This document shows positions 1-64,000 of a stretch of DNA of 64,000 nt, in pieces; positions within the stretch are counted from its first letter, which is position 1; every line of letters begins with the position of its first letter. Below the pieces are notes generated by a model, which ran no database searches, was not told where the DNA came from, and was given only the letters and a program-made list of their open reading frames with translations. The position numbers were made by a program, and so were the translations under genes. The DNA comes from Clostridiales bacterium (GTDB lineage: Bacteria; Bacillota; Clostridia; Peptostreptococcales; Anaerovoracaceae). Where the stretch lies: assembly GCA_012513435.1 (NCBI GenBank), contig JAAZCE010000009.1, positions 1 through 64,000 on the forward strand, read 5' to 3'.

Positions 1-138
1 ATGTGCATGCCTGGAGATAACATCACCATGACAATCAAGCTGATAACACCAATAGCAATCGAAGGAGGACTTAGATTCGCTATCAGAGAAGGTGGAAGGA
101 CAGTAGGGTCTGGCGTTGTAACAGAGATAATAGAATAA
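1..138 (+). CDS. tuf: Elongation factor Tu, C-terminal end (gene cut by the window)
   Basis: Only the last 45 codons are present. They encode the end of the EF-Tu beta-barrel domain, including the segments [20 protein letters not shown] and the terminal VVTEIIE, which is nearly invariant in bacterial EF-Tu. EF-Tu carries aminoacyl-tRNA to the ribosome as a GTPase; the G domain lies outside the window. The gene ends at TAA and is followed 20 bases later by a strong hairpin terminator. Identification is secure from the C-terminus alone. Confidence 0.95.
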
Positions 139-158
139 ATAAGCCCTAACCCAAAATC

Positions 159-186
159 AAAAGCGACCTCATTTGAGGTCGCTTTT
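159..186. terminator. Bidirectional intrinsic terminator between tuf and the convergent gene
   Basis: A 13-bp perfect stem (159-171 pairing with 174-186, core GCGACCTCA) starts with AAAA and ends with TTTT. It can therefore end transcripts from both sides: tuf from the left and the minus-strand gene that stops at 213 from the right. Confidence 0.85.
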
Positions 187-212
187 AGAATGTTTATTAT
201 TTCTCTGTATGC

Positions 213-1814
213 TTACTTCTGCAAGGTCACCGAATGGGTTCCCAAAAGTTCATTGCTGTTTTCGTCATAGAGCTTGAAGGTCAGCGCGCCTTCCTTGCCG
301 AAGAGTGGAATGGGATATTGGAAGCCTGCAGTAAACTTTGAACCGTCTTTCCACGAGGAATCTACGTTGCCAATCTGGTCTGAGCCGTTTGGCCAGGTGA
401 TTTCGTAGTAGACCTGTATGGTTTCCGAAGGCTCGCCGCCGCTGAGCATAACATGAAAATAGGTGGTATCCTTGCGGCTGAAGGTTGAAACGTCCGAGGA
501 ATAATCATCCTCACCCGTGTTTGCTATTATTTTCACGTGCCATGCGTAATAGGCATCGTATATTTCTCTGATGTTTGAATAGCCTATTTTTAGAAGCTCT
601 GCCATGAAGGTTTCTACCTGAGTTGTTCTGTCCTTCTGATATGTCTTGACATAGGCCAGCTTGGAGGCGTTTATTTTTTCGTCCAGTTCATCGGTGATTT
701 TTATTTCCCTGGCAATAAGGTGGGTTTCAATAGCCTTCATGTAGTCGCCGTCCGTTTGGTACTTGTCCCCCCAGGCCACGTAGCACTTCCATATCTTATT
801 TGTGACCTTAGTGGTCTTCTCTTTGTTTTGAGCTTCCTCGTATGCTTTCAAAGCCTTTTCATATTCTCCCGCCTTGCAGAGAGCATCACCCATCTGGTAA
901 TAGCACTGCCATATTCTTTTGGCGGAATCCTTGTAATTACCGAGAGCCTGGTATTTATCTATGGCCTTTTCGTATTGGCCGTTTTTTTGCAGCTTTTGGG
1001 CTTCTTGGTATTGCATTGCGGGAGCTGCCATATAATAGTAAAAGGCAACGCCTCCGCAGGCCAGCAAAACCAAGGCAACTGCAATGCTTATGAGCAACAC
1101 TTTATGTCTTTTTGCAAAGGATCCGGCGGGTTTGTTTTGGGAAGACGTATCCTTAGTGGGCTGGGGGAGGACGGCTGGAGGATTTTCAGCCTCGGAAGTC
1201 TTTGTCCCAGAAGATTCCGTCTCAGAAGGCTTTGATTTCGTGTTTTTAGTGGAGGGAACATCTTCCTCCTGTACATCCCGCTTTGAGGACTCCTGCCTGG
1301 GAGCTTCTTGACCCGATGTCTCCTGATTAGAAGTTTCAGCTTCGGAAGCATTTGCTCCCTTACACTCCGAATCGGCAACGCTGATATTGGAATCCTTCAG
1401 TTTTTTGCGAAGCTTTCCCTTGGCACTAGCAGGCTTGTGAAGAACGAATAGGGAACGCAAAAGCTCGCGTTCCAGACCGCAGTTTCTGCATACGTCACCC
1501 TTGTTGATGTGCCCACAGCTGCATGACCAATAGTCTCCCAGTTCTTCAAACCAGTATTTTGGCTTTGTGGGCGTGTTTTCAAACCGTTCTATAATATCAT
1601 CATAAATATCGTCGTCGGGAGTTAGAGGGCGGGGCTCATAGAGTTGAGTGTCGCTGTCGTCTATTTCCTGCTTCTGAAAATCAGACAGCTCTTTTAAAGA
1701 GTCATCGTCTGCATGATGTGTATTCGTTTTGACATCGTCCATCATGCCCGGTTCGGGCATTAGAGTCTGAGTATCAAATTCTTTTTGGTGCTGCCATTTC
1801 TTAGACTTGCTCAA
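213..1814 (-). CDS. Zinc-ribbon, single-TM, TPR-repeat membrane protein of unknown function
   Basis: Encodes 533 residues from a TTG start (complement of 1812-1814), preceded by AAAGGAG at a good distance. A longer in-frame ATG start at 1931 has no ribosome site and would overlap the promoter. Seen in order: an acidic N-terminus; a zinc ribbon with two Cys pairs (CSCGH and CRNCG) at about residues 100-120; a low-complexity Ser/Thr/Glu linker; one hydrophobic helix (LLISIAVALVLLACGG) at about 240-265; then three TPR-like helical pairs containing GQYEKAIDKYQAL, GEYEKALKAYEEA and GDYMKAIETHLIA; and a beta-rich C-terminal domain. The topology suggests a cytoplasmic zinc ribbon and an exposed TPR/C-terminal region. 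Function is not recognised; it may be a sensor or scaffold. Confidence 0.75.
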   Translation of the reverse strand: MSKSKKWQHQKEFDTQTLMPEPGMMDDVKTNTHHADDDSLKELSDFQKQEIDDSDTQLYEPRPLTPDDDIYDDIIERFENTPTKPKYWFEELGDYWSCSCGHINKGDVCRNCGLERELLRSLFVLHKPASAKGKLRKKLKDSNISVADSECKGANASEAETSNQETSGQEAPRQESSKRDVQEEDVPSTKNTKSKPSETESSGTKTSEAENPPAVLPQPTKDTSSQNKPAGSFAKRHKVLLISIAVALVLLACGGVAFYYYMAAPAMQYQEAQKLQKNGQYEKAIDKYQALGNYKDSAKRIWQCYYQMGDALCKAGEYEKALKAYEEAQNKEKTTKVTNKIWKCYVAWGDKYQTDGDYMKAIETHLIAREIKITDELDEKINASKLAYVKTYQKDRTTQVETFMAELLKIGYSNIREIYDAYYAWHVKIIANTGEDDYSSDVSTFSRKDTTYFHVMLSGGEPSETIQVYYEITWPNGSDQIGNVDSSWKDGSKFTAGFQYPIPLFGKEGALTFKLYDENSNELLGTHSVTLQK

Positions 1815-1846
1815 CGTATAGTACTCCTTTTTTATATTACTAGAAC

Positions 1847-1875
1847 ATTTTATCATTAAACGGATATTGTCACAA
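1847..1875 (-). promoter_or_regulatory. Probable sigma-A promoter of the zinc-ribbon/TPR gene
   Basis: On the minus strand, TTGTGA (1875-1870), a 17-base spacer and TAAAAT (1852-1847) stand 33 bases upstream of the TTG start. The match is moderate, but spacing and position are right. Confidence 0.5.
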
Positions 1876-1972
1876 GAGCACAAAAGAGCTTTTGACGTAA
1901 TTTGCAGAAAAACGTAAAACCATTGACACACAGTATACCTTATAAATTACAATATATAAATAAGGAACTTAA

Positions 1973-2137
1973 TATTATTTTGCAACTGATATAGAGCAGG
2001 TAAAGGGAGCGGCAAGGGATTTGATTTCAGAAGGAATCGACTTCATAGGATTATGTAGCTGGTTTGATAAGGAGAAGACAGAAGAGGTAATTGAAGTAAT
2101 AAAAGGTGCAGTTCCTGTGGGAAGCTGCGGCCTGTAA
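1973..2137 (+). pseudogene. 5'-truncated remnant of a small DUF6506-like gene
   Basis: An open frame of 54 codons ending in TAA reads like the C-terminal half of a small conserved protein: an amphipathic helix (VKGAARDLISEGIDF), then GLCSWFDKEK, a second helix and VPVGSCGL at the end. The pattern helix, EG, L-C-x-x-F, helix, PVG resembles the DUF6506 family. No start codon or ribosome site precedes it and a stop lies immediately upstream (1970-1972), so the N-terminal half is missing. The family assignment is from memory of the pattern and is tentative. Confidence 0.45.
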
Positions 2138-2204
2138 TTAGTTCGTTGAAATTCCAATGCCTGCAAAGTTTTTTCATGTATTTTGTATAATAATCTGTAC
2201 ACGG

Positions 2205-2233
2205 TTGACAAATTCACGTCATTGCCTTAAAGT
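2205..2233 (+). promoter_or_regulatory. Sigma-A promoter of nifJ
   Basis: TTGACA (2205-2210), a 17-base spacer and TAAAGT (2228-2233) precede the nifJ start by about 45 bases. The -35 is a perfect match and the -10 is moderate. Confidence 0.6.
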
Positions 2234-2278
2234 GTTGAGTATGTATTAAAAAAAGCACAATGTTTTAGGAGGAATAAA

Positions 2279-5200
2279 ATGACACAAAGACGAATGAAAA
2301 CCATGGATGGAAATACGGCAGCCGCTCATGTATCCTATGCCTTTACGGATGTTGCGGCAATATATCCTATAACACCGTCATCCACAATGGCAGAAGTAGT
2401 TGACGAATGGGCTGCCTACGGCAGAAAAAATATATTTGGACAGACGGTAAAAATCGCAGAGCTGCAGTCCGAAGCCGGTGCAGCAGGAGCGGTACACGGT
2501 TCACTGGCAGCAGGAGCTCTTTCCACTACATACACTGCATCTCAAGGGTTGCTTCTAATGATCCCCAACATGTATAAGATTTCAGGAGAACTGCTTCCGG
2601 GGGTATTTCATGTAGCGGCAAGAAGCATATCGACTCACGCCCTCTGCATATTCGGAGACCACTCTGATGTAATGGCTTGCAGGCAGACAGGATTTGCTAT
2701 GCTGGTTTCAGGGTCGGTGCAGGAGGTAATGGACCTTGGAGGAATAGCCCATCTTTCTGCTATAAAGGGAAGGGTCCCTTTCCTTCACTTCTTCGATGGA
2801 TTCAGAACATCTCACGAAGTGCAGAAGATAGAGGTTTTTAGCTATGAAGACTTCAGGAAGCTGGTAGACTGGGATTCTATCAAGGAGTTCAGAGACAGAG
2901 CTTTGAACCCGGAGCATCCTGTAATAAGAGGAAGTGCCCAGAACCCGGATATATTCTTCCAGGCAAGAGAGGCCTCCAACAAGTTCTACGACCAGATACC
3001 GGAAATCGTAGTTGACTATATGAATAAGATAAGCGACCTTACGGGAAGAAGCTACAGGCCATTTGACTATGTAGGTGCTCCCGATGCTGAGAACATTATA
3101 GTGGCAATGGGTTCCGTTTGCGAGACCATTGAGGAAACCATGAACAAGATGGTGGCGGAAGGCCATCGCGTAGGGCTTATTAAGGTGCGCCTTTACAGAC
3201 CTTTTGTAAAGAAGTACTTCATGGAGGTTCTGCCTAGGTCCGTAGAAAGAATCGCTGTTCTTGACAGAACCAAAGAGCCGGGGTCACTAGGAGAACCGCT
3301 TTATCAGGATATTAAAACTCTGCTTTACGGGGAAAGAAACGCCCCTGAGGTTTACGGCGGACGTTTTGGACTGGGTTCAAAGGATACTACTCCCGGCATG
3401 GTTCATTCCATATATGATAACCTGTACCACAAGAAGCCGAAGAACAACTTTACAGTAGGTATCGAGGACGACGTTACGGGACATTCACTGCCGTATACCG
3501 AGGGTATTGCCAGAGAGCCTGAAGGGACTATTAAGTGTAAGTTCTGGGGGCTGGGCTCTGACGGAACGGTAGGGGCCAACAAGACAGCTATTAAAATCAT
3601 AGGAGATAAAACCGATCTTTACGCTCAAGGATATTTCGCATACGACTCAAAGAAATCAGGAGGAGTTACCATATCACATCTGAGATTCGGAGGACATCCT
3701 ATTCAGTCCACATATTTGATTAATCAGGCTGATTTCGTGGCGTGTCACAATCAGGCCTACATCAGGCAGTACGACATGCTCAAGGAACTGAAAAAGGGAG
3801 GAACTTTCCTGCTTAACTGTCTGTGGAAGGATGAAGAAATAGGCAAGGTACTGCCTGCGAAGGTGAAGAGAGACTTAGCTAAGAAAAACATTAAATTCTA
3901 CGTAATAGATGCGTGGAAGATTGCAGAAGAAATAGGCTTGGGAAGCAGAATAAACATGATAATGCAGGCGGCATTTTTCAAGCTGACAGGGGTAATTCCT
4001 ATTGACAAGGCTATGGAATACCTGAAGGAAGGAATAGAAAAAGCATATAAGAAGAAGGGGCAGAACATCGTAGACATGAACTGCGCCGCAGTAGACATGG
4101 GGATTACAGCTATAAGAAAAATAGAGGTGCCTGAGGATTGGGCCGATGTGGAGAACCCTAAGGAAAAATTTGAGGAGCTCCCTGAGTTTATAGAGGAAAT
4201 ATTGATTCCTATGAACAGACAGGAGGGAGAGGACCTGCCGGTAAGTGCCTTTGATGGAATAGAAGACGGGACATTCCCTGCGGGAACAGCGGCTTACGAG
4301 AAGAGGGGTGTTGCCGTTTATCTGCCTGAATGGCAAGCCGACAAGTGTATTCAGTGTAACCAATGCTCCTTCGTTTGTCCTCATGCAGCCATAAGACCGA
4401 TGCTTTTAACACAAGAGGAAAAGGCTGCCGCACCGGGGGGATTCACAACAGTGAAGGCTGCAGGTAAGGATATGGAAGGCCTTCAGTACAGAATGCAGCT
4501 TTCAGCTCTAGACTGTTTGGGCTGTGGCAACTGTGCGGATATATGCCCTGCCAAGGAGAAGGCTCTGGTAATGAAGCCTTACGCTCAGGTTGTAAAGGAA
4601 AACGAAAACTGGAAGTACGGCATCAAGCTTTCCAGAAAGGAAGAGAAGACAGACACAACCACCGTAAAGGGCAGTCAGTTTGCAAAGCCGTATATAGAAT
4701 TTTCCGGCGCCTGCGCAGGATGCGGAGAAACACCGTACATTAAGCTGGCTACGCAGCTTTTCGGGGACAGAATGCTTATAGCTAATGCGACAGGCTGTTC
4801 GTCTATATGGGGCGCATCGGCACCGTCTATGCCTTACTGCAAGGACGAAAGCGGCAGAGGACCGGCATGGGCAAGCTCCTTGTTTGAGGACAATGCGGAA
4901 TACGGATACGGAATGCTCCTTGCCGCAAAGCAGATGAGAGAAAAGATACAGCATACTATGAAAGCCCTTCTGGAGCTGGACGTAGATGAAAAGCTCAAGG
5001 AGGCTCTTGAGGAATGGTTGGAGTACATGGATGACGGTAAGGAATCGAGAGCAAAGAGCGATAAGGTGATTGAAGCCATAGAAAACATACATACAACAGA
5101 TAAGGTTGTAAATATGCTTTGCAGCAGGATTACAGAGCTTAAGGACTATCTTGTAAAGAAATCTGTATGGGCTCTGGGCGGCGATGGCTGGGCTTACGAC

Positions 5201-5821
5201 ATCGGCTACGGAGGGCTTGACCACGTACTGGCATCGGGAGAGAATATCAACATTCTGGTATTCGATACAGAGGTTTATTCCAATACGGGAGGCCAGGCAT
5301 CCAAGTCCACACCTGCGGCAGCAATAGCCAAGTTTGCAGCTTCGGGAAAGAGAATAAAGAAGAAGGATCTGGGGCTTATGGCAATGTCCTACGGATATGT
5401 CTACGTTGCTCAGGTGGGAATGGGCGCCGACAAGAATCAGCTTATAAAGGCGATGATAGAAGCCGAGAATTACGACGGCCCGTCCATCATAATAGCCTAT
5501 TCGCCTTGTATCAATCACGGTCTCAAAAAAGGAATGGGTAAGTCTCAGGAGAACATCAAGGATGCCGTTGATTCCGGATACTGGCATCTTTACAGATACA
5601 ACCCGGCTCTTAAGGGCAAGGGTAAGAATCCGTTCATACTAGATTCCAAGGAGCCTACTAAGGACTTCAAGGGCTTTATAATGGATCAGATAAGATATTC
5701 ATCCCTTGCAAAGGAATTCCCTGACATTGCAGATAAACTTTTCGCAATGACAGAGGAAAATGCAAAAGATAAATACAAGACATATAAGGAACTGGCAGAT
5801 AGAGAAACGGCCTTGCTGTAG
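2279..5821 (+). CDS. nifJ: Pyruvate:ferredoxin (flavodoxin) oxidoreductase
   Basis: Single-chain homodimeric PFOR, 1180 residues, close to the family's usual length (about 1170-1230). It oxidises pyruvate with CoA to acetyl-CoA and CO2 and passes two electrons to ferredoxin. Seen: the N-terminal domain with YPITPSS (Thr32 matches the pyruvate-contacting Thr of the Desulfovibrio africanus enzyme); two 4Fe-4S motifs, CIQCNQCSFVCP near residue 690 and CLGCGNCADICP near 746; the proximal-cluster and TPP domain starting CAGCGETPY near 812; and the TPP motif GGDGWAYDIGYGG near 968 followed by NTGGQ. The start has AGGAGGA 7 bases upstream. Transcribed alone; convergent with hypF, with only 20 bases between stops. 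In this organism it would link amino-acid-derived pyruvate to ferredoxin and hydrogenase. Confidence 0.97.
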   Translation: MTQRRMKTMDGNTAAAHVSYAFTDVAAIYPITPSSTMAEVVDEWAAYGRKNIFGQTVKIAELQSEAGAAGAVHGSLAAGALSTTYTASQGLLLMIPNMYKISGELLPGVFHVAARSISTHALCIFGDHSDVMACRQTGFAMLVSGSVQEVMDLGGIAHLSAIKGRVPFLHFFDGFRTSHEVQKIEVFSYEDFRKLVDWDSIKEFRDRALNPEHPVIRGSAQNPDIFFQAREASNKFYDQIPEIVVDYMNKISDLTGRSYRPFDYVGAPDAENIIVAMGSVCETIEETMNKMVAEGHRVGLIKVRLYRPFVKKYFMEVLPRSVERIAVLDRTKEPGSLGEPLYQDIKTLLYGERNAPEVYGGRFGLGSKDTTPGMVHSIYDNLYHKKPKNNFTVGIEDDVTGHSLPYTEGIAREPEGTIKCKFWGLGSDGTVGANKTAIKIIGDKTDLYAQGYFAYDSKKSGGVTISHLRFGGHPIQSTYLINQADFVACHNQAYIRQYDMLKELKKGGTFLLNCLWKDEEIGKVLPAKVKRDLAKKNIKFYVIDAWKIAEEIGLGSRINMIMQAAFFKLTGVIPIDKAMEYLKEGIEKAYKKKGQNIVDMNCAAVDMGITAIRKIEVPEDWADVENPKEKFEELPEFIEEILIPMNRQEGEDLPVSAFDGIEDGTFPAGTAAYEKRGVAVYLPEWQADKCIQCNQCSFVCPHAAIRPMLLTQEEKAAAPGGFTTVKAAGKDMEGLQYRMQLSALDCLGCGNCADICPAKEKALVMKPYAQVVKENENWKYGIKLSRKEEKTDTTTVKGSQFAKPYIEFSGACAGCGETPYIKLATQLFGDRMLIANATGCSSIWGASAPSMPYCKDESGRGPAWASSLFEDNAEYGYGMLLAAKQMREKIQHTMKALLELDVDEKLKEALEEWLEYMDDGKESRAKSDKVIEAIENIHTTDKVVNMLCSRITELKDYLVKKSVWALGGDGWAYDIGYGGLDHVLASGENINILVFDTEVYSNTGGQASKSTPAAAIAKFAASGKRIKKKDLGLMAMSYGYVYVAQVGMGADKNQLIKAMIEAENYDGPSIIIAYSPCINHGLKKGMGKSQENIKDAVDSGYWHLYRYNPALKGKGKNPFILDSKEPTKDFKGFIMDQIRYSSLAKEFPDIADKLFAMTEENAKDKYKTYKELADRETALL

Positions 5822-5841
5822 ACATTGCCACCCAGTAAGTA

Positions 5842-8196
5842 TTATAATATGGAAGTGGGAAAACCCTTTATCATATTAAGATGCATGGCAATATAGGCCT
5901 GGCCTAAGGCTATGCCGCCGTCGTTGGGACTTACAGAAATGTTGTAATAAGGCTCAAAGCCGTCGATGCGCAGCTTTTGAAGGACACCTTCCATGAGTAT
6001 CTTATTTTGGAAGGTGCCTCCTGTGAGAGCCACCTGATTAGCGCCATGATCACGACGGGCCCTTTGGCATTTAGTCACAATCATGTCTATGACCTGGTTG
6101 TGGAAATTGAGAGCCAGATCGCACTGGCGGCTTTCTCCTGGGTGTCTGGCGGCAAAGGCTGCCGCATCCTCAAGCTTGATGGCACACTGGCCCTCGTAAT
6201 CGTTATATGTTTTAATGCCCAGGAGGGCAGATACACCGTCAAAGAGCCTCCCCATGCTGGAGCTTTTGACCGTGTTTATTTTATTATCAAGAGCTTTATA
6301 TACCAGTTGGGCGTTCGCCCCAGACATAAGACTGTCCCTGCCGTATTGGATTATGGGGGAGATATCCAGGGCAATTTCAGCAGGGTAATCAAGGGCTTCA
6401 GCATATGCTGAAGCAAGGTTGCAAGTGTGGGGTAAATAGCCATTATCATAGGCATGAATGTAGCTTAAGGCTGAGCGAGCTGCATCCTTTACGGAGGAAT
6501 CGCCTCCTATCATGTCCACGTATTTAAGATGAGCAATACGTTCATAGTTGCCGCCTTCACACAGAAGGAATTCACCGCCCCAAATACAGCCGTCAGTACC
6601 ATACCCTGTACCATCGAAGCTAACCCCGATAACTTTACCTGTAAGGTTGTTTTCTGCCATGACCGAGGCAACGTGTGCATGATGATGCTGAACTCCTAAA
6701 ATCGGTAAATTATTGGCCTTTGCATATCCTTGCGCAAAGGATGTTGTAAAGTAAAGCGGATGCAGGTCGCAGACGACAGCCTGAGGCCTTATCTTAAAAA
6801 TCTTCTTCATTCGTCTGAGATTTTCCCTGTAAAGGCTTTGGTTCTCCACCGTATACATATCACCGAAGAACTGGCTCATATAAAGGAAAGGCCCCTTAGT
6901 AAGGGCAAAGGAATTCTTTAGCTGGCCCCCTGTTGCAAGAATGGAAGGTTTGCTGCTGCCCGCTTCCACGTAAAGAGGGACTGGCGAGTATCCCTTGGAG
7001 CGCCTGATCATCTGGGGCTGGCCGTCTATCACTCTTCCTACGGAATCGTCGGCTCTCACTCTGATTTGACGCTGGTTATAAAGGATGCCGTCTATCTCCG
7101 GAGAACACTCAAAGAGAGCAAGGGCTTCATCATCGTCTTTTATCATAGGCATATCAGAAAGATTGGCGCTGGTAAAAATCAAAGGGCTGATTCGATCCAG
7201 AAGGAGGTACTGCGCTGCAAAACTTGGCAGGAAGGAGCCTATGTAGCGGCTCTTGTTCAGTTCGACGTAGGGCAGCTCCTTGTGTTCCAGCAGTATAATG
7301 GGTCTTGCCGAGGATTCCATCAGCTTTTTTTCCACCTCATTGATATAACAGTATTCTTCAATTTCGTCCATACTGCGAAACATAACGGCGAAGGGTTTTG
7401 CCGCTCTCCTTTTTATTTTGCGGAGCTTGGCAACGGCAGCCTCATTGAGAGGGTCAGCCACTAGATTGTAGCCGCCTACGCTTTTGAAGAGCAGGATGCC
7501 GCCGGATTTCAATATTGAAGAAGCCTCATCGAGAAGGGCTTTATCGTGCTGCAAATTGTCTTGATACATTTCCTTGGCCTGAATATTACTATGCAGGGCT
7601 CCGGCCTTGTCCTCCACTCCTTTCCACAGGAGCTGAGGTCCGCAGCTGTGACAGGATATAGTCTGAGCGTGAAATCTTCGGTCGTGTAAATCCGTGTATT
7701 CCCCCCTGCAAAAACCGCACATAGAAAAATCCACCATGGATGTGTTGTCCCTGTCGTAGGGAATCTTATCTATGATGGTATATCTCGGTCCGCATATCAT
7801 GCAGCTGATAAAAGGATGCATGAAGCGCGGATTATTCTTATCATAAAGCTCTTCCAGACAGCTTGGACAGATAGCCAGATCCGAGGGAATCATAGCCGTC
7901 TCATCATCACCATCGTGACTTGTTACTATGGTAAAGGAATTGAATTCCCTGTAGGGAATGGAGAATTGTTTGATGTGGACTATTTCAGAGGGATCAGGCT
8001 TGTTGGTCATAAGGGTGCTGATGAAGCGGGAAATCCTTTCTCCCGTGTCGGTCAAAGTGATTTCCACAAGGCCTCCTATGTTCAGAACCTCGCCCTTCAT
8101 TCCGAGAGCATCAGCCATTTTGGCCACATAGGGCCTGAAGCCTACCCCCTGAACTATTCCCCATAATTTTATTTTTACAGTTTCCTTTTTATTCAT
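5842..8196 (-). CDS. hypF: Carbamoyltransferase HypF (NiFe-hydrogenase CN ligand synthesis)
   Basis: Makes the carbamoyl group that is moved to the C-terminal cysteine of HypE and becomes the cyanide ligands of the NiFe site. Seen in order: an acylphosphatase domain with GIVQGVGFRP (Arg21); a double zinc-finger region with CPSC, CMICG, CGFC and CHSCG at about residues 105-190; a YrdC/Sua5-like domain at about 205-385; and a Kae1-like C-terminal domain with HHHAH near 503 and FDGTGYGTDG. Length (784 residues) is normal. I chose the ATG at 8196, which overlaps the hypB stop by 8 bases; an in-frame ATG at 8220 is possible but less likely. It is the last gene of the hypA-hypB-hypF operon. Confidence 0.95.
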   Translation of the reverse strand: MNKKETVKIKLWGIVQGVGFRPYVAKMADALGMKGEVLNIGGLVEITLTDTGERISRFISTLMTNKPDPSEIVHIKQFSIPYREFNSFTIVTSHDGDDETAMIPSDLAICPSCLEELYDKNNPRFMHPFISCMICGPRYTIIDKIPYDRDNTSMVDFSMCGFCRGEYTDLHDRRFHAQTISCHSCGPQLLWKGVEDKAGALHSNIQAKEMYQDNLQHDKALLDEASSILKSGGILLFKSVGGYNLVADPLNEAAVAKLRKIKRRAAKPFAVMFRSMDEIEEYCYINEVEKKLMESSARPIILLEHKELPYVELNKSRYIGSFLPSFAAQYLLLDRISPLIFTSANLSDMPMIKDDDEALALFECSPEIDGILYNQRQIRVRADDSVGRVIDGQPQMIRRSKGYSPVPLYVEAGSSKPSILATGGQLKNSFALTKGPFLYMSQFFGDMYTVENQSLYRENLRRMKKIFKIRPQAVVCDLHPLYFTTSFAQGYAKANNLPILGVQHHHAHVASVMAENNLTGKVIGVSFDGTGYGTDGCIWGGEFLLCEGGNYERIAHLKYVDMIGGDSSVKDAARSALSYIHAYDNGYLPHTCNLASAYAEALDYPAEIALDISPIIQYGRDSLMSGANAQLVYKALDNKINTVKSSSMGRLFDGVSALLGIKTYNDYEGQCAIKLEDAAAFAARHPGESRQCDLALNFHNQVIDMIVTKCQRARRDHGANQVALTGGTFQNKILMEGVLQKLRIDGFEPYYNISVSPNDGGIALGQAYIAMHLNMIKGFPTSIL

Positions 8197-8893
8197 GGTG
8201 ATGGTTGTGCTCTCCCGCATGGTGATGGTCGTGCCTTTCTAGTTTGCCAGCCCTTTCCGTCAGCCACCGGGCTACCTCCTTAAATCCTTCTCCCGTTTTT
8301 CCCGAAACCTTGAAGACGGGGACATCTTTGTTAAGGGCTCTTACGCCCTTCATGAAGAATTCTTCGTCAAAATCAAGGTAGGGAATCAAATCCACCTTGT
8401 TGAGGATTATTATGTCAGCCTTTTCAAAGGCTAGAGGATACTTGTAGGGCTTATCGCTGCCTTCGGTAACGGTGGAAATAAGCATCATAATATGTTCACC
8501 GATGCTGAATTCAGCAGGGCAGACAAGATTGCCTATATTCTCTATGAACAGTATGCCCGGCTCCTTGAAGTCAATGTGTTCCGCCATATGCTCTATCATA
8601 GGGGCGTCGAGATGACAGGCGCCGTAGGTGTTTATCTGATGTGTTTCGATACCCAGAGAATTCAGGGCCTGGGTATCTATGTCGGACTCAATGTCTCCCT
8701 CGATGACATAGGGCTTGATGTCTAGATGGTTGATAAGGTTCTTGATGGTAGTGGTTTTGCCTACTCCGGGAGCTCCCATTTCATTTACAACGAGGATCCC
8801 GTGGTGGGACATATATTCATTAACGTGATGAGCTATGTGGTCGTTTTCATCCATTACGCCTTCCATTACGTCTATCTTTTTAATATCGTGCAT
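8189..8893 (-). CDS. hypB: Hydrogenase nickel-incorporation GTPase HypB
   Basis: 234 residues. A SIMIBI GTPase that, with HypA, delivers nickel to the hydrogenase large-subunit precursor. The P-loop is GAPGVGKTTT (residues 40-49), followed by the family motifs GACHLDA and PAEFSIGEH and the guanine-specificity motif NKVD. The C-terminus ends in a histidine-rich tail (HDHHHAGEHNHHHE), whereas known His-rich HypB proteins usually carry this stretch at the N-terminus; it is probably a nickel-storage segment. Starts 14 bases after the hypA stop and overlaps hypF by 8 bases, indicating translational coupling. Confidence 0.95.
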   Translation of the reverse strand: MHDIKKIDVMEGVMDENDHIAHHVNEYMSHHGILVVNEMGAPGVGKTTTIKNLINHLDIKPYVIEGDIESDIDTQALNSLGIETHQINTYGACHLDAPMIEHMAEHIDFKEPGILFIENIGNLVCPAEFSIGEHIMMLISTVTEGSDKPYKYPLAFEKADIIILNKVDLIPYLDFDEEFFMKGVRALNKDVPVFKVSGKTGEGFKEVARWLTERAGKLERHDHHHAGEHNHHHE

Positions 8894-8907
8894 TCTGTAC
8901 CTCCGTT

Positions 8908-9249
8908 TTATTCTATTTCGATGCTTTCGATGTAAAATTCTTTTCCTATTTCAGTTGGCTTTCCCTGGCCGCCGCATTTAGGGCAATCAAAAGAAAGAAG
9001 CTGCCTTTTAAAGAGAATTCCGCAATCGGGGCATCTGAGCTTCGGCTCAATGTGTTCTATTTCAACCTTTGCCCCATGACAAATGGTATCTGAAGAAATG
9101 ACGTCGAAGTACATTTGTACTGATTCCCCCACGTATCCCGAATAGTCGCCAATTACAAGATTGACTTTTGTAACTCGGCTTCCACCTGCATTTTCACAGT
9201 GCTCCTGGGCTATTTTAATTATCTGCTGTGTGATAGGATATTCGTGCAT
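8908..9249 (-). CDS. hypA: Hydrogenase nickel-metallochaperone HypA
   Basis: 113 residues from the ATG at 9249, with AAAGGAG 5 bases upstream; upstream in-frame ATGs lie in AT-rich leader DNA. It starts MHEYPIT (His2 is the nickel ligand in the family) and has the zinc site CPDCG plus CPKCGG in the C-terminal half. HypA works with HypB to insert nickel into NiFe-hydrogenase and, in some organisms, supplies urease. First gene of the minus-strand hypA-hypB-hypF operon, divergent from the NSS transporter. Confidence 0.93.
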   Translation of the reverse strand: MHEYPITQQIIKIAQEHCENAGGSRVTKVNLVIGDYSGYVGESVQMYFDVISSDTICHGAKVEIEHIEPKLRCPDCGILFKRQLLSFDCPKCGGQGKPTEIGKEFYIESIEIE

Positions 9250-9289
9250 AAAACTCCTTTTATGGTAAAAAAACAAATTTATATACTTT

Positions 9290-9318
9290 ATTATAGGACT
9301 TTTTAGGCATATATACAA
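9290..9318 (-). promoter_or_regulatory. Sigma-A promoter of hypA-hypB-hypF
   Basis: On the minus strand, TTGTAT (9318-9313), a 17-base spacer and TATAAT (9295-9290) lie about 40 bases upstream of the hypA start. The -10 is a perfect match. Confidence 0.65.
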
Positions 9319-9375
9319 ATTATTTTTGAACATAAAAAAAATCATTTTTTTTTGTTGTTTTTAACAGAAAAAGTG

Positions 9376-9405
9376 TTGACAATCTTTGGAGACAACCACT
9401 ATAAT
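9376..9405 (+). promoter_or_regulatory. Sigma-A promoter of the NSS transporter unit
   Basis: TTGACA (9376-9381), an 18-base spacer and TATAAT (9400-9405), both hexamers perfect. The start codon is 60 bases downstream. The hyp promoter points the other way 58 bases to the left, so the two could share regulation. Confidence 0.75.
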
Positions 9406-9464
9406 TAAAAAGTGATTGTTATTACGAGCTATTATATTATTTTTTTGAGGAGAGTGAGTTAACA

Positions 9465-10955
9465 TTGAGAGAACAATGGAACACGAAACTGGGATTTATT
9501 CTGGCAGCCATTGGTTCAGCTGTAGGATTGGGTAATCTTTGGAGATTCCCGTACATAGCAGCTACAAACGGCGGTGGCGCGTTTATTTTCCCTTATTTAT
9601 TTGCTATTTTGACAGCAGGTATTCCTATTCTTATTTTGGAATACACATTAGGAAAAACCTACAGATCCGGAGCTCCCGGAACTTTCGCAAGAATCAACAG
9701 GAAGTTCGAGTGGCTGGGTTGGGCACAGGTTCTGACTTCATTCATTATTACGGTTTACTATTTCGCAATCGTTGTATGGGTACTCTCATACATAGCATTC
9801 TCATTTGGAAACAAGTGGGGAGAAGATACAGGCGGATTCTTCTATGGATTCCTTGGAATCACTGATTCTATGACAAGCGTAGGTGGGATACAGACTAATA
9901 TGCTTGTGCCGTTCTTCGCTGTATGGGCGATAGTAGGGTTCGTAATGTACAGAGGCATCAACAAGGGCATAGATATAGCATGTAAGATATGTCTGCCTAT
10001 ACTGCTTCTGTGTACAGTAATTATAGTAATCAGAGGCATAACTCTTCCTGGAGCTATCGATGGGCTTGCTTACATGTTTACACCGGACTGGTCGGCAATT
10101 GCCAAGCCTGATGTGTGGGTAGCAGCCTACGGACAGGTATTCTTCAGCTTATCTATAGCCTTTGCTATTATGATTTCTTACTCAAGCTACCTGCCTAAAA
10201 AGGAAGATGTTGTTAACACTGCATTTCTTACTGCATGCACGAACCACGGATTTGAAATTTTTGCAGGAATTGGCATTTTCTCAATCATTGGTTACATGGC
10301 ATATGCTCAGGGTGTAGGTGTGGAAGATGTTGCTGCGGCAGGCATCGGCCTAGCATTCGTAGTATTCCCTACAGCAATAAGCACATTGCCGGCACTTAAT
10401 ACATTGTTTGGAATACTGTTCTTCGTATCCCTGTTCACTGCAGGTATTACATCACTGATTTCGATTATTCAGGCTGTAATAACCGGCATTCAGGACAAGT
10501 GGGAAATGTCGCACACTAAGGCAACTACAGTAGTATTGGTTCCTGCATTCGTAATATCCTTCCTGTTTATAACAGGCGCAGGCCTTTACTTCCTGGATTT
10601 GGCAGATTACATTGCAAACAATATCGGTATCGTTATGTGCGGTGTTATCGAAGTTATTCTCATCGGATGGTTCTTTAAGCCTGAAAAGCTTAGAAAAGCT
10701 GCCAATGAGTATTCAAATTTCAGCGTTGGACAGTGGTGGACTTGGTGCCTTAAGGTTGTTACGGTTATCGTTTTAGGTTACACTACTGTTACTAATCTTA
10801 TTACCTATTTTAGAGACGGATATGAAGGCTATCCTATGTGGATCGGATTCATCATAATCGGATTCATGGTAGTTGGAACCATAGTATTGACAGCCATGAA
10901 GGGCAGAAAGAGCTTTTATGAGAAGCCTGATGATGCCCCTGGCTATGATGATTAG
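9465..10955 (+). CDS. Sodium-dependent NSS/SNF family amino-acid symporter, large subunit
   Basis: 496 residues, TTG start with GAGGAG upstream. Member of the neurotransmitter:sodium symporter family, which imports amino acids with sodium. TM1 has the family signature GSAVGLGNLWRFPY at about residues 17-30, containing the backbone ligands for substrate and sodium. About 11-12 hydrophobic helices follow, as in LeuT and MhsT, with no large extra domain. The tail ends YDD just before the small-subunit gene, 15 bases away. That pairing recalls MetP/MetS of Corynebacterium, a methionine and alanine importer, but the substrate cannot be read from the sequence. It separates hypABF from hypCDE. Confidence 0.92.
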   Translation: MREQWNTKLGFILAAIGSAVGLGNLWRFPYIAATNGGGAFIFPYLFAILTAGIPILILEYTLGKTYRSGAPGTFARINRKFEWLGWAQVLTSFIITVYYFAIVVWVLSYIAFSFGNKWGEDTGGFFYGFLGITDSMTSVGGIQTNMLVPFFAVWAIVGFVMYRGINKGIDIACKICLPILLLCTVIIVIRGITLPGAIDGLAYMFTPDWSAIAKPDVWVAAYGQVFFSLSIAFAIMISYSSYLPKKEDVVNTAFLTACTNHGFEIFAGIGIFSIIGYMAYAQGVGVEDVAAAGIGLAFVVFPTAISTLPALNTLFGILFFVSLFTAGITSLISIIQAVITGIQDKWEMSHTKATTVVLVPAFVISFLFITGAGLYFLDLADYIANNIGIVMCGVIEVILIGWFFKPEKLRKAANEYSNFSVGQWWTWCLKVVTVIVLGYTTVTNLITYFRDGYEGYPMWIGFIIIGFMVVGTIVLTAMKGRKSFYEKPDDAPGYDD

Positions 10956-10970
10956 CAAGGAGGTGCACGA

Positions 10971-11093
10971 ATGGGCACAAGTGCAATAGTAATGATGTGT
11001 ATAGCTTGTATTGGTTTGTGGGGCGGTTGCGGAGTCGCTCTCGCAATCATGATGAAGCATAACAAGCAGAAAAGAAATCAGGGCAAGCAGTAG
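10971..11093 (+). CDS. MetS-family small subunit of the NSS transporter
   Basis: A 40-residue ORF with AGGAGGTG 8 bases before the ATG. It is one hydrophobic helix (IVMMCIACIGLWGGCGVALA) followed by a basic tail (KHNKQKRNQGKQ), the layout of the MetS small subunits that sit directly after NSS large subunits. In Corynebacterium MetS is needed for transport by MetP; the same role here is inferred. A strong terminator follows 30 bases later. Confidence 0.8.
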   Translation: MGTSAIVMMCIACIGLWGGCGVALAIMMKHNKQKRNQGKQ

Positions 11094-11122
11094 CGAGCTC
11101 TTATAATACGACAAAAATTAAG

Positions 11123-11167
11123 GTACCCCGGCTCTGGTGCAAGATCAGATTCAGGGGTGCTTTTTTT
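11123..11167 (+). terminator. Intrinsic terminator after the NSS transporter unit
   Basis: Stem GTACCCC (11123-11129) pairs with GGGGTGC (11154-11160), with an inner TCTG/CAGA stem in the loop, followed by seven T. Confidence 0.8.
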
Positions 11168-11257
11168 AGGTTGAGGCCCATCAGGCTAAAAAGAGAATGA
11201 AGGTTAGGCAGTTGATATATGTTGATAATGTTTTTGTACTTATCGGAAGCAGGCAGG

Positions 11258-11286
11258 TTTACTATGTCTATCAAAAATTGTATAAT
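11258..11286 (+). promoter_or_regulatory. Promoter upstream of the YbaK/hypCDE unit
   Basis: TTTACT (11258-11263), a 17-base spacer and a perfect TATAAT (11281-11286). The first gene starts 83 bases downstream, and no other promoter is evident before hypC. Confidence 0.55.
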
Positions 11287-11368
11287 ATTAACGTTGAGTA
11301 GTTAAAAGATCAAAGGCGAAGATAAAACAGTAGCATTTATAGCGGCTAAGGATTGGAAGGAAAGTAAA

Positions 11369-11854
11369 ATGGCAATAGAAAAAGTAAGACAATATTTCAA
11401 GGAATTAGGAATAGACGACAGGATACAGGAGTTCGATGTTTCAAGTGCCACAGTTGAATTGGCGGCAGTAGCAGTAGGAACTGAACCGGCAAGAATCTGC
11501 AAAACCCTTTCTTTTCTCAAACCCGAAGGTGGGTGTATATTGATACAAACTGCTGGAGACAGTAAGGTTAACAACGGCAAATTTAAAAGGCAATTTGGTT
11601 TTAAGGCTAAAATGTTAAATGCCGATCAGGTGCTTGAATATACGGGACATGCCATAGGCGGAGTATGCGCCTTCGCAATCGACAGCGCCCAGGTTGAAGT
11701 CTACGCCGATGAATCCATGAAGAGGTTCGAGACCGTGTTTCCAGCATGCGGAAGCAGCAACAGCGCCATTGAGTTCACTTGTGATGAGCTGTTCAGATAT
11801 TCCAATGCTCTGGAGTGGATAGACGTATGCAAAATCCCTGAGGAGGAACAGTAA
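11369..11854 (+). CDS. YbaK/EbsC-type aminoacyl-tRNA deacylase
   Basis: 161 residues covering one YbaK/ProX domain, the usual size. These proteins hydrolyse mischarged aminoacyl-tRNA (for example Cys-tRNA-Pro or Ala-tRNA-Pro). Seen: ARICKTLSF near residues 50-58, the variable substrate-loop region, and IGGVCAF near 93 followed by acidic turns, matching the family core order. The first gene of the unit that continues into hypC with no gap (TAA then ATG). Its link to hydrogenase maturation is unclear; it may simply share transcription. Confidence 0.85.
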   Translation: MAIEKVRQYFKELGIDDRIQEFDVSSATVELAAVAVGTEPARICKTLSFLKPEGGCILIQTAGDSKVNNGKFKRQFGFKAKMLNADQVLEYTGHAIGGVCAFAIDSAQVEVYADESMKRFETVFPACGSSNSAIEFTCDELFRYSNALEWIDVCKIPEEEQ

Positions 11855-12070
11855 ATGTGTATAGCAGTACCCGGAAGGGTAGTTGAAATCGACGAGGCCA
11901 ATGCCAAGGTCAGCTTTAACGGAAATATGGTCAACGTCAATACAGGTCTTGTAGAGCCTAAGGTTGGACAGTATGTTCTCGTCCATGCAGGCTGTGCTAT
12001 TGAAGTGATGGACAAGGATAAGGCTGAGGAACTGATAGAACTATTTGCTGAGATAGAGGAAATGCAGTAA
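11855..12070 (+). CDS. hypC: Hydrogenase maturation chaperone HypC
   Basis: 71 residues, beginning MCIAVPG, the HypC/HupF signature in which Cys2 binds the Fe(CN)2CO unit and the hydrogenase precursor. A small OB-like beta protein with an acidic C-terminal helix. HypC and HypD form the scaffold where iron receives its cyanide and CO ligands. GAGGAGG lies inside the end of the upstream gene, and the stop overlaps the hypD start by one base (TAATG). Confidence 0.95.
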   Translation: MCIAVPGRVVEIDEANAKVSFNGNMVNVNTGLVEPKVGQYVLVHAGCAIEVMDKDKAEELIELFAEIEEMQ

Positions 12071-13113
12071 TGAAGCTTCAGCATGTAGTTGATTATCTAA
12101 ATAATTATGACGGCAGAGAGCTTAAGATAATGGAGGTTTGCGGCACACACACCGCATCTATTTTTAAGAACGGAATAAGAAGTCTTATCTCGCCTAAAAT
12201 CAAACTTATCTCCGGACCGGGATGCCCGGTCTGCGTTACGCCGACAGCCTATATAGACAGGTGCATTATGTACGCTGCCAGGGAAAACCATGTTTTGCTT
12301 ACCTTCGGGGATATGATGAAGGTGCCGGGTAAGAAGGCAAGCCTTTCAGAGGCAAAGGGAAACGGAGCCAGAGTGCATATGATGTATTCGCCCTTTGAAG
12401 CCATTGAGCTGGCTCAGTCAAATCCGGACATTACCTATGTAATTGCCGCAGTGGGATTTGAAACCACTGCCCCTGCCCATGCACTGATGCTCCGGCAGGC
12501 AAGAGACAAGGGAATAGAGAACATCAAGCTTGTGACGGCACTGAAGACGGCTATGCCGGCCCTTAGGTGGATATGCGACAATCAGGAAGATGTTGATGGA
12601 TTTCTCTGTCCAGGACATGTAAGCGTTATAACGGGAAGCAAGGTGTACGATGAACTTGCGGAGCTTTGCAAGAAGCCATTTGTCATAGCGGGCTTTGAGG
12701 CGGAACACATTTTGGCCGCCCTCTACAGGATAGTAAGACAGATAGAAGCCGGAGCAGGGCATACGGAAAATATGTATAGGAATGCAGTGAGAGAGGATGG
12801 CAACCTTAAGGCTCTTGCGGCAATAGACCAGGTCTATGAAAAGGGACCCGCAATGTGGAGAGGTCTTGGAATGATAGAGGGTTCGGGGCTGTATCTTAAG
12901 GGCGAATATGTCGTATACGATGGTGGAAGCAGGGGTCTTGATGAAGATATAGAGCTTCCAGGTGAATGCAGATGCGGAGATGTCATAGTAGGGAAGATAA
13001 ATCCCGACCAGTGTCCTATGTTTGGCAAGGGCTGCAATCCTGTGAAGCCCTTCGGACCGTGTATGGTTTCAGCAGAAGGGGCCTGCGGTATCTGGTACAG
13101 GAACGTTCATTAG
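12070..13113 (+). CDS. hypD: Hydrogenase maturation iron-sulfur protein HypD
   Basis: 347 residues, normal family length. HypD holds the iron while HypE donates cyanide and supplies electrons through its 4Fe-4S cluster. Seen: MEVCGTHT near residue 18, GPGCPVC near 48, FLCPGHVS near 180, and the C-terminal cluster region with CRCGD, DQCPMFGKGC and CMVSAEGACG (about 300-340). All expected cysteines are present, so the protein should be active. Translationally coupled to hypC. Confidence 0.96.
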   Translation: MKLQHVVDYLNNYDGRELKIMEVCGTHTASIFKNGIRSLISPKIKLISGPGCPVCVTPTAYIDRCIMYAARENHVLLTFGDMMKVPGKKASLSEAKGNGARVHMMYSPFEAIELAQSNPDITYVIAAVGFETTAPAHALMLRQARDKGIENIKLVTALKTAMPALRWICDNQEDVDGFLCPGHVSVITGSKVYDELAELCKKPFVIAGFEAEHILAALYRIVRQIEAGAGHTENMYRNAVREDGNLKALAAIDQVYEKGPAMWRGLGMIEGSGLYLKGEYVVYDGGSRGLDEDIELPGECRCGDVIVGKINPDQCPMFGKGCNPVKPFGPCMVSAEGACGIWYRNVH

Positions 13114-13127
13114 AATAGGAGAAGGAC

Positions 13128-14108
13128 ATGAAGATAACAATGGCTCACGGAAGCGGAGGCAAGTCATCGGCACAGCTTATGAGTGATATTTTCGGGAAGT
13201 ATTTTAAGAATCAAATATTGGATAAAATGGAGGATGCGGCTGTACTAAGCGTGAACGGCAAAATCGCCTGTAGCACCGATTCCTTCGTGGTAACGCCTCT
13301 TGTATTCAAGGGTGGAGATATAGGCAAGCTATGTGTTTGCGGTACGGTGAATGACCTTCTCATGATGGGAGCAGTACCAAAGTATTTGACCTGCGGATTC
13401 ATATTGGAGGAGGGACTGGAAACGAACCTTCTGGACAGAATAGTCTGCTCTATGGCGAAACAGGCCCAGGAGGCCGGAGTTGTCATAGTTGCCGGAGACA
13501 CCAAGGTGGTTGAAGGCAATGGAGGCTTGTTTATCAACACTACAGGAATAGGTGAGATTCCCGAGGCAAGGGACGTAAGCAGCCGCAACTGCAAGCCGGG
13601 AGATGTCATAATCCTTTCCGGAAATCTGGGAGAACATCACGCTTGCATTTTAAGCCACAGAATGGGAATAGAAAACAACATAAAGAGCGACTGCGCAGCT
13701 CTTAACGATATTGTTGACGCTCTCTTTGACGGAGGAATCCATGTAAAGACTATGAGAGATGTAACAAGGGGCGGTCTTGGAACTGTATTAAATGAGATAG
13801 CCGACAGCTCCGCCTGCAAAATAGATCTTGAAGAAGAAAGAATACCGGTGCTGGATGAGGTCAGAGGGTTCGCGGATATAATGGGGTTGGATCCGCTTTA
13901 CATGGGAAATGAAGGCAAGATGATAGCCGTTGTACCGGCGGAGGAGGCCGGCAAGGCCCTGGATGCTGTGAAATCATGTAGCCACGGTGCAGAGGCGGCA
14001 ATAATAGGACAAATTATGGAAGGAAAGGGAACCTTCATCAAAACGAAACTGGGTGCCACAAGACGTTTTGATGTGCTTTATGGGGAAGGCCTACCGAGAA
14101 TATGCTAG
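13128..14108 (+). CDS. hypE: Hydrogenase maturation protein HypE (thiocarbamate dehydratase)
   Basis: 326 residues. HypE is a PurM/ThiL-fold ATPase that dehydrates the carbamoyl group on its own C-terminal cysteine to cyanide. Seen: the N-terminal HGSGGK, CSTDSFVV, ATP-site segment VAGDTKVVE, RDVTRGGLGTVLNE, and the required C-terminal PRIC ending in the acceptor cysteine. The start has AGGAG about 8 bases upstream. With hypA, hypB, hypC, hypD and hypF this completes the six-gene core maturation set. Confidence 0.97.
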   Translation: MKITMAHGSGGKSSAQLMSDIFGKYFKNQILDKMEDAAVLSVNGKIACSTDSFVVTPLVFKGGDIGKLCVCGTVNDLLMMGAVPKYLTCGFILEEGLETNLLDRIVCSMAKQAQEAGVVIVAGDTKVVEGNGGLFINTTGIGEIPEARDVSSRNCKPGDVIILSGNLGEHHACILSHRMGIENNIKSDCAALNDIVDALFDGGIHVKTMRDVTRGGLGTVLNEIADSSACKIDLEEERIPVLDEVRGFADIMGLDPLYMGNEGKMIAVVPAEEAGKALDAVKSCSHGAEAAIIGQIMEGKGTFIKTKLGATRRFDVLYGEGLPRIC

Positions 14109-14125
14109 GAGGAAATATTTTTTAG

Positions 14126-15010
14126 ATGGAGCTTATACAGGTTGGAAGTAAGACTTATTATATAAAAAATAAAACCAATATAGGAGTATATAAGACCGGG
14201 AGAAGCAGTGTATGTATTATAGATACAGGTTCGGACGGAGACGGAGAGAAAATAGATGAAATTTTGCAGGCTCAGGGCTGGGGCCTTGATTACATCATTA
14301 TCACCCATGCCCATATAGACCATATAGGTGGAAACGATTATTTGGTGAAAAAGTACGATGTGCCAGTGTATATGACGGCTGCAAACATAGCCTATGCTGT
14401 ATTTGATGATTTTGAAACGGCTATCCTAAACGGAGGTAAGCCCTGCAAGCAGTTAAAGAAGGTGTTTACCCTTCCCGAGCCGACTAATCTGAGAGATATA
14501 GGGACCATTCAGGAAGATGGCATCACATACGAAGAGCTGCCGGGACATACCTTGAGCATGATAGGAATCAGAACCGATGACGATGTGTGGTTTTTTGGGG
14601 ATGCCTACTTGAGCAGGCACAACCTGAAGAAGTACAGATACGGATATATATATGATGCAGGGGCATTTTTGGATACACTTCAAAAAATCAAGGGATTTCA
14701 AGGAAAGGTGTTCATTCCTTCTCACGGAAGCGTGGAAGATTCTGTGACGGAGATATGCGATTTAAACATTGAGAACATTTGTGAGATATTTGGCATTATT
14801 AAGGACATATGTGCCGAATATACGGACTTTGGTCATATTTTGCAGGGATTGTATAGGCTCATGGGAATGAGACCAAACGTAGTTCAGAACGCTATACTGT
14901 CTTCTACCACTAAATCATATGTTGCATATTTGCAGGACAGAGGATTGCTGAAGTACAAGTTTGTAGACGATATAATGATGTGGAAAAAGGCTAAAAAAGC
15001 CGATGAATAA
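14126..15010 (+). CDS. MBL-fold metallo-hydrolase
   Basis: 294 residues. The metallo-beta-lactamase fold is shown by THAHIDHIGG near residues 55-64 (HxHxDH metal motif), LPGHTLSMIG near 138, GDAYL (bridging Asp) near 158 and PSHGS near 200. The C-terminal 90 residues form a helical, probably winged-helix-like extension ending in lysines. Substrate is not evident; such enzymes include thioesterase-type and lactonase-type hydrolases. It follows hypE by 17 bases and has AGGAGGA upstream, so it probably belongs to the same transcript, with gap 19 bases further on. Confidence 0.85.
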   Translation: MELIQVGSKTYYIKNKTNIGVYKTGRSSVCIIDTGSDGDGEKIDEILQAQGWGLDYIIITHAHIDHIGGNDYLVKKYDVPVYMTAANIAYAVFDDFETAILNGGKPCKQLKKVFTLPEPTNLRDIGTIQEDGITYEELPGHTLSMIGIRTDDDVWFFGDAYLSRHNLKKYRYGYIYDAGAFLDTLQKIKGFQGKVFIPSHGSVEDSVTEICDLNIENICEIFGIIKDICAEYTDFGHILQGLYRLMGMRPNVVQNAILSSTTKSYVAYLQDRGLLKYKFVDDIMMWKKAKKADE

Positions 15011-15029
15011 TAATCAAGGAGGTTGATGT

Positions 15030-16049
15030 ATGAAGAGTAAAATAGCTATCAACGGATTCGGAAGAATAGGAAGGTTGTCCTTCCGAAAGATTTTTGAAGA
15101 CGAGAGATTTGAGGTGGTGGCAATCAATGACCTGACCACTACGGAGATGTTGGCATACCTGCTTAAGCACGATAGCGTGCAGGGGAATTTCGCCCATGAG
15201 GTAAGCCACGATGCGGACTATATAATAGTCGACGGCAAGGCAATAAGGATATACAAGGAAGCGGACCCTGCAAAACTTCCATGGGGAGAATTGAAGGTTG
15301 ATATTGTGCTGGAATGTACGGGTTTCTTCGCATCTAAGGCTAAGTCTCAGGCTCACATTGATGCCGGAGCCAAAAAAGTTCTTATCTCAGCACCTGCGGG
15401 TAACGATTTGCCGACTATCGTTTATGGGGTCAATGAAAAGGTTCTCACGAAAGAGGATAATATCATTTCGGCAGCATCGTGTACTACTAACTGTCTGGCA
15501 CCGATGGCCAAGGCTCTCAACGACTATAAGGAGATTCGTACAGGCTTCATGACTACCATTCACGCTTATACGGGAGACCAGATGATATTGGATGGACCTC
15601 ACAAGAAGAATGACTTCAGACGTGCAAGGGCCGGTGCCATAAATATCGTTCCCAATACTACTGGTGCAGCTAAGGCTATAGGTCTTGTTATTCCAGAGCT
15701 TAAGGGCAAACTTAAAGGGTCGGCCCAGAGAGTTCCTGTACCTACAGGCTCAACGACCATACTGACAGCAGTTCTCAAGGATTCCGAAGAGACGGTGACC
15801 CTTGATGGTGTCAATAACGCTATGAAGGTTGCCGCCGATGAATCCTTTGGGTACAACGAGGAAATGATAGTCTCAAGCGATATAGTGGGAATGAGCTACG
15901 GTTCACTTTTTGATGCAACTCAGACCTTCGTGGAAAGAAGCGGAACGGGCGTATTCGAGGTACAGGTGGTATCTTGGTACGATAACGAAATGAGCTACGT
16001 TTCACAGATGGTCAGAACTCTCAGCTATGTGGCAGGGCTTATAGATTAG
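15030..16049 (+). CDS. gap: Type I glyceraldehyde-3-phosphate dehydrogenase
   Basis: 339 residues. Oxidises glyceraldehyde-3-phosphate to 1,3-bisphosphoglycerate in glycolysis, or the reverse. The Rossmann motif INGFGRIGR is at residues 6-14 and the active-site segment SAASCTTNC near 147-155 (catalytic Cys near 151). The family segments [12 protein letters not shown] and SWYDNEMSY are intact. Asp in AINDL suggests NAD preference. AAGGAGG lies upstream. No other glycolytic gene is adjacent, unlike the usual gap-pgk-tpi layout; it follows the hyp/MBL genes instead. Confidence 0.97.
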
Positions 16050-16091
16050 GGCTAGGCATTAGGCCGACTTAGTTTTTTCAATTACCGTGAA

Positions 16092-16223
16092 TCAAGGCCC
16101 GCAGGTAGTACAGGAGCGGGGAGGTATATCGTAGCCGCTCGTATATGCACAGGACGATAGGATTAAGGCACAAAGCATTACTCCAACTATTGCGAAAGTA
16201 ATTAAAATGTGTAGTTTTTTCAT
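16092..16223 (-). CDS. Small putative lipoprotein, 43 residues
   Basis: A short minus-strand ORF with GGAGGT 7 bases before its ATG. It encodes a basic start (MKKLH), a hydrophobic stretch (ILITFAIVGVMLCALIL), a lipobox-like LSSC with Cys at residue 25, and a short tail with CTTCGP at the end. The layout fits a signal peptidase II substrate whose mature part is about 19 residues. It is divergent from the tetR gene, and the GTTAC/GTAAC array lies between them. Similar tiny lipoproteins are often missed in annotation. Function unknown. Confidence 0.6.
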   Translation of the reverse strand: MKKLHILITFAIVGVMLCALILSSCAYTSGYDIPPRSCTTCGP

Positions 16224-16294
16224 AAAGGTCTACCTCCGTTCTATTAAATATGATGTTGCCACGGCTTTACGGGACATCACTTTGCAGTAATTCT

Positions 16295-16338
16295 GTAACA
16301 AATGCAGTTACATATGTTACTGTAACTATAGCAGTAAC
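16295..16338. repeat. Array of five GTTAC/GTAAC half-sites in a divergent regulatory region
   Basis: GTAAC at 16295, GTTAC at 16307, GTTAC at 16316, GTAAC at 16322 and GTAAC at 16334. The central pair forms the perfect dyad GTTACTGTAAC (16316-16326). The first pair, TGTAAC at 16294 and GTTACA at 16307, forms a wider inverted repeat. The array lies between the small lipoprotein and tetR, upstream of the tetR promoter. It looks like a multi-site operator; the binding protein is unknown. Confidence 0.55.
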
Positions 16339-16369
16339 AGTTTGCCTTGTCAATACTTTTGTTTATTTG

Positions 16370-16417
16370 TTGACAGGGCTTTTTCTTTCTGTTATTATGA
16401 ACAGTGTTCATAATAAC
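16370..16417 (+). promoter_or_regulatory. tetR/MFS promoter with overlapping 27-bp palindromic operator
   Basis: TTGACA (16370-16375), a 17-base spacer and TATTAT (16393-16398) form a near-consensus promoter. A perfect inverted repeat covers the -10: arm GTTATTATGAAC (16391-16402), 3-base centre, complementary arm (16406-16417). A repressor bound there would block polymerase. The adjacent TetR protein is the obvious candidate. Confidence 0.82.
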
Positions 16418-16431
16418 GCAGGAGGACAAGC

Positions 16432-16965
16432 ATGCCTAAAATAATAGAAAATCTAAGGGCCGATATACTGGAAGAATCCATGAGAATAATAGAGTCTGAC
16501 GGTATAGACGGACTGAGCATAAGACGCCTTTCGGCAAATTTGGGGATAGCCCCTTCAACCATATACAATTATTACCAGGGAAAAGAACAGATAATAGGGG
16601 TTCTGACGAAGGTGCGCTGGGAGAAGGCTTTGAAGAAGATAGATGAGGGGTATTGTGAAAGCAATGATGCCGTAGAGGCCCTTTCCATGATAGTGGAGGA
16701 AATGAGAAGCTCCGTCAAATCTCTTGTTTTATTTCACATATCTTCTGTCCGTGAGCTGCACAGCTCAACTAGCTGCGCGGAAGACCACAAGAAGATAATT
16801 TTTAAACAGCTTCAGGAACGGGTAAAAAAGATTTTAGAAAATCAAAGAAATTCATATGAAGACATAAACTTTGCTTCCGCAACTATAACGAAGCTTATTG
16901 TCATGTGTATGCACGACAGCCAATTGAAATTTGAAGATTTGGCAGATGCCATAAAAAAACTATAA
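16432..16965 (+). CDS. TetR/AcrR-family transcriptional regulator
   Basis: 177 residues. The N-terminal helix-turn-helix is complete, with SIRRLSANLGIAPSTIYNYY at about residues 28-47, typical of TetR. The C-terminal ligand domain is short and not recognisable to a specific subfamily. GCAGGAGG precedes the ATG. It is followed 17 bases later by an MFS exporter, so the likely role is ligand-relieved repression of itself and the exporter through the 27-bp palindrome at 16391-16417. The inducer is not evident. Confidence 0.88.
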   Translation: MPKIIENLRADILEESMRIIESDGIDGLSIRRLSANLGIAPSTIYNYYQGKEQIIGVLTKVRWEKALKKIDEGYCESNDAVEALSMIVEEMRSSVKSLVLFHISSVRELHSSTSCAEDHKKIIFKQLQERVKKILENQRNSYEDINFASATITKLIVMCMHDSQLKFEDLADAIKKL

Positions 16966-16982
16966 AAAGGAGAACAGACAGA

Positions 16983-19328
16983 ATGAGCGAGGGCCGAGAA
17001 AGAGAACAAACAGAAAGGGCAAATATAGAGAAAATAGAGCTGACAAAGGCAGAGAAAAAGGATAAATTGGGATGGATAATGTCTTTATATCTTGTAGGCC
17101 TGTTTATAGGTGCTTTAAGCACAGGGATAATAACCCCTGTAAGGACTATTATTCAAACGTCACTGGGAGCTGACGACCAGCTTGGGATCTGGATGATAAC
17201 CATTTACACCTTGTGCTATGCGGCTATCATTCCTATATCAGGCAAGCTGGCCGACAGGCATGGAAGAAAGATAGTATTCATTATCAGTATCTTTTTATTT
17301 GGTGCAGGCTCGGTGATATGCGGTTTGTCAGCAGGAGCCGACAGCTTCGCAGTACTTCTCATAGGGAGAGTGGTTCAGGCTGTGGGAGCCGGCGGAATAA
17401 TGCCTATTGCTACCGCTGAATTTGGAACCAGCTTTCCTGAGGAAAAAAGGGGAATGGCTCTGGGCATGGTAGGAGGAGTTTACGGCATAGCCAATGTGCT
17501 GGGGGCTACTGCCGGGAGTGCTATAATTGATATTTTCGGAGTGGATAAATGGGAGTGGATATTTTACGTCAACATTCCATTCTGCATACTGATAATAGTG
17601 GGAAGCATAATATATATACCTAATCACAAAAGTGAAGTCGTATACAAAATCGATAAAATCGGTACGCTGCTGATGACTGTTATAATTCTGGCCCTGCTTT
17701 ACGGGCTGAAAAATCTTAACTTCTTTGATTTTCTTCATTCCCTTACGGAACGGGACGTATATCCATTCCTTCTGGCAGCACTGGTTTTGATCCCTCTCTT
17801 CGTATTTGTGGAAAACAAGGCAGAGGATCCTATTTTTCATATTGAATACATGAAGAACAGTCAGATAGTAGTAACGCTGATGATGGGTCTTCTGGTAGGC
17901 TCGTCCATGATGGGAATGATATTTATTCCGCAGTTTGCAGAAAACGCCCTTAAAATTTCTTCTGGAGACGGGGGGTATTTCGTAATAATCTTGGGCCTGT
18001 TTGCCGGTGCAGCCTCACCTGTAAGCGGTAAGCTCATAGACAAGTTTGGCTCAAAGCCTATTCTTGGTGCAGGATTTGCCATTTCTATAATAGGAGCCCT
18101 TTATTTGGCCTTCGTCGCTACGGCATATGTAAATATCTTCAATGTGGTCATAAGCCTTGTTTTGATAGGGCTTGGCATGGGTTTGACTATGGGGACGCCT
18201 CTAAACTATATGATGCTGCGCCACACCAGAGATGAAGACAGCAACTCCGCATTGGCTACCCTTTCTCTGGTACGATCTATAGGAACTGCCATCGCCCCAG
18301 CCATAATGGTAGGATTTTTGGCACAGGCAGGTGCTACCATGCAGGATGATTTAATGAAAGCCTTGCCTGAAATCCCACCGGTTCCTAAAATGGAGCAGCA
18401 GGTTGAGCTTCAGCCTATCATGGATCAACTGGGTGCAAGTGATGAATTTAATGAAATGATGGGAGATTCCGATTTAAACAGTATGCTCAATATGGATATG
18501 AGCATGGATATGGGAAAAACCGACAAGAATATGAAGCTGCCTGACGAACTTCTGAAGTCTCTCCAAAGCTCAGATGTGACGACTATAGTAGTCACATCCA
18601 AGAACATGGCCTCGTATATGTTTGAAACCAATACACCTGACGTAATCAAGGATATACAGGCTGGAATAAGCGAAGGAATAGACGGTATCGGAGAAGGCAT
18701 CAATGGAATAAGCTCAGGCATTGACGAGATGAATCAGGGATTGCAGGAAATAGATACGGGAAGAGCAGGCATAAAGCAGGGAATAGACGGAATATCTCAG
18801 GGAATTGCAGGTATGGAAACAGGCATAGCCAATCAGGGTAGAGGCATTGCTGCATTGAAGCAGAGGATAATCGAGGCCGAGGCAAACCTTGGAACAGACC
18901 CAGGTGAGCTAGCGAGATTAAGGGCCATGCTTACCCAGCTCCAGGATGCAGAAAATCAGCTGTCGGCAAAGCTGGAAACTTCAAAAGAGCAGAAGGCCTC
19001 TATGGAAAAAGCCTATAACGATATGGGAGTGGGAAGAACTCAGCTGGCCGGGGCGTTAGAGGAAGCTCAGGGACAAAAATGTCTTATGGCGGAAGCCAAG
19101 GACCTTATGGTCAGCATGAGGGATGATATACCAAGTGTATTCGCTCAGACAGAGGCGAACTATATGAAGTCCATAGATAAGAACAGTGAAAAAATTGAAG
19201 GAGTTTACCAAAAAATATTAAACGGCGGATTTAAAAATATGTTCATCTGTGTGGCAATTTTCAACATAATAGGATTGCTGCTTCTGGTTGCATATAAGGA
19301 CGACAGACGTCATATCCACAGAACGTAA
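16983..19328 (+). CDS. DHA2/EmrB-type MFS exporter with a long coiled-coil extracytoplasmic insert
   Basis: 781 residues, against about 480-520 for a usual 14-TM drug exporter. The N-terminal 450 residues carry the membrane helices and the MFS motif A (GKLADRHGRKI near residue 85). A long hydrophilic region then precedes one last helix (MFICVAIFNIIGLLLLVAY, about 745-765). That insert has a Met-rich acidic part near 485-510, a run of glycine-isoleucine repeats (GIDGIGEGINGISSGID and similar) near 558-620, and a coiled coil to about 705. Similar repeats occur in YhgE/Pip and some MMPL-type proteins. It probably exports a hydrophobic compound; the insert may span the wall or form a partner-binding stalk. 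Confidence 0.85.
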   Translation: MSEGREREQTERANIEKIELTKAEKKDKLGWIMSLYLVGLFIGALSTGIITPVRTIIQTSLGADDQLGIWMITIYTLCYAAIIPISGKLADRHGRKIVFIISIFLFGAGSVICGLSAGADSFAVLLIGRVVQAVGAGGIMPIATAEFGTSFPEEKRGMALGMVGGVYGIANVLGATAGSAIIDIFGVDKWEWIFYVNIPFCILIIVGSIIYIPNHKSEVVYKIDKIGTLLMTVIILALLYGLKNLNFFDFLHSLTERDVYPFLLAALVLIPLFVFVENKAEDPIFHIEYMKNSQIVVTLMMGLLVGSSMMGMIFIPQFAENALKISSGDGGYFVIILGLFAGAASPVSGKLIDKFGSKPILGAGFAISIIGALYLAFVATAYVNIFNVVISLVLIGLGMGLTMGTPLNYMMLRHTRDEDSNSALATLSLVRSIGTAIAPAIMVGFLAQAGATMQDDLMKALPEIPPVPKMEQQVELQPIMDQLGASDEFNEMMGDSDLNSMLNMDMSMDMGKTDKNMKLPDELLKSLQSSDVTTIVVTSKNMASYMFETNTPDVIKDIQAGISEGIDGIGEGINGISSGIDEMNQGLQEIDTGRAGIKQGIDGISQGIAGMETGIANQGRGIAALKQRIIEAEANLGTDPGELARLRAMLTQLQDAENQLSAKLETSKEQKASMEKAYNDMGVGRTQLAGALEEAQGQKCLMAEAKDLMVSMRDDIPSVFAQTEANYMKSIDKNSEKIEGVYQKILNGGFKNMFICVAIFNIIGLLLLVAYKDDRRHIHRT

Positions 19329-19377
19329 ACATACAGGAATATTCCTATAACAAGACCTATTATTCCGACTAAAATAG

Positions 19378-19400
19378 ATGCCATGGAAATGGCATTTTTT
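19378..19400 (+). terminator. Intrinsic terminator after the MFS exporter
   Basis: Seven-base stem ATGCCAT (19378-19384) with loop GGAA and ATGGCAT (19389-19395), followed by T residues to 19400. Confidence 0.75.
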
Positions 19401-19489
19401 AGTTGGGGTGAAGTGCGGTTTTGCCAATGATGCCTAGAATCGTTATTATATTATATGTAATAAAAGTAGTAAAATGTAAAATATTAAAA

Positions 19490-19536
19490 ACATTATGTCA
19501 AATATATTTGACATAATGTAACGTGCATGCTATACT
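19490..19536 (+). promoter_or_regulatory. Promoter with a perfect 30-bp palindrome over its -35
   Basis: The palindrome spans 19490-19519, with no spacer and arms of 15 bases (ACATTATGTCAAATA and its complement). The promoter is TTGACA (19508-19513), a 17-base spacer and TATACT (19531-19536), so the -35 sits inside the right arm. The HTH gene that starts at 19591 probably represses itself here. Confidence 0.82.
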
Positions 19537-19590
19537 GGCGTCAAGATAAAAGTTACAAAAGATATATACAAGAATAGGGGAGGTGACAGT

Positions 19591-19806
19591 ATGGCTCGCA
19601 ATATACCTATTAAGGTTGCAAGGGCGCAGCGGGACATGACACAGAAAAAACTGGCTGATGAGGTAGGCATCTCCAGGCAGACGATGAATGCCATAGAGCA
19701 GGGAGATTACAATCCTACAATTAAGCTTTGCAGGGCGATTTGCAGAGCACTTAATAGATCACTTGACGAATTGTTTTGGGAGGACGAAGATGATGAAAAA
19801 GAGTAA
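19591..19806 (+). CDS. Small Cro/C1-type HTH transcriptional regulator
   Basis: 71 residues, one HTH domain and an acidic tail. The segment TQKKLADEVGISRQTMNAIE (about 17-36) is the DNA-binding unit; the ending FWEDEDDEKE is typical of the YgzD-like group paired with small membrane proteins. GGGAGGTGA lies upstream. Its end overlaps the start of the membrane-protein gene by 17 bases. The pair probably forms a regulated two-gene unit, with the 30-bp palindrome as the operator. Confidence 0.88.
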   Translation: MARNIPIKVARAQRDMTQKKLADEVGISRQTMNAIEQGDYNPTIKLCRAICRALNRSLDELFWEDEDDEKE

Positions 19807-20263
19807 AAAGAGTATGTTAGACGAGATGCAGGAGCAAAAACTTTTAAAAATTGAACACATTGGATGCTGGCTGGCTTTCTGGGGACTGCTGATAGTAATG
19901 TTCATTCAGATTCTAGTAGATGGAGAAAATATTGTACGTAACAATATAGGCGAGTGGGCAGTCTTTATGTGTCTGGCTGTTTATCTGCTAGTTGCTTGTG
20001 TGAAAAACGGCATATGGGACAGAAGATTGAAAGCGGATTTCAAAACAAATTTTGTGGCAAGCCTTATTGCAGGTTTGGCAGTGGGTATCTTCAATTCTGT
20101 GAATTCATTTATTAAATATGAAAGCATTGGAGGGTCAATAGCCACGGGAATAATCTTATTTGCAGCGACCTTTATACTCTGCTTGGGAGCATTGACTATC
20201 GTTACGAAAATATACAAAAAACGGGTAAAAAAACTGGAAGGTGACGAAGAAGAGGAAGAATAG
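19790..20263 (+). CDS. DUF6773-like membrane protein paired with the HTH regulator
   Basis: 157 residues from the ATG at 19790 (a second in-frame ATG at 19793 is equally possible); GGGAGGAC lies inside the end of the HTH gene. Basic N-terminus, then four hydrophobic helices (around GCWLAFWGLLIVMFIQ, WAVFMCLAVYLLVACV, NFVASLIAGLAVGIF and GIILFAATFILCLGAL) and a very acidic C-terminal tail. The HTH plus small four-TM pair is common in Firmicutes; the DUF6773 name is from pattern memory. Function unknown. Confidence 0.75.
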   Translation: MMKKSKKSMLDEMQEQKLLKIEHIGCWLAFWGLLIVMFIQILVDGENIVRNNIGEWAVFMCLAVYLLVACVKNGIWDRRLKADFKTNFVASLIAGLAVGIFNSVNSFIKYESIGGSIATGIILFAATFILCLGALTIVTKIYKKRVKKLEGDEEEEE

Positions 20264-20288
20264 ATAATTCCGCATGAGAAAAGAGCCT

Positions 20289-22799
20289 TTAATATTTAAT
20301 GACATTTATGATTTTGTTTCTCACCAGGTCGATAAATGTACGTCCCAGCTGCGGATCGAATTGCGTTCCCAAGTTGCGCTCGATTTCCAGCAGGGCATCT
20401 TCCAGCGGCATTTCCTTCTTGTATGAACGTTTTGAAACCATAGCATCAAAAGAATCGGCTATGGACAGGCATCTGGCGCTGACAGGAATATCTTCTCCTG
20501 AAATGCCGCGAGGGTAGCCTTTGCCGTCGAAGCGTTCATGATGTCCCAATACAGCGGGTATTACATAATCCAGAGATGGAAGGTGCCTTATCATCTCAAT
20601 GGAACGCTCGACATGCTGCCGCATGATGGAAAATTCCTCGGGAGCAAGTTTGCCGCTCTTTGTGAGAATAGCATCGGGGATGCCGATTTTGCCGATATCG
20701 TGAAGAAGGCCGGCTTGTTTAATTATTTCAATATTGTCCTTCTGTATTGCTGCGTTAGAAGCAAGTGCGGAAGCATATTCGGATACGCATTGAGAGTGGT
20801 TGAAGGTATAATGGTCTTTGGCATCAATTGCCGCAGTTAAGGCATATATGGTAGATGTCAGCTCCTGAATAGTACGGTTATCAGCATCCTTGCTGTTATC
20901 GGCATATTCATTAGGGGAACTGTATATTTCTATTTTGTTCTTACCATGCTGCTTTATCTGGAACACTGCCATGTTGGTGTAGGAAAGAAGCTGAGTCGAA
21001 TTTGCCGCCACACTTGGGTATGAGCAAATTCCGGCTGAGAAGGTAAGGAATTTCTTGATTCTCTCGTCGTTGTTTTCGATGTAATCGGAAAGAGCGTCTC
21101 TCACTTGTTCCGTTTTCATTTTTGCCGTATATACATCACAGTATGGCAAGAGAACAGCGAATTCCTTTCCGCCGTATCGTGAAATGATGCTGTCTGGGCC
21201 AAATACATTTTCAAGCATTGATGCCACATTCTTCAGCATTTGGTCACCTTCATCGTTGCCATAGAGTTCATTGTAGAGGCTGAAATCATCGAGATTCACA
21301 AGGACAAAGGTAATCGGCGAGGCTTTTTCGAAAAACTTCGCTTCAAGAGTCTTGTTGATAGCTCTCCTGTTAAGAAGTCCGGTGAGAGGGTCAAGCTGCG
21401 CTTCGCGTTCAAGAGTCTGATAAAGAGAAGCGTTTTTAATAGCGATAGATGCAACGGACACAACCGATTCAAGGAAGTTAATCTCCGAATAGGAATAAGG
21501 CTTGTTGTTTCCCTTTTCAGAGAAAATCACAAGGCCTATCAGTTTGTCATCCCCCTTGAATGGGAGAATGTATGTGGCATTTATAGATGTGAGAAGATTT
21601 TTCTCGAGCTCCCACATGCTTTTGTATGCATTTGTCTTCTGAAAATCGGAATAAAGCAGGCCGAAGCCCGTTTCCTGAAGTTTCTTTATAAGAGGATGGT
21701 CTGCCTTGAAATTAAGCGGGTGTTCCAGAGCCTGGGCGCATTCTGTGGAAACGTAAGCCTCGGCAGAGCTGTTGTACATACATATGTATATGTGCTCAGC
21801 AGCGACCTCTTCACGAACTAAATCTGTGAACATAAGGAGAATGTCGTCGGTTTTCAGTGTTGAGTTGACTGCGCCTGAAAAAGTGTGAACCAGATTTTCC
21901 TTATGGAGTTGTTCTCGTACAAACAGTCCGTCGTGAAGCTTGTTCATAAGCACGAATATTAGAATGGCAATAGCCGAACAGAATATGGTAATAATAAAGG
22001 GAGCACTGACGTTTATATTGCCAAAGTGGGAAGATATGAAGGCCTCTGCACTATCGTATATAGCTGCCAGAGACATCCCAGTAATCATAAGAGATACGAT
22101 ATACATAGAACCCTTTGAAGTGATCTGGCTTAAGGCGTAAAAACGCTTTTTGTAAAAAGCATAGTAAATACAGAATGCATTGACAGCACATGCCATCGTA
22201 TCGGAAGGCAAGGACTGCAGTTCGGGTATAATATTCAGTGCAACGCCGGCCATAAGAATAACAACACCGACTAAAAGCGGCACCATATAAGAAACGGCGA
22301 TGCTGTTATTTTTTATGCTGTTTCTAACTAGCTTATATATGCAGGCGAAAATAACCAGTGTAAGTACAACCGGGAATATTGAAGCAAGCTTAGTCGAATA
22401 GTTGGAAGAAATACTGTTTTCTATAACGTTGATCTCAGGGCTTGTCATGAAGACGTTAAACCAGTTCAGCACCACCATGAGAAGAGTTCCCAAACCAAGA
22501 ATAATCTTGAGGAAAGAGCCCTTCTGCTCAGTATAGGCAGATACTAGAAGGAAGTAGAGATACGGAACCATGAAGATTCCTGACAGAGAAACCTGCCACC
22601 AAAAAATAGTTCCCGGGAAGACTTGGCTTCTCATGAAGAAGGAGCCACCTGTCCAGAGAATAAAGGCAACCAAAAGACCCATAAAAGCATAGATAGATCT
22701 ATCCTTTTTAGCAGTCATTAAGGTAAACAACAGGAATATGTTGCAAAGCACCGCAATCAACGGAATCGTTGTAAACAGGAATTCACTGGATAAAATCAT
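20289..22799 (-). CDS. 7TM-GAF-GGDEF-HD-GYP signalling protein (probable c-di-GMP phosphodiesterase)
   Basis: 836 residues. Order: an N-terminal seven-helix region resembling the histidine-kinase 7TM sensor domain (1-230); a GAF-like domain (about 310-450); a GGDEF-fold domain (about 465-625); and an HD-GYP domain (about 645-830). The cyclase motif reads RYGGKEF, with Lys where catalytic Asp/Glu is required, so cyclase activity is doubtful. HD-GYP looks intact: HDIGKIG and HHERFDGKGYP. Most likely it senses a hydrophobic or membrane signal, uses GGDEF as a GTP sensor, and hydrolyses c-di-GMP. Its ATG overlaps the GH3 stop by 4 bases. Last gene of the degV operon. Confidence 0.87.
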   Translation of the reverse strand: MILSSEFLFTTIPLIAVLCNIFLLFTLMTAKKDRSIYAFMGLLVAFILWTGGSFFMRSQVFPGTIFWWQVSLSGIFMVPYLYFLLVSAYTEQKGSFLKIILGLGTLLMVVLNWFNVFMTSPEINVIENSISSNYSTKLASIFPVVLTLVIFACIYKLVRNSIKNNSIAVSYMVPLLVGVVILMAGVALNIIPELQSLPSDTMACAVNAFCIYYAFYKKRFYALSQITSKGSMYIVSLMITGMSLAAIYDSAEAFISSHFGNINVSAPFIITIFCSAIAILIFVLMNKLHDGLFVREQLHKENLVHTFSGAVNSTLKTDDILLMFTDLVREEVAAEHIYICMYNSSAEAYVSTECAQALEHPLNFKADHPLIKKLQETGFGLLYSDFQKTNAYKSMWELEKNLLTSINATYILPFKGDDKLIGLVIFSEKGNNKPYSYSEINFLESVVSVASIAIKNASLYQTLEREAQLDPLTGLLNRRAINKTLEAKFFEKASPITFVLVNLDDFSLYNELYGNDEGDQMLKNVASMLENVFGPDSIISRYGGKEFAVLLPYCDVYTAKMKTEQVRDALSDYIENNDERIKKFLTFSAGICSYPSVAANSTQLLSYTNMAVFQIKQHGKNKIEIYSSPNEYADNSKDADNRTIQELTSTIYALTAAIDAKDHYTFNHSQCVSEYASALASNAAIQKDNIEIIKQAGLLHDIGKIGIPDAILTKSGKLAPEEFSIMRQHVERSIEMIRHLPSLDYVIPAVLGHHERFDGKGYPRGISGEDIPVSARCLSIADSFDAMVSKRSYKKEMPLEDALLEIERNLGTQFDPQLGRTFIDLVRNKIINVIKY

Positions 22800-24424
22800 G
22801 CTCCATCACTTCCCATCTCAATCCCATCATAAAGCAGGTGATTTAGGTCAATCACATCCTGCATTGAAGGATTTATTTTTCGCATAGAAGAACCGAAGCG
22901 GTCCTCATAGCGTTTAAGAGACCTCACAGGAAGAATAGTGATTTTAAGAGGTTCTATCCCCAGAAGGCGTTTCAAATCGTTGTAATCGTGGTCGTAGTGG
23001 CGAAAATATGCGCTGAAATGTTCCTTAATAAGCTGTTCGTTAAGAAAGGCAGATTCCGGAGTATCCGTGTCCAGTTCCACGTAAAAATGCATAAAGGAGC
23101 GTTTATCGCCGTCGTATTCCTTGAGGGCAAACCAGTCCCCAACAGGAAGACGTGATAATTCCAACACGCGCTTGATGCTGGCTTCCGTTATCCTTGTGAA
23201 TCCGGCAATATCAATGATAGTTGGAATTCTGTCTAAATATTCAAATTGAGGAAGCATTACGTTGTCATGCTCGTTGACTGTACGCAGACAACGATAAACG
23301 TCACCGGGACGATAGCGCATGAAGGCACCGCCCTTGAACAAGGTAAGGACTATTTCATAATTTCTGTTGGCCGTGACTTCGTTCATGAGATAAGTCTTCG
23401 GAACATAGTCAGGATCAGCTTCGTTTTTGAGCATTTCATCGACAGGTATAAATTCATAGAAGGCATTGTCAGGGAAGAAAACAAGTCCGTTGCGACTCCA
23501 GGTTTCGGTTCCCAAGCACGACGGTTCAGTTCCCCCGTGTATCTCAAGAGGCTTCCTTCCCCAGTTCTTTTCCAGCTCTTCCTTGAAAAGACTGGTGTCG
23601 GTACCAACGCATACGAAGCCCTTAAGATCAAATATATCCTTCGGCATCATGGGTCTGTTGTCCCGTGAGCTGAGGTATTTAGCTTTAAGTATCCTTACGA
23701 GCATATTAGGCCTTATGCCAATAAGGTTCTTTAAATTGACAGAGCCGGAGGAAGTGAAGTGTTCGAAATTTTTGGTTATGGTATATACAACACTGCTCAT
23801 TCCGAAGAACTGGTCCAGGCCAGCCTTCATGGCAGTGTAAAATCCGCGCTTGTTCTGCTCGCTGAAGGAAAGATTACGAGCGTCCTTTATGGACGGCATG
23901 AAGTGAAGGTCAATTTCAGGAGCAATCAAAAGAGGAAAGAGCCCTGTCGCATAAGGCAAAGGAGCCAGACCGTAAAGGGCTCTGTCGCCTGAGCGAACAG
24001 CAAACTTGCCGCGTTCCTCGCTAGTGGAAAGAATCATGGCTGCAATAATGTTATTTGAATAAATGTCAAGCATTTGCTTTGAGTAAGGAGCCAGCTTCTT
24101 AGGGCGGCTTCCACTTTCCCACGTGGTTTCAAGCCACACCACAGGCTCTGCCGGCAGCATGCTTTTTCGCTGATTGAGAAGTATGTCAGCGTAATCATCG
24201 TATGTAGTGAGAGGAACCGTCTTTCTAAACTCTTCGGGAGTTTCAGGCTTCTGTCCATGCATTATTCTTTTGCCCATGCCTGAGTCGGAAAAAAGCTCAA
24301 TCTGCTCATGGAGAAGGCGGTATTGAATATCCATATATTCATCTATGGATAAATCAAGAAAACCACAGTATTCATCCCAGATTTCCTGCTGTGAACATTT
24401 TTTTAGCTTGGTTTTGAAGCGCAT
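22796..24424 (-). CDS. GH3-family acyl-adenylating ligase
   Basis: 542 residues, close to GH3 family length. GH3 enzymes (ANL superfamily) adenylate a carboxylic acid and join it to an amino group, as in plant auxin and jasmonate conjugation; bacterial substrates are mostly unknown. Seen: TWESGSRPKKLAPYS near residues 100-115, corresponding to the GH3 nucleotide loop; GGTEPSCLGTE in the middle; and RYRPGDVYRC near 370-380 followed by the helical C-terminal part. GGAGGAAT lies upstream. It sits between a membrane methyltransferase-like gene and a c-di-GMP-type signalling gene, which suggests it makes or modifies an acyl metabolite tied to that pathway. Confidence 0.85.
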   Translation of the reverse strand: MRFKTKLKKCSQQEIWDEYCGFLDLSIDEYMDIQYRLLHEQIELFSDSGMGKRIMHGQKPETPEEFRKTVPLTTYDDYADILLNQRKSMLPAEPVVWLETTWESGSRPKKLAPYSKQMLDIYSNNIIAAMILSTSEERGKFAVRSGDRALYGLAPLPYATGLFPLLIAPEIDLHFMPSIKDARNLSFSEQNKRGFYTAMKAGLDQFFGMSSVVYTITKNFEHFTSSGSVNLKNLIGIRPNMLVRILKAKYLSSRDNRPMMPKDIFDLKGFVCVGTDTSLFKEELEKNWGRKPLEIHGGTEPSCLGTETWSRNGLVFFPDNAFYEFIPVDEMLKNEADPDYVPKTYLMNEVTANRNYEIVLTLFKGGAFMRYRPGDVYRCLRTVNEHDNVMLPQFEYLDRIPTIIDIAGFTRITEASIKRVLELSRLPVGDWFALKEYDGDKRSFMHFYVELDTDTPESAFLNEQLIKEHFSAYFRHYDHDYNDLKRLLGIEPLKITILPVRSLKRYEDRFGSSMRKINPSMQDVIDLNHLLYDGIEMGSDGA

Positions 24425-24445
24425 AGAGATTCCTCCTTTCTATCC

Positions 24446-24955
24446 CTATAAGAAGCGGGTTTCTTTTTTGTATTCCTCGTATCCTTCCAGATAAACAGGA
24501 AAGAAGTATTTGTCCTGCAACCAGACATAAAGCAGGTTTAGCAAAGCGAACCAAAGTGCAGACACAAAAGCTTCAGGAACAGCTATTCCCGTTGCTATGC
24601 TGCACATGAGAAAACACCAGACGCCGGGATGGCGAACTTTACTGTAAAAGCCCTTTCTGCTTACGGGGGTCTTGAGGCCGTCCTTTGCATATCCCTTCTT
24701 ATCAACGGGGATGGTCATAACATAGACATACAGTGCCGCACCTATGGCGAGTACGGTAATTCCTGCGCCAAAGCCTTTGTTGTATTCAATGGGCCCTCTT
24801 AGGAAGAGCATGAGCCACGATAAAAGCAGCAGTGCCGTTCCTATGAGAAACCAGGGATTGTACCTTTTTATGCCTTTGCGGGCGCTTTGACATTTGCTGT
24901 ACTCAAAAAGCACCAGTATGCCGAAAGACAATGTTCCGGTGATGTTCCAAATCAT
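24446..24955 (-). CDS. Integral membrane methyltransferase-like protein (ICMT/PEMT type)
   Basis: 169 residues from the ATG at 24955, which overlaps the degV stop by 4 bases. About four hydrophobic helices. The C-terminal half shows the isoprenylcysteine or phospholipid methyltransferase pattern: YSKVRHPGVWCFLM (RHP motif) near residues 110-123, and the end YLEGYEEYKKETRFL, where the E-Y-x-x-Y segment contributes to the SAM pocket in this group. The substrate is not evident; in this operon an acyl or lipid substrate would make sense. 21 bases separate it from GH3. Confidence 0.75.
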   Translation of the reverse strand: MIWNITGTLSFGILVLFEYSKCQSARKGIKRYNPWFLIGTALLLLSWLMLFLRGPIEYNKGFGAGITVLAIGAALYVYVMTIPVDKKGYAKDGLKTPVSRKGFYSKVRHPGVWCFLMCSIATGIAVPEAFVSALWFALLNLLYVWLQDKYFFPVYLEGYEEYKKETRFL

Positions 24956-25818
24956 AGAAAGTCCTTTTTTGTAAATGCCATACCTGCACAACCACTGCCG
25001 GTATATATGCCTATTACGGGACCGACAGCTTGGATGCCGATGGACGCATTAGGTGCGAAGCCTAGTATCTGTTTTTTTATTTCTTCTGCCCGTTCAGGTG
25101 CAGAGGCATGGAAAACGGTTATAGGATAGTGAAAATCCGTTTCATTTTTCGCTATTTTCATAAGCTGACCGATGCCGTCTAAGAAGTTTTTGGCTAAGCC
25201 GAAGTCTCTTACAAGACCGTCTGAGAACCTGAGCATAGGCTTGATTCCCAAAGCGTCAGCTGTCAAGGCTTTGATTGCACCTACTCGGCCGCCCTTACGG
25301 GCATTCTTTAGGGATTCCAGTACGAAATAGACTCCCATTCGGTTTTGCAGTTTGTCAAGCTGAGAAATAATCTGTTCCGCGGAAAGACCTTGGTCGGCGA
25401 GGCGTGATGCCTGTCGAACCAGCTGGGCCATACCGTGAGAGCATTGCTTCGTATCGTAAACATAAATCGGCACAGAAAAACCGCGACGCTCTATCATTTT
25501 GGATGCCGATAGAGCTGCAGAATAACACGCCGACATTTTGGAAGTTATCATCAGGCAAAGTATTTCTTCGGAGTTTTCGCCGACCTTCCGAAATGCGTTC
25601 ATAAAATCCGCCGTAGTGGGACGCGAACTTGTAGGTAACTGAGAGGCTTGTTCCAGTTTATCATAAAACTCCTCTGCAGTGATATCGAACATGTTTCTGT
25701 ATTCTTCGTTGCCAAATAAGATTCGGTCTGGTATTACTGATATATTCAGCGATTCAGCTTCTTTAAGGGGCATGTCGCAGCCAGTGTGCGTAATCAAGCC
25801 TGTTTTCCTTTGATTCAT
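24952..25818 (-). CDS. DegV family fatty-acid-binding protein (FakB-like)
   Basis: 288 residues from the ATG at 25818, with AAAGGGG upstream. DegV proteins bind a fatty acid in the cleft and, when partnered with FakA, present it for phosphorylation. Seen: N-terminal THTGCDMP (Asp/Ser-type start of the family); the TSRPTTADF segment near 74-82, which matches the conserved TSQPS region contacting the carboxylate; and GGRVGAIKA near 180, the LxGGR-type motif. First gene of the operon and divergent from a FakA-like gene, so a FakA/FakB pair is a reasonable inference. Confidence 0.88.
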   Translation of the reverse strand: MNQRKTGLITHTGCDMPLKEAESLNISVIPDRILFGNEEYRNMFDITAEEFYDKLEQASQLPTSSRPTTADFMNAFRKVGENSEEILCLMITSKMSACYSAALSASKMIERRGFSVPIYVYDTKQCSHGMAQLVRQASRLADQGLSAEQIISQLDKLQNRMGVYFVLESLKNARKGGRVGAIKALTADALGIKPMLRFSDGLVRDFGLAKNFLDGIGQLMKIAKNETDFHYPITVFHASAPERAEEIKKQILGFAPNASIGIQAVGPVIGIYTGSGCAGMAFTKKDFL

Positions 25819-25875
25819 AACATCGGACCCCTTTGTTATCAATAGTATTAAACAATGTAATGTGCGAAAATTCAA

Positions 25876-25924
25876 ATTAGCGCGCAACTAATAACATTAT
25901 ATATCAATTTCAGGAGAAATGCAA
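25876..25924 (-). promoter_or_regulatory. Promoter and small inverted repeat upstream of the degV operon
   Basis: On the minus strand, TTGCAT (25924-25919), a 17-base spacer and a perfect TATAAT (25901-25896). Just downstream lies the inverted repeat ATTAG/CTAAT with a 7-base GC-rich centre (25876-25892), positioned where a repressor could act. The regulator is not known. Confidence 0.6.
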
Positions 25925-25962
25925 AGAAATTAAAAAAACTATAGAGGGGTGAAAGGTTGATA

Positions 25963-25991
25963 TTGCTCAATTTGCCGAAAGTCAGTATAAT
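25963..25991 (+). promoter_or_regulatory. Promoter directly against the start of the FakA-like gene
   Basis: TTGCTC (25963-25968), a 17-base spacer and a perfect TATAAT (25986-25991). A start site 6-7 bases downstream of the -10 would fall on the ATG at 25998 itself, predicting a leaderless mRNA. Confidence 0.45.
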
Positions 25992-25997
25992 AAAGAT

Positions 25998-26906
25998 ATG
26001 TGTGAATTAATAGGTGCTGAACAGGTGAGAAATGGGCTTCGCTTTGCCCTAAGGAACCTGAAAAGCGAAAAGGACAACTTAAATGCATTAAATCTTTATC
26101 CGGTTGCTGATAAGGATACGGGAACTAATCTCGTTCATTCCATGAGCCTGACCCTTGACAATCTGCCCCAGGAGGATTCTGCCTCAGCCGTGTTCAAGGA
26201 TGTGTCGGACCTTCTGCTTGAGTACGCCTATGGAAGCTCAGGGACTATTTTGAATCTTTTCTTTGAAGGCTTTGCAGAAGGCTTGCAGGACAAAGAGTAC
26301 CTTTCGGGAACAGATTTAGCAAGGGCCTTTGATGCAGGAGTGCAGCGAGCTGTATACGGAGTGGAAAAGCCTGAAAACGGAACTATACTTTCAGTGGGAA
26401 GGCAAAGCGCCGAGGCGGGACTTTCCGTTTTGGAGATAACAGAGGATGCCAGCGTAGTTTGGAAGAGGATTACAGAGGAGGGCCACGCGGCACTGCAGCT
26501 TACGCCAACCCAGAACCCGAGGCTTAAGGGAAGTGGCGTAATGGATTCCGGAGCCTATGGCTTGTGCCTTATACTGGATGGATTTCTTGAAAGTTTTGAG
26601 CCGGAGGCCGTAAAAATCCCTTATCCCGATTTGATATTTCCCGATAGCAAAAAAAACGGCGAAAGCGGAGGAGCTTTGTACAGATACTGTACGGAGTTTG
26701 TGGTCAGGCTGGGAGATATTGCGGCTTTGGAAGAAATCAAAGGTAGTATCGCCGAGCTGGGCAATTGTTTCCTTTGCGCTTCAAACGGGGATTCCGTCAA
26801 AGTCCACATCCATACCAACAAACCTGAAGAGGTTCTAGAACTGGCCAGTAAGATAGGAAAGCTCCATTCGCAGAAAATTGATGATATGGAGAGGCAGATG
26901 CTTTGA
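25998..26906 (+). CDS. Short FakA-like DAK2-domain protein
   Basis: 302 residues; full FakA is about 550. The N-terminal DAK2 domain binds ATP and magnesium: NLYPVADKDTGTN near residues 33-45 keeps both Asp residues of the usual PDGDTGTN motif, and YGSSGTILNLFFEGF follows near 75-90. The FakA middle domain is present and ends at VKVHIHTNKPEEVLELA and a terminal DDMERQML. The third, C-terminal DegV-interacting region is absent. No ribosome site precedes the ATG; a TATAAT lies 6 bases upstream. Paired with divergent degV, it probably phosphorylates an acyl substrate, or regulates such a reaction if inactive. Confidence 0.8.
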   Translation: MCELIGAEQVRNGLRFALRNLKSEKDNLNALNLYPVADKDTGTNLVHSMSLTLDNLPQEDSASAVFKDVSDLLLEYAYGSSGTILNLFFEGFAEGLQDKEYLSGTDLARAFDAGVQRAVYGVEKPENGTILSVGRQSAEAGLSVLEITEDASVVWKRITEEGHAALQLTPTQNPRLKGSGVMDSGAYGLCLILDGFLESFEPEAVKIPYPDLIFPDSKKNGESGGALYRYCTEFVVRLGDIAALEEIKGSIAELGNCFLCASNGDSVKVHIHTNKPEEVLELASKIGKLHSQKIDDMERQML

Positions 26907-26945
26907 GTGGAAGGAGAAAAAAGTCAACGCAAAAGTCAGCGAAAT

Positions 26946-27845
26946 TTAGCAAACATATGTCTTTAAAAAATTAAACACAAGATCTAAATTATCTTTAGTT
27001 TCAAATAGAGAGCCACCATGTCCTGCTCCATCAATTAACCTTAAATTAATTTTACTGTCTGAGATTTTTTTATTTAGTTTTTGAGCAAAAATAACGGATT
27101 GTTGGTATGGAATATTTTTATCTAAGGTTCCATGTTCTATCAAAAATGGGCAAGTATTAGGAGTTATATAAACTTCTGGATTACTTTTCTGTACAGTCAA
27201 AGGAATTGTCTGTATAGGTGCGCCCATATACAGTGATTCAAAAGAATCAGCAGCATTGTGATTTTGACCATCTAATCCGTTAATAACAAACTGTGAATCC
27301 ATAGTTAAAAAATTTATGGGGCCATAAAAGTCAACAACACAACTAACAAACCAAGGCACTCTACAGTTATTTAGATTATAATTCACAAAGTTAGTATATT
27401 CCCCCGTTGTTCCTGCTAATGATGCTAAATTACCTCCCGATGAAGTCCCCCATAATGCGATACGATAAGGATCAATATTATAACTATATGCATTAGCACG
27501 AATAAATCTTATCGCTGCGTTAACATCTTGTGGTGCTGCAGGGAATTTCGCCTCTGGGCTTAATCGATAATTTATTGAAACAACTGCAAATCCTTGTTCT
27601 AGTGCAGGTTTTAAAGTAAGCTTTAATTCTATACCTTGTTTATCTCCAAACCTAAAACCTCCTCCATGAATTAGCATTATGGCAGGATACTGCTGTTTAT
27701 ATTCATTAGGTAAAAATATATCTAATTTTTCAGATTCTGATATATTTGCATATGGAATATCAAGCCATTTCCTGTCTATATCCGAAAAATCAAAATGTAT
27801 ATTCTGATTCAACTCATTCTCATTACTGTTAACATAATTATCCAT
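26946..27845 (-). CDS. Alpha/beta-hydrolase (esterase/lipase, BD-FAE type)
   Basis: 299 residues from the ATG at 27845, with GGAGG 6 bases upstream. Seen: oxyanion motif HGGGFRFG near residue 60; nucleophile elbow GTSSGG near 135; an Asp near the C-terminus in GTLDKN; and catalytic His in DGAGHGG. It should hydrolyse carboxyl esters, perhaps acetylated sugars or feruloyl-type esters. No signal peptide. Base and codon use are clearly more AT-rich than on either side (many AAT, TTA and ATA codons), and the gene sits between ORF fragments, which points to recent gain by transfer. Confidence 0.88.
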   Translation of the reverse strand: MDNYVNSNENELNQNIHFDFSDIDRKWLDIPYANISESEKLDIFLPNEYKQQYPAIMLIHGGGFRFGDKQGIELKLTLKPALEQGFAVVSINYRLSPEAKFPAAPQDVNAAIRFIRANAYSYNIDPYRIALWGTSSGGNLASLAGTTGEYTNFVNYNLNNCRVPWFVSCVVDFYGPINFLTMDSQFVINGLDGQNHNAADSFESLYMGAPIQTIPLTVQKSNPEVYITPNTCPFLIEHGTLDKNIPYQQSVIFAQKLNKKISDSKINLRLIDGAGHGGSLFETKDNLDLVFNFLKTYVC

Positions 27846-27950
27846 TGTCATCCTCCAATCTATCACAATATTATATGCGGGCAGTATTATTTAGTGCCAA
27901 TACCTTTGTAATAACTAAAATTTTCCTGTGTTTTAAAATGTTTTACTGAT

Positions 27951-28052
27951 ACGTTTTCAAAGGAAGGCGCAGAGATACTTAAGCATTGCACAACCTTGGA
28001 AGAATACAGCGAATTTATTAGCTGGTACGCCATAAGCAGAGCGCCGGAATGA
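27951..28052 (+). pseudogene. C-terminal tail of a gene cut off by the esterase insert
   Basis: A 33-codon open frame ending at TGA, with normal local base composition and protein-like sequence: SKEGAEILKH, then TTLEEYSEFISWYAISRAPE. It has no start codon and runs back into AT-rich DNA. It could be what remains of the plus-strand gene that once followed the FakA-like gene. Family not recognised. Confidence 0.35.
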
Positions 28053-28079
28053 GCAATTAGACGAATAGGAGAACTATAT

Positions 28080-28289
28080 ATGTCAAATATTAAATACGAA
28101 ATAGTGGAAGAAATTGCGGTGCTTTCGGAGAGTGTAAAGGGCTGGACAAAGGAATTGAACCTTGTCAGTTGGAACGATAGGGAGCCCAAGTACGACCTTC
28201 GTGAATGGGCTCCTGAGCATGAGAAAATGGGGAAGGGCATAACGCTTACAAAGGAAGAAATGCAGAAAATAGTGGATGCCATGAAATAG
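28080..28289 (+). CDS. YdbC-like PC4 family protein
   Basis: 69 residues. The sequence follows the PC4/YdbC pattern: an N-terminal beta strand region with SVKGWTKELNLVSWNDREPKYDLREW (quoted as two parts: SVKGWTKELNLV and SWNDREPKYDLREW), then EHEKMGKGITLTKEEM and a C-terminal helix. PC4-like proteins bind single-stranded DNA or RNA as dimers; the bacterial YdbC of Lactococcus binds ssDNA. AGGAG precedes the ATG by 8 bases. Single gene, convergent with the hemolysin III gene 13 bases away. Confidence 0.85.
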   Translation: MSNIKYEIVEEIAVLSESVKGWTKELNLVSWNDREPKYDLREWAPEHEKMGKGITLTKEEMQKIVDAMK

Positions 28290-28302
28290 CTGTGAAGCGT
28301 AC

Positions 28303-28950
28303 CTAAACAAGGTAGCACAGCACCATAAAGTAGTGGCACAGGCTGCCGGCCATAATGAATATATGAAAGACCTCATGAAAACCGAACATTTTGCTGATGT
28401 TTGGTTTTTTGATTGCGTACATTATTCCGCCGGTGGTATAAAAGAAGCCGCCTGCTATGAGAAGAATGATTGCTTCTGTTTCAAGAACGCTTAAAGCAGA
28501 GAAATCTATAGCGATGAACCAGCCCATAAGTATATAAAGGGTTGTTCCGAGCCATCTGGGGGCCTCTATCCAGCATAGCTTCATTACTATTCCGGCAAGG
28601 GCAAGGCCCCATATAACAGCAACCAGAACCATATTTTTTGGTTCTGGCAATATGTTAAAGAGCAATGGAGTGTAGGTACCCGCTATGAGAACGTAAATCA
28701 TGGAATGGTCCAGCTTGCGGAGCCGCTTAATAGTTTCCGTTGGGGTATTGGAGGAGTGGTACAGGCTGCTGGCGCCATAAAGTCCCATTAGGGAAATACA
28801 GAAGAGCAGACCCATTGCTGCTGATGAATAAAATCCGTTCAAAGCTATTTTGACTAGAATAGCCAAGGTTCCGATAATGGCAAGAACAAAGCCTATAAAA
28901 TGAGTGTAGCAACTAAGTGGGTCTCTGGCTTTTAAAAATAGTTTAGGCAT
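28303..28950 (-). CDS. Hemolysin III / YqfA family membrane protein
   Basis: 215 residues with seven hydrophobic helices, the AdipoR/HlyIII fold. The conserved metal-site residues are visible: SSLYHS near residue 65, DHSMIY near 80, and FHEVFHIFIM near 190. Family members are zinc-dependent and some act as pore formers or ceramidase-like hydrolases, but most bacterial members are uncharacterised. GGGAGAG lies upstream. Monocistronic and divergent from the sigma-54 activator. Confidence 0.9.
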   Translation of the reverse strand: MPKLFLKARDPLSCYTHFIGFVLAIIGTLAILVKIALNGFYSSAAMGLLFCISLMGLYGASSLYHSSNTPTETIKRLRKLDHSMIYVLIAGTYTPLLFNILPEPKNMVLVAVIWGLALAGIVMKLCWIEAPRWLGTTLYILMGWFIAIDFSALSVLETEAIILLIAGGFFYTTGGIMYAIKKPNISKMFGFHEVFHIFIMAGSLCHYFMVLCYLV

Positions 28951-29055
28951 AATATTTACTCTCCCTCAGATATCATTGTATTAGCACAAGAATACTATAT
29001 AAGAAATAAATTAGCAAACGCATTATCAATGCTTTATTTTGGAATTGTAACTTCC

Positions 29056-29132
29056 GTGACAATGATGTAGAATTAATTTAAAATAGAGAAGAAATAGTAA
29101 ACAGCCTGATAAGTTGGCCTATTGGGCTGTTT
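29056..29132 (+). promoter_or_regulatory. Promoter and leader hairpin of the sigma-54 activator gene
   Basis: GTGACA (29056-29061), a 17-base spacer and TAAAAT (29079-29084). In the leader, AAACAGCC (29099-29106) can pair with GGCTGTTT (29125-29132), just upstream of the GGGAGG ribosome site. The hairpin could affect translation or early termination, but there is no long T run. Confidence 0.45.
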
Positions 29133-29158
29133 ATGTCATTAAAAGGGAGGCCTTTATC

Positions 29159-30553
29159 GTGAAACCGGAAACTGCCAAAGAGGTACTTGAAATAATTGAT
29201 TGCATACGTGATGGTATATTTATTACAGATGGTGAGGGAAAAGTCATTTTACTCAATAAATCTTCTGAGGCTTTGAGCAAACACAAAAGGGAAGAGTATA
29301 TGGGGAACTATGTGGATAAAATGATAAATGCCGGCTTCTTCGATGAGAGTGAGGTCGTTTCCTTGAAATGCATAGAAACGGAAAAGGAGCAGAGCCTTAT
29401 ACAAAAAGGTCTTGATGAAAACCATGAAGTGCTTGTTACAGGTGTCCCTTTTATAAAAAACGGTAAGGTAGATAAGGTCATAGTTACAGAAAGAGACATT
29501 TCCTATCTGAACAAGCTGGAAGAGAAGCTGCGATACAGCCAATATCTCAACCATAAGTACAAGGAGGAGCTTCAGTATTTTCGTAGCCTTGATTCAGAAG
29601 TTACGAAACATGTAGTGTATGAAAGCAGCCAGATGAGAAAGGCGATATATCTGGCTACGAGGACTGCTGAGCATGATACGACAATATTGCTGCAGGGAGA
29701 ATCCGGCACGGGCAAGGAGGTGATAGCCAAGCTCATATACAAATCCAGCAAACGAAAGGACAAGCCCTTCATAAAGATAAACTGCGGAGCCATACCAGAG
29801 AACCTTTTGGAGTCAGAGCTTTTTGGCTATGAAAAGGGGGCGTTTACGGGAGCAGATAATAATGGAAAGATAGGCCTCTTTGAATTGGCAAACGAAGGGA
29901 CTCTTTTCCTAGACGAAATAGGCGATTTGGCGCTTCATCTACAGGTAAAGATATTGAGGGCGGTACAGGAAAAGGAGATAATGAGAGTTGGAGGAAACAG
30001 CTATATACCTATAGATGTGCGAATAATCGCGGCTACCAATGCTGACCTGAAGGAAATGATAAAGGAAGGAAAGTTCAGAAGCGATTTGTATTACAGATTG
30101 AATGTGGTTCCTATAATGATAGACCCTTTGAGAAACAGAAAGGCAGACATACGCCCCCTCACTGAGATGTTTCTGAAAAACTTCAACAGGAAATACGGAA
30201 CGGAAAAGAAGATATCTGAAGAGGGCTTGCACTCTCTCACCAAGTATTCCTGGCCGGGGAATGTAAGAGAACTGGAAAACTTCATAGAGAGGTTGGTAGT
30301 AATCTCTGAAGGTGATGTAATAAATGTGAAGCAGATGGTAAGTCAGTTCCCGGACCTTGACATAGAATTTCCTGTGCAGGGCAAAAATACTTTCAAGGAA
30401 AAGGTCGAAGAGTATGAGAAAAAACTCATAATGTCACAGATGCAGTATTATAATAGCAGCCAGGAGCTCGCTGACGGATTTGGCATTGACAAGTCTACTT
30501 TAACCAGAAAAATGCGTCGATATGACATAGCAAATACATATACGGATAAATAG
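29159..30553 (+). CDS. PAS-domain sigma-54-dependent transcriptional activator
   Basis: 464 residues from a GTG start at 29159 with GGGAGG 8 bases upstream; an in-frame ATG at 29114 lies in the leader hairpin and has no ribosome site. Order: PAS domain (about 5-115); AAA+ sigma-54 domain with GESGTGKE (Walker A), the GAFTGA loop that contacts sigma-54, and GTLFLDEIGDL (Walker B); then a Fis-like HTH (SSQELADGFGIDKSTLTRKM). It activates polymerase held at -24/-12 promoters. The only such promoter seen nearby is at 30678-30693, in front of the alanine-dehydrogenase-like gene, so that is the likely target. Confidence 0.92.
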   Translation: MKPETAKEVLEIIDCIRDGIFITDGEGKVILLNKSSEALSKHKREEYMGNYVDKMINAGFFDESEVVSLKCIETEKEQSLIQKGLDENHEVLVTGVPFIKNGKVDKVIVTERDISYLNKLEEKLRYSQYLNHKYKEELQYFRSLDSEVTKHVVYESSQMRKAIYLATRTAEHDTTILLQGESGTGKEVIAKLIYKSSKRKDKPFIKINCGAIPENLLESELFGYEKGAFTGADNNGKIGLFELANEGTLFLDEIGDLALHLQVKILRAVQEKEIMRVGGNSYIPIDVRIIAATNADLKEMIKEGKFRSDLYYRLNVVPIMIDPLRNRKADIRPLTEMFLKNFNRKYGTEKKISEEGLHSLTKYSWPGNVRELENFIERLVVISEGDVINVKQMVSQFPDLDIEFPVQGKNTFKEKVEEYEKKLIMSQMQYYNSSQELADGFGIDKSTLTRKMRRYDIANTYTDK

Positions 30554-30569
30554 AGACTTTGGGGTAATA

Positions 30570-30624
30570 TTGCATTTTGGTGCAAATTTACACTGGAATT
30601 TTGGGAGACCATTTTGTTGCCAAT
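30570..30624. promoter_or_regulatory. Candidate enhancer sites for the sigma-54 activator
   Basis: The dyad TTGCA-TTTTGG-TGCAA (30570-30585) contains the repeat ATTTTGGTGCAAAT (30574-30587). A close copy, ATTTTGTTGCCAAT, stands at 30611-30624, 37 bases further on. Both lie 54-108 bases upstream of the -24/-12 promoter, the usual place for activator binding. Confidence 0.5.
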
Positions 30625-30677
30625 TATTGAAACGTTGAAGTTCTAAGGTTTTGGGCAATATAAGGCCTTTCTTTTTT

Positions 30678-30693
30678 TGGCATTGTTATTGCT
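30678..30693 (+). promoter_or_regulatory. Sigma-54 (-24/-12) promoter of the alanine-dehydrogenase-like gene
   Basis: TGGCA (30678-30682), six bases, TTGCT (30689-30693): the exact spacing and core of the -24/-12 consensus TGGCAC-N5-TTGCA/T. The predicted start is near 30704, 34 bases upstream of the ATG. Confidence 0.8.
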
Positions 30694-30737
30694 TTATATA
30701 TGTGCATAAGAATAATAAAAGAAAGAGAGGTAAGCAA

Positions 30738-31859
30738 ATGATAATAGGAACACCAAAGGAATTAAAAGAAAACGAAACAAGGGTTGCAATGACTCCAAAA
30801 TGGGCAAAGAAACTTATTGATGCGGAACATGAGATTTGGATACAGAAGGATGCCGGACTTAACAGTGGATTCAGCAATGAGGATTACATCAACGCAGGAG
30901 CTAACATAGCTGATTCTATCGAAGAGATTTACGAAAGGTCGGAGTTCGTAACAAAGGTAAAGGAACTTAAGCCATACGAGTACAACTTAATCAGAGAAGA
31001 CCAAATGGTAATGACGTGGTTCCATCTTGCAGAGGACTATGATAAACCTATGGCACAGGCACTCATGGACAGGGAGACCATTGCTCTTTCGATGGAGCTT
31101 ATAGTATTGAATGACGGTTCACGTCCTACGATGAAGCCTATGAGTGATATAGCAGGAAGCCTTGCTATGATGGAATCCATAAAATACTGTCAGACCATGA
31201 ATGGCGGGACAGGTCTGCTCTTAAGAAAGGTTTATGGACTGCCTATTCCGAAAGTAGTCGTTCTCGGTGGTGGAAGTGCCGGGCTTAATGCCGCACAAGT
31301 AGCAGTGGGGCTAGGGCTTAAGGTCAGCATAATCGAGGCCTCATGGAATAGGATAGATTACCTTAAAGCGATTATTCCTGAAGCGGAAGTTATACTCTTC
31401 GAGGAAAAATCCGTTGCGGAACTGCTTGAAGACTGCGATGTATTCATAAACTGCATATATCCTTCTCCGGAACCTGGGCATAGGGAACCTATTGTAAAGA
31501 GGGAAACCATAAGGAACATGAAAAAGTGTTCATTAATAATGGATATTGCAGGTGCTGAAATAGTTGAAACGTCCCACTATACTACTCTGGGAGACCCCAC
31601 GTATACCGAGGAAGACATATTGCATTACTGCGTTCCTAATATGCCTGCACTTTGTCCGAGAACATCAACCGAGGCGCTTCTCATGATAACTGGACCTTAC
31701 ATCATGAACATTGCAAACAAGGGTCTTAAAAAGGCAGCGGAAGATGATTCTTCAATAAAAAGATGTATAAGTACGGTGAAGGGAAATATAGTACATTCTG
31801 AAATAGGAATAAACCAGGAGATGCCTTATACCGAATTCAGCTTCGATATGTTGGATTAA
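30738..31859 (+). CDS. ald: Alanine dehydrogenase-like NAD-dependent amino-acid dehydrogenase
   Basis: 373 residues from the ATG at 30738, with GAGAGG upstream. Family match: MIIGTPKELKENETRVAMTP at the N-terminus (substrate Arg), TKVKEL (Lys near 75), WFHLAE (catalytic His near 96), a Rossmann motif VVLGGGSAGLNAA near 172, and HYCVPNMPALCPRTST. Alanine dehydrogenase converts alanine to pyruvate and ammonia with NAD. This protein is divergent: the family segment around the catalytic Asp (DxAxDQGG) reads MDIAGAEIVE and is two residues shorter, so another amino acid may be the substrate. Driven by a sigma-54 promoter and next to the activator, a common layout for amino-acid catabolism in Clostridia. 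Confidence 0.82.
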   Translation: MIIGTPKELKENETRVAMTPKWAKKLIDAEHEIWIQKDAGLNSGFSNEDYINAGANIADSIEEIYERSEFVTKVKELKPYEYNLIREDQMVMTWFHLAEDYDKPMAQALMDRETIALSMELIVLNDGSRPTMKPMSDIAGSLAMMESIKYCQTMNGGTGLLLRKVYGLPIPKVVVLGGGSAGLNAAQVAVGLGLKVSIIEASWNRIDYLKAIIPEAEVILFEEKSVAELLEDCDVFINCIYPSPEPGHREPIVKRETIRNMKKCSLIMDIAGAEIVETSHYTTLGDPTYTEEDILHYCVPNMPALCPRTSTEALLMITGPYIMNIANKGLKKAAEDDSSIKRCISTVKGNIVHSEIGINQEMPYTEFSFDMLD

Positions 31860-31920
31860 TGTAGCTGTCGGAACTGTAGGCTCTGATTAATCACTATCAG
31901 GATATTGCACGGCAAAGGAT

Positions 31921-31949
31921 AAAAAGCTGTCCAGAAGGGCGGTTTTTTT
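31921..31949 (+). terminator. Intrinsic terminator after the ald-like gene
   Basis: A 7-bp stem (GCTGTCC with GGGCGGT, G-U pairs allowed) with an AGAA loop, flanked by five A and seven T. Confidence 0.65.
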
Positions 31950-31997
31950 CTTACCGAGGCACACGCCTAAGAACCGATATTAATACCGAAAAATATA

Positions 31998-32064
31998 TTG
32001 ACATAGGGGAAAAAGAATGTTAGACTTTCTAATTGTTAGCCGAGCTAACAATTAGAAAGTCTAA
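31998..32064 (+). promoter_or_regulatory. Fatty-acid operon promoter with a 45-bp palindromic operator
   Basis: TTGACA (31998-32003), a 17-base spacer and TAGACT (32021-32026). A perfect inverted repeat covers the -10 and start region: arms of 21 bases (32020-32040 and 32044-32064) with a CGA centre. Each outer end is itself a dyad, TTAGACTTTCTAA (32020-32032) and TTAGAAAGTCTAA (32052-32064), centred 32 bases apart, about three helix turns. The inner part is a TTGTTAGC/GCTAACAA dyad. This looks like two repressor sites on the same DNA face. The MarR protein at 39566 is a candidate binder (FabT-like), not shown. Confidence 0.8.
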
Positions 32065-32105
32065 TCAAAACTCTAAAATTAAAAAGAAAAAGAGAGGTAA
32101 GAAAC

Positions 32106-32333
32106 ATGTTATATGACAAAATCGTGGCTATAGTAGCAGAGCATTTGGACTGTGACCCTAAAACAATCACCAGAGAATCTACATTTGAAAAACTGGGAAT
32201 CGATTCATTGGACGCTGTAGAGCTTGTTATGAAGCTTGAAGAGGAGCTGGACATTCAGCTTGACTTAGATAGAGATCTTGAAACAATAGATGCGCTGGTT
32301 AAGTTTGTAGAAGAAAAAGTCGAGGGTAAATAA
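32106..32333 (+). CDS. acpP: Acyl carrier protein
   Basis: 75 residues, acidic, four-helix ACP. The phosphopantetheine attachment site is GIDSLDAVELVM (Ser in DSL near residue 38). It carries growing acyl chains for the fatty-acid enzymes encoded downstream. First gene of the operon; GAGAGG lies upstream and fabK starts one base after its stop. Confidence 0.96.
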   Translation: MLYDKIVAIVAEHLDCDPKTITRESTFEKLGIDSLDAVELVMKLEEELDIQLDLDRDLETIDALVKFVEEKVEGK

Positions 32334-32334
32334 A

Positions 32335-33282
32335 ATGATTATCAGAGGATGTGTTGCCGACAAGCTGGGTATCAAATACCCTGTGTTCCAAGGTGGAATG
32401 GCATGGGTGGCCGATGCGCAGCTTGCGGCAGCCGTATCTGAGGCCGGAGGTCTTGGAATAATTGCGGCAGGGAATGCAGATGGCAATTATGTAAGAGAGC
32501 AGATAAGAGCAGCGAAGAAACTGACGGATAAGCCCTTTGGGCTGAACATTATGCTCCTCAGTCCATTTGCAGATGAAATAGCGAAAATAGCCGTTGAAGA
32601 AAAAGTCGAAGTGATTACTACGGGAGCAGGGAATCCCGGTAAATACATGGAATCCTGGAACGATGCAGGCATAAAAGTAATTCCGGTAGTTCCTTCCATA
32701 GCTTTTGCTAAGCTGGCAGCGAGAAACGGTGCAACAGCTGTGATAGCCGAAGGTACCGAAAGCGGCGGTCATGTGGGAGAGCTGACCACTATGGCGCTGG
32801 TACCTCAGGTTTGTGATGCGGTGGATATTCCCGTAATTGCAGCAGGAGGCATAGCTGACGGAAGAGGTGTGGCCGCAGCCTTTGCTCTGGGAGCCGAAGG
32901 AGTGCAGTTGGGAACAAGGTTCCTCACAGCCAAGGAGTGCAACATACACCGAAACTATAAGGATAAGGTGCTGAAAGCGTCAGACACTTCTACTATGGTA
33001 ACAGGAAGACGCCTGGGGCATCCTGTAAGAAGCTTGAAAAATCGCTTTGCACGAGATTATGCAAAGATTGAATATACAGATATAGAAAACGAAGAACTTG
33101 AAAAATTCGCAGAGGGAAGCCTCAGGCTAGCAGTAAAGGATGGTAATGATGCCAAGGGCTGCTACATTGCAGGACAGATTGCAGCAATGGTAAATAAAGA
33201 AGAAAGCTGCGAAGCGATAATACAGAGTCTTATGGAAGATACAGAGAATGTACTTGGGAGGCTTAAAAAATGGGAAAAATAG
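32335..33282 (+). CDS. fabK: Enoyl-ACP reductase II
   Basis: 315 residues. FMN-dependent TIM-barrel reductase of the 2-nitropropane dioxygenase/FabK family, which reduces trans-2-enoyl-ACP with NAD(P)H in the last step of each elongation cycle. Seen: PVFQGGMAWVAD at the start, the GTESGGHVGE loop with active-site His near residue 144, and phosphate-binding AAGGIADGRG and GVQLGTRF. FabK in place of FabI is typical of Clostridia and streptococci and gives resistance to triclosan-type inhibitors. Overlaps fabD by 13 bases. Confidence 0.95.
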   Translation: MIIRGCVADKLGIKYPVFQGGMAWVADAQLAAAVSEAGGLGIIAAGNADGNYVREQIRAAKKLTDKPFGLNIMLLSPFADEIAKIAVEEKVEVITTGAGNPGKYMESWNDAGIKVIPVVPSIAFAKLAARNGATAVIAEGTESGGHVGELTTMALVPQVCDAVDIPVIAAGGIADGRGVAAAFALGAEGVQLGTRFLTAKECNIHRNYKDKVLKASDTSTMVTGRRLGHPVRSLKNRFARDYAKIEYTDIENEELEKFAEGSLRLAVKDGNDAKGCYIAGQIAAMVNKEESCEAIIQSLMEDTENVLGRLKKWEK

Positions 33283-34190
33283 CATTGGTATTCGCAGGGC
33301 AGGGCGCTCAGCACACAGGAATGGGTCAGGAAATATATATATCAAGCGCGAAAGCCGCGGACCTTTTTAACGGGGCTGATAAGGTAAGACCGGGCACTGT
33401 GAGCCAGTGCTTCAAGGCTGATGCCAAGGAGCTTTCTGAAACAAAAAATACACAGCCTTGTGTCTATACCGTGGATTTGGCAATGGCAGCCGCGCTGGAA
33501 GAAGCAGGCATCAAAGCTGACATGGTTGCGGGATATTCCCTTGGTGAGCTTGCAGCCCTTGCTTACGCAGAAGCTTTTTCTTATGAGGAAGGTTTACGGC
33601 TTGTGAGCAAAAGAGGGGAGCTTATGCAAAAAACATCCTCAAAGAGAAGCACTGGGATGATGGCCGTTCTCAAGCTGGATGACGGCGTAGTCGAAGAGCT
33701 TTGCAGCAAGTACAAGGAGGTATATCCTGTAAACTTCAACTGCAGAGGGCAGGTAAGCGTAGCCGGAGACAATGAAGAGTTGGACAGCTTTAAAGAAGAT
33801 GTAAAGGACCGAGGCGGGCTTATAAGAATCCTGGAAGTCAGCGGCGGATTTCACTCTCCGTTTATGTCAGAGGCCGCGGAGGAGTTTGGCAAAGTGCTGG
33901 AGGATGCAGAGATAGGAACACCCAAAATACCGGTGTATTCCAACTGGACGGCCATGCCTTACAAGGGCGACGTCAGACCATATCTGCAAAATCAGATAAC
34001 AAATCCTATAAGATGGAAGATAGCCATAGAAAACATGATAGCTGCAGGAGCAGACATATTTATAGAAGTGGGCCCGGGAACGGCGCTTACTAAAATGATT
34101 ACAAGAATATCCAAGGATATAAGGATGTTCAACGTCAAGGATCTTGAAAGCCTTGAACTCACACTGAAGGGAGTGGAAGAAAATGCTTAA
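33270..34190 (+). CDS. fabD: Malonyl-CoA:ACP transacylase
   Basis: 306 residues. Moves malonyl from CoA to ACP. Seen: FAGQGAQHTGMG at the N-terminus, nucleophile motif GYSLGELAAL (Ser near residue 90), GGFHSPFM with catalytic His near 196, and the glutamine in NTQPCV. Overlaps fabK and fabG, so translation is coupled. Confidence 0.95.
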   Translation: MGKIALVFAGQGAQHTGMGQEIYISSAKAADLFNGADKVRPGTVSQCFKADAKELSETKNTQPCVYTVDLAMAAALEEAGIKADMVAGYSLGELAALAYAEAFSYEEGLRLVSKRGELMQKTSSKRSTGMMAVLKLDDGVVEELCSKYKEVYPVNFNCRGQVSVAGDNEELDSFKEDVKDRGGLIRILEVSGGFHSPFMSEAAEEFGKVLEDAEIGTPKIPVYSNWTAMPYKGDVRPYLQNQITNPIRWKIAIENMIAAGADIFIEVGPGTALTKMITRISKDIRMFNVKDLESLELTLKGVEENA

Positions 34191-34917
34191 GGGAAAGGTT
34201 GCCCTCATAACAGGAGGAAGCGGTGGCATAGGCAAGGCTGTTGCCTTGAGATTAGCAGCGGAAGGCGCTAACATAGTTATTTTTCATATGGACGATGAGG
34301 CAAAGGTTCAAGAACTGTGTGCAGAGCTTCGGAGCAAGGGAGTTAAGGCGACAGGCCTTAGAATAGACGTTTCGGATTTTAGCGAAACAAAAGAGGCCGT
34401 AGGCAATGTAATAAAAAATTTCGGGGCGATAGATATTTTGGTCAATTGTGCAGGAATAACACGGGACGGCCTTATCGCTATGATGAAGGAAGAAAATTTT
34501 GATGCCGTTATCGGCGTGAATCTTAAAGGGACCTTCAATATGATACGACACTGTACACCTTATTTCATAAAGCAGAGGTTCGGTAAAATAGTCAATGTTT
34601 CTTCTGTATCGGGAATTATGGGGAATCCTGGACAAGCAAATTACAGTGCATCCAAGGCCGGAGTCATTGGTCTTACTAAATCCACTGCTAAAGAGCTTGT
34701 AGGCCGTGGCGTGTGTTGCAATGCAGTGGCACCGGGATTCATAGCTACGGAGATGACAGCAAATTTAAGTAAGAATAATACATTGGTGGATCAAATACCT
34801 ATGAAGAGAATGGGTACCCCGGAGGAAGTTGCAGATTTGGTCCTCTTCCTGGCATCTGATGCATCAAGCTACATTACAGGTGAAGTAATAAGAATAGACG
34901 GCGGAATAGCCATGTAA
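34183..34917 (+). CDS. fabG: 3-oxoacyl-ACP reductase
   Basis: 244 residues, short-chain dehydrogenase. NADPH motif TGGSGGIGKA near residues 10-19, NCAGITRD near 88, and the catalytic Ser-Tyr-Lys set in NVSSVSGIMG and YSASKAG. Reduces 3-oxoacyl-ACP to 3-hydroxyacyl-ACP. Overlaps fabD by 8 bases; fabF starts 13 bases after the stop. Confidence 0.95.
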   Translation: MLKGKVALITGGSGGIGKAVALRLAAEGANIVIFHMDDEAKVQELCAELRSKGVKATGLRIDVSDFSETKEAVGNVIKNFGAIDILVNCAGITRDGLIAMMKEENFDAVIGVNLKGTFNMIRHCTPYFIKQRFGKIVNVSSVSGIMGNPGQANYSASKAGVIGLTKSTAKELVGRGVCCNAVAPGFIATEMTANLSKNNTLVDQIPMKRMGTPEEVADLVLFLASDASSYITGEVIRIDGGIAM

Positions 34918-34930
34918 CAGGAGAGCGGTT

Positions 34931-36172
34931 ATGGATAGAAGAGTAGTAGTAACAGGTTTAGGTGTTGTATCTCCCATTGGGAATGATGTGAATACCTTTT
35001 GGGAAGGTTTGATAGGCGGCAAGGTGGGAATCGGTCCCATCACAAAGTTTGATACAAGTGAATATATGGTGAAGATAGGGGCAGAGGTCAAGGCTTTTGA
35101 CGCTGCCAAGTACATGGAAAAGACAGACCTTAGGAAAACTGACATCAACGTACACTATGCCATGGGAGCGGCAGCCCAGGCAGTAGAGGACAGCAAGATA
35201 GAAGGTAATTTTAGACCGGAAAGGGCGGGAGTCTATTTTGGCTCCGGCATAGGCGGCATAACAACCTTTGAGAATGTGTACGACAAGTTTGTAAAGCGAG
35301 GACCGAGAATGGTATCGCCTTACTTTATTCCGATGATAATTCCCGACATGGCAGCCGGAACACTTGCGATAAAGTATGGCATGAGAGGCCCTGCACTGCC
35401 GTCAGTATCGGCCTGCGCTTCAGGTACAAATGCACTAGGTGAAGCCTACAGAGCAATCAGGCACGGTTACGCCGATGTAATGATTACGGGAGGCACAGAG
35501 GCAGCTATTACCAGAAGCGGAGTGGCAGGTTTTATCAATATGCAGGCGCTTAACGTGACTGATGACGTGAAGAGGGCAAGCCTTCCCTTTCATCCAGACA
35601 GAGGTGGATTCGTAATAGGCGAAGGAGCCGGAGCTCTTATACTCGAGGAATATGAACATGCTGTGAACCGCGGTGCTAAAATATACGCTGAAGTTACAGG
35701 CTATGGCTCTACATGTGATGCTTATCATATGACGGCACCTGACCCTGAAGCTAAGGGCGCGTCGGAGGCCATAAGAGCGGCATACGAAGGAAGCGGATGT
35801 CCTGAAGCGTCTAAGATATATGTGAATGCTCACGGAACTGGAACGCCTTTGAATGATAAGTCAGAAACACTGGCCTTCAAAAAGGTCTTCGGAGATAAAG
35901 CCTATGACCTTAAGATAAGCTCCACAAAATCAATGACAGGACATATGCTTGGGGGCGCAGGTGCAGTGGAAGCTGTTGCATCTATAATGGCAATAGATAC
36001 AGGAGTGATACCGCCAACAGTGGGACTTGATGCCAAGGACCCTGACTGCGACCTGGATTACACTCCGCTTACAGCGAGGGAGTCTGATGTGGAATACGGA
36101 ATATCCACTTCTCTTGGCTTCGGAGGACATAACGCATGTGTAGCCTTCAAGAAAGGAAATATACAAATATGA
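34931..36172 (+). CDS. fabF: 3-oxoacyl-ACP synthase II
   Basis: 413 residues. Condenses acyl-ACP with malonyl-ACP. Catalytic Cys in SVSACASGTN near residue 163, His in NAHGTGTPLND near 303, and His in SMTGHMLGGAG near 339. AGGAG precedes the ATG. Its stop overlaps fabZ by 4 bases (ATGA). A second condensing-enzyme gene follows at 36593 and no fabH is found, so the two synthases may divide labour. Confidence 0.95.
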   Translation: MDRRVVVTGLGVVSPIGNDVNTFWEGLIGGKVGIGPITKFDTSEYMVKIGAEVKAFDAAKYMEKTDLRKTDINVHYAMGAAAQAVEDSKIEGNFRPERAGVYFGSGIGGITTFENVYDKFVKRGPRMVSPYFIPMIIPDMAAGTLAIKYGMRGPALPSVSACASGTNALGEAYRAIRHGYADVMITGGTEAAITRSGVAGFINMQALNVTDDVKRASLPFHPDRGGFVIGEGAGALILEEYEHAVNRGAKIYAEVTGYGSTCDAYHMTAPDPEAKGASEAIRAAYEGSGCPEASKIYVNAHGTGTPLNDKSETLAFKKVFGDKAYDLKISSTKSMTGHMLGGAGAVEAVASIMAIDTGVIPPTVGLDAKDPDCDLDYTPLTARESDVEYGISTSLGFGGHNACVAFKKGNIQI

Positions 36173-36591
36173 ACAAAGAACAACTGATGGAAATACTTCC
36201 TCATCGTGATAATATGCTTCTCGTGGAAGAAGCCTTTGTGGAAGAAAATAAATCTCACGGGAAATATCACGTGAGAGGCGACGAATGGTTTTTGAAGGGA
36301 CATTTCCCAGGAAAGCCTGTAGTGCCCGGCGTGATTCTCTGTGAAATGATGGCCCAGTCCACCTGTGTGCTCCTTCAGGGAGAGATGGACGAAGGGATGA
36401 CTCCTTTCTTTACGGGACTTAAGGAGGTGCGATTCAGAAACCCTGTGCTTCCGGGAGACACCTTTGAAACAGAGTGTGAGATAATAGGCAAGAAGCCGCC
36501 TTTTTACTTTGCTAAGGGTAAAGGTTTTGTAGATGGAAAGCTCTGCGTAAAGGCCGAGTTCTCCTTTGCCTTGATGAAAGGGGCAAAGTAG
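36169..36591 (+). CDS. fabZ: 3-hydroxyacyl-ACP dehydratase
   Basis: 140 residues from the ATG that overlaps the fabF stop by 4 bases; AAAGGAA lies upstream. Hot-dog fold with LPHRDNMLLV, catalytic His in KGHFPGKPVVPGV and the acidic partner in ILCEMMAQ. Dehydrates 3-hydroxyacyl-ACP to the trans-2-enoyl form used by FabK. Confidence 0.94.
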   Translation: MNKEQLMEILPHRDNMLLVEEAFVEENKSHGKYHVRGDEWFLKGHFPGKPVVPGVILCEMMAQSTCVLLQGEMDEGMTPFFTGLKEVRFRNPVLPGDTFETECEIIGKKPPFYFAKGKGFVDGKLCVKAEFSFALMKGAK

Positions 36592-36592
36592 C

Positions 36593-37816
36593 ATGAACAA
36601 GAAGCTGGTAATAACCGGAATGGGAGCCATTACGCCTATCGGCATAGGAGTAGACAGCTACTGGAACAATCTGATTGAGGGAAAGACAGGAATTGATCTT
36701 ATAAGTAGCATAGATACAGATGATATGGCCGTGAAAATCGGTGGGGAGGTCAAGGACTTTGATAGCAGCGAATATATGCCCAAGAGGAAGGCGGCAGAGC
36801 TGGACCGGTTCATGCAAATGGCCTTCGCTGCCGCAGCACAGGCGATAGAGGACAGTAGAATCCATATTGAGCCGTATAGGACGGGTATAACCGTTGGAAC
36901 AGCTATGGGAGGATTTAGCACTACTACGGAAACGGCTAGGGCATACGACAGGGCTCGATTCAAGAAGGTAGGTCCCAGGTTTCTCGCCAAGTCCTTGGGT
37001 AATGTGTGTGCTTCGCATATAGCAATAGCTAACGAAATTCACGGACCGAGCATGACTGTAAATACAGCCTGTGCTTCAGGCGGAGATGCAATGAGCATGG
37101 CCGCAATGATGTTGGAAGCCGGAACAGCGGATACTATGGTGGTAGTGGGAAGTGAAGCTGCTATAGATACTATAATGATACAGTCCCTTATTTCCGCAAT
37201 GGCTCTTTCAACGGAAAACAGGGAGCCTGAAAAGGCTTGCAGACCCTTTGACAGGGACAGGACAGGCTTCGTAGTGGGAGAAGGCGCAGGAGCCTTGATA
37301 ATAGAAACAAGGGAACATGCCATAAAGCGAGGAGCAAAAATATATGCGGAGTTTATGGGCTTTGGAAACAATACCGATGCCTATCACCCCGTAACCCCTA
37401 GACCCGACGGAGAGGGTGAGCTGCTTTGCATGAAGCAGGCTCTTGAAATGGCGGAGCTTGACGCTGATAAGATAGATTACATCAATACCCACGGCACAGC
37501 TACCATCAAGGGAGACATAGTTGAAGCGCAGACTGTGAAATCTATTTTCGATGCCCACGTCAAGGCGGCATCAACCAAGGCAGCCACAGGCCATATGATG
37601 GGGGCAGGTGGAATAACAGAGGTTATTGCCTGCGTCAAATCCATTGAGACAGGATTACTTCCACCTACCTTGAATCTTGATAACAAGGACGAAGAATGTC
37701 CCCTCAAGGGACTTTCCGATAAAACACAGAATTGCAGTGTAACCTACGCCATGTCCAATGCATTTGGCTTCGGCGGACAGAATTCCAGCATTATTGTGGG
37801 AAAATATGAGGATTAA
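36593..37816 (+). CDS. Second beta-ketoacyl-ACP synthase (FabF-like)
   Basis: 407 residues. Same fold and Cys-His-His set as fabF: NTACASGGDA (Cys near 161), NTHGTATIKGD and TGHMMGAGG. The motif following the first His differs from the usual TGT-P form (TATIKGD), and overall it is a distinct paralogue, not a recent duplicate of fabF. Possible roles are a FabB-like or chain-length-specific condensing enzyme, or a substitute for the missing fabH initiation step. Starts one base after the fabZ stop region, in the same operon. Confidence 0.9.
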   Translation: MNKKLVITGMGAITPIGIGVDSYWNNLIEGKTGIDLISSIDTDDMAVKIGGEVKDFDSSEYMPKRKAAELDRFMQMAFAAAAQAIEDSRIHIEPYRTGITVGTAMGGFSTTTETARAYDRARFKKVGPRFLAKSLGNVCASHIAIANEIHGPSMTVNTACASGGDAMSMAAMMLEAGTADTMVVVGSEAAIDTIMIQSLISAMALSTENREPEKACRPFDRDRTGFVVGEGAGALIIETREHAIKRGAKIYAEFMGFGNNTDAYHPVTPRPDGEGELLCMKQALEMAELDADKIDYINTHGTATIKGDIVEAQTVKSIFDAHVKAASTKAATGHMMGAGGITEVIACVKSIETGLLPPTLNLDNKDEECPLKGLSDKTQNCSVTYAMSNAFGFGGQNSSIIVGKYED

Positions 37817-37820
37817 CAGT

Positions 37821-39488
37821 ATGAACAAAGAAGAATACAGAAACTTATTTGAAAAAGATTTCTTATGGATTAACGGCTTTATGAGAAATGTAAAGCGGTT
37901 TCCGCAAAAGTGTGCGTTGCAGCAGGCGGAAACGGGGAAAGCATGGACATATGAAGAACTCAACAAAGAAGCAAACCGTATGGCAAACTCTATGGCGACA
38001 GGAGGCTTCAAAAAGGAAGACTGTATTATGTATGCCCTTTACAACAGTCCGCAATTCATAATCTGCCACCTTGCGGCTCATAAGCTGTCAGGAGTTAGCA
38101 CTCCCATAAATTACAACTGGGCCCCTCAGGAAATAGCCTATGTAATGGAGGACAGCAAACCGAAGGTCTTCGTCTACGACAGTGAGATCGCTCATTTGGT
38201 TGCACAGGCATTAGAGCTTTCAAGCTACAAGCCGGAGACGGTATTGTATGTTGAGCAGGAAAATCTCGATTCATTTTCGGAAGGTGATTCTGCGGGAGGG
38301 GAGGAGGTTCCGGGACAAAGGATGGAGCTTTATATGGTAGCCGGAGGCGACAGTGAACCTGAGCGTCAGGAGAGCAGTACCTACGACGAAACGGTAAGAT
38401 TATATACCTCGGGAACCACGGGAAGGCCTAAGGGAGTACCTCTCAGCGATTTAAACGAAATACTGAGTGCCCATGATGTGGCAATGCACTTTCCTTTGAA
38501 TGAAACCGACACCACCCTGAATATGACCCCCTGGTTTCATAGAGGCGGCCTTCATTCAGGAGGCCCCACACCAAGTCTATATGTAGGTGCGAAAGTCGTT
38601 TCCATGAGAAAGTTCAATCCCAAGTTTTGTTCGGATTATATGGAAGAGTATGGAGTGAGCTTTTTAATAGGTGCTCCGTCGGTTTTGAAATTCTTATCAC
38701 GCCAGCAGAAGCGTAGTCCTAGGAATTTCGCTACCCTCAAAGGTATAATAACCATGGGCAGCCCTTTGGAAAAGGCCGACTGCATAGAATTCATGGACGT
38801 ACTGACGCCTAATCTTTTTAACGGATACGGAACTACGGAGACCTTCTGGAACACATTCCTAAGGCCGTGGCAGCTGCCCGAAATGTCGGGAAGTGCGGGA
38901 AGGTCCTGCATATTTGACGATGTATACGTTGTGAAGGCCTATGAGGACAGAAAGGCGGAGCCTGATGAACTTGTGAGCATGGACGGCAAAGAGGTCGGAG
39001 AAGTAATCATAAAGTCATCAGGGAAAATGTCATACAGCTACCATAACAATCCAGCTGCGGAAGAAAAAAAATACTACAAGGGGTACCTCTATACGGGAGA
39101 TTTAGCCACATGGGATGAAGAATGCTTTATTACTATTGCAGGGCGTAAGGATGATATGATAATCTGCTCCGGCGAGAATATTTATCCGGTTCAGATTGAA
39201 GAGGCCTTTATGGAGCATCCTGCAGTTAAGGATATTATTGTAAGCGGTGTGGCAGATGAAATAAGAGGACAGGCTGTTGTTGCCTATATAATACCTGAAG
39301 GAGAGCCTCCTAAGGTATCGGAGCTTATAGATTTCGCAAGTGAACACAGAGATCTTTCTACCTTCAAAAGACCTAGGTTTTACAGGTTTGTGGAGGAGCT
39401 CCCTTACACAGCTACAGGCAAAAAGATGCATTACAAAGTTAAGCAAATGGCTGAAGAAGATAAAAAGAAAGGCATTCTTCTGAGATGA
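37821..39488 (+). CDS. AMP-dependent acyl-CoA/acyl-ACP synthetase-like ligase
   Basis: 555 residues from the ATG at 37821, 4 bases after the preceding stop. ANL-family ligase: P-loop YTSGTTGRPKGVP near residue 190, YGTTE near 335, YTGDLATWDE near 430, GRKDDMIICSGENIYP near 448, and the C-terminal lysine in TATGKKMH. Adenylates a carboxylic acid, then transfers it to CoA or pantetheine. Its place at the end of a fabH-less operon suggests it supplies an acyl primer or salvages fatty acids. The AMP-binding core matches medium or long-chain ligases, but substrate cannot be stated. Confidence 0.88.
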   Translation: MNKEEYRNLFEKDFLWINGFMRNVKRFPQKCALQQAETGKAWTYEELNKEANRMANSMATGGFKKEDCIMYALYNSPQFIICHLAAHKLSGVSTPINYNWAPQEIAYVMEDSKPKVFVYDSEIAHLVAQALELSSYKPETVLYVEQENLDSFSEGDSAGGEEVPGQRMELYMVAGGDSEPERQESSTYDETVRLYTSGTTGRPKGVPLSDLNEILSAHDVAMHFPLNETDTTLNMTPWFHRGGLHSGGPTPSLYVGAKVVSMRKFNPKFCSDYMEEYGVSFLIGAPSVLKFLSRQQKRSPRNFATLKGIITMGSPLEKADCIEFMDVLTPNLFNGYGTTETFWNTFLRPWQLPEMSGSAGRSCIFDDVYVVKAYEDRKAEPDELVSMDGKEVGEVIIKSSGKMSYSYHNNPAAEEKKYYKGYLYTGDLATWDEECFITIAGRKDDMIICSGENIYPVQIEEAFMEHPAVKDIIVSGVADEIRGQAVVAYIIPEGEPPKVSELIDFASEHRDLSTFKRPRFYRFVEELPYTATGKKMHYKVKQMAEEDKKKGILLR

Positions 39489-39565
39489 GCAAAAAAAGTC
39501 AAGACAGAGCTGTAAATTTCTGATAGAATAAACTGGATACTAAAGGAAGAGAAGGGAAAAATTGC

Positions 39566-40036
39566 ATGAGTGATTTTAAAGAGGATTTTAACAATGTTTT
39601 AATTGAAGCCTATCACAATATTTTATTGCTGGAGGAAACGAAAAAAAAATACAGCAGAACCAGCTTTTCCTTTAGGGACAGAAATGTCATTTCATATTTA
39701 GTACGCTTTGAAAACGGAAGAAATATAGGGGATGTTGCAGCTTACCTGAGAATAAGCAGACCCTCTGCCACCGCTCTCATAAAGAAACTTGAAAAGCATG
39801 GTTTGGTGGAAAAACACACTGAGCCGGGAAACGAAAGAGGTACAATGGTAGCTTTGACCAAGAAGGGCCAGCTCTTTGAAATATATCAAAAAAGGTACAG
39901 GAAACGGTTGGCGGCTAAGGTAGGAGAGGAATTTACGGAGGAGGAAAAGGTCATCCTTTACAGAGGCTTTCGCAAGCTTAGCGATTTTTTTGAAGAAAGC
40001 ATCAATGAAATGGAAAGGTTGCACAATAAGAAATGA
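39566..40036 (+). CDS. MarR-family regulator, possible fatty-acid synthesis repressor
   Basis: 156 residues. The winged helix is clear: IGDVAAYLRISRPSATALIKKLEKHG (written as IGDVAAYLRISRPSATALI plus KKLEKHG) at about residues 51-76, and the wing with NERGTMVALTKKG. A MarR protein at this end of a fab cluster recalls FabT of streptococci, which binds palindromes at fab promoters when bound to acyl-ACP. A target at the 45-bp palindrome (32020-32064) is inferred only from position. Overlaps the DUF554 gene by 4 bases. Confidence 0.85.
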   Translation: MSDFKEDFNNVLIEAYHNILLLEETKKKYSRTSFSFRDRNVISYLVRFENGRNIGDVAAYLRISRPSATALIKKLEKHGLVEKHTEPGNERGTMVALTKKGQLFEIYQKRYRKRLAAKVGEEFTEEEKVILYRGFRKLSDFFEESINEMERLHNKK

Positions 40037-40776
40037 TAGGGATGATAGGTACCCTTGCCAATGTGGCGGCAATCGTTGCAGGCAGCCTGATAGGCGGGCT
40101 TGTAAAGAAAATCCTTAAAGAAGAATATACCAAAAGTTTATATATAGCAATGGGGCTTGCGGCAAGCGGCCTTGGGATAAACGCTGTGGTTCAGAACATG
40201 CCTGACAGTAATTATCCCGTTCTTTTTATTGGGAGTTTGGCATTGGGAAGTCTGATAGGAACTATATGCAAAATAGATGAACGTGTAGGAAGTCTGACTT
40301 CAAAGGGTTCCGGAGAAGGTGGGACAGTGGAAGATTCGGCGGGCGAAGGTGAGACGTTGGAGGGCTCGGCAGGTAGAAACAGGCTTGGAGAAGGCATAGT
40401 GACCGGCTCTTTGTTGTTTTGCGTTGGGACGCTTTCTATACTGGGACCTGTGCAGAGCGCCCTTTACCACGATTATACATATCTGTTTACCAATTCCATG
40501 CTTGACCTTGTAACGTCTATGGTATTCGCTGCCACCTACGGAGTTGGAATGGCCTTAGCGGCCGGAATACTTTTCATATGGCAGGGCAGTATATATGCAC
40601 TTACGGTACTTTTGGGAGATTTCATAACTACCAATATGATGACGGAGCTTTCTATAGTGGGAGGATTTCTCATTCTAAGCTCAGGGTTGGCAATCCTGGA
40701 TATCAAAGACTTCAAAACTTTAAATATGCTGCCTGCTCTTGTGTTTCCGGTCATATGGTGTCTTATAGTGGGGTAA
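40033..40776 (+). CDS. DUF554 family membrane protein
   Basis: 247 residues with about seven hydrophobic segments, starting GTLANVAAIVAGSLIGG and containing the family segment FIGSLALGSLIG. A loop near residues 88-120 has a low-complexity Gly/Ser/Glu insert with two imperfect repeats (GEGGTVEDSA and GEGETLEGSA) that the core family normally lacks. The function of DUF554 is unknown; some members are suggested to be transporters. Translationally coupled to the MarR gene. Confidence 0.88.
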   Translation: MIGMIGTLANVAAIVAGSLIGGLVKKILKEEYTKSLYIAMGLAASGLGINAVVQNMPDSNYPVLFIGSLALGSLIGTICKIDERVGSLTSKGSGEGGTVEDSAGEGETLEGSAGRNRLGEGIVTGSLLFCVGTLSILGPVQSALYHDYTYLFTNSMLDLVTSMVFAATYGVGMALAAGILFIWQGSIYALTVLLGDFITTNMMTELSIVGGFLILSSGLAILDIKDFKTLNMLPALVFPVIWCLIVG

Positions 40777-40780
40777 TGAT

Positions 40781-42187
40781 ATGGAAAACAAGGGAATAAC
40801 ACAATTTTTAACTAAGCACGCCGGACTGGATCCGGTGTCTTTTCATATGCCGGGGCATAAGGGCTCAGGGATTTATGAAAAATACGGATACGGTCACTTC
40901 CTTGATAACATCATGGGTTGTGATATTACGGAGATACAAGGGGCCGACAATTTGTTTCAGACTGAGGGCATTATTAAGGAGACAGCTGAGAAGTACAAGG
41001 AGTTGTATGATTCAAATGAATCCTATCTTCTCATTAACGGTACAAGTGGCGGACTGATAGCCTCCATACTGGCAGCAGTGCCGGAGGGAGGGAAGCTTAT
41101 CATGGCCCGCAACTGCCATAAATCCGTTTTTAATGCTTTGACTCTCGGACATATTGAGCCGGTATATGCTTATCCTGAAATCGTAGAGGAGTACGGGATT
41201 TCGGGAGTTGTAGAGTCAAAAGAAATAGAGCGTTTGATTGAGGCCAATCCCGACGCAGAGGCTGTTATCCTGCCAAGCCCTAATTACTACGGGATATGTA
41301 GCGATATTAAGGCTATTGCACAGGTGGTCCACCATGCGGGAAAGGTCCTTATCGTAGACCAGGCTCACGGAGCGCATTTGAAGTTCTTTGGCAAGATGCC
41401 ACTTTCCGCAGAAGAGTGCGGAGCCGACATAGCAGTCAACAGCACTCACAAAACATTGCTTTCATTTACACAGAGTGCAGTGCTCAACCTCAATTCAGAC
41501 AGAGTGGATAAATATCTTCTGGAGGATAAGCTTCAGGCTATGGAAAGTACAAGCCCCTCATACATTCTTATGGCATCTTTGGACATTAACGCTGATATTC
41601 TGCTGAGCCACGGCAAGGAGCTCTTTGACAGATGGCAGGAAAACTTGAACATGTTTTATGCGGAAGCATCCCGGATAGAAGGGCTGACCTTAATGGAACT
41701 GCCCGGTCATATGGACAAGACTAAGATAAACATAGATATGAGTGCATATGGTCTCCGGGGGAGCCTGTTGGAAGAGCTGCTCCTGAGAGAAAACATATTT
41801 TCAGAGCTTGTTACGGGTAATATTCTGATGTGTATGACAGGCATAGGCAATACAGACGAAGATTTTCGCCGTTTGCTGAGTGCCTTGAAGAGCATAGCAG
41901 AGCAAAGACAGCTAACAGGGATTGCGGCTGAGGCATCCCATGGGGCTCATCTGTGGAGCAAAAGGCGCCCTTTGAAAAAGGCCCCTAAGATTAAGAAACT
42001 GGTTAGTCTTGAAGATTGTGCAGGGAAAATATGCGCAGCATCTATTATTCCATATCCGCCGGGGATACCTTTCATATGTCCCGGTGAAGAAATAGGTGAA
42101 GAAGAGATTCAATATATCAAAGAGCTTCGCTTGCGGGGAGAGAAGGTCATAGGAGTAAGCGAGGATGGCATGATCAGCGTAGGGTAG
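40781..42187 (+). CDS. Orn/Lys/Arg-type PLP decarboxylase
   Basis: 468 residues, short form of the fold-type I basic amino-acid decarboxylases (like the YaaO/SpeA group of Firmicutes). Seen: N-terminal SFHMPGHKG near residues 20-28, the PLP-stacking NCHKSVFNAL, DQAHGAH near 190, the PLP lysine in STHKTLLSFTQ near 220, and a C-terminal domain with IPYPPGIPFICPGE. It would make a polyamine precursor such as cadaverine, putrescine or agmatine; which one is not readable. ATG has a weak ribosome site in the end of the DUF554 gene. Convergent with dinB, one base apart. Confidence 0.9.
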   Translation: MENKGITQFLTKHAGLDPVSFHMPGHKGSGIYEKYGYGHFLDNIMGCDITEIQGADNLFQTEGIIKETAEKYKELYDSNESYLLINGTSGGLIASILAAVPEGGKLIMARNCHKSVFNALTLGHIEPVYAYPEIVEEYGISGVVESKEIERLIEANPDAEAVILPSPNYYGICSDIKAIAQVVHHAGKVLIVDQAHGAHLKFFGKMPLSAEECGADIAVNSTHKTLLSFTQSAVLNLNSDRVDKYLLEDKLQAMESTSPSYILMASLDINADILLSHGKELFDRWQENLNMFYAEASRIEGLTLMELPGHMDKTKINIDMSAYGLRGSLLEELLLRENIFSELVTGNILMCMTGIGNTDEDFRRLLSALKSIAEQRQLTGIAAEASHGAHLWSKRRPLKKAPKIKKLVSLEDCAGKICAASIIPYPPGIPFICPGEEIGEEEIQYIKELRLRGEKVIGVSEDGMISVG

Positions 42188-42188
42188 A

Positions 42189-43391
42189 TTAGGAATCCAG
42201 TCCTATATCGTTGCCTATTACGCTGCCGAAGCCTATTGCTCCCGCCCCGAATTTTTGCCGGATATCGTCCATAGCTCGTTCTATTTTTTCACCCTTTTCG
42301 GTCATAACGTTTTCCTCGGAAAAGAGAGAAAGCTGCTGTGCCTGATTCTCATCGCAGAGGTTGATGGCTGTTACAGTCAACATTCTTATAGGATTTCTCA
42401 TATTCCATGACCTGGTAATAAGTTCTACAGCCGTATCAGAAATAATCTCTGTTAGATTGGTAGGGTTGTCAAGCTGCTGCTGTCTGGAAATGACCTTGAA
42501 TCCGGGATCCTTGATGTCCACTTTCACACCGAAGGCTTTCATCTGGTGCTGCCGAAGCCGAGATGCCACCGTATCCGAAAGGCCGGTAATGGCAGTCTTG
42601 ATGTCGCCAAGTCCGTGAAGGTCTCTCTTGAAGGTGATTCCATTGCCTACAGATTTTATTTTCTCAAGGTGGTCAAAGCGAAGAACGGGAGTAATATCCA
42701 GCCCCTTGGCATAGTCGTGAATTACTGCTCCTTGTTTCCCAAGAAGACTGGAAATCGTAGCCTTATCGGACAGAGCAAGTTCACCGATGGTCTTTATACC
42801 GCACTGACGAAGCTTGTGTGCAGTTACCTTGCCTACGAAAAACAAGGAACGGATATCCATAGGCCATAACAGCTCCTTGTAATTGTCTCTGTTTATGAGG
42901 GTAGTAGCATCAGGTTTTTTGTAGTCGCTTCCCATCTTGGCGAAAATCTTGTTAAAGGAAACTCCCGCGGAAAGGGTAAGGTCAAGCTCCTTTTTGACAG
43001 TAGCTCGTATAGTATCAGCAATTTCTTTTCCAGTGCCAAAGAGCTTGCGGCTGGCTGTTACGTCGAGCCAGGATTCGTCCACGCTAAAAGGCTCCACCAT
43101 ATCTGTAAAGCGAAGATATATTTCATTGATAAGCTTACTGTAATGCTTGTATTTTTCGTGATGTGGAGGGACAACCTGAAGATCAGGACATTTGTTTTTT
43201 GCCTGCCACAGAGTTTCGGCTGTAACTATGCCGTAGCCTTTGGCAATTTCGTTTTTTGCCAATATAATGCCGTGACGATTTTTCGGGTCGCCGCATACTG
43301 CCATAGGAACATCCTTCAAATCGGGACGGTCCAGTAATTCCACGGATGCAAAGAATCCGTTCATGTCACAATGGAGTATTGTTCTGTCCAC
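42189..43391 (-). CDS. dinB: DNA polymerase IV (Y family)
   Basis: 400 residues from a GTG start at 43391 with AGAAGGAGGTG upstream (an ATG at 43415 lies before this ribosome site). Low-fidelity translesion polymerase. Catalytic acidic residues in HCDMNGFFASVE (Asp near 8) and EPFSVDESWLD (near 105-115); the helix-hairpin-helix region GIKTIGELAL near 205. The C-terminal end contains QQLSLFSEE, a clamp-binding-like motif. No LexA-type box was found upstream. Confidence 0.93.
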   Translation of the reverse strand: MDRTILHCDMNGFFASVELLDRPDLKDVPMAVCGDPKNRHGIILAKNEIAKGYGIVTAETLWQAKNKCPDLQVVPPHHEKYKHYSKLINEIYLRFTDMVEPFSVDESWLDVTASRKLFGTGKEIADTIRATVKKELDLTLSAGVSFNKIFAKMGSDYKKPDATTLINRDNYKELLWPMDIRSLFFVGKVTAHKLRQCGIKTIGELALSDKATISSLLGKQGAVIHDYAKGLDITPVLRFDHLEKIKSVGNGITFKRDLHGLGDIKTAITGLSDTVASRLRQHQMKAFGVKVDIKDPGFKVISRQQQLDNPTNLTEIISDTAVELITRSWNMRNPIRMLTVTAINLCDENQAQQLSLFSEENVMTEKGEKIERAMDDIRQKFGAGAIGFGSVIGNDIGLDS

Positions 43392-43464
43392 CGATACACC
43401 TCCTTCTACACACATTATACACTAAGCCAAAAAAAACACAAAATCTCCTTTTTAAAAAGGGCGG

Positions 43465-43478
43465 TTTTATGGTATAAT
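43465..43478 (+). promoter_or_regulatory. Extended -10 promoter of the 43518 membrane/flavoprotein operon
   Basis: TATAAT (43473-43478) is preceded by TGG, giving an extended -10 (TGnTATAAT); the -35 is poor. It lies 40 bases upstream of a small ORF. Confidence 0.5.
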
Positions 43479-43517
43479 TGTCCGTGTTTTAGAAGAACAA
43501 CTTGAAAAGAGGATTTT

Positions 43518-43667
43518 ATGTTAGGGAAAATCAACAATAATTTAAGAATCATAGCAATAACGGTAGTGGCTGTTCTGGCACTGCTAAAGATAACTGAAAG
43601 TGAAAAGAAGGAAAAGCGCAGTTCAAAAAGCGGCTTTCAGACAGAAGAATTCGACGATATTTGGTAA
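43518..43667 (+). CDS. Small single-pass membrane protein, 49 residues
   Basis: AGAGGA stands 5 bases before the ATG. The protein has a short basic start (MLGKINNNLR), one hydrophobic helix (IIAITVVAVLALLKI) and a charged tail with SEKKEKRSSK and an acidic end FDDIW. It begins an operon with the DUF308 gene 12 bases later. No family recognised; the ribosome site, codon use and position support a real gene. Confidence 0.6.
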   Translation: MLGKINNNLRIIAITVVAVLALLKITESEKKEKRSSKSGFQTEEFDDIW

Positions 43668-43679
43668 AGGAGTCGACAG

Positions 43680-44357
43680 ATGAGAATTTTAACCATAATA
43701 AGCGGCATAATGATGCTCTTAACGGGGGCGTTCTGTTTTATCAATCCGGGACAGACTTTTTTGTCGCTGGCATTTATTATAGGAATAGTACTGGTATTTA
43801 ACGGAATAGTTCACACCGGGGCATATCTGGTAGGGCGAGGATTTCATAACAGAGGCGACAATAACGGTTGGATATTGACGGATGCTTTGATTACGTTGCT
43901 TTTGGGTATATTGGTTTTATGCAACCAGCTTGTGGCAGAGGCGGCGGTTCATGCTGTATTTGGCATGTGGGTGCTGGTGTCGGGAATACTGAGAATTGAA
44001 TCGGCAACTCATATCAACAGAGAGAAAAAGAGAACGAATTTCCGTATAGTGCTGATTACCGGAATAATGACCATAGTGGTTGGGGTCTTCGGGTTTGTAG
44101 ACCCTCTCGTAGGAATGGTAAGCACCGTTATATTGGTGGGAATGTTCATGTTCATGCAGGGCATCAATATTATGGAACTGGGGATAAATATGCCTCACGA
44201 AAAGAAGTCCTACATAAGACTGTACAAGAGGAAGAGAGAACCTGTGAAAATTACAGAAGATGAAGAAACTCCCGAAAAGGTCGCAGAGCGACTTCGTGCC
44301 AAGGAAGAAGCGGAGGCAACCGCTCTTGCAGGAGTGAAGATAAATGAAACATTATGA
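43680..44357 (+). CDS. DUF308/HdeD-like membrane protein
   Basis: 225 residues with six hydrophobic helices in pairs, beginning ISGIMMLLTGAFCFINPG and repeating the pattern later as ITGIMTIVVGVFGFVDP; this internal duplication is the HdeD/DUF308 signature. A charged cytoplasmic tail of about 50 residues follows. HdeD is linked to acid resistance in E. coli; a role here is unknown. AAAGGAG lies upstream, and it overlaps the next gene by 14 bases. Confidence 0.85.
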   Translation: MRILTIISGIMMLLTGAFCFINPGQTFLSLAFIIGIVLVFNGIVHTGAYLVGRGFHNRGDNNGWILTDALITLLLGILVLCNQLVAEAAVHAVFGMWVLVSGILRIESATHINREKKRTNFRIVLITGIMTIVVGVFGFVDPLVGMVSTVILVGMFMFMQGINIMELGINMPHEKKSYIRLYKRKREPVKITEDEETPEKVAERLRAKEEAEATALAGVKINETL

Positions 44358-45417
44358 TGTTTGCATAATCGGTGGAGGCGCATCGGGACTTGCGGCGGCA
44401 AATAGGTTGAGCAAGGATTTGAAGGTGTGTCTTCTTGAAAAAAATAAAATTCTGGGACGAAAGATTATGGCTACAGGCGGCGGCAGGTGCAATATCACCA
44501 ACCGTGATTGTCGGCATAAGCAGGTAGTCCTGGATTTTTTTAATGGGCTGGGAATGGAACTTTACTGTGATGAAGAAGGTAGGTATTTTCCTTATTCAAA
44601 CAAAGCCTCCGATGTTGTGACAATGCTTACAAAAGGGATTAAGGACAGAACTGTTCTTACAGGCGTTGCCGTGGACAAGGTCAGTTTTGATGAGGGTGGC
44701 TTTACGGTTTACTCGGCCAAGGGAAATATAAGAACAAGGGCTTTGGTTTTGGCTGCAGGCGGAAAGGCCGCGCCTGAAATGGGCACTGTGGGAGACGGCT
44801 ATGGCTTTGCAAAGGCTCTGGGACACAGCATAACAAGGGTATATCCCATGCTTACGCCCATAGAGTGCGGAGATTTTCAGGACATCAAAGGAATCAGAGC
44901 AAGAGGCCGGGTCAGTCTGTATAAGAATAGCCAGATGATAGCTCAGGAACTGGGAGAGATACAATTTACTAAGGACGGCATATCGGGGATATGCGTCTTT
45001 AACATTACGCCCTATATCAAAGCAGATAACAGTGAGACCCTTAGAGAGGCTCTGGAGAAGTTCAGTATTGTTTTGGATCTTGCCCCCAATTTTACAGAGG
45101 AAGACATAGAGAAAAGAGATAGCTCCTTTGGCATCCTTTCAGAAAAATTGGCTGCAGCAGTAGATGTGAGGCGTTTGAAATGCTGGAAGCTGCCGATACT
45201 TGGCGTGAAGGGCTGGAAGGATGCTCAATGCACTGGCGGAGGCGTACCTCTCGGTGAAATAAATATGGAAACCATGGAGTCCCGCATTGTGAAAAATCTT
45301 TACGTCGCAGGAGAAATGACAGATTATCAGGGACCTTGCGGAGGATATAACCTGCAAAATGCCTGGGAAACGGGGATTAAGGCGGCTACCGCCATAAACG
45401 AGAAAAATGAGATATAG
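44344..45417 (+). CDS. HI0933/YhiN-family FAD-dependent oxidoreductase
   Basis: 357 residues, about 50 shorter than usual (400-420). N-terminal FAD motif CIIGGGASGLAAANRL, the family motif GRKIMATGGGRCNITN near residues 39-54, GRYFPYSNKA near 80, and a C-terminal GEMTDYQGPCGGYNLQNAW with the conserved GxCGGYNLQ. The reaction of this family is not established. The missing length comes from the middle substrate domain, which is compact here. Overlaps neighbours on both sides. Confidence 0.9.
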   Translation: MKHYDVCIIGGGASGLAAANRLSKDLKVCLLEKNKILGRKIMATGGGRCNITNRDCRHKQVVLDFFNGLGMELYCDEEGRYFPYSNKASDVVTMLTKGIKDRTVLTGVAVDKVSFDEGGFTVYSAKGNIRTRALVLAAGGKAAPEMGTVGDGYGFAKALGHSITRVYPMLTPIECGDFQDIKGIRARGRVSLYKNSQMIAQELGEIQFTKDGISGICVFNITPYIKADNSETLREALEKFSIVLDLAPNFTEEDIEKRDSSFGILSEKLAAAVDVRRLKCWKLPILGVKGWKDAQCTGGGVPLGEINMETMESRIVKNLYVAGEMTDYQGPCGGYNLQNAWETGIKAATAINEKNEI

Positions 45418-46903
45418 AATACACGAGATAAAACTGAATATGAACCAATCAAAGGACACCATAGAGGAAGAAATATTAAAGCGGCTCGACAGGAGTGATC
45501 TGAAAATACACGACATCAAGATAGTGAAAGAATCCATAGATGCAAGAAGAAGGCCTGATATCAAGCTGGTGTATTCTGTGGATTTTTCCTGTGATGAAGA
45601 GCTTCCTCTCAATGAGGTAAAGAATACTCATTATGAATTCCCAAAGGTAAAAGGGAAGACTAAAAGCCCTGTTATTGCAGGCTTCGGCCCCTGTGGTATC
45701 TTCGCAGCGCTGGCCCTTGCAGAGGCAGGCCTGACCCCCATAGTAATAGAACGAGGTGCTCCTATAGAGGAACGGGTAGCAGATGTAGAAGAATTTTGGA
45801 ACTCCGGCATTTTGAATCCTGAATCAAACGTACAGTTCGGAGAAGGAGGTGCGGGAACTTTTTCCGACGGAAAGCTTACCACAGGAATAAAGGATATACG
45901 CATAAGAAAGGTGCTACAGGAATTCGTGGAAGCCGGTGCCGATGAGGCCATTCTCTACAAGCAGAAGCCTCATATAGGAACAGATTGCCTGAGAAACGTG
46001 GTAAGAAATCTTAGGAAGAAAATAGAGTCTCTAGGTGGTCAGGTGAGATTTCATATGAAGCTGGAGTCTCTGGATATAGATGAGAACAGACAGCTGCGTG
46101 GAATAAATACTAGCGGCGGCTATGTGGAAGCAGATTCTCTGATACTGGCAGTGGGCCACAGCGCAAGAGATACATTTGAGATGCTTTATGACAGCCTGCT
46201 TCCTATGGAGCAGAAGCCGTTTTCCATAGGGGTGAGGATAGAGCACAGGCAGGAAATGATAGACAAGGTTCAGTATGGGAACCCGGAATTTGCAAAGGTT
46301 TTGGGCCCGTCGGACTACAAGCTGAACTACAAATGCAAAAATGGCAGGGGTGTCTATACCTTTTGCATGTGTCCGGGAGGTCAGGTCATAGATGCATCCT
46401 CTGAGAAGAACACTGCCGTTACCAACGGAATGAGCCTGAGCAGGAGAGACAGCCAGTACGCCAACAGCGGACTTCTTGTAGACGTAAGGTGTGAGGATTT
46501 TCAATCGGAGCATCCCCTTGCGGGAGTTGAGTTTCAGAGAAAATATGAACGCCTTGCCTTTGAACAAGGAGGCGGAAGAATACCGAAGACAAGCTATGGG
46601 AACTTTAAAATAAAGAAGGACGATGCTGTCAGAAAAAGCCTTCCTGATTTTGCGTCGGAGTCCATTATAGAGGCCATGCCTTATTTAGCCAGAAAGCTGA
46701 GAGGCTTTGACGGAGATGAAGCTATGCTAAGCGCCGTGGAGAGCAGAAGCTCGTCGCCTGTAAGGATAAGGAGAGACGAGAACCACGAAAGCGCTATTAA
46801 AGGCGTATATCCTGCAGGAGAAGGTGCAGGCTATGCGGGAGGCATAATGTCTGCTGCTGTAGACGGAATAAAAACAGCGGAGAAAGCTGTGATAATACTT
46901 TAA
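45407..46903 (+). CDS. COG2509-type FAD-dependent dehydrogenase
   Basis: 498 residues. An N-terminal domain of about 80 residues (MRYRIHEIKLNM start) precedes a Rossmann FAD domain with VIAGFGPCGIFAALALAEAG near residues 85-104, then NVQFGEGGAGTFSDGKL near 143, and a C-terminal GAGYAGGIMSAAVDGI that binds FAD. Members are predicted flavoprotein dehydrogenases of unknown substrate, frequent in Clostridia and often near the YhiN-type gene as here. The start overlaps that gene by 11 bases. Confidence 0.9.
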   Translation: MRYRIHEIKLNMNQSKDTIEEEILKRLDRSDLKIHDIKIVKESIDARRRPDIKLVYSVDFSCDEELPLNEVKNTHYEFPKVKGKTKSPVIAGFGPCGIFAALALAEAGLTPIVIERGAPIEERVADVEEFWNSGILNPESNVQFGEGGAGTFSDGKLTTGIKDIRIRKVLQEFVEAGADEAILYKQKPHIGTDCLRNVVRNLRKKIESLGGQVRFHMKLESLDIDENRQLRGINTSGGYVEADSLILAVGHSARDTFEMLYDSLLPMEQKPFSIGVRIEHRQEMIDKVQYGNPEFAKVLGPSDYKLNYKCKNGRGVYTFCMCPGGQVIDASSEKNTAVTNGMSLSRRDSQYANSGLLVDVRCEDFQSEHPLAGVEFQRKYERLAFEQGGGRIPKTSYGNFKIKKDDAVRKSLPDFASESIIEAMPYLARKLRGFDGDEAMLSAVESRSSSPVRIRRDENHESAIKGVYPAGEGAGYAGGIMSAAVDGIKTAEKAVIIL

Positions 46904-46922
46904 AAATCGAATATACTTTACC

Positions 46923-47195
46923 ATGTTGATAAAGGAAGATTTGTTATTTGACTTTGCCGTCAATATGCCCAGAATACTTGTAAGCGGGCATACCACTGTT
47001 CTCGATAATGTAAAGCGAGTGATGCTCTTGACAGATACGGAGATAATAGTTTTCAACGGGAAGCGTTTCACTTCTGTCAAAGGTCGCGATTTTGTGGTGG
47101 AGAGGCTGATGGACGAAAGGATGCTGATAGCAGGTGAGGTGGAAGAAGTTCGGTTTTTTGCGGCACTACAAAAGGATAAAGCTGGAGGGGAATGA
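46923..47195 (+). CDS. yqfC: YabP/YqfC-family sporulation protein
   Basis: 90 residues, a small beta-rich YabP-fold protein. Seen: PRILVSGHTTVLDNVKRV (written within 20 residues) and IIVFNGKRFTSVKG, the family core. yqfC precedes yqfD in spore formers and is made in the mother cell under sigma-E in Bacillus subtilis. The next gene starts inside its last 62 bases. No clear ribosome site. Its presence argues that the organism sporulates. Confidence 0.85.
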   Translation: MLIKEDLLFDFAVNMPRILVSGHTTVLDNVKRVMLLTDTEIIVFNGKRFTSVKGRDFVVERLMDERMLIAGEVEEVRFFAALQKDKAGGE

Positions 47196-48339
47196 CCTGA
47201 CAGGACTGGTGAACCGATGCATAAGAAAAGGAATCACCCTCAGGAGCCTCAAATGGCATGATCCTCTTGAATCTACGTTTGAATTCAAGGGTGATGACAG
47301 TGAGAAAATAAAGAAGATAGCGGGACATTCGTACAAGATAACGGTATTGCGGGAAGGCGGCTTCGTACCGGCCTTTAGAACCATGAAAACCAACATTGCG
47401 GCAATAATAGGCGCCTTTTTAGTGGGTGCCTTGATTTTTTATCAGGGCTTGTTTGTGGCGGAGATACGCGTCAGCGGGTACGAGAATATAAGCGAGACGG
47501 AAATAAGACAGACCTTAAAATCCGTAGGGCTTTATGAGGGAGCCAGAAAACAGGGGACCTACGAGGATGTGAAGAAGGCCCTCTTTGCCAACTACGAAAA
47601 CATAACGTGGGCAAGCATATATGAAAAGGGACGGCTGGTGGAGGTTGATATAGCTCAGGCTAAAAGAGTGTATCAGGGAGAGAAAAATAAAGAAACTCCC
47701 GCCCACATAGTTGCCACAAAATCGGGGATGATAGAACAAATTCTGCCTCTTAAGGGCAGTGCAGTCGTTCAAAAAGGAGATTACGTTAAGGAAGGGGATA
47801 TACTCATAAGCGGCAAATACGAATATCAAAGCTCCGATTACAGCAAAGGCGATAAAATATTCAAGCTATATAGTCATGCCGAGGGCAGGGTGCTTGCCAG
47901 AGTGCCCGAAAGTCAGACATATTATTTTGAAAAAAACGTAAGAAATTTGGAGCCTACGGGAAAGATGCTGCCGGGAATATATGTGAAAATTGGAGATTTT
48001 GAACTGGACACCACTGATGGCCACAGGAGCTTCGAGACCTCACAAAAGACTTTTTACAAGGCTTTTAGCTTTGTTAGGCCAATTCCTTTGCAGCTTTATT
48101 TCACTAGGGTAAGGGAAGTCAAGGCGGTAGAGAGACCTCAGAAGACAGAGGAAATGCAGACTGTGGCAGAGGCTGCCCTGCGACAGTATGAGAGGGAAAA
48201 TCTAGGCAAAAATGAAATGATACTGGACAGCTCTTTTTCCTTTCACGAGGAGGCCAATACCATAAGAGTCAGTGCAATGCTTGAGCTTCTTGAAGAAATC
48301 GGAGAGGAAAAGCACATTAATCAGAAGAATAAACGGTAA
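47134..48339 (+). CDS. yqfD: Sporulation protein YqfD
   Basis: 401 residues from a GTG at 47134 that lies inside yqfC; the start is set by protein similarity since the ribosome site (AAAGGA) is distant. A soluble N-terminal region of about 85 residues, one membrane helix (NIAAIIGAFLVGALIFYQG, about 88-106), then an exported domain with a POTRA-like start (IRVSGYENISETEIRQTL). YqfD is a mother-cell membrane protein needed for efficient sporulation in Bacillus; its exact role is unknown. Followed by phoH under its own promoter. Confidence 0.88.
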   Translation: MRWKKFGFLRHYKRIKLEGNDLTGLVNRCIRKGITLRSLKWHDPLESTFEFKGDDSEKIKKIAGHSYKITVLREGGFVPAFRTMKTNIAAIIGAFLVGALIFYQGLFVAEIRVSGYENISETEIRQTLKSVGLYEGARKQGTYEDVKKALFANYENITWASIYEKGRLVEVDIAQAKRVYQGEKNKETPAHIVATKSGMIEQILPLKGSAVVQKGDYVKEGDILISGKYEYQSSDYSKGDKIFKLYSHAEGRVLARVPESQTYYFEKNVRNLEPTGKMLPGIYVKIGDFELDTTDGHRSFETSQKTFYKAFSFVRPIPLQLYFTRVREVKAVERPQKTEEMQTVAEAALRQYERENLGKNEMILDSSFSFHEEANTIRVSAMLELLEEIGEEKHINQKNKR

Positions 48340-48367
48340 ATCTTAAACCGTAAAGCGTAAAATAGGT

Positions 48368-48396
48368 TTGAATTTTTTGCCTGTAGAAAATATAAT
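48368..48396 (+). promoter_or_regulatory. Sigma-A promoter of the phoH-ybeY-cdd-era-recO operon
   Basis: TTGAAT (48368-48373), a 17-base spacer and a perfect TATAAT (48391-48396), 43 bases before phoH. It would uncouple the housekeeping block from the sporulation genes upstream. Confidence 0.7.
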
Positions 48397-48438
48397 AAGA
48401 AGAGATAAAATAATTTCAGTCGGAGGAATCAAAAAAAT

Positions 48439-49413
48439 ATGATGGTAAAACTGCCGCTCCACCAAGACGTGGACAGGGGAGAACTTTTTGGCGGGCTCGA
48501 CAAGAACTTAAGTATAATAGAGAGAAATCTTCAGGTAGACATTATACAGAGAGATAATGAGCTTATACTAAAGGGAGAGCGGGCTGAGGAAGCCAGAGGC
48601 ATACTTGGAGAAATGATTAGTGTTTTAGAAAAAGGAGAGAAATTGGACCAGCAGAAGATAAATTATATCGCCGAATTAAAGGATGAGGGCATATCCTACG
48701 ACAAGGAAAATGTCAGCAAGGACATAATATGCTTTACTCATGACGGCAAGCCTTTGAAGGCCAAGACAATAGGACAGAAGGGATACGTGGAGACTATAAG
48801 GCGAAGGGACATTGTATTCGGCATAGGCCCGGCGGGGACGGGGAAGACATATCTGGCCGTTGCAATGGCCATCAACGCATTAAAGAGCAGACAGGTGCAG
48901 AAGATAATTTTGGCAAGGCCTGCCGTTGAAGCGGGAGAGAGACTGGGCTTCCTTCCGGGAGATTTGCAGGAAAAAGTTGACCCGTACCTGAGACCTTTAT
49001 ATGACGCCCTTTACGATATGCTGGGCAGAGAAAATGCTATGAAATACAAGGAAAAGGAAATAATAGAGGTTGTGCCTCTGGCATATATGAGAGGGAGGAC
49101 TCTTGATAATTCCTTTATAATCCTTGACGAAGCTCAGAACACTACACCAGAGCAGATGAAAATGTTTCTCACGAGAATGGGCTTTGGATCTAAGGTGGTG
49201 GTGACGGGAGATATTACACAGATTGACCTGCCCAGGGGAAAGCGCTCAGGGCTTGTTGAGGTGCAGAGGGTCCTAAGCGGTATAGAGGAAATAGGCTTTT
49301 GCTACATGAAGGATATAGATGTGGTGCGGCATCAGCTTGTAAAAAAGGTAATTAACGCGTATGATAAGTATTATGATAACAATCCTTTAAAGGATGAAGA
49401 ACAGGAGCTTTGA
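48439..49413 (+). CDS. phoH: PhoH-like ATPase
   Basis: 324 residues. An N-terminal KH-like region is followed by the PhoH ATPase core: Walker A GPAGTGKTYLA near residue 133, FLPGDLQEK near 175, and FIILDEAQN (Walker B) near 225, then VTGDITQIDLP. PhoH is thought to act in RNA metabolism with YbeY, which is encoded next. CGGAGGAA is upstream. Its TGA overlaps the ybeY ATG by one base. Confidence 0.94.
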   Translation: MMVKLPLHQDVDRGELFGGLDKNLSIIERNLQVDIIQRDNELILKGERAEEARGILGEMISVLEKGEKLDQQKINYIAELKDEGISYDKENVSKDIICFTHDGKPLKAKTIGQKGYVETIRRRDIVFGIGPAGTGKTYLAVAMAINALKSRQVQKIILARPAVEAGERLGFLPGDLQEKVDPYLRPLYDALYDMLGRENAMKYKEKEIIEVVPLAYMRGRTLDNSFIILDEAQNTTPEQMKMFLTRMGFGSKVVVTGDITQIDLPRGKRSGLVEVQRVLSGIEEIGFCYMKDIDVVRHQLVKKVINAYDKYYDNNPLKDEEQEL

Positions 49414-49889
49414 TGAGAATACTGTTTAACCAAGAATACGCTCCCGCAGTGGAGCTGATAGATGTTTTTGAAAAAGCGGCGGCAGCGTGTATAGAGGCCG
49501 AAAGCATAAGCTCCGACAATGTGGAGATAAGCCTGAGCTTCGTGTCAAAGGAAGAGATAAGAGAACTGAATAGAGTTTACAGGAAGGTGGACAAGGTTAC
49601 GGATGTGCTGTCTTTTCCCCTTATAGAGGATCTTGAGGAGTTGGAAGAATGGAACGAAGAGGATGACGGGGAAGAGATATTGCTTGGAGATGTAGTGATA
49701 TGCCCTGAGAAAGCAATAGAGCAGGCCAAGGAATACAGACATACAAAGGAAAGAGAGCTGGTATACCTATTTGTCCACAGCGTACTCCACCTTCTTGGTT
49801 ATGACCATATGGAGGAAGATGTTAAGACAGAGATGAGAAAAAGAGAAGAGGAAATAATGTCGTTTTTGGAGCTGGAAAGGAAAGAGTAA
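49413..49889 (+). CDS. ybeY: Endoribonuclease YbeY (16S rRNA maturation)
   Basis: 158 residues from the ATG at 49413 (an alternative TTG stands 3 bases upstream). Zinc site HSVLHLLGYDHME near residues 127-139 (HxxxHxxxxxH). Also VLSFPL near 65 and ILLGDVVIC near 90, the family core. Acts in 16S rRNA 3'-end processing and ribosome quality control. Between phoH and cdd in the usual order. Confidence 0.94.
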   Translation: MRILFNQEYAPAVELIDVFEKAAAACIEAESISSDNVEISLSFVSKEEIRELNRVYRKVDKVTDVLSFPLIEDLEELEEWNEEDDGEEILLGDVVICPEKAIEQAKEYRHTKERELVYLFVHSVLHLLGYDHMEEDVKTEMRKREEEIMSFLELERKE

Positions 49890-49891
49890 CA

Positions 49892-50269
49892 ATGGATTAC
49901 AGAGAACTATATGATATGGCCAAAAAGGCCAGCAGCAACGCTTACGCACCTTATTCCAAGTTCAAGGTGGGGGCTGCGCTTATGGCGAGAAACGGCAAGA
50001 TATACACAGGAGTAAACGTGGAGAATTCTTCTTTTGGTGCCACCATATGCGCCGAGAGAACGGCGTTTGTCAAGGCAATCTCCGAAGGCGAGAGAGAATT
50101 TGAGGCTTTGGCTGTTTACGGCTCCGGTGGAGAGGCTTTGCCATGCGGCATATGCAGACAGTTCATGTATGAGTTTGCCCCAGACATAATGGTTATTACA
50201 GGAGAAGATGAACAGCATTTGAATGTGAGAGCATTGAACAAGTTGCTGCCGGAGGGCTTTAGTTTATGA
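49892..50269 (+). CDS. cdd: Cytidine deaminase
   Basis: 125 residues, the short tetrameric form. Zinc site: CAERTA near residue 53 (Cys and catalytic Glu) and PCGICRQ near 86-92. Deaminates cytidine and deoxycytidine to uridine forms for pyrimidine salvage. Its stop overlaps the era start by 4 bases (ATGA). Confidence 0.96.
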   Translation: MDYRELYDMAKKASSNAYAPYSKFKVGAALMARNGKIYTGVNVENSSFGATICAERTAFVKAISEGEREFEALAVYGSGGEALPCGICRQFMYEFAPDIMVITGEDEQHLNVRALNKLLPEGFSL

Positions 50270-51165
50270 AAACAGGATTTGTAGGTATCGTAGGAAGACC
50301 GAATGTGGGTAAATCCACACTGCTCAACGCTATACTGGGTGAGAAAATAGCCATTACCACTGATAAACCCCAGACCACAAGAAACACCATACGAGGCATA
50401 TACACTCATTACGCCGGAGGGCAAGACGAGGATGATGTTCAGATGATATTTATCGATACTCCCGGAATCCACAGGCCCAGGAACAAGCTGGGTGAATACA
50501 TGACAGATGCAGCTGTGGGAACCTTTAAGGAGGTAGATGCAATAATCTTCATCGTAGACGAAAAACTTTCCAGAGGACCCGGAGACAGGTATATCCTGGA
50601 CATGATCAAGGAGGTGGATACGCCTAAAATACTGGTCATCAACAAGATAGATAAAATGGGACCGGAAGAATATGCTGAGGTTTACAAGGAATACGATGAC
50701 ACAAGGATATTCGAGAAGATAATAGGGACATCGGCTATAAAGGGAGCCAATGTGGCAGATGTGGTAAAGTGTGCTCAAGGCTATATGGAGGAAGGCCCTA
50801 TGTACTTCCCAGACGATATGATAACCGAGAATCCTGAGCGTTTCATCGTCAGCGAAATAATCAGGGAGAAAATATTGATGTATCTCCAGGAGGAGGTGCC
50901 TCACGGCGTGGCTGTTGAAATAGAACGCTACAAGGAAGAAGAAAAGATAACCAAAATAGGCGCTGTAATCTACTGCGAAAAAAAATCCCACAAGGGAATC
51001 ATAATAGGCAAGAGCGGTAGAAAGCTCAAGGGCATAGGCAAGAGCGCAAGAGAAGAAATTGAAGCACTCATAGGAGCCAAGGTCTTTCTTGAATTGTGGG
51101 TAAAGGTAAAGGAAAACTGGAGAGACAGCGATATTGCCCTTTCCAACTTTGGATACAAAGAATAG
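50266..51165 (+). CDS. era: GTPase Era
   Basis: 299 residues. G motifs: GRPNVGKST (G1) near residue 10, DTPGIHRP (G3) near 65, NKID (G4) near 125. The C-terminal KH domain has GIIIGKSGRKLKGIG near 245. Era binds 16S rRNA and is needed for 30S maturation. Standard location between cdd and recO. Confidence 0.97.
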   Translation: MKTGFVGIVGRPNVGKSTLLNAILGEKIAITTDKPQTTRNTIRGIYTHYAGGQDEDDVQMIFIDTPGIHRPRNKLGEYMTDAAVGTFKEVDAIIFIVDEKLSRGPGDRYILDMIKEVDTPKILVINKIDKMGPEEYAEVYKEYDDTRIFEKIIGTSAIKGANVADVVKCAQGYMEEGPMYFPDDMITENPERFIVSEIIREKILMYLQEEVPHGVAVEIERYKEEEKITKIGAVIYCEKKSHKGIIIGKSGRKLKGIGKSAREEIEALIGAKVFLELWVKVKENWRDSDIALSNFGYKE

Positions 51166-51174
51166 GTGGGAGAT

Positions 51175-51921
51175 TTGCTTACAGATACAGAGGGAATAGT
51201 GCTGAGACAGGTAAAAACTTCATATAACCGTAAGATGATTCTGCTCTTTTCAAAAAAGTACGGAAAGATAAGCGCAGGAACGAGTATTGGCGAAAAGGGA
51301 AGGAGCAAAAGCTCGTTGGCTCTAAAGCCTTTTACCTATGGCAGGTATGAGCTGTTTAAAAGCAGAGAAAGCTATAACATAAACAGTGCAGAGGCCATAA
51401 AGAGCTATTACAAAATAGGCGAGAATGTGGACAAGTATATGAACGGCGCCTACGTCCTTGAATTTACGGAAAAGATATTGGCAGAGGGAGTGCAGTCGGC
51501 AGGAATGTTCAATCTTCTTCTTGATTTTTTTTCAGTGCTGGAAAACAGGGATAGGGGAATAGGAAGCCTGGTGCTGGCCTATCAAACCAAGGCCTTTAAA
51601 TATGCAGGAGTGATGCCTTCCCTTGATAAATGTACCATTTGCGGTGAAAAGAAAGAGCCTGCTGTATTTTCAGTGGAGGAGGGAGGAATAATCTGCAAAG
51701 ACTGCTGGCAGAACCTGCAAAATTCGCAGACTCATACGTTGATTTATGATGCCAAATTTGGTATAGTAGGTATATTAAAGTATTTTTCGGAGAACTCTCT
51801 TGTGAATCTCGCAAATCTTGCCTTGAGAGAGGAAACCGGGAAGATGCTGCAGAAGCTCATAAGAGAGTATGCTGCATATTACTTAGACGCTGTAGACTTA
51901 AAAAGCGAAAAGCTCGTCTGA
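51175..51921 (+). CDS. recO: DNA repair protein RecO
   Basis: 248 residues from the TTG at 51175, giving MLTDTEGIVLRQ, which matches the start of Bacillus RecO; AGGTGGG lies just upstream. A GTG at 51166 is in frame but has no ribosome site. N-terminal OB fold, then a helical region with a zinc-finger pair CTICGEKK and CKDCW near residues 155-180. RecO loads RecA with RecF/RecR. Starts directly after era. Confidence 0.92.
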   Translation: MLTDTEGIVLRQVKTSYNRKMILLFSKKYGKISAGTSIGEKGRSKSSLALKPFTYGRYELFKSRESYNINSAEAIKSYYKIGENVDKYMNGAYVLEFTEKILAEGVQSAGMFNLLLDFFSVLENRDRGIGSLVLAYQTKAFKYAGVMPSLDKCTICGEKKEPAVFSVEEGGIICKDCWQNLQNSQTHTLIYDAKFGIVGILKYFSENSLVNLANLALREETGKMLQKLIREYAAYYLDAVDLKSEKLV

Positions 51922-51944
51922 GCGAGGAAAGAGGAGGTAATGAT

Positions 51945-52592
51945 ATGGAAATTACTTTGGAAAAAATTGAACTGGTAAAGGATAGAACAGGGGTCACATA
52001 TGCAGAGGCCAAGGAGGCTTTGGAAGAAGCTGATGGCAGCGTTGTTGATGCAATAATAGCTATAGAGGAAACCGTGAACGCAGGTCAAAAGGGACGTGAT
52101 TTTGGCAAGAAGGGGGAAGCTCTCTTTACCAGTCTGAAGAACCTTATAAAGAAAGGTAACGTGTCGAAGATTCAGGTTAAGCGTGATGGTGAGATGATAC
52201 TTAACGTACCTGTAAACGTTGGCATTGCCGGTGTGATAATAACTCCTATCGCTTCAGTGGTAGCCGTTGTTGCTGCCTTTGGATTCAAGTGCGTCATTGA
52301 AGTCATCAGGGAAGATGGAACCATAATTGATATAAGCGATGCCGTTACTGATGCTGTAGGAAGCGCTTATGAAAAGGGATCCGTAGCTTACGGCGAGATG
52401 AAGGAAAAGGGGGCAGATCTGTACCAGAAGGGTAAAGAGAAGGGCTCCGACCTGTATCAGAAGGGTAAGGAAAAAGCAGAAGATGCAGTGAACAAGGTTA
52501 AGAAGGACAGCGAGGAATTCGACTTTTCCGAATGCTTTGAGGAAGATGAAGACACGGAAGTAGAAATAAAAACAGAAGAAGAGGATAAATAA
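51945..52592 (+). CDS. DUF4342 protein with N-terminal UBA-like domain
   Basis: 215 residues. The first 45 residues form a UBA-like three-helix unit ([19 protein letters not shown]). The middle is the DUF4342 region with [19 protein letters not shown] and a hydrophobic stretch ([18 protein letters not shown]) that could insert in the membrane. Near 145-175 are two direct repeats of [11 protein letters not shown], then an acidic tail. Its start has GAGGAGG upstream and its stop overlaps glyS by one base. Function unknown. Confidence 0.82.
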
Positions 52593-53995
52593 TGAGCGAC
52601 AAGGTCACAATGGAAAAAGTAACAGCTTTAGCAAAGAACAGAGGATTTATTTTTCCGGGCTCCGAAATATACGGAGGCTTGGCAAACACTTGGGACTATG
52701 GCCCTCTAGGAGTTGAACTTAAGAACAACATCAAGAAGGCATGGTGGAGGAAATTCGTACAGGAATCCAAGTACAACGTAGGACTTGATGCAGCTATACT
52801 TATGAACCCCGAAACTTGGGTAGCATCGGGACATGTAGGTGGGTTTGCAGACCCGCTTATCGACTGTAAAGCTTGTAAGTCAAGGTTTAGAGCAGACCAG
52901 CTGGTTGAAGAGTATCTTAAGAGTCAGGGCATAGATGATATGCCGGTGGACGGATGGCCAAATGAGAAGCTGGAAGAATTCATAGCGGAAAAGGGAATAA
53001 AGTGCCCCGACTGCGGCAAATCGGACTTTACGAGTATACGCCAGTTTAACCTGATGTTCAAAACATTCCAGGGTGTGACCGATGATTCAAAATCGGAAAT
53101 ATTTTTGAGACCTGAAACGGCGCAGGGAATATTTGTGAATTTCAGAAGTGTGCAGAGAGCGTCCAGAAAAAAGGTCCCTTTTGGTATTGCTCAGGTTGGT
53201 AAGTCCTTTAGAAACGAAATAACTCCGGGTAATTTCATATTCAGAACAAGGGAATTCGAGCAGATGGAGCTGGAGTTTTTCTGCAAGCCTGGTACTGAAC
53301 TTGAGTGGTTCTCATACTGGAAGGATTATTGTGTTTCCTTCTTGAAGAACTTAGGACTCAAAGAGGAACATATGAAACTGAGAAACCACGACCCTGAAGA
53401 ATTGAGTCATTATAGCAACGCCACAATTGATATCGAATTTAGGTTCCCTTTTGGGTGGGGAGAATTGTGGGGAGTAGCTTCGAGAACCAATTACGACCTA
53501 ATGGCCCATCAGACCCACTCTGGTCAGGATATGAGCTACCTTGATACGGAAACCAATGAGAAGTACGTTCCGTTTTGTGTTGAGCCTTCAGTAGGTGTTG
53601 AGCGTATGTTGCTGGCATTCTTCTTGGATGCCTACGATGAAGAAGTGCTGACCGATGCCAAGGGCAATGAAGATGTAAGAACAGTTCTGAGACTTCATCC
53701 TGCGCTGGCACCGTTTAAGGCGGCGGTTCTTCCTCTTGCTAAGAAGCTGGCGCCTGTTGCCGAGCCGATTTATGAAGAACTGGCCCAGCACTTCCCAGTA
53801 GATTACGACGTAACGGGCTCAATAGGAAAGCGTTACAGAAGAGAAGACGAAATAGGAACTCCGTTTTCCATCTGTGTTGACTTTGATACTCAAGAGGACA
53901 AGTGCGTTACAATCAGAGACCGAGATACCATGGAACAGATTCGTATACCTGTAGATCAGGTTAAAGAATATATAGAGCAAAGATTAAAATTTTAA
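52592..53995 (+). CDS. glyS: Glycyl-tRNA synthetase, single-chain alpha2 type
   Basis: 467 residues, class II synthetase of the dimeric type (GlyQS), not the alpha2beta2 form. Seen: a zinc-like insertion with CKACKSRF and CPDCGKSDF at about residues 90-150; the class II motif 2 in [11 protein letters not shown] near 205-215 and [14 protein letters not shown]; motif 3 with [10 protein letters not shown] near 335; and a C-terminal anticodon-binding domain. No T-box leader is visible because the gene is coupled to the DUF4342 gene. Confidence 0.96.
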
Positions 53996-54016
53996 ACGAG
54001 GAGTGTGCAAGGTAAA

Positions 54017-56637
54017 ATGAAAAAGTTTGTTTATTCGTTTAACGAGGGCTCAAAGGACATGAAAGACCTTTTGGGCGGCAAAGGTGCAAACTTGGCTGAG
54101 ATGACCAAAATCGGCCTTCCGGTACCTTTTGGATTTACAGTAACTACAGAGGCTTGTAACAGATATTACGAGGAAGATAAGACTATAGGCGAGGACATCG
54201 TAACTGCTATTTTCGAGAAACTGGAAGACCTTGAAAACGTAACGGACAAGAAGTTCGGAGATGTTGGCAATCCCCTGCTGGTATCTGTTCGCTCCGGAGC
54301 GAAGATCTCAATGCCGGGAATGATGGATACGATTTTGAATCTGGGGCTCAATGACGATACTGTTGAGGGACTAGCTGCCCTTACGGAGAATCCTCGTTTC
54401 GCATACGATAGCTACAGAAGATTCATTCAGATGTTTGGTGATGTAGTAATGGAGATTCCTAAGAGTAAGTTTGATGTTATCTTCGATGCAAAGAAGGAAG
54501 AAAAGGGATTTAAGTTTGACGTAGACCTTACTACTGAAGATTTAAAGGCTATCATCAAGGATTACAAGGCTCTCGTAAAAGCCGAAATAGGAAGAGATTT
54601 CCCGCAGGTGCCTAAGGATCAGTTGATGGAAGCTATCATGGCAGTATTCCGTTCATGGAACAATGACAGAGCTATACTTTATAGACAGCTCAACGATATT
54701 CCTGGCAGCATAGGAACCGCAGTAAACGTACAGTCTATGGTTTTCGGAAACATGGGCGATACATCAGGCACAGGCGTAGCCTTTACAAGAAGCCCGGTAA
54801 ACGGAGACAAGGCTATATTTGGAGAATTCCTGGTAATGCCCAGGGAGAGGATGTTGTTGCAGGAATCAGAACCCCTCAGCCTATCGCTGAAATGGCTCAG
54901 GCATTTCCTGAAGTATATACAGAGTTTACAAGAATTGCGGAGCTTCTTGAAAAGCATTATACGGATATGCAGGACATGGAGTTCACAGTTGAAAGAGATA
55001 AGCTATATATGCTTCAGACAAGAAGCGGCAAGAGAACAGCACCTGCCGCAGTAAAAATCGCAGTAGATATGGAAGGCGAAGGCCTTATAGATAAAGAAGC
55101 GGCAATCATGAGGATAGAACCGGCTCAGATAGACCAGCTTCTCCATCCTATGTTTGACGGTTCAGAACTAGCAGCAGCGGAAAAACTCACAAAGGGACTT
55201 CCTGCTTCACCGGGAGCTGCTACGGGAAAGATATACTTTACAGCATCAGATGCTGAGGCTGCAGTGGTCAACGGAGAAAAGGTTATTTTAGTAAGACTGG
55301 AAACATCACCTGAGGATCTAGCAGGTATGGTTGCGGCGGAAGGTATCCTTACGGCAAGAGGCGGAATGACCTCCCACGCAGCGGTAGTTGCCAGAGGAAT
55401 GGGCAAGTGTTGTGTATCGGGTTGTTCTGAGATCAAAGTAGACGAAGGAAACAAAGAGTTGACCATAGGCAACCACGTATTCAAGGAAGGTGATTACATT
55501 TCACTGGATGGTACGGCAGGAGATGTTCTTAAAGGAAAGGTCAAGACTGTTCCCCCTGAGTTATCCGGGGACTTCGGTAAAATCATCTCATGGGCCGACG
55601 AAATCAGAACTCTCAAGGTAAGAACAAATGCCGACAACCCTAGAGATGCTAAGCAGGCTGTAGAGTTCGGGGCAGAAGGCATCGGTCTTTGTAGAACTGA
55701 ACATATGTTCTTTGAAGAAGAGAGAATACCTGCCGTAAGAAGAATGATATTGGCAGACAACGAAGAAGAAAGAAGAGAAGCCCTTAAGTTCCTCCTTCCG
55801 TATCAGAAGAGCGACTTCAAGGGGATATATGAAGCAATGGGTGAAAGGCCTGTAACCATCAGGCTCCTTGATCCACCGCTCCATGAATTCCTGCCTCACA
55901 CAGATGTGGAGATAAGAGAGCTTTCAAAGCAGATAAACGTACCTTACGAGAATCTGGCTAAGAAGACCGAGGAGCTTCACGAGTTCAACCCTATGCTTGG
56001 TCACAGAGGATGCCGTCTTGCGGTAACTTACCCTGAAATTGCAGAAATGCAGGCTGAGGCCATTATTAGAGCTGCCATCGAGGTTAGAGCAGAAAAGGGA
56101 TTGGACATCATTCCGGAAATCATGATACCTCTCGTAGGACTGAGAACAGAGCTGGCTGATGTTAAGAAGACAGTTATTAAGGTGGTTGACCAGGTTATGG
56201 CAGATGTAGGAGCTAAATTTGATTATCTTGTAGGAACAATGATAGAAATACCTAGAGCAGCTCTCACTGCAGATGAAATCGCCAAGGAAGCTGAGTTCTT
56301 CTCCTTTGGTACTAATGACTTGACTCAGATGACCTTTGGATTCTCAAGAGATGATACAGGTAAAATCATCAAGGAATACAGAGAAAAAGGAATATTTGAC
56401 GATGACCCGTTCCAGAGCATTGACCAGGTTGGTGTTGGTAAACTTGTAGAGATGGCCGTTGAACTTGGCAGACAGACAAGACCGAACATCAAGCTGGGTA
56501 TTTGCGGAGAACACGGCGGAGAGCCTAAGTCCATCGATTTCTGTCACAGAGTCGGATTGCAGTACGTATCCTGTTCACCGTTCAGAGTACCTATCGCAAG
56601 GCTTTCAGCGGCACAGGCAGTTATCAGAAACAGATAA
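54017..56637 (+). pseudogene. ppdK: Pyruvate phosphate dikinase, interrupted by a one-base frameshift
   Basis: PPDK interconverts pyruvate, ATP and phosphate with PEP, AMP and pyrophosphate. The frame from ATG 54017 encodes the ATP-grasp N-terminus (LLGGKGANLAEM, SVRSGAKISMPGMMDT) to about residue 273, then turns to nonsense and stops at 55054. The rest continues in another frame with normal sequence: PQPIAEMAQ, the phospho-His motif GGMTSHAAVVARGMG, and the C-terminal GICGEHGGEP. Restoring one A near 54835 (GGTAATGCC to GGTAAATGCC) gives a continuous protein of about 873 residues, the exact family length, with no other lesion. Either a recent mutation or a sequencing error. Follows glyS and has a strong terminator. 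Confidence 0.9.
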
Positions 56638-56668
56638 GTATTTTTACCTCTGTTTGGGCAGTATAAAA

Positions 56669-56728
56669 GCGTTTTCTCATAAGCGGACCTTTTTTTAAAG
56701 GCCTTTTGTGGGGAAACGCCTTATTTTT
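56669..56728 (+). terminator. Long intrinsic terminator after ppdK
   Basis: GCGTTTTCTCATAAG from 56669 pairs (with G-U pairs) with the segment ending AAACGC at 56719; a T-rich run follows to 56728. The loop holds a second A/T-rich stem. Confidence 0.75.
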
Positions 56729-56757
56729 CTAGGTGCAAAACGATAGCAGGTGAAGCC

Positions 56758-57714
56758 ATGAACGTGAAGAGAGCAAAGCAAGAGGTTATAAACGCAGGAA
56801 AGGCAATGGTAGGCTCCGGCCTTATGGCCAGAACCTGGGGTAACTTAAGTTGCAGAATCAACGATGAAGCCTTCCTGATAAATGCCAAGGGACGAGATTA
56901 TTTAACCCTTTTGGAGGAAGATGTCGTAGAAGTAAAGATTTCCGGCTTGAGCTGCCCAGGGAAAATAAAACCTGCAACGGGAAAAATGCTACACGGAGAG
57001 ATATACAAGCTGAAGCCTCTTGCCGGATTCGTGATACATACTCATCAAAATAACGCCTCTGCCTTGTCGGCCTTGGAATTTGATGAAATCAGATTTGATA
57101 AAAGCTATTGTGGAATAGGTGATAAAGTATTGTGTGCCCGGCATGGACTTCCCGGTTCAAAAAAATTGAGCATCAATACTATTGCGGCTTTAAAGGCATC
57201 CTCCGGAAAGGCTGTGTTAATGCAGCATCACGGAGCTGTTTGCTATGGGGAGAACTTTGAGGAGGCCTTTCAGATATGTCTCAACCTTGAGGAAGCTTGT
57301 GGTGAGTTTCTCAACAATCTGGGAGTGGGATATGCTGATAAAGGAACAGGGGGAGCAGACGACTACCTTTGGAACGACAGCCTTTTCATCGTGAAGTTCA
57401 GTGAAAGCTCCAGGTACATGAAAGCATATCTGGATGATTTCGCACAGCTTATAGGAGCAAGGATGGGAGTAATAGATGATAATCCGGAGCTGATATCAAT
57501 AGCTATCAAGAACAAGATGCCGGTTATCATCAGGGGAAGGGGAGCCCTTTGTATTGCAGATAAAGAAGAGGATATGAAAGCTCTCTCCGAGATTATAGAA
57601 AAAAACTGCCATGCGTACTTTGCCGGAGGCAAGCCCCTTGGACGAACAGAATGTCTTATTATGCATGACGAATATTTGAAGAATTATATAGATATTGGAA
57701 CGCTTTCTAAATAG
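56758..57714 (+). CDS. Class II aldolase/adducin-domain protein with a C-terminal repeat of the fold
   Basis: 318 residues; the usual family length is about 210-260. The first 200 residues show the class II aldolase pattern: GLMARTWGNLS near residue 20, NAKGRDYLTL near 43, the zinc ligands HTHQNN near 94 and LMQHHGAVCYG near 155, where a third His is expected. A second part (about 215-318) has YLDDFAQLIGARMGV and then IIRGRGALCIADKEEDMKAL, which repeats the end of the aldolase fold without its metal ligands, like an inactive half-domain. Family reactions include L-fuculose- and ribulose-phosphate aldolases and related epimerases. Substrate unknown. No promoter evident beyond the ppdK terminator region. 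Confidence 0.85.
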   Translation: MNVKRAKQEVINAGKAMVGSGLMARTWGNLSCRINDEAFLINAKGRDYLTLLEEDVVEVKISGLSCPGKIKPATGKMLHGEIYKLKPLAGFVIHTHQNNASALSALEFDEIRFDKSYCGIGDKVLCARHGLPGSKKLSINTIAALKASSGKAVLMQHHGAVCYGENFEEAFQICLNLEEACGEFLNNLGVGYADKGTGGADDYLWNDSLFIVKFSESSRYMKAYLDDFAQLIGARMGVIDDNPELISIAIKNKMPVIIRGRGALCIADKEEDMKALSEIIEKNCHAYFAGGKPLGRTECLIMHDEYLKNYIDIGTLSK

Positions 57715-57769
57715 GGTGGATTTTGTGTAATTCGTCCTTATATAACAATTTGAAATGGAGGAAATTAAA

Positions 57770-58083
57770 ATGGGATTTGCAAAGGGTGTACAAATTACAA
57801 TAGCTGACGGCTCTACGCGTGATATTGAGGACATACGCTGCGGAGATTTAATTATGTGCAGCAACGAACCAGCGCTCTCCGTCACGGATGTCTTGTGCGG
57901 CATGGAATCGGAGCTGCTCTAAATTGAGTTTGAAAATGAAATGCCCCCCCTATCCGGCTGATGCCAACAAGTATTCTGGTAACGTCCACCGGCGAAAAAC
58001 AAGCGATAGAGCTTGTTTGCGGTGATACTCTGCAATGCGAGAATGATGGCGATAGCCGATTGATAAACCAGTATGATTGGTAA
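57770..58083 (+). pseudogene. Broken Hint-like (intein/hedgehog-type) protein
   Basis: Two adjacent fragments. 57770-57922 (TGGAGG upstream, 50 residues) reads GVQITIADGSTRDIEDIRCG and VTDVLCGMESELL, the pattern of an N-terminal Hint segment (ADGS..IEDI..GD). 57961-58083, in another frame, reads SILVTSTGEKQAIELVCGDT and QCENDG, the pattern of a later Hint segment (VT..GEK-A..L..GD.L...DG). Together they look like one gene disrupted by deletion and frameshift. The assignment rests on pattern only. Confidence 0.4.
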
Positions 58084-58156
58084 AATAGATGCCGCCTTGA
58101 GAGGCAGCATAAACCTCCCAATGATTGTAAACCATCAATTGTTTGGAGGAAACATT

Positions 58157-58484
58157 ATGAATAAAAATGACTATACCATCCGTTTGAAATGCTCTCGCCG
58201 ATTACCGTGAGGGAGAAAAATTAACAAGAGAAGCATTTTGGAACTTGTATCGTCAGGGATTATATCCATTCTCATCATCAGCTTTCTTTATCCCTAACAT
58301 TTCACAAAATTACTTTTCCAATATTTCTATTGAAAGCCTAGGGCTATTAGAATCACTGTTATTGTGACCCATGATGCTTGGGCTGATATCCATTTTCAAT
58401 CATCTTATGGAGGGCAAAGATCCTATCCTTGCCCCCACTATAAGACAGAATGAAGTCTCTGTTCATTATGGCGTTTGCTATTAA
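58157..58484 (+). pseudogene. Remnant of a GNAT acetyltransferase gene, frameshifted and truncated
   Basis: TTTGGAGGA precedes an ATG that encodes MNKNDYTIRLK and then hits a stop. One frame over, the next codons read DYREGEKLTREAFWNLYR, which is the usual N-terminus of a GNAT family (TIRL...DYREVE.LTREAFWN.YR). After about 58240 the frame diverges from that family and runs with one in-frame TGA (near 58364) to TAA at about 58484. Only the first 30 residues of the enzyme are left. The later part (ending LAPTIRQNEVSVHYGVCY) is not recognised. Confidence 0.5.
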
Positions 58485-59065
58485 TCGACTTCGCTTACAA
58501 AATTAATTGTAATCACTTGCACGCAAGCGCCTGTTCCGACATTTAACTTCACCGTAGAGCCTTGAAATGCGGCCCAATTGGCATAGGATAGCATATTGCC
58601 GCTCAAGGTTAACCCTGTGGGCAGGGTTCCATTCACGCTGACCGGAAGTCCTGTCGGAGTTGTTGTGACAGTTAGCGTTCCGGCACCGGTGGTTTGCGTT
58701 AAATTAATTGTATAATCAGTCATACTATTTTTCGTAACAATAGCTTTTGCATCCGAAGCTGTTATGGCCGTGTTTGTAATCGGTGTGCAAGGTGTCGGTA
58801 TACATAAACAGTCACTAAACATTTCAAGTTTGGACTGCAAAACCATTTCCAATATGGCAATGGAATTTACCATTGATTTTACAGAAGAATTGACTGCCAG
58901 CATTTCATCTCTCGTAGTGGCCGCTGACACAATTGCTTGGATTTTTTCCCCTTCTGCATTGAGAATATGAGAAAGAGCTGTCTGCTCTAAAGCCACAGAT
59001 TCGATGATATCAGTAATCACCTGCGAACGGGTTCCGGTTCCGGGTGTAATAATTGGCATTCCCAT
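58481..59065 (-). CDS. HILNAEGEK-module protein with an Ig-like C-terminal domain
   Basis: 194 residues from the ATG at 59065, with AAGGAGG upstream. It begins GMPIITPGTGTRSQ, has no signal peptide, then carries the module ITDIIESVALEQTALSHIL..NAEGEKIQ, with a second helix (LAVNSSVKSMVNSIAILEMV) and a third (LQSKLEMF) at about 15-85. Cys and Pro residues link it to a Thr-rich, beta-rich C-terminal domain (about 105-194, ending VITINFVSEVD). The module recurs in the next two long genes upstream. Probably a spore-surface or other structural protein; function not shown. Confidence 0.75.
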   Translation of the reverse strand: MGMPIITPGTGTRSQVITDIIESVALEQTALSHILNAEGEKIQAIVSAATTRDEMLAVNSSVKSMVNSIAILEMVLQSKLEMFSDCLCIPTPCTPITNTAITASDAKAIVTKNSMTDYTINLTQTTGAGTLTVTTTPTGLPVSVNGTLPTGLTLSGNMLSYANWAAFQGSTVKLNVGTGACVQVITINFVSEVD

Positions 59066-59110
59066 AAATATTTCCTCCTTATTAGTTTGTGTGAATATTA
59101 CTTCACATCG

Positions 59111-59119
59111 TATTATATG
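59111..59119 (-). promoter_or_regulatory. Possible late sporulation (sigma-K/E-like) promoter element
   Basis: On the minus strand CATATAATA matches the -10 pattern CATAnnnTA of the mother-cell sigma factors; an AC-rich segment (GGACACC) lies about 17 bases upstream, as expected for a sigma-K -35. It is 46 bases from the start of the 59065 gene. The same bases hold TATAAT, but no sigma-A -35 is properly spaced. Confidence 0.4.
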
Positions 59120-59189
59120 ACAGGATAAGAGCTTTGGTGTCCAAACACATAAGCTGTTTGGCGCAATTTCCTTGCGGTACCACTTATCA

Positions 59190-62100
59190 TCAGAAATCCT
59201 TACAGCAGTTATCACCGCAAGAGTCGCAATCAAATAGTTCTAATTTGCCCTGGAGTACCATTTCCAGCTGAGTAACTGCGTCTGTCATGCCTTTTACTGA
59301 GCCGTTAATTGCAATCATCTCCTCGGTAGAAAGCTTCAGAGCCTTTGCCTTCTGAATTTTTTCACCCTCGGCATTAAGGATATGGGCGAGTGCCGTCTGT
59401 TCCAAAGCCACCGATTCAAACAGATCAGTAATCCCCTGATCATAGGGGCTTTTGGCACACACCTTTACTTCAATCGTTTTGGTTGTGGTTTGCCCTCTTG
59501 CATCCGTGACGGCGTAAGTCACATAATAGATTCCTGCCGTTGTGGTATCTACATTATTAGAAATTACCTTTACGTCGGATGTGATATTGTTTTCTTGGCA
59601 ATCCGTTGCTGTAACTCCGGTTAGCGGATTAAAGCGATCGCCCAAATGGAGGCACTGATTACTTGCATAAATCAACGGTGGAGAACAAGGGGGTAATAAC
59701 ACGCCAGCATTGATTGTCGTCAAAATCTGATTTTGTGCCAAGGTAAACTGGTCGGTTACGCCTGTTGCCTGGTTAGGTTTGCTGCCGTTTGCTACACTTG
59801 ATTGCTGAACCGTGAGCGTATAGCTTCCGTATGGGATAAACTTGACATAGTAATTTCCTACGGCAAGATTTGTGAAGCTGTAATAACCGGGATTTCCGTT
59901 GCTGTCATTTGCGGTGACCGTATCAGCAAACTTTGTTCCATTTGGATCATACAGCTCTACAGTCACGCCATTTACTCCGGGTTCAGCGGCATCATACAGT
60001 CCATTGCCGTTTAAATCCAACCAAACAAAATTGCCAATGGAGCTTTGCGTTGCACTTCCAATTTGCACACTTACTTTGTTTGGCTCAGCGGGATTCATCT
60101 TGCTGGTCACACCGCCACTAACTTTATCAGCACGTACTGCATAGGAGTTATATGCCAATTTACCCAGTGCAACACCCACAGGTGCTTTTGCTTGTATGGT
60201 CACAATCAATCGCTCATAAGGTTTTAAAATGACACTCGGGTCTGTTGTTACACGAATGGACGCAAGTGTTGTAATATCTGCTGGCGGAGTTAGACTCCAT
60301 GTTCCGTTTCCAATAGTTCCTGTGCCGGTTTCGTCAAAACGAACAGGGTTATTACTGGTAGAGTATTCGATTTTGATAACAGGGTTCGGATTCACAGGAT
60401 CACCAAGAATATTGACAATCTGTGCTGTTACGCTTGCGGCAGCATACACATTAAACTGAGAACCACGTGGTGTTGTATTCAAAATGACACCTGTGTCTCC
60501 CACATAAGGCAAAATATCCACCATTTCAATATTTTTTAAATCCATATCCTGATTGTTTGTTACATTAAGGTTATAGACAATATCACCACCGGCAGTGGTA
60601 CTGCTTGCTTTACTGAACGCTGTTGCAAGATTTCCCTTTACCCACTTTTCTAGGGAGAATTCCGAGGTGGTTAGGATGGTGCCTGATGTTTGTAAGCTTT
60701 GTGCAATTTGCTCATTCTCAATTCCGTCACCATCTAAGTCCGGGGCATCTGTGAAGGCGATACCTTGTATCTGCGCATTGTTTCCGGGATTACCCACATA
60801 ACCATAGTTTACAAAACTATTAGGAGGATTGAGTGTGACCACTACACCAAAGTTAACAGAAAGATTGTTCTGGTAAAGCAGGATAAAATTATTAAACTTA
60901 AATCTTACCAGCGTTCTTCCCGTACCCTCATAGTTTTTAGTGATCTCGGTAGTTGGCGGCGGCACAGGGAACCCCGGGTTCCTTGAATCAAAGGAGACGC
61001 CTTGCAAGCGATCAAAGTAAGAAAAATAATCATTACCAGGAGCATAGTCAAGTCCAAGTGGCAACAAATCCGCAAATGTCGGATTTACAATGATACCGTT
61101 GTTCCCCTGAGCAATCAGGTTTATGATAAACTCATTTAAAGGATAGTAGGCTGATAGCTGAGGCACAAGATTTTTTTGCACATTTAAAATTGATTTCCCA
61201 TTTAGTGTGGTCGGTGCAGACGAAGTGGCCGTTACATTACCGATACTGGATTGCGCAGTCATATTTGCGGTATTGATGATAACCTGATTCGCAGTTGCTG
61301 TGTTATTCACCATGCCATAGAGATATAAATTGGTATTCACATTTTGGTTCGTCATAGAGCTTAAAATTGCACGCACCGACAGCACGCGTTTTCCAGCGGG
61401 AATAAATGGCGTCAAATCATAGACGATACTGCTTCCAGACAGGTTTGTTGCTACTGTTTTATAGGTTCCTGGAAGTTCGGAGGTTTCAACATATAAGCTA
61501 TAGCTTGGAACGGTGGAAGGAAATGACAAAAATGATATTTTTGTGATGTTAACCTCTGGAGGCAGCGTATCTGTCAAAACGTAATTTGTCAAAGGCACCG
61601 TTCCTGTGTTTGTTGTTGTAACCATATATTGAATTGGTTTATTTAACTCTGCATACAGGGGGGCTCCTTTTTTCAAAAAGACACTTGCCTGATTTTCAAA
61701 TACCCGCATGGTTACTGTGGCATTCACCCGTGACGTACCATTCACAGTCCACATGGCGGTGTTGGTTATAAGCTGCCCGGGTGTGACATTACTTGCAACG
61801 GTAGCCTTAAAGGTAATCGCATAGCCGCCGCCACTGTAGCTGGGCAAAGTGAAATTCAAGGTATTTCCGCTCCAACTGCCGGTCAAGCCATTATAGGTTG
61901 GATCCGGATAACCGAAATATCCCTTGTCATTACCCACAGGGGTAAAGCTCGTATCCGGAATGAGCTGTGGTGGCAGTACATCGGTAACTACGACATTGCT
62001 GATTTTTGCACCCGGATCATTGGAATTTTGCAAAATCAGATTGAAGGTTATTAACTGACCAGGTAAAACCGCAGCTGTTATATCCGGAACTTTCATCAAG

Positions 62101-62498
62101 GTGAAATTTTCATCTAACTTAAGATTGACTGTTGGTGCAGTACCTGTAGCAACAATCGTACTGTCTGCATATAGGTCCGCCTTGTTGGTAAAGCTGTCAT
62201 TGTCCACTCTACCCGGGCCGAACTGACATGCAACGGTAAAGGATAGAGATGTTCCGGCATTTACATTACCAAAATTGAATTCTACATTATGGCCGCCGGA
62301 AACGGGTGTTTGCGTAATAGAAACCAGCTGTCCTCCAGGCTGAGGAAGCTGATATAAAATTTTACTTGGGAAAAAGTCTACAAGCTTTCCGCTCTGTGCA
62401 GGAGCACTCAGTCCGCTGTACGACACATTAATGGTGTAAATAAATGTTTCTGAACCATTGACAAGCGTTTTGTCAACGATTTTGGTTACAGTTGCCAT
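59190..62498 (-). CDS. Large DUF11/SdrD_B/Ig-repeat protein ending in the HILNAEGEK module
   Basis: 1102 residues from the ATG at 62498 with AAGGAGGAACC upstream. About five DUF11-like beta repeats (each with a PGQ or TxG lead and a DxLPP motif, for example VVVTDVLPPQLIP and YVLTDTLPPEV); then an SdrD_B-like domain near residue 820 (GNFVWLDLNGNGLYDAAEPG, with the calcium-binding D-x-N-x-N-G loop); an Ig-like/DUF5011 domain near 925-1010; and the three-helix module (ESVALEQTALAHILNAEGEK) at about 1025-1100, followed by a Cys-rich end (CDSCGDNCCKDF). No signal peptide, sortase motif or TM helix is seen. That fits a protein released by mother-cell lysis or assembled on the spore more than a secreted adhesin. 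Confidence 0.85.
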   Translation of the reverse strand: MATVTKIVDKTLVNGSETFIYTINVSYSGLSAPAQSGKLVDFFPSKILYQLPQPGGQLVSITQTPVSGGHNVEFNFGNVNAGTSLSFTVACQFGPGRVDNDSFTNKADLYADSTIVATGTAPTVNLKLDENFTLMKVPDITAAVLPGQLITFNLILQNSNDPGAKISNVVVTDVLPPQLIPDTSFTPVGNDKGYFGYPDPTYNGLTGSWSGNTLNFTLPSYSGGGYAITFKATVASNVTPGQLITNTAMWTVNGTSRVNATVTMRVFENQASVFLKKGAPLYAELNKPIQYMVTTTNTGTVPLTNYVLTDTLPPEVNITKISFLSFPSTVPSYSLYVETSELPGTYKTVATNLSGSSIVYDLTPFIPAGKRVLSVRAILSSMTNQNVNTNLYLYGMVNNTATANQVIINTANMTAQSSIGNVTATSSAPTTLNGKSILNVQKNLVPQLSAYYPLNEFIINLIAQGNNGIIVNPTFADLLPLGLDYAPGNDYFSYFDRLQGVSFDSRNPGFPVPPPTTEITKNYEGTGRTLVRFKFNNFILLYQNNLSVNFGVVVTLNPPNSFVNYGYVGNPGNNAQIQGIAFTDAPDLDGDGIENEQIAQSLQTSGTILTTSEFSLEKWVKGNLATAFSKASSTTAGGDIVYNLNVTNNQDMDLKNIEMVDILPYVGDTGVILNTTPRGSQFNVYAAASVTAQIVNILGDPVNPNPVIKIEYSTSNNPVRFDETGTGTIGNGTWSLTPPADITTLASIRVTTDPSVILKPYERLIVTIQAKAPVGVALGKLAYNSYAVRADKVSGGVTSKMNPAEPNKVSVQIGSATQSSIGNFVWLDLNGNGLYDAAEPGVNGVTVELYDPNGTKFADTVTANDSNGNPGYYSFTNLAVGNYYVKFIPYGSYTLTVQQSSVANGSKPNQATGVTDQFTLAQNQILTTINAGVLLPPCSPPLIYASNQCLHLGDRFNPLTGVTATDCQENNITSDVKVISNNVDTTTAGIYYVTYAVTDARGQTTTKTIEVKVCAKSPYDQGITDLFESVALEQTALAHILNAEGEKIQKAKALKLSTEEMIAINGSVKGMTDAVTQLEMVLQGKLELFDCDSCGDNCCKDF

Positions 62499-62631
62499 AA
62501 AATGGTTCCTCCTTATTAAATTAGATACATATAATTGCAATCTCAAAATTGAGTATAATCTTATATTGAACAAGCGGTTGTACTGAAATTGGAAATAGTT
62601 TATTCAGGCAAAGCAGATTTGCGACAAAACC

Positions 62632-62952
62632 CTACGCTTTAGGTTGCACCATACAGTTTTCACAGCCACATTCCGTGCAAAGCATTTTACCATTTACCAT
62701 GACGTGACGAATTAATTTATGGCAGTTACTGCATTCCAGCAGATCATCGCCATATCTTTTGGTCTGAGTTGTGGGGTCAGATATAATGCCTAAAAGGACG
62801 AGGATGGAGAATAGACCTGTAATTACTGTAGAAACAATATCCATATCAACATGGATATTAAAAAGAACTAAAATTGTTGCAATTTGGGACGCAATGCTGA
62901 TTAAAACGGATGGTTTCTTAAGCCTTTCAAAAATAACATGAATTTGACGCAT
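62632..62952 (-). CDS. Phi-LC3-type holin-like membrane protein with a C-terminal zinc ribbon
   Basis: 106 residues from the ATG at 62952, with AAAGGAGTG upstream. The first 68 residues follow the phi LC3 holin family: RLKKPSVLISIASQIATIL, VDMDIVSTVITG, a second helix (LFSILVLLGII) and SDPTTQTKRYGDD. A zinc ribbon is fused to this (CSNCHK...CTECGCENC) at about 75-100, which is not usual for holins. In phages holins release endolysin; no endolysin or tail gene is seen nearby, so this could be a repurposed membrane anchor. The gene lies between two HILNAEGEK-module genes. Confidence 0.8.
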   Translation of the reverse strand: MRQIHVIFERLKKPSVLISIASQIATILVLFNIHVDMDIVSTVITGLFSILVLLGIISDPTTQTKRYGDDLLECSNCHKLIRHVMVNGKMLCTECGCENCMVQPKA

Positions 62953-62983
62953 AGCGTTCACTCCTTTACGAGACCGGGCAATT

Positions 62984-63030
62984 AAAAACCCACTACATAC
63001 GGCCCCCGATCCGGCGGTATGTAGTGGGTT
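62984..63030 (-). terminator. Intrinsic terminator after the cysteine-rich module gene
   Basis: A 14-bp perfect stem (63030-63017 with 63000-62987, core CCCACTACATAC) and GC-rich loop, followed on the minus strand by TTTTTAAT. It separates the 63087 gene from the holin-like gene. Confidence 0.85.
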
Positions 63031-63086
63031 ATCGCTAGTTAGCTCTATACTATAGTATGAACAAGGAATGGGCAAGGTTCCGGTTT

Positions 63087-64000
63087 CTAAACAGAACCGC
63101 CATCTACATCACGGGCACAAATGTGATTTTCATTACAGCAATCACAACCGCATTTTTCACTACATAATTCATCACATTTGCAGCACTCAAGCGCAGCGGA
63201 CAATTTTGCATATAAAGCGTGTTCTAAATGGGTTGCGTTTATAATGGTCTTGTTGATTTCTTTGTTCACACATAATATCTCATTAATATCGCTGGTTGTA
63301 GCCAAAACTTTTTGCAGTTTCTCTCCCTCGGCGTTGAGAATGTGAGAAAGTGCGGCTTCCACAAGTGCGATAGATTCAATTACATCCGTACAAGCATCAC
63401 CCGGTTCACATGGTATCACCTCACAGCATTTTTGACAGATACCATCGTTACATTGGCAGGGACAAAAATTAATTTCACATGGATTGATGTTTGCATGAAG
63501 TATATAGGGATAGCATCCTTTTTTATTCGCTAGCATGTCAAATCGGTAGCCCTTGCAATCTTTGAGACATGGATTGAATAGAATGCTTTTGAGATTATAG
63601 CTCCACGGTACAGAGGCTGTGTATAGCGGTTTGTTTTGCCAATCCAATACGATCATGCATTGCTTGCTGTCTTTGATTGCAGTGACAATATAATAAGGAG
63701 AAACGCAGCAGATTCCTGTGATCCATAGTGCACAAGATTTGTATTTCAGCACCGCTTCTTCACATTTTTTATGAACCTCCACGATACATCCTGCAAAGGA
63801 GACCAGTAAAGTATCTCGGCAACAGTTGTAGGATATACCCGTAATGATGCCTGGAGCCTCCGTGTACCCGCAAATGTTAATGCAATCTATTTCTTTAAGA
63901 CAGTTGTTAAGTTTAAAGATTTTGTTGTAACATTTTCTTGATGTTGCCCAAAAGCAACACTCATTAAAATCGTAACAAATGCAGCTATATTCCCTGTGTG
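63087..64000 (-). CDS. Cysteine-rich protein with the HILNAEGEK module (5' end beyond the window)
   Basis: At least 304 residues; the frame is open to the window edge, so the GTG at 63782 is not the true start. The upstream part contains repeated units with pattern C-F-W-A-T-S, LKEIDCINIC, GIITGISY, DTLLVSFAGCIVEV, ITGICCVSPYYIVTAI, which look like blades of a propeller or another beta-repeat fold. Then comes a cluster rich in cysteine (CPCQCNDGICQKCCEVIPC), the module TDVIESIALVEAALSHIL..NAEGEKLQ, and a Cys-rich tail (CCKCDELCSEKCGCDCC). Such composition is typical of spore coat or exosporium proteins cross-linked by disulfides or metal; that role is inferred. Ends at a strong terminator. 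Confidence 0.72.
   Translation of the reverse strand, partial: HREYSCICYDFNECCFWATSRKCYNKIFKLNNCLKEIDCINICGYTEAPGIITGISYNCCRDTLLVSFAGCIVEVHKKCEEAVLKYKSCALWITGICCVSPYYIVTAIKDSKQCMIVLDWQNKPLYTASVPWSYNLKSILFNPCLKDCKGYRFDMLANKKGCYPYILHANINPCEINFCPCQCNDGICQKCCEVIPCEPGDACTDVIESIALVEAALSHILNAEGEKLQKVLATTSDINEILCVNKEINKTIINATHLEHALYAKLSAALECCKCDELCSEKCGCDCCNENHICARDVDGGSV

Follow-up and report, generated by a model that had tools for sequence, protein, structure and literature searches.

A mobile three-gene cassette that may couple an acyl signal to c-di-GMP control

In DSF systems (RpfF/RpfC/RpfG; RpfR), the output of RpfG is an HD-GYP domain. A fatty signal is coupled to a c-di-GMP phosphodiesterase in RpfR, as the available text of PMC8846402 describes, and in the Ralstonia PhcB/PhcS system, which uses methyl 3-hydroxy fatty acids for quorum sensing, a methyltransferase makes a fatty-acid-type signal that a sensor reads (PMC8578825, accessible part). 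Enzymes of the GH3 type are familiar from plants, in which they conjugate hormones and thereby activate or inactivate them (PMC11253546, partial text). A bacterial GH3, OlsH of the planctomycete OlsH/OlsG/OlsI ornithine-lipid pathway, makes N-acyl ornithine from a free fatty acid, and the gene for this GH3-like amide synthetase adjoins the N-methyltransferase gene olsG (PMC12493201, partial text). Among the matches listed for the open-access PMC literature, we found no description of the gene set reported here, a trio encoding a methyltransferase, a GH3-type synthetase, and a 7TM receptor.

The locus lies in a window of 64,000 nucleotides, the whole stretch of DNA analysed, from a Clostridiales bacterium. 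A sequence-only reading had proposed a five-gene module, and its positions and arrangement are borne out: all five ORFs are open, four on the minus strand facing a fifth on the plus strand. The minus-strand series begins with a DegV/FakB-like fatty-acid-binding protein (24952..25821, in an ORF at 24952-25887 whose likely start is the ATG at 25821; PF02645 E 2.9e-64, with PF02645 and TIGR00762 above cut-off) and continues with the three core genes: (1) an ICMT/PEMT-superfamily integral-membrane methyltransferase (24446..24955; ORF 24446-24991, likely start ATG at 24955), (2) a GH3-type synthetase of a distinct subfamily (22796..24424), and (3) a 7TM-GAF-GGDEF-HD-GYP receptor (20289..22799; PF16927, PF00990, PF13487, and a weak GAF). 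On the plus strand, 25998..26906 encodes a short FakA with kinase and linker/catalytic domains (Dak2 and FakA-like_M above cut-off). With the likely starts, the DegV/methyltransferase and GH3/receptor junctions are 4-base overlaps, as had been proposed, but the methyltransferase and GH3 genes, also described as overlapping, are separated by a 21-base gap. The supposed two-promoter region contains a promoter-like site upstream of DegV (25925-25896, minus; TTTGCA-18-TATAAT, 10/12), from a scan that returned 16 sites against 13.4 expected, and a TATAAT immediately 5' of the short FakA (25986-25991, plus) that is missing from the scan list; the former is a consensus match only and the latter a sequence match only.

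How much of this arrangement is a functional unit? Chance does not explain the arrangement, which is found again in relatives that otherwise have mostly unrelated flanking genes; what is conserved widely is the trio of methyltransferase, GH3, and 7TM receptor. We surveyed 64 loci in 61 genomes, representing two named MAGs and 16 family labels, many of these genomes being fragmented drafts; the loci are not independent, since G068 and G364 have two copies each, G134 contributes two pieces of one gene, and some genomes are close kin, while L004 was excluded because its contig agrees with that of L046 in length and match position, and L206 (IMG/VR) stands outside the counts. The receptor, or its N-terminal part at a contig end or in a split frame, follows GH3 in 61/61 loci with room for it, and the methyltransferase lies upstream of GH3 in 59 of 60; the second copy L121 is without a methyltransferase. 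Gene order is constant in every locus showing the trio, and the genes abut or overlap, with median gaps of 2 and -4 bases. Split sensors or GH3s occur in L003, L038, L046, and L126 and may be errors or decay. In the window's family (247 genomes), GH3 and the 7TM domain (queried with receptor residues 1-230, 22110..22799, minus, at E<=0.001) are found in the same 29 genomes and neither in the other 218 (Fisher p 2e-38, over genomes that are not mutually independent). The cassette-type methyltransferase (E<1e-50) is present in 28 of these 29 and in no other of the 247; in the 29th, G227 (L062), GH3 is truncated at a contig end. It might be supposed that any GH3 gene keeps such company, but ordinary GH3s in eight loci (L131-L138; class level plus G230) have no methyltransferase or 7TM neighbor. 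The 7TM family at large extends beyond the cassette: 8/108 genomes of the order have weak relatives (E 1.5e-12 to 7.8e-6), none of them among the GH3 matches.

Rather than being scattered in relatives with no repeated linkage, the outcome that would have counted against the proposed module, the GH3 trio is linked repeatedly and strongly; DegV and the short FakA prove to be an attachment in one clade, so that the module contracts to a core of three genes. Among 748 ORFs in the 64 loci, the top neighbors beyond the trio are DegV (10 loci, window included, 8 of them with DegV adjacent to the trio) and the short FakA (7). In L122 and L125, DegV lies 5.5 kb off on the opposite strand. DegV and FakA were considered as core components and rejected: among 32 family-level or named loci, DegV is beside the trio in 7 and absent in 22, and the contig ends earlier in 3. 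Dak2 is absent in 14/26 cassette genomes queried. Outside DegV/FakA, no neighbor recurs in more than 6/61 genomes; of these flank clusters only SpoIVA is annotated, which follows the receptor gene in 5 loci, all from a single family, and such flanks are common to close relatives. In the window's genome, DegV is the only PF02645 match and the short FakA the only PF02734 match. DegV residues T86, S87, S116, R201, and H260 are identical in 8/8 sequences, and C231, H270, and H272 of the short FakA, the Cys-His-His triad of FakA_L, in 7/7; we equate the latter with C240, H282, and H284 of PMC9136124 by motif context, not by alignment. The short FakA has the N and L domains and gives no match to the FakB-binding C-terminal domain (scores: YloV, 235 of 396 bits; FakA, 171 of 975 bits). 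From its sequence, it resembles FakA_NL, which in S. aureus is an active kinase according to the available part of PMC9136124.

The trio is also mobile. Distant families can be more alike in GH3 than in RpoB (78% vs 68%, 76% vs 64% identity), and we therefore take the trio to move as a single unit; across the 27 genomes in which RpoB was found (30 were requested and three dropped), the two identities are poorly correlated (r 0.25), and this disagreement led us to reject taxonomy as the cause of the distribution. Claims of any single transfer are weakened because many of the genomes are fragmented drafts, with contamination marked as 7.4% in the window's genome and 9% in G066. Plasmid and viral carriage were both weighed and rejected: plasmids yielded no match to the window GH3 protein, and viral sequences only one IMG/VR contig, in which the trio follows a phage endolysin gene, inside or beside a prophage.

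What might the two enzymes do? The window GH3 exceeds the cut-offs (23.6) for both PF23571 (49.1 bits) and PF03321 (33.5 bits), and its profile matches plant GH3 structures. Its motif I, TTWESGSRPKK, departs from the usual [ST]SG[TS].G..K; the cassette form is TTWE[SG]G..P.K, with TTWE or TTWK types in nearly all relatives, TSG-type loops in L161, L162, L163, and L165, and TTRDG in L121. The hinge has FTR in place of EKT. Motifs II (GGTE) and III (RYRPGD) are retained, and GTE and RYR.GD are invariant in 27/27 rows. The GH3 tree was built from frames of at least 480 aa. Because motif I and the hinge depart from the usual, this GH3 may not adenylate in the ordinary way. The window methyltransferase does not reach the Pfam cut-off (ICMT, 16.9 vs 24 bits), but a profile of 29 relatives matches a solved ICMT, 4a2n, at E 1.6e-4 over 145 profile positions; at E<=1, PEMT (phospholipid methyltransferase) is matched by 20/29 relatives and ICMT by 11/29. 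Residues R120 H121 P122, F164, Y171, and Y174 are invariant.

The receptor is more elaborate than the 7TM HD-GYP sensor first described: both of those domains are there, and the description had overlooked a GGDEF (E 7.7e-31) and a weak GAF (E 0.003), both N-terminal to HD-GYP. Its 7TM domain scores 40.2 bits against HisKA_7TM (PF16927; cut-off 28.6), and 18/25 relatives match this family at E<=0.01; a sequence-profile search found no solved relative. In the window protein the GGDEF motif is a degenerate GGKEF, outside the GG[DE]EF pattern of a diguanylate cyclase site, while HD and HHERFDGKGYP of the HD-GYP domain are intact. Among 49 full sensors (those under 640 aa, at contig ends or in split frames, were dropped beforehand), the variable GGDEF residue is K in 35, E in 10, and D in 4, its state varying by lineage. 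The HD-GYP motifs are intact by pattern in 46/49, the window's included; they are altered in L112 and L165, and the domain is absent in L163. Across these sensors, 7TM and GAF stay with the enzymes while the output site changes.

These features are best read as an acyl-signal route that leads to control of c-di-GMP, and we favor, with moderate confidence, a mobile three-gene cassette of acyl-signal synthase and receptor. A quorum-sensing system would encode signal synthase and cognate receptor together; here the putative synthase genes are linked to a putative receptor gene, and their product may be the receptor's ligand. GH3 would activate a carboxylic, probably fatty, acid for coupling with an amine or amino acid, and the product would then be methylated, as an ester or N-methyl, by the membrane methyltransferase. 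The methylated molecule may be membrane-permeable, making a dedicated exporter unnecessary, and could act between cells; the 7TM domain would bind it and, via GAF, regulate the c-di-GMP output domains. In the window organism, with an inactive-looking GGDEF and an intact HD-GYP, the output is predicted to be phosphodiesterase activity. In the window's clade, DegV, as a FakB-like protein, and the FakA_NL-like kinase may supply or recycle the acyl substrate.

If the product is a lipid, why should it be a signal at all? The enzymes could instead make a methylated aminoacyl membrane lipid, with the 7TM protein monitoring the membrane composition of its own cell and no message passing between cells. 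OlsH, which starts ornithine lipid synthesis in the portion of PMC12493201 available, and the preference of the methyltransferases for the PEMT family lend this some weight. A structural pathway, however, would be expected somewhere without the sensor, and in none of the 247 family genomes does this GH3 type or the 7TM domain occur without the other; furthermore, no candidate second lipid enzyme recurs beside the trio, the commonest neighbor cluster after DegV/FakA being present in 6/61 genomes. We regard this explanation as unlikely. Alternatively, by analogy to plant GH3 and auxin, the enzymes could inactivate or tune an aromatic or fatty acid from outside, with the receptor sensing that acid. 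Obligate pairing of receptor and enzymes fits this equally well, but a quencher would not require a receptor as its constant companion, and no uptake or breakdown gene, nor any other gene, recurs widely beside the trio; we judge it improbable. That the trio consists of functionally unconnected neighbors hitch-hiking on a mobile element, as its movement between taxa and the lone phage-associated contig might suggest, is highly implausible against its constant order, its abutting or overlapping genes, and the lack, DegV/FakA aside, of any mobile-element or other gene beside it in more than 6/61 genomes.

The signal-cassette reading can be extended, tentatively and at odds that we put somewhat below even, to a bacterial hormone system of a new class that would be widespread in the window's phylum and spread there by horizontal transfer. 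In it, a plant-hormone-type GH3 with a rebuilt phosphate loop and a membrane methyltransferase would make a methylated acyl-amide that a 7TM receptor converts directly into c-di-GMP control; for the window's clade, adenylation may be replaced by a natural FakA_NL that provides GH3 with an acyl group already activated, as acyl phosphate bound to FakB. A 7TM receptor encoded together with the enzymes presumed to make its ligand would represent a new type, and the cassette could yield a ligand for a HisKA_7TM-family sensor. Being small, portable, and complete, it is transferable to laboratory hosts, with a product readable by mass spectrometry, and the natural FakA_NL lends itself to testing kinase function without the FakB-binding domain.

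How, then, does the cassette compare with its nearest relatives? To our knowledge, Ralstonia PhcB/PhcS includes no GH3 and no ICMT-like enzyme, and the DSF synthase, RpfF, is different from the cassette enzymes. Among sensors, PhcS is a histidine kinase in the accessible account (PMC8578825), whereas the cassette receptor carries c-di-GMP enzyme domains; that of RpfR is PAS9 (PMC8846402, partial text), whereas one 7TM protein of the cassette would combine sensing and output. The HisKA_7TM family includes the window protein by score, but here 7TM is joined to GAF-GGDEF-HD-GYP and not to a histidine kinase. With fatty acid kinase, the short FakA and DegV have in common the DegV/FakB family, the N and L domains of FakA, and the Cys-His-His residues, but the window FakA has no C domain for FakB binding and lies opposite a GH3 cassette. 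Finally, OlsH retains motif I as TSGTTQGATK, unlike the window GH3, and its pathway includes the O-acyltransferase OlsI and, in the parts described in the available text, no receptor (PMC12493201); the trio, by contrast, pairs its GH3 with a 7TM receptor.

Four genes on the minus strand of the window encode a DegV (FakB-like) protein (24952-25887, likely start 25821), a small ICMT/PEMT-type membrane methyltransferase (24446-24991, likely start 24955), a GH3 protein (22796-24424), and an 836-aa sensor (20289-22799) with HisKA_7TM, weak GAF, GGDEF, and HD-GYP domains; the DegV/methyltransferase and GH3/sensor junctions are 4-base overlaps, and a 21-base gap separates methyltransferase from GH3. 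A FakA-like gene (25998-26906; 302 aa) is opposed to these four. The source genome, marked 7.4% contaminated, spans 2.28 Mb in 109 contigs, and the window comes from contig 86. The window also encodes a TetR-type regulator and, after it, a 781-aa MFS transporter extended by a long C-terminal part of non-transporter type (16432-19328), a pair not found in any of the three cassette loci with which the window was compared, and a PAS-sigma-54 activator upstream of a second gene that we take to be alanine-dehydrogenase-like (29114-31859).

Methyltransferase, GH3, and 7TM receptor form a linked cassette. Within the window's family, 29 of 247 genomes have a cassette-type GH3; GH3 searches at order level matched 29/297 genomes (one, G230, with an ordinary GH3 only), at class level 15/391 (eight with ordinary, weakly scoring GH3s only), and at phylum level 13/398 (E≤1e-30). 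These sets overlap, giving a non-redundant total of 59 genomes; the named MAGs of loci L002 and L003 bring this to 61 genomes and 64 loci. GH3 is followed by the receptor gene, in full or as an N-terminal part, in 61 loci, the remaining three stopping at a contig edge; the methyltransferase lies ahead of GH3 in 59, and four of the five exceptions likewise stop at a contig edge. The fifth, L121 (5451-9537), is a second, diverged copy in G364 without a methyltransferase in the 1.2 kb available; its GH3 motif I is degenerate (TTRDGARGTNK), and upstream stands a 309-aa protein lacking Pfam matches at E≤0.01. The eight loci with ordinary GH3s that these searches also yielded (L131-L138) have neither a cassette-type methyltransferase nor the 7TM receptor protein nearby. 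One small genome (G068) carries two cassette copies on short contigs (L057 and L063), both with receptors cut at the contig end, and split GH3 or receptor frames (L046:9915-11545; L126:9678-12214; L038:65-2560; L003:3723-6128) are either sequencing errors or decaying copies.

The three genes also co-occur across genomes. The 7TM domain alone, used as a query against the 247 family genomes, retrieves the same 29 as GH3. Cassette-type methyltransferases (E<1e-50) occur in 28 of these and nowhere else in the family, where 35 further genomes have only weaker matches (best 3.4e-11); in the 29th (G227), GH3 is cut at the contig end. Among 108 order genomes, 13 have strong 7TM matches (E<1e-44), all within the order-level GH3 matches, and eight have only weak ones (1.5e-12 to 7.8e-6), none within them; thus, a tight 7TM subfamily is bound to GH3, while the distant superfamily is not.

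The cassette is transferred as a unit. GH3 and RpoB identities are barely correlated (r 0.25, 27 genomes): G066 of the window's family and G529 of another family of the class (a one-contig assembly) share 78% in GH3 vs 68% in RpoB; G364 of the window's order and G827, with the phylum alone in common, share 76% vs 64%; and the window genome has 50% vs 89% in common with G190, a member of its own genus. Close relatives have flanking genes in common. Of eight locus pairs compared, five are distant; in these, methyltransferase and receptor are also related, and the flanking ORFs have no match except one weakly similar protein pair (L116/L158). The window resembles L002 and L035 in its flanks only in DegV and FakA, and shares no flanking gene with L044. 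Across 48 trios, 7TM, GH3, and methyltransferase distances correlate (r 0.76-0.90), and HD-GYP with methyltransferase distances at r 0.64. A complete cassette follows a phage endolysin gene near the end of one IMG/VR contig (L206:3986-10214).

If the sensing part travels with the enzymes, what of the output? The window receptor has intact HD-GYP residues and a GGKEF motif in its GGDEF domain. Among 49 full sensors, the variable GGDEF position is K in 35, E in 10, and D in four, and the HD-GYP pattern is retained in 46, with departures in L112 and L165. The L163 receptor (9488-11467, G834) is 7TM-GAF-GGDEF with an intact GGDEF motif and no HD-GYP, presumably giving the same cassette the opposite c-di-GMP output. 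Because these states vary, the sign or balance of output differs among lineages. An output that varies beside a sensing part that stays with the enzymes is what an enzyme-made ligand would predict. Identity is lowest in the 7TM and GAF parts (mean 28-29% vs 59% for HD-GYP and 49% for GH3); sensor residues conserved in at least 90% are W49, M56, R57, P62, W67, Y134, G178, G185, P198, and D200.

Which other genes accompany the trio? Clustering of 748 ORFs from the 64 loci gives DegV (10 loci) and short FakA (seven) as the commonest neighbors; the next cluster reaches six genomes, and several others five or fewer. Two of the 10 DegV genes lie on the other strand about 5.5 kb from the cassette (L122:997-1830; L125:15724-16557; two genomes, one genus). 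In five loci, all from the window's family (e.g., L040:13577-15085), the gene directly after the receptor is spoIVA, a sporulation gene. In the window's clade, DegV is directly upstream of the methyltransferase in all eight loci with upstream sequence, with divergent FakA next in seven (the eighth, L003, is cut); these DegV-bearing loci form one branch of the GH3 tree, from which L046 (split) was left out and in which L037, though cut, falls. The FakA proteins are about 300 aa in six loci and 385 in L039. The window genome has no PF02645 or PF02734 match beyond its DegV and FakA-like genes; any Dak2 gene was found in 12 of 26 cassette genomes (7/7 in the window's clade, 5/19 elsewhere), and G044, of this clade, has a second, full-length one. 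In Staphylococcus aureus, removing the C domain from FakA leaves an active protein (FakA_NL), with a KM for FakB raised about tenfold (0.99 vs 0.09 uM; PMC9136124). The window FakA-like protein matches exactly the two domains of FakA_NL, the presumed Cys-His-His residues are identical in 7/7 clade proteins, and by its sequence it looks like a natural FakA_NL.

Cassette GH3s retain motifs II (GTE) and III (RYR.GD). Motif I is TTWESGSRP.K in the window's clade and of TTWEGG or TTWKGG type in nearly all others, with TSG-type loops, as in ordinary GH3s, only in L161, L162, L163, and L165; the hinge is FTR in place of EKT, and the segment ahead of motif III is GGAF, two residues longer than in ordinary GH3s. 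The methyltransferase profile matches a solved ICMT (E 1.6e-4). Gene linkage, co-occurrence, co-transfer, and motif states are direct observations of this analysis; we infer the reactions and ligand: most likely, GH3 would form an acyl-amide, the methyltransferase would cap it, and the 7TM domain would bind the capped product within the membrane and set c-di-GMP; in the window's clade, DegV and FakA may handle the acyl substrate. There are two main rivals: the product could be a methylated aminolipid watched by an internal lipid sensor, or the enzymes could conjugate an acid from outside. In a planctomycete, OlsH, which is GH3-like, makes N-acyl ornithine out of free fatty acids and ATP, and its gene adjoins an N-methyltransferase gene (PMC12493201).

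Searches of the open PMC literature gave, among the papers listed, no description of a methyltransferase-GH3-7TM receptor gene set. Synthase-receptor pairs are already known; as far as can be seen, what is new is the enzyme pair of GH3 and methyltransferase joined to a 7TM receptor.
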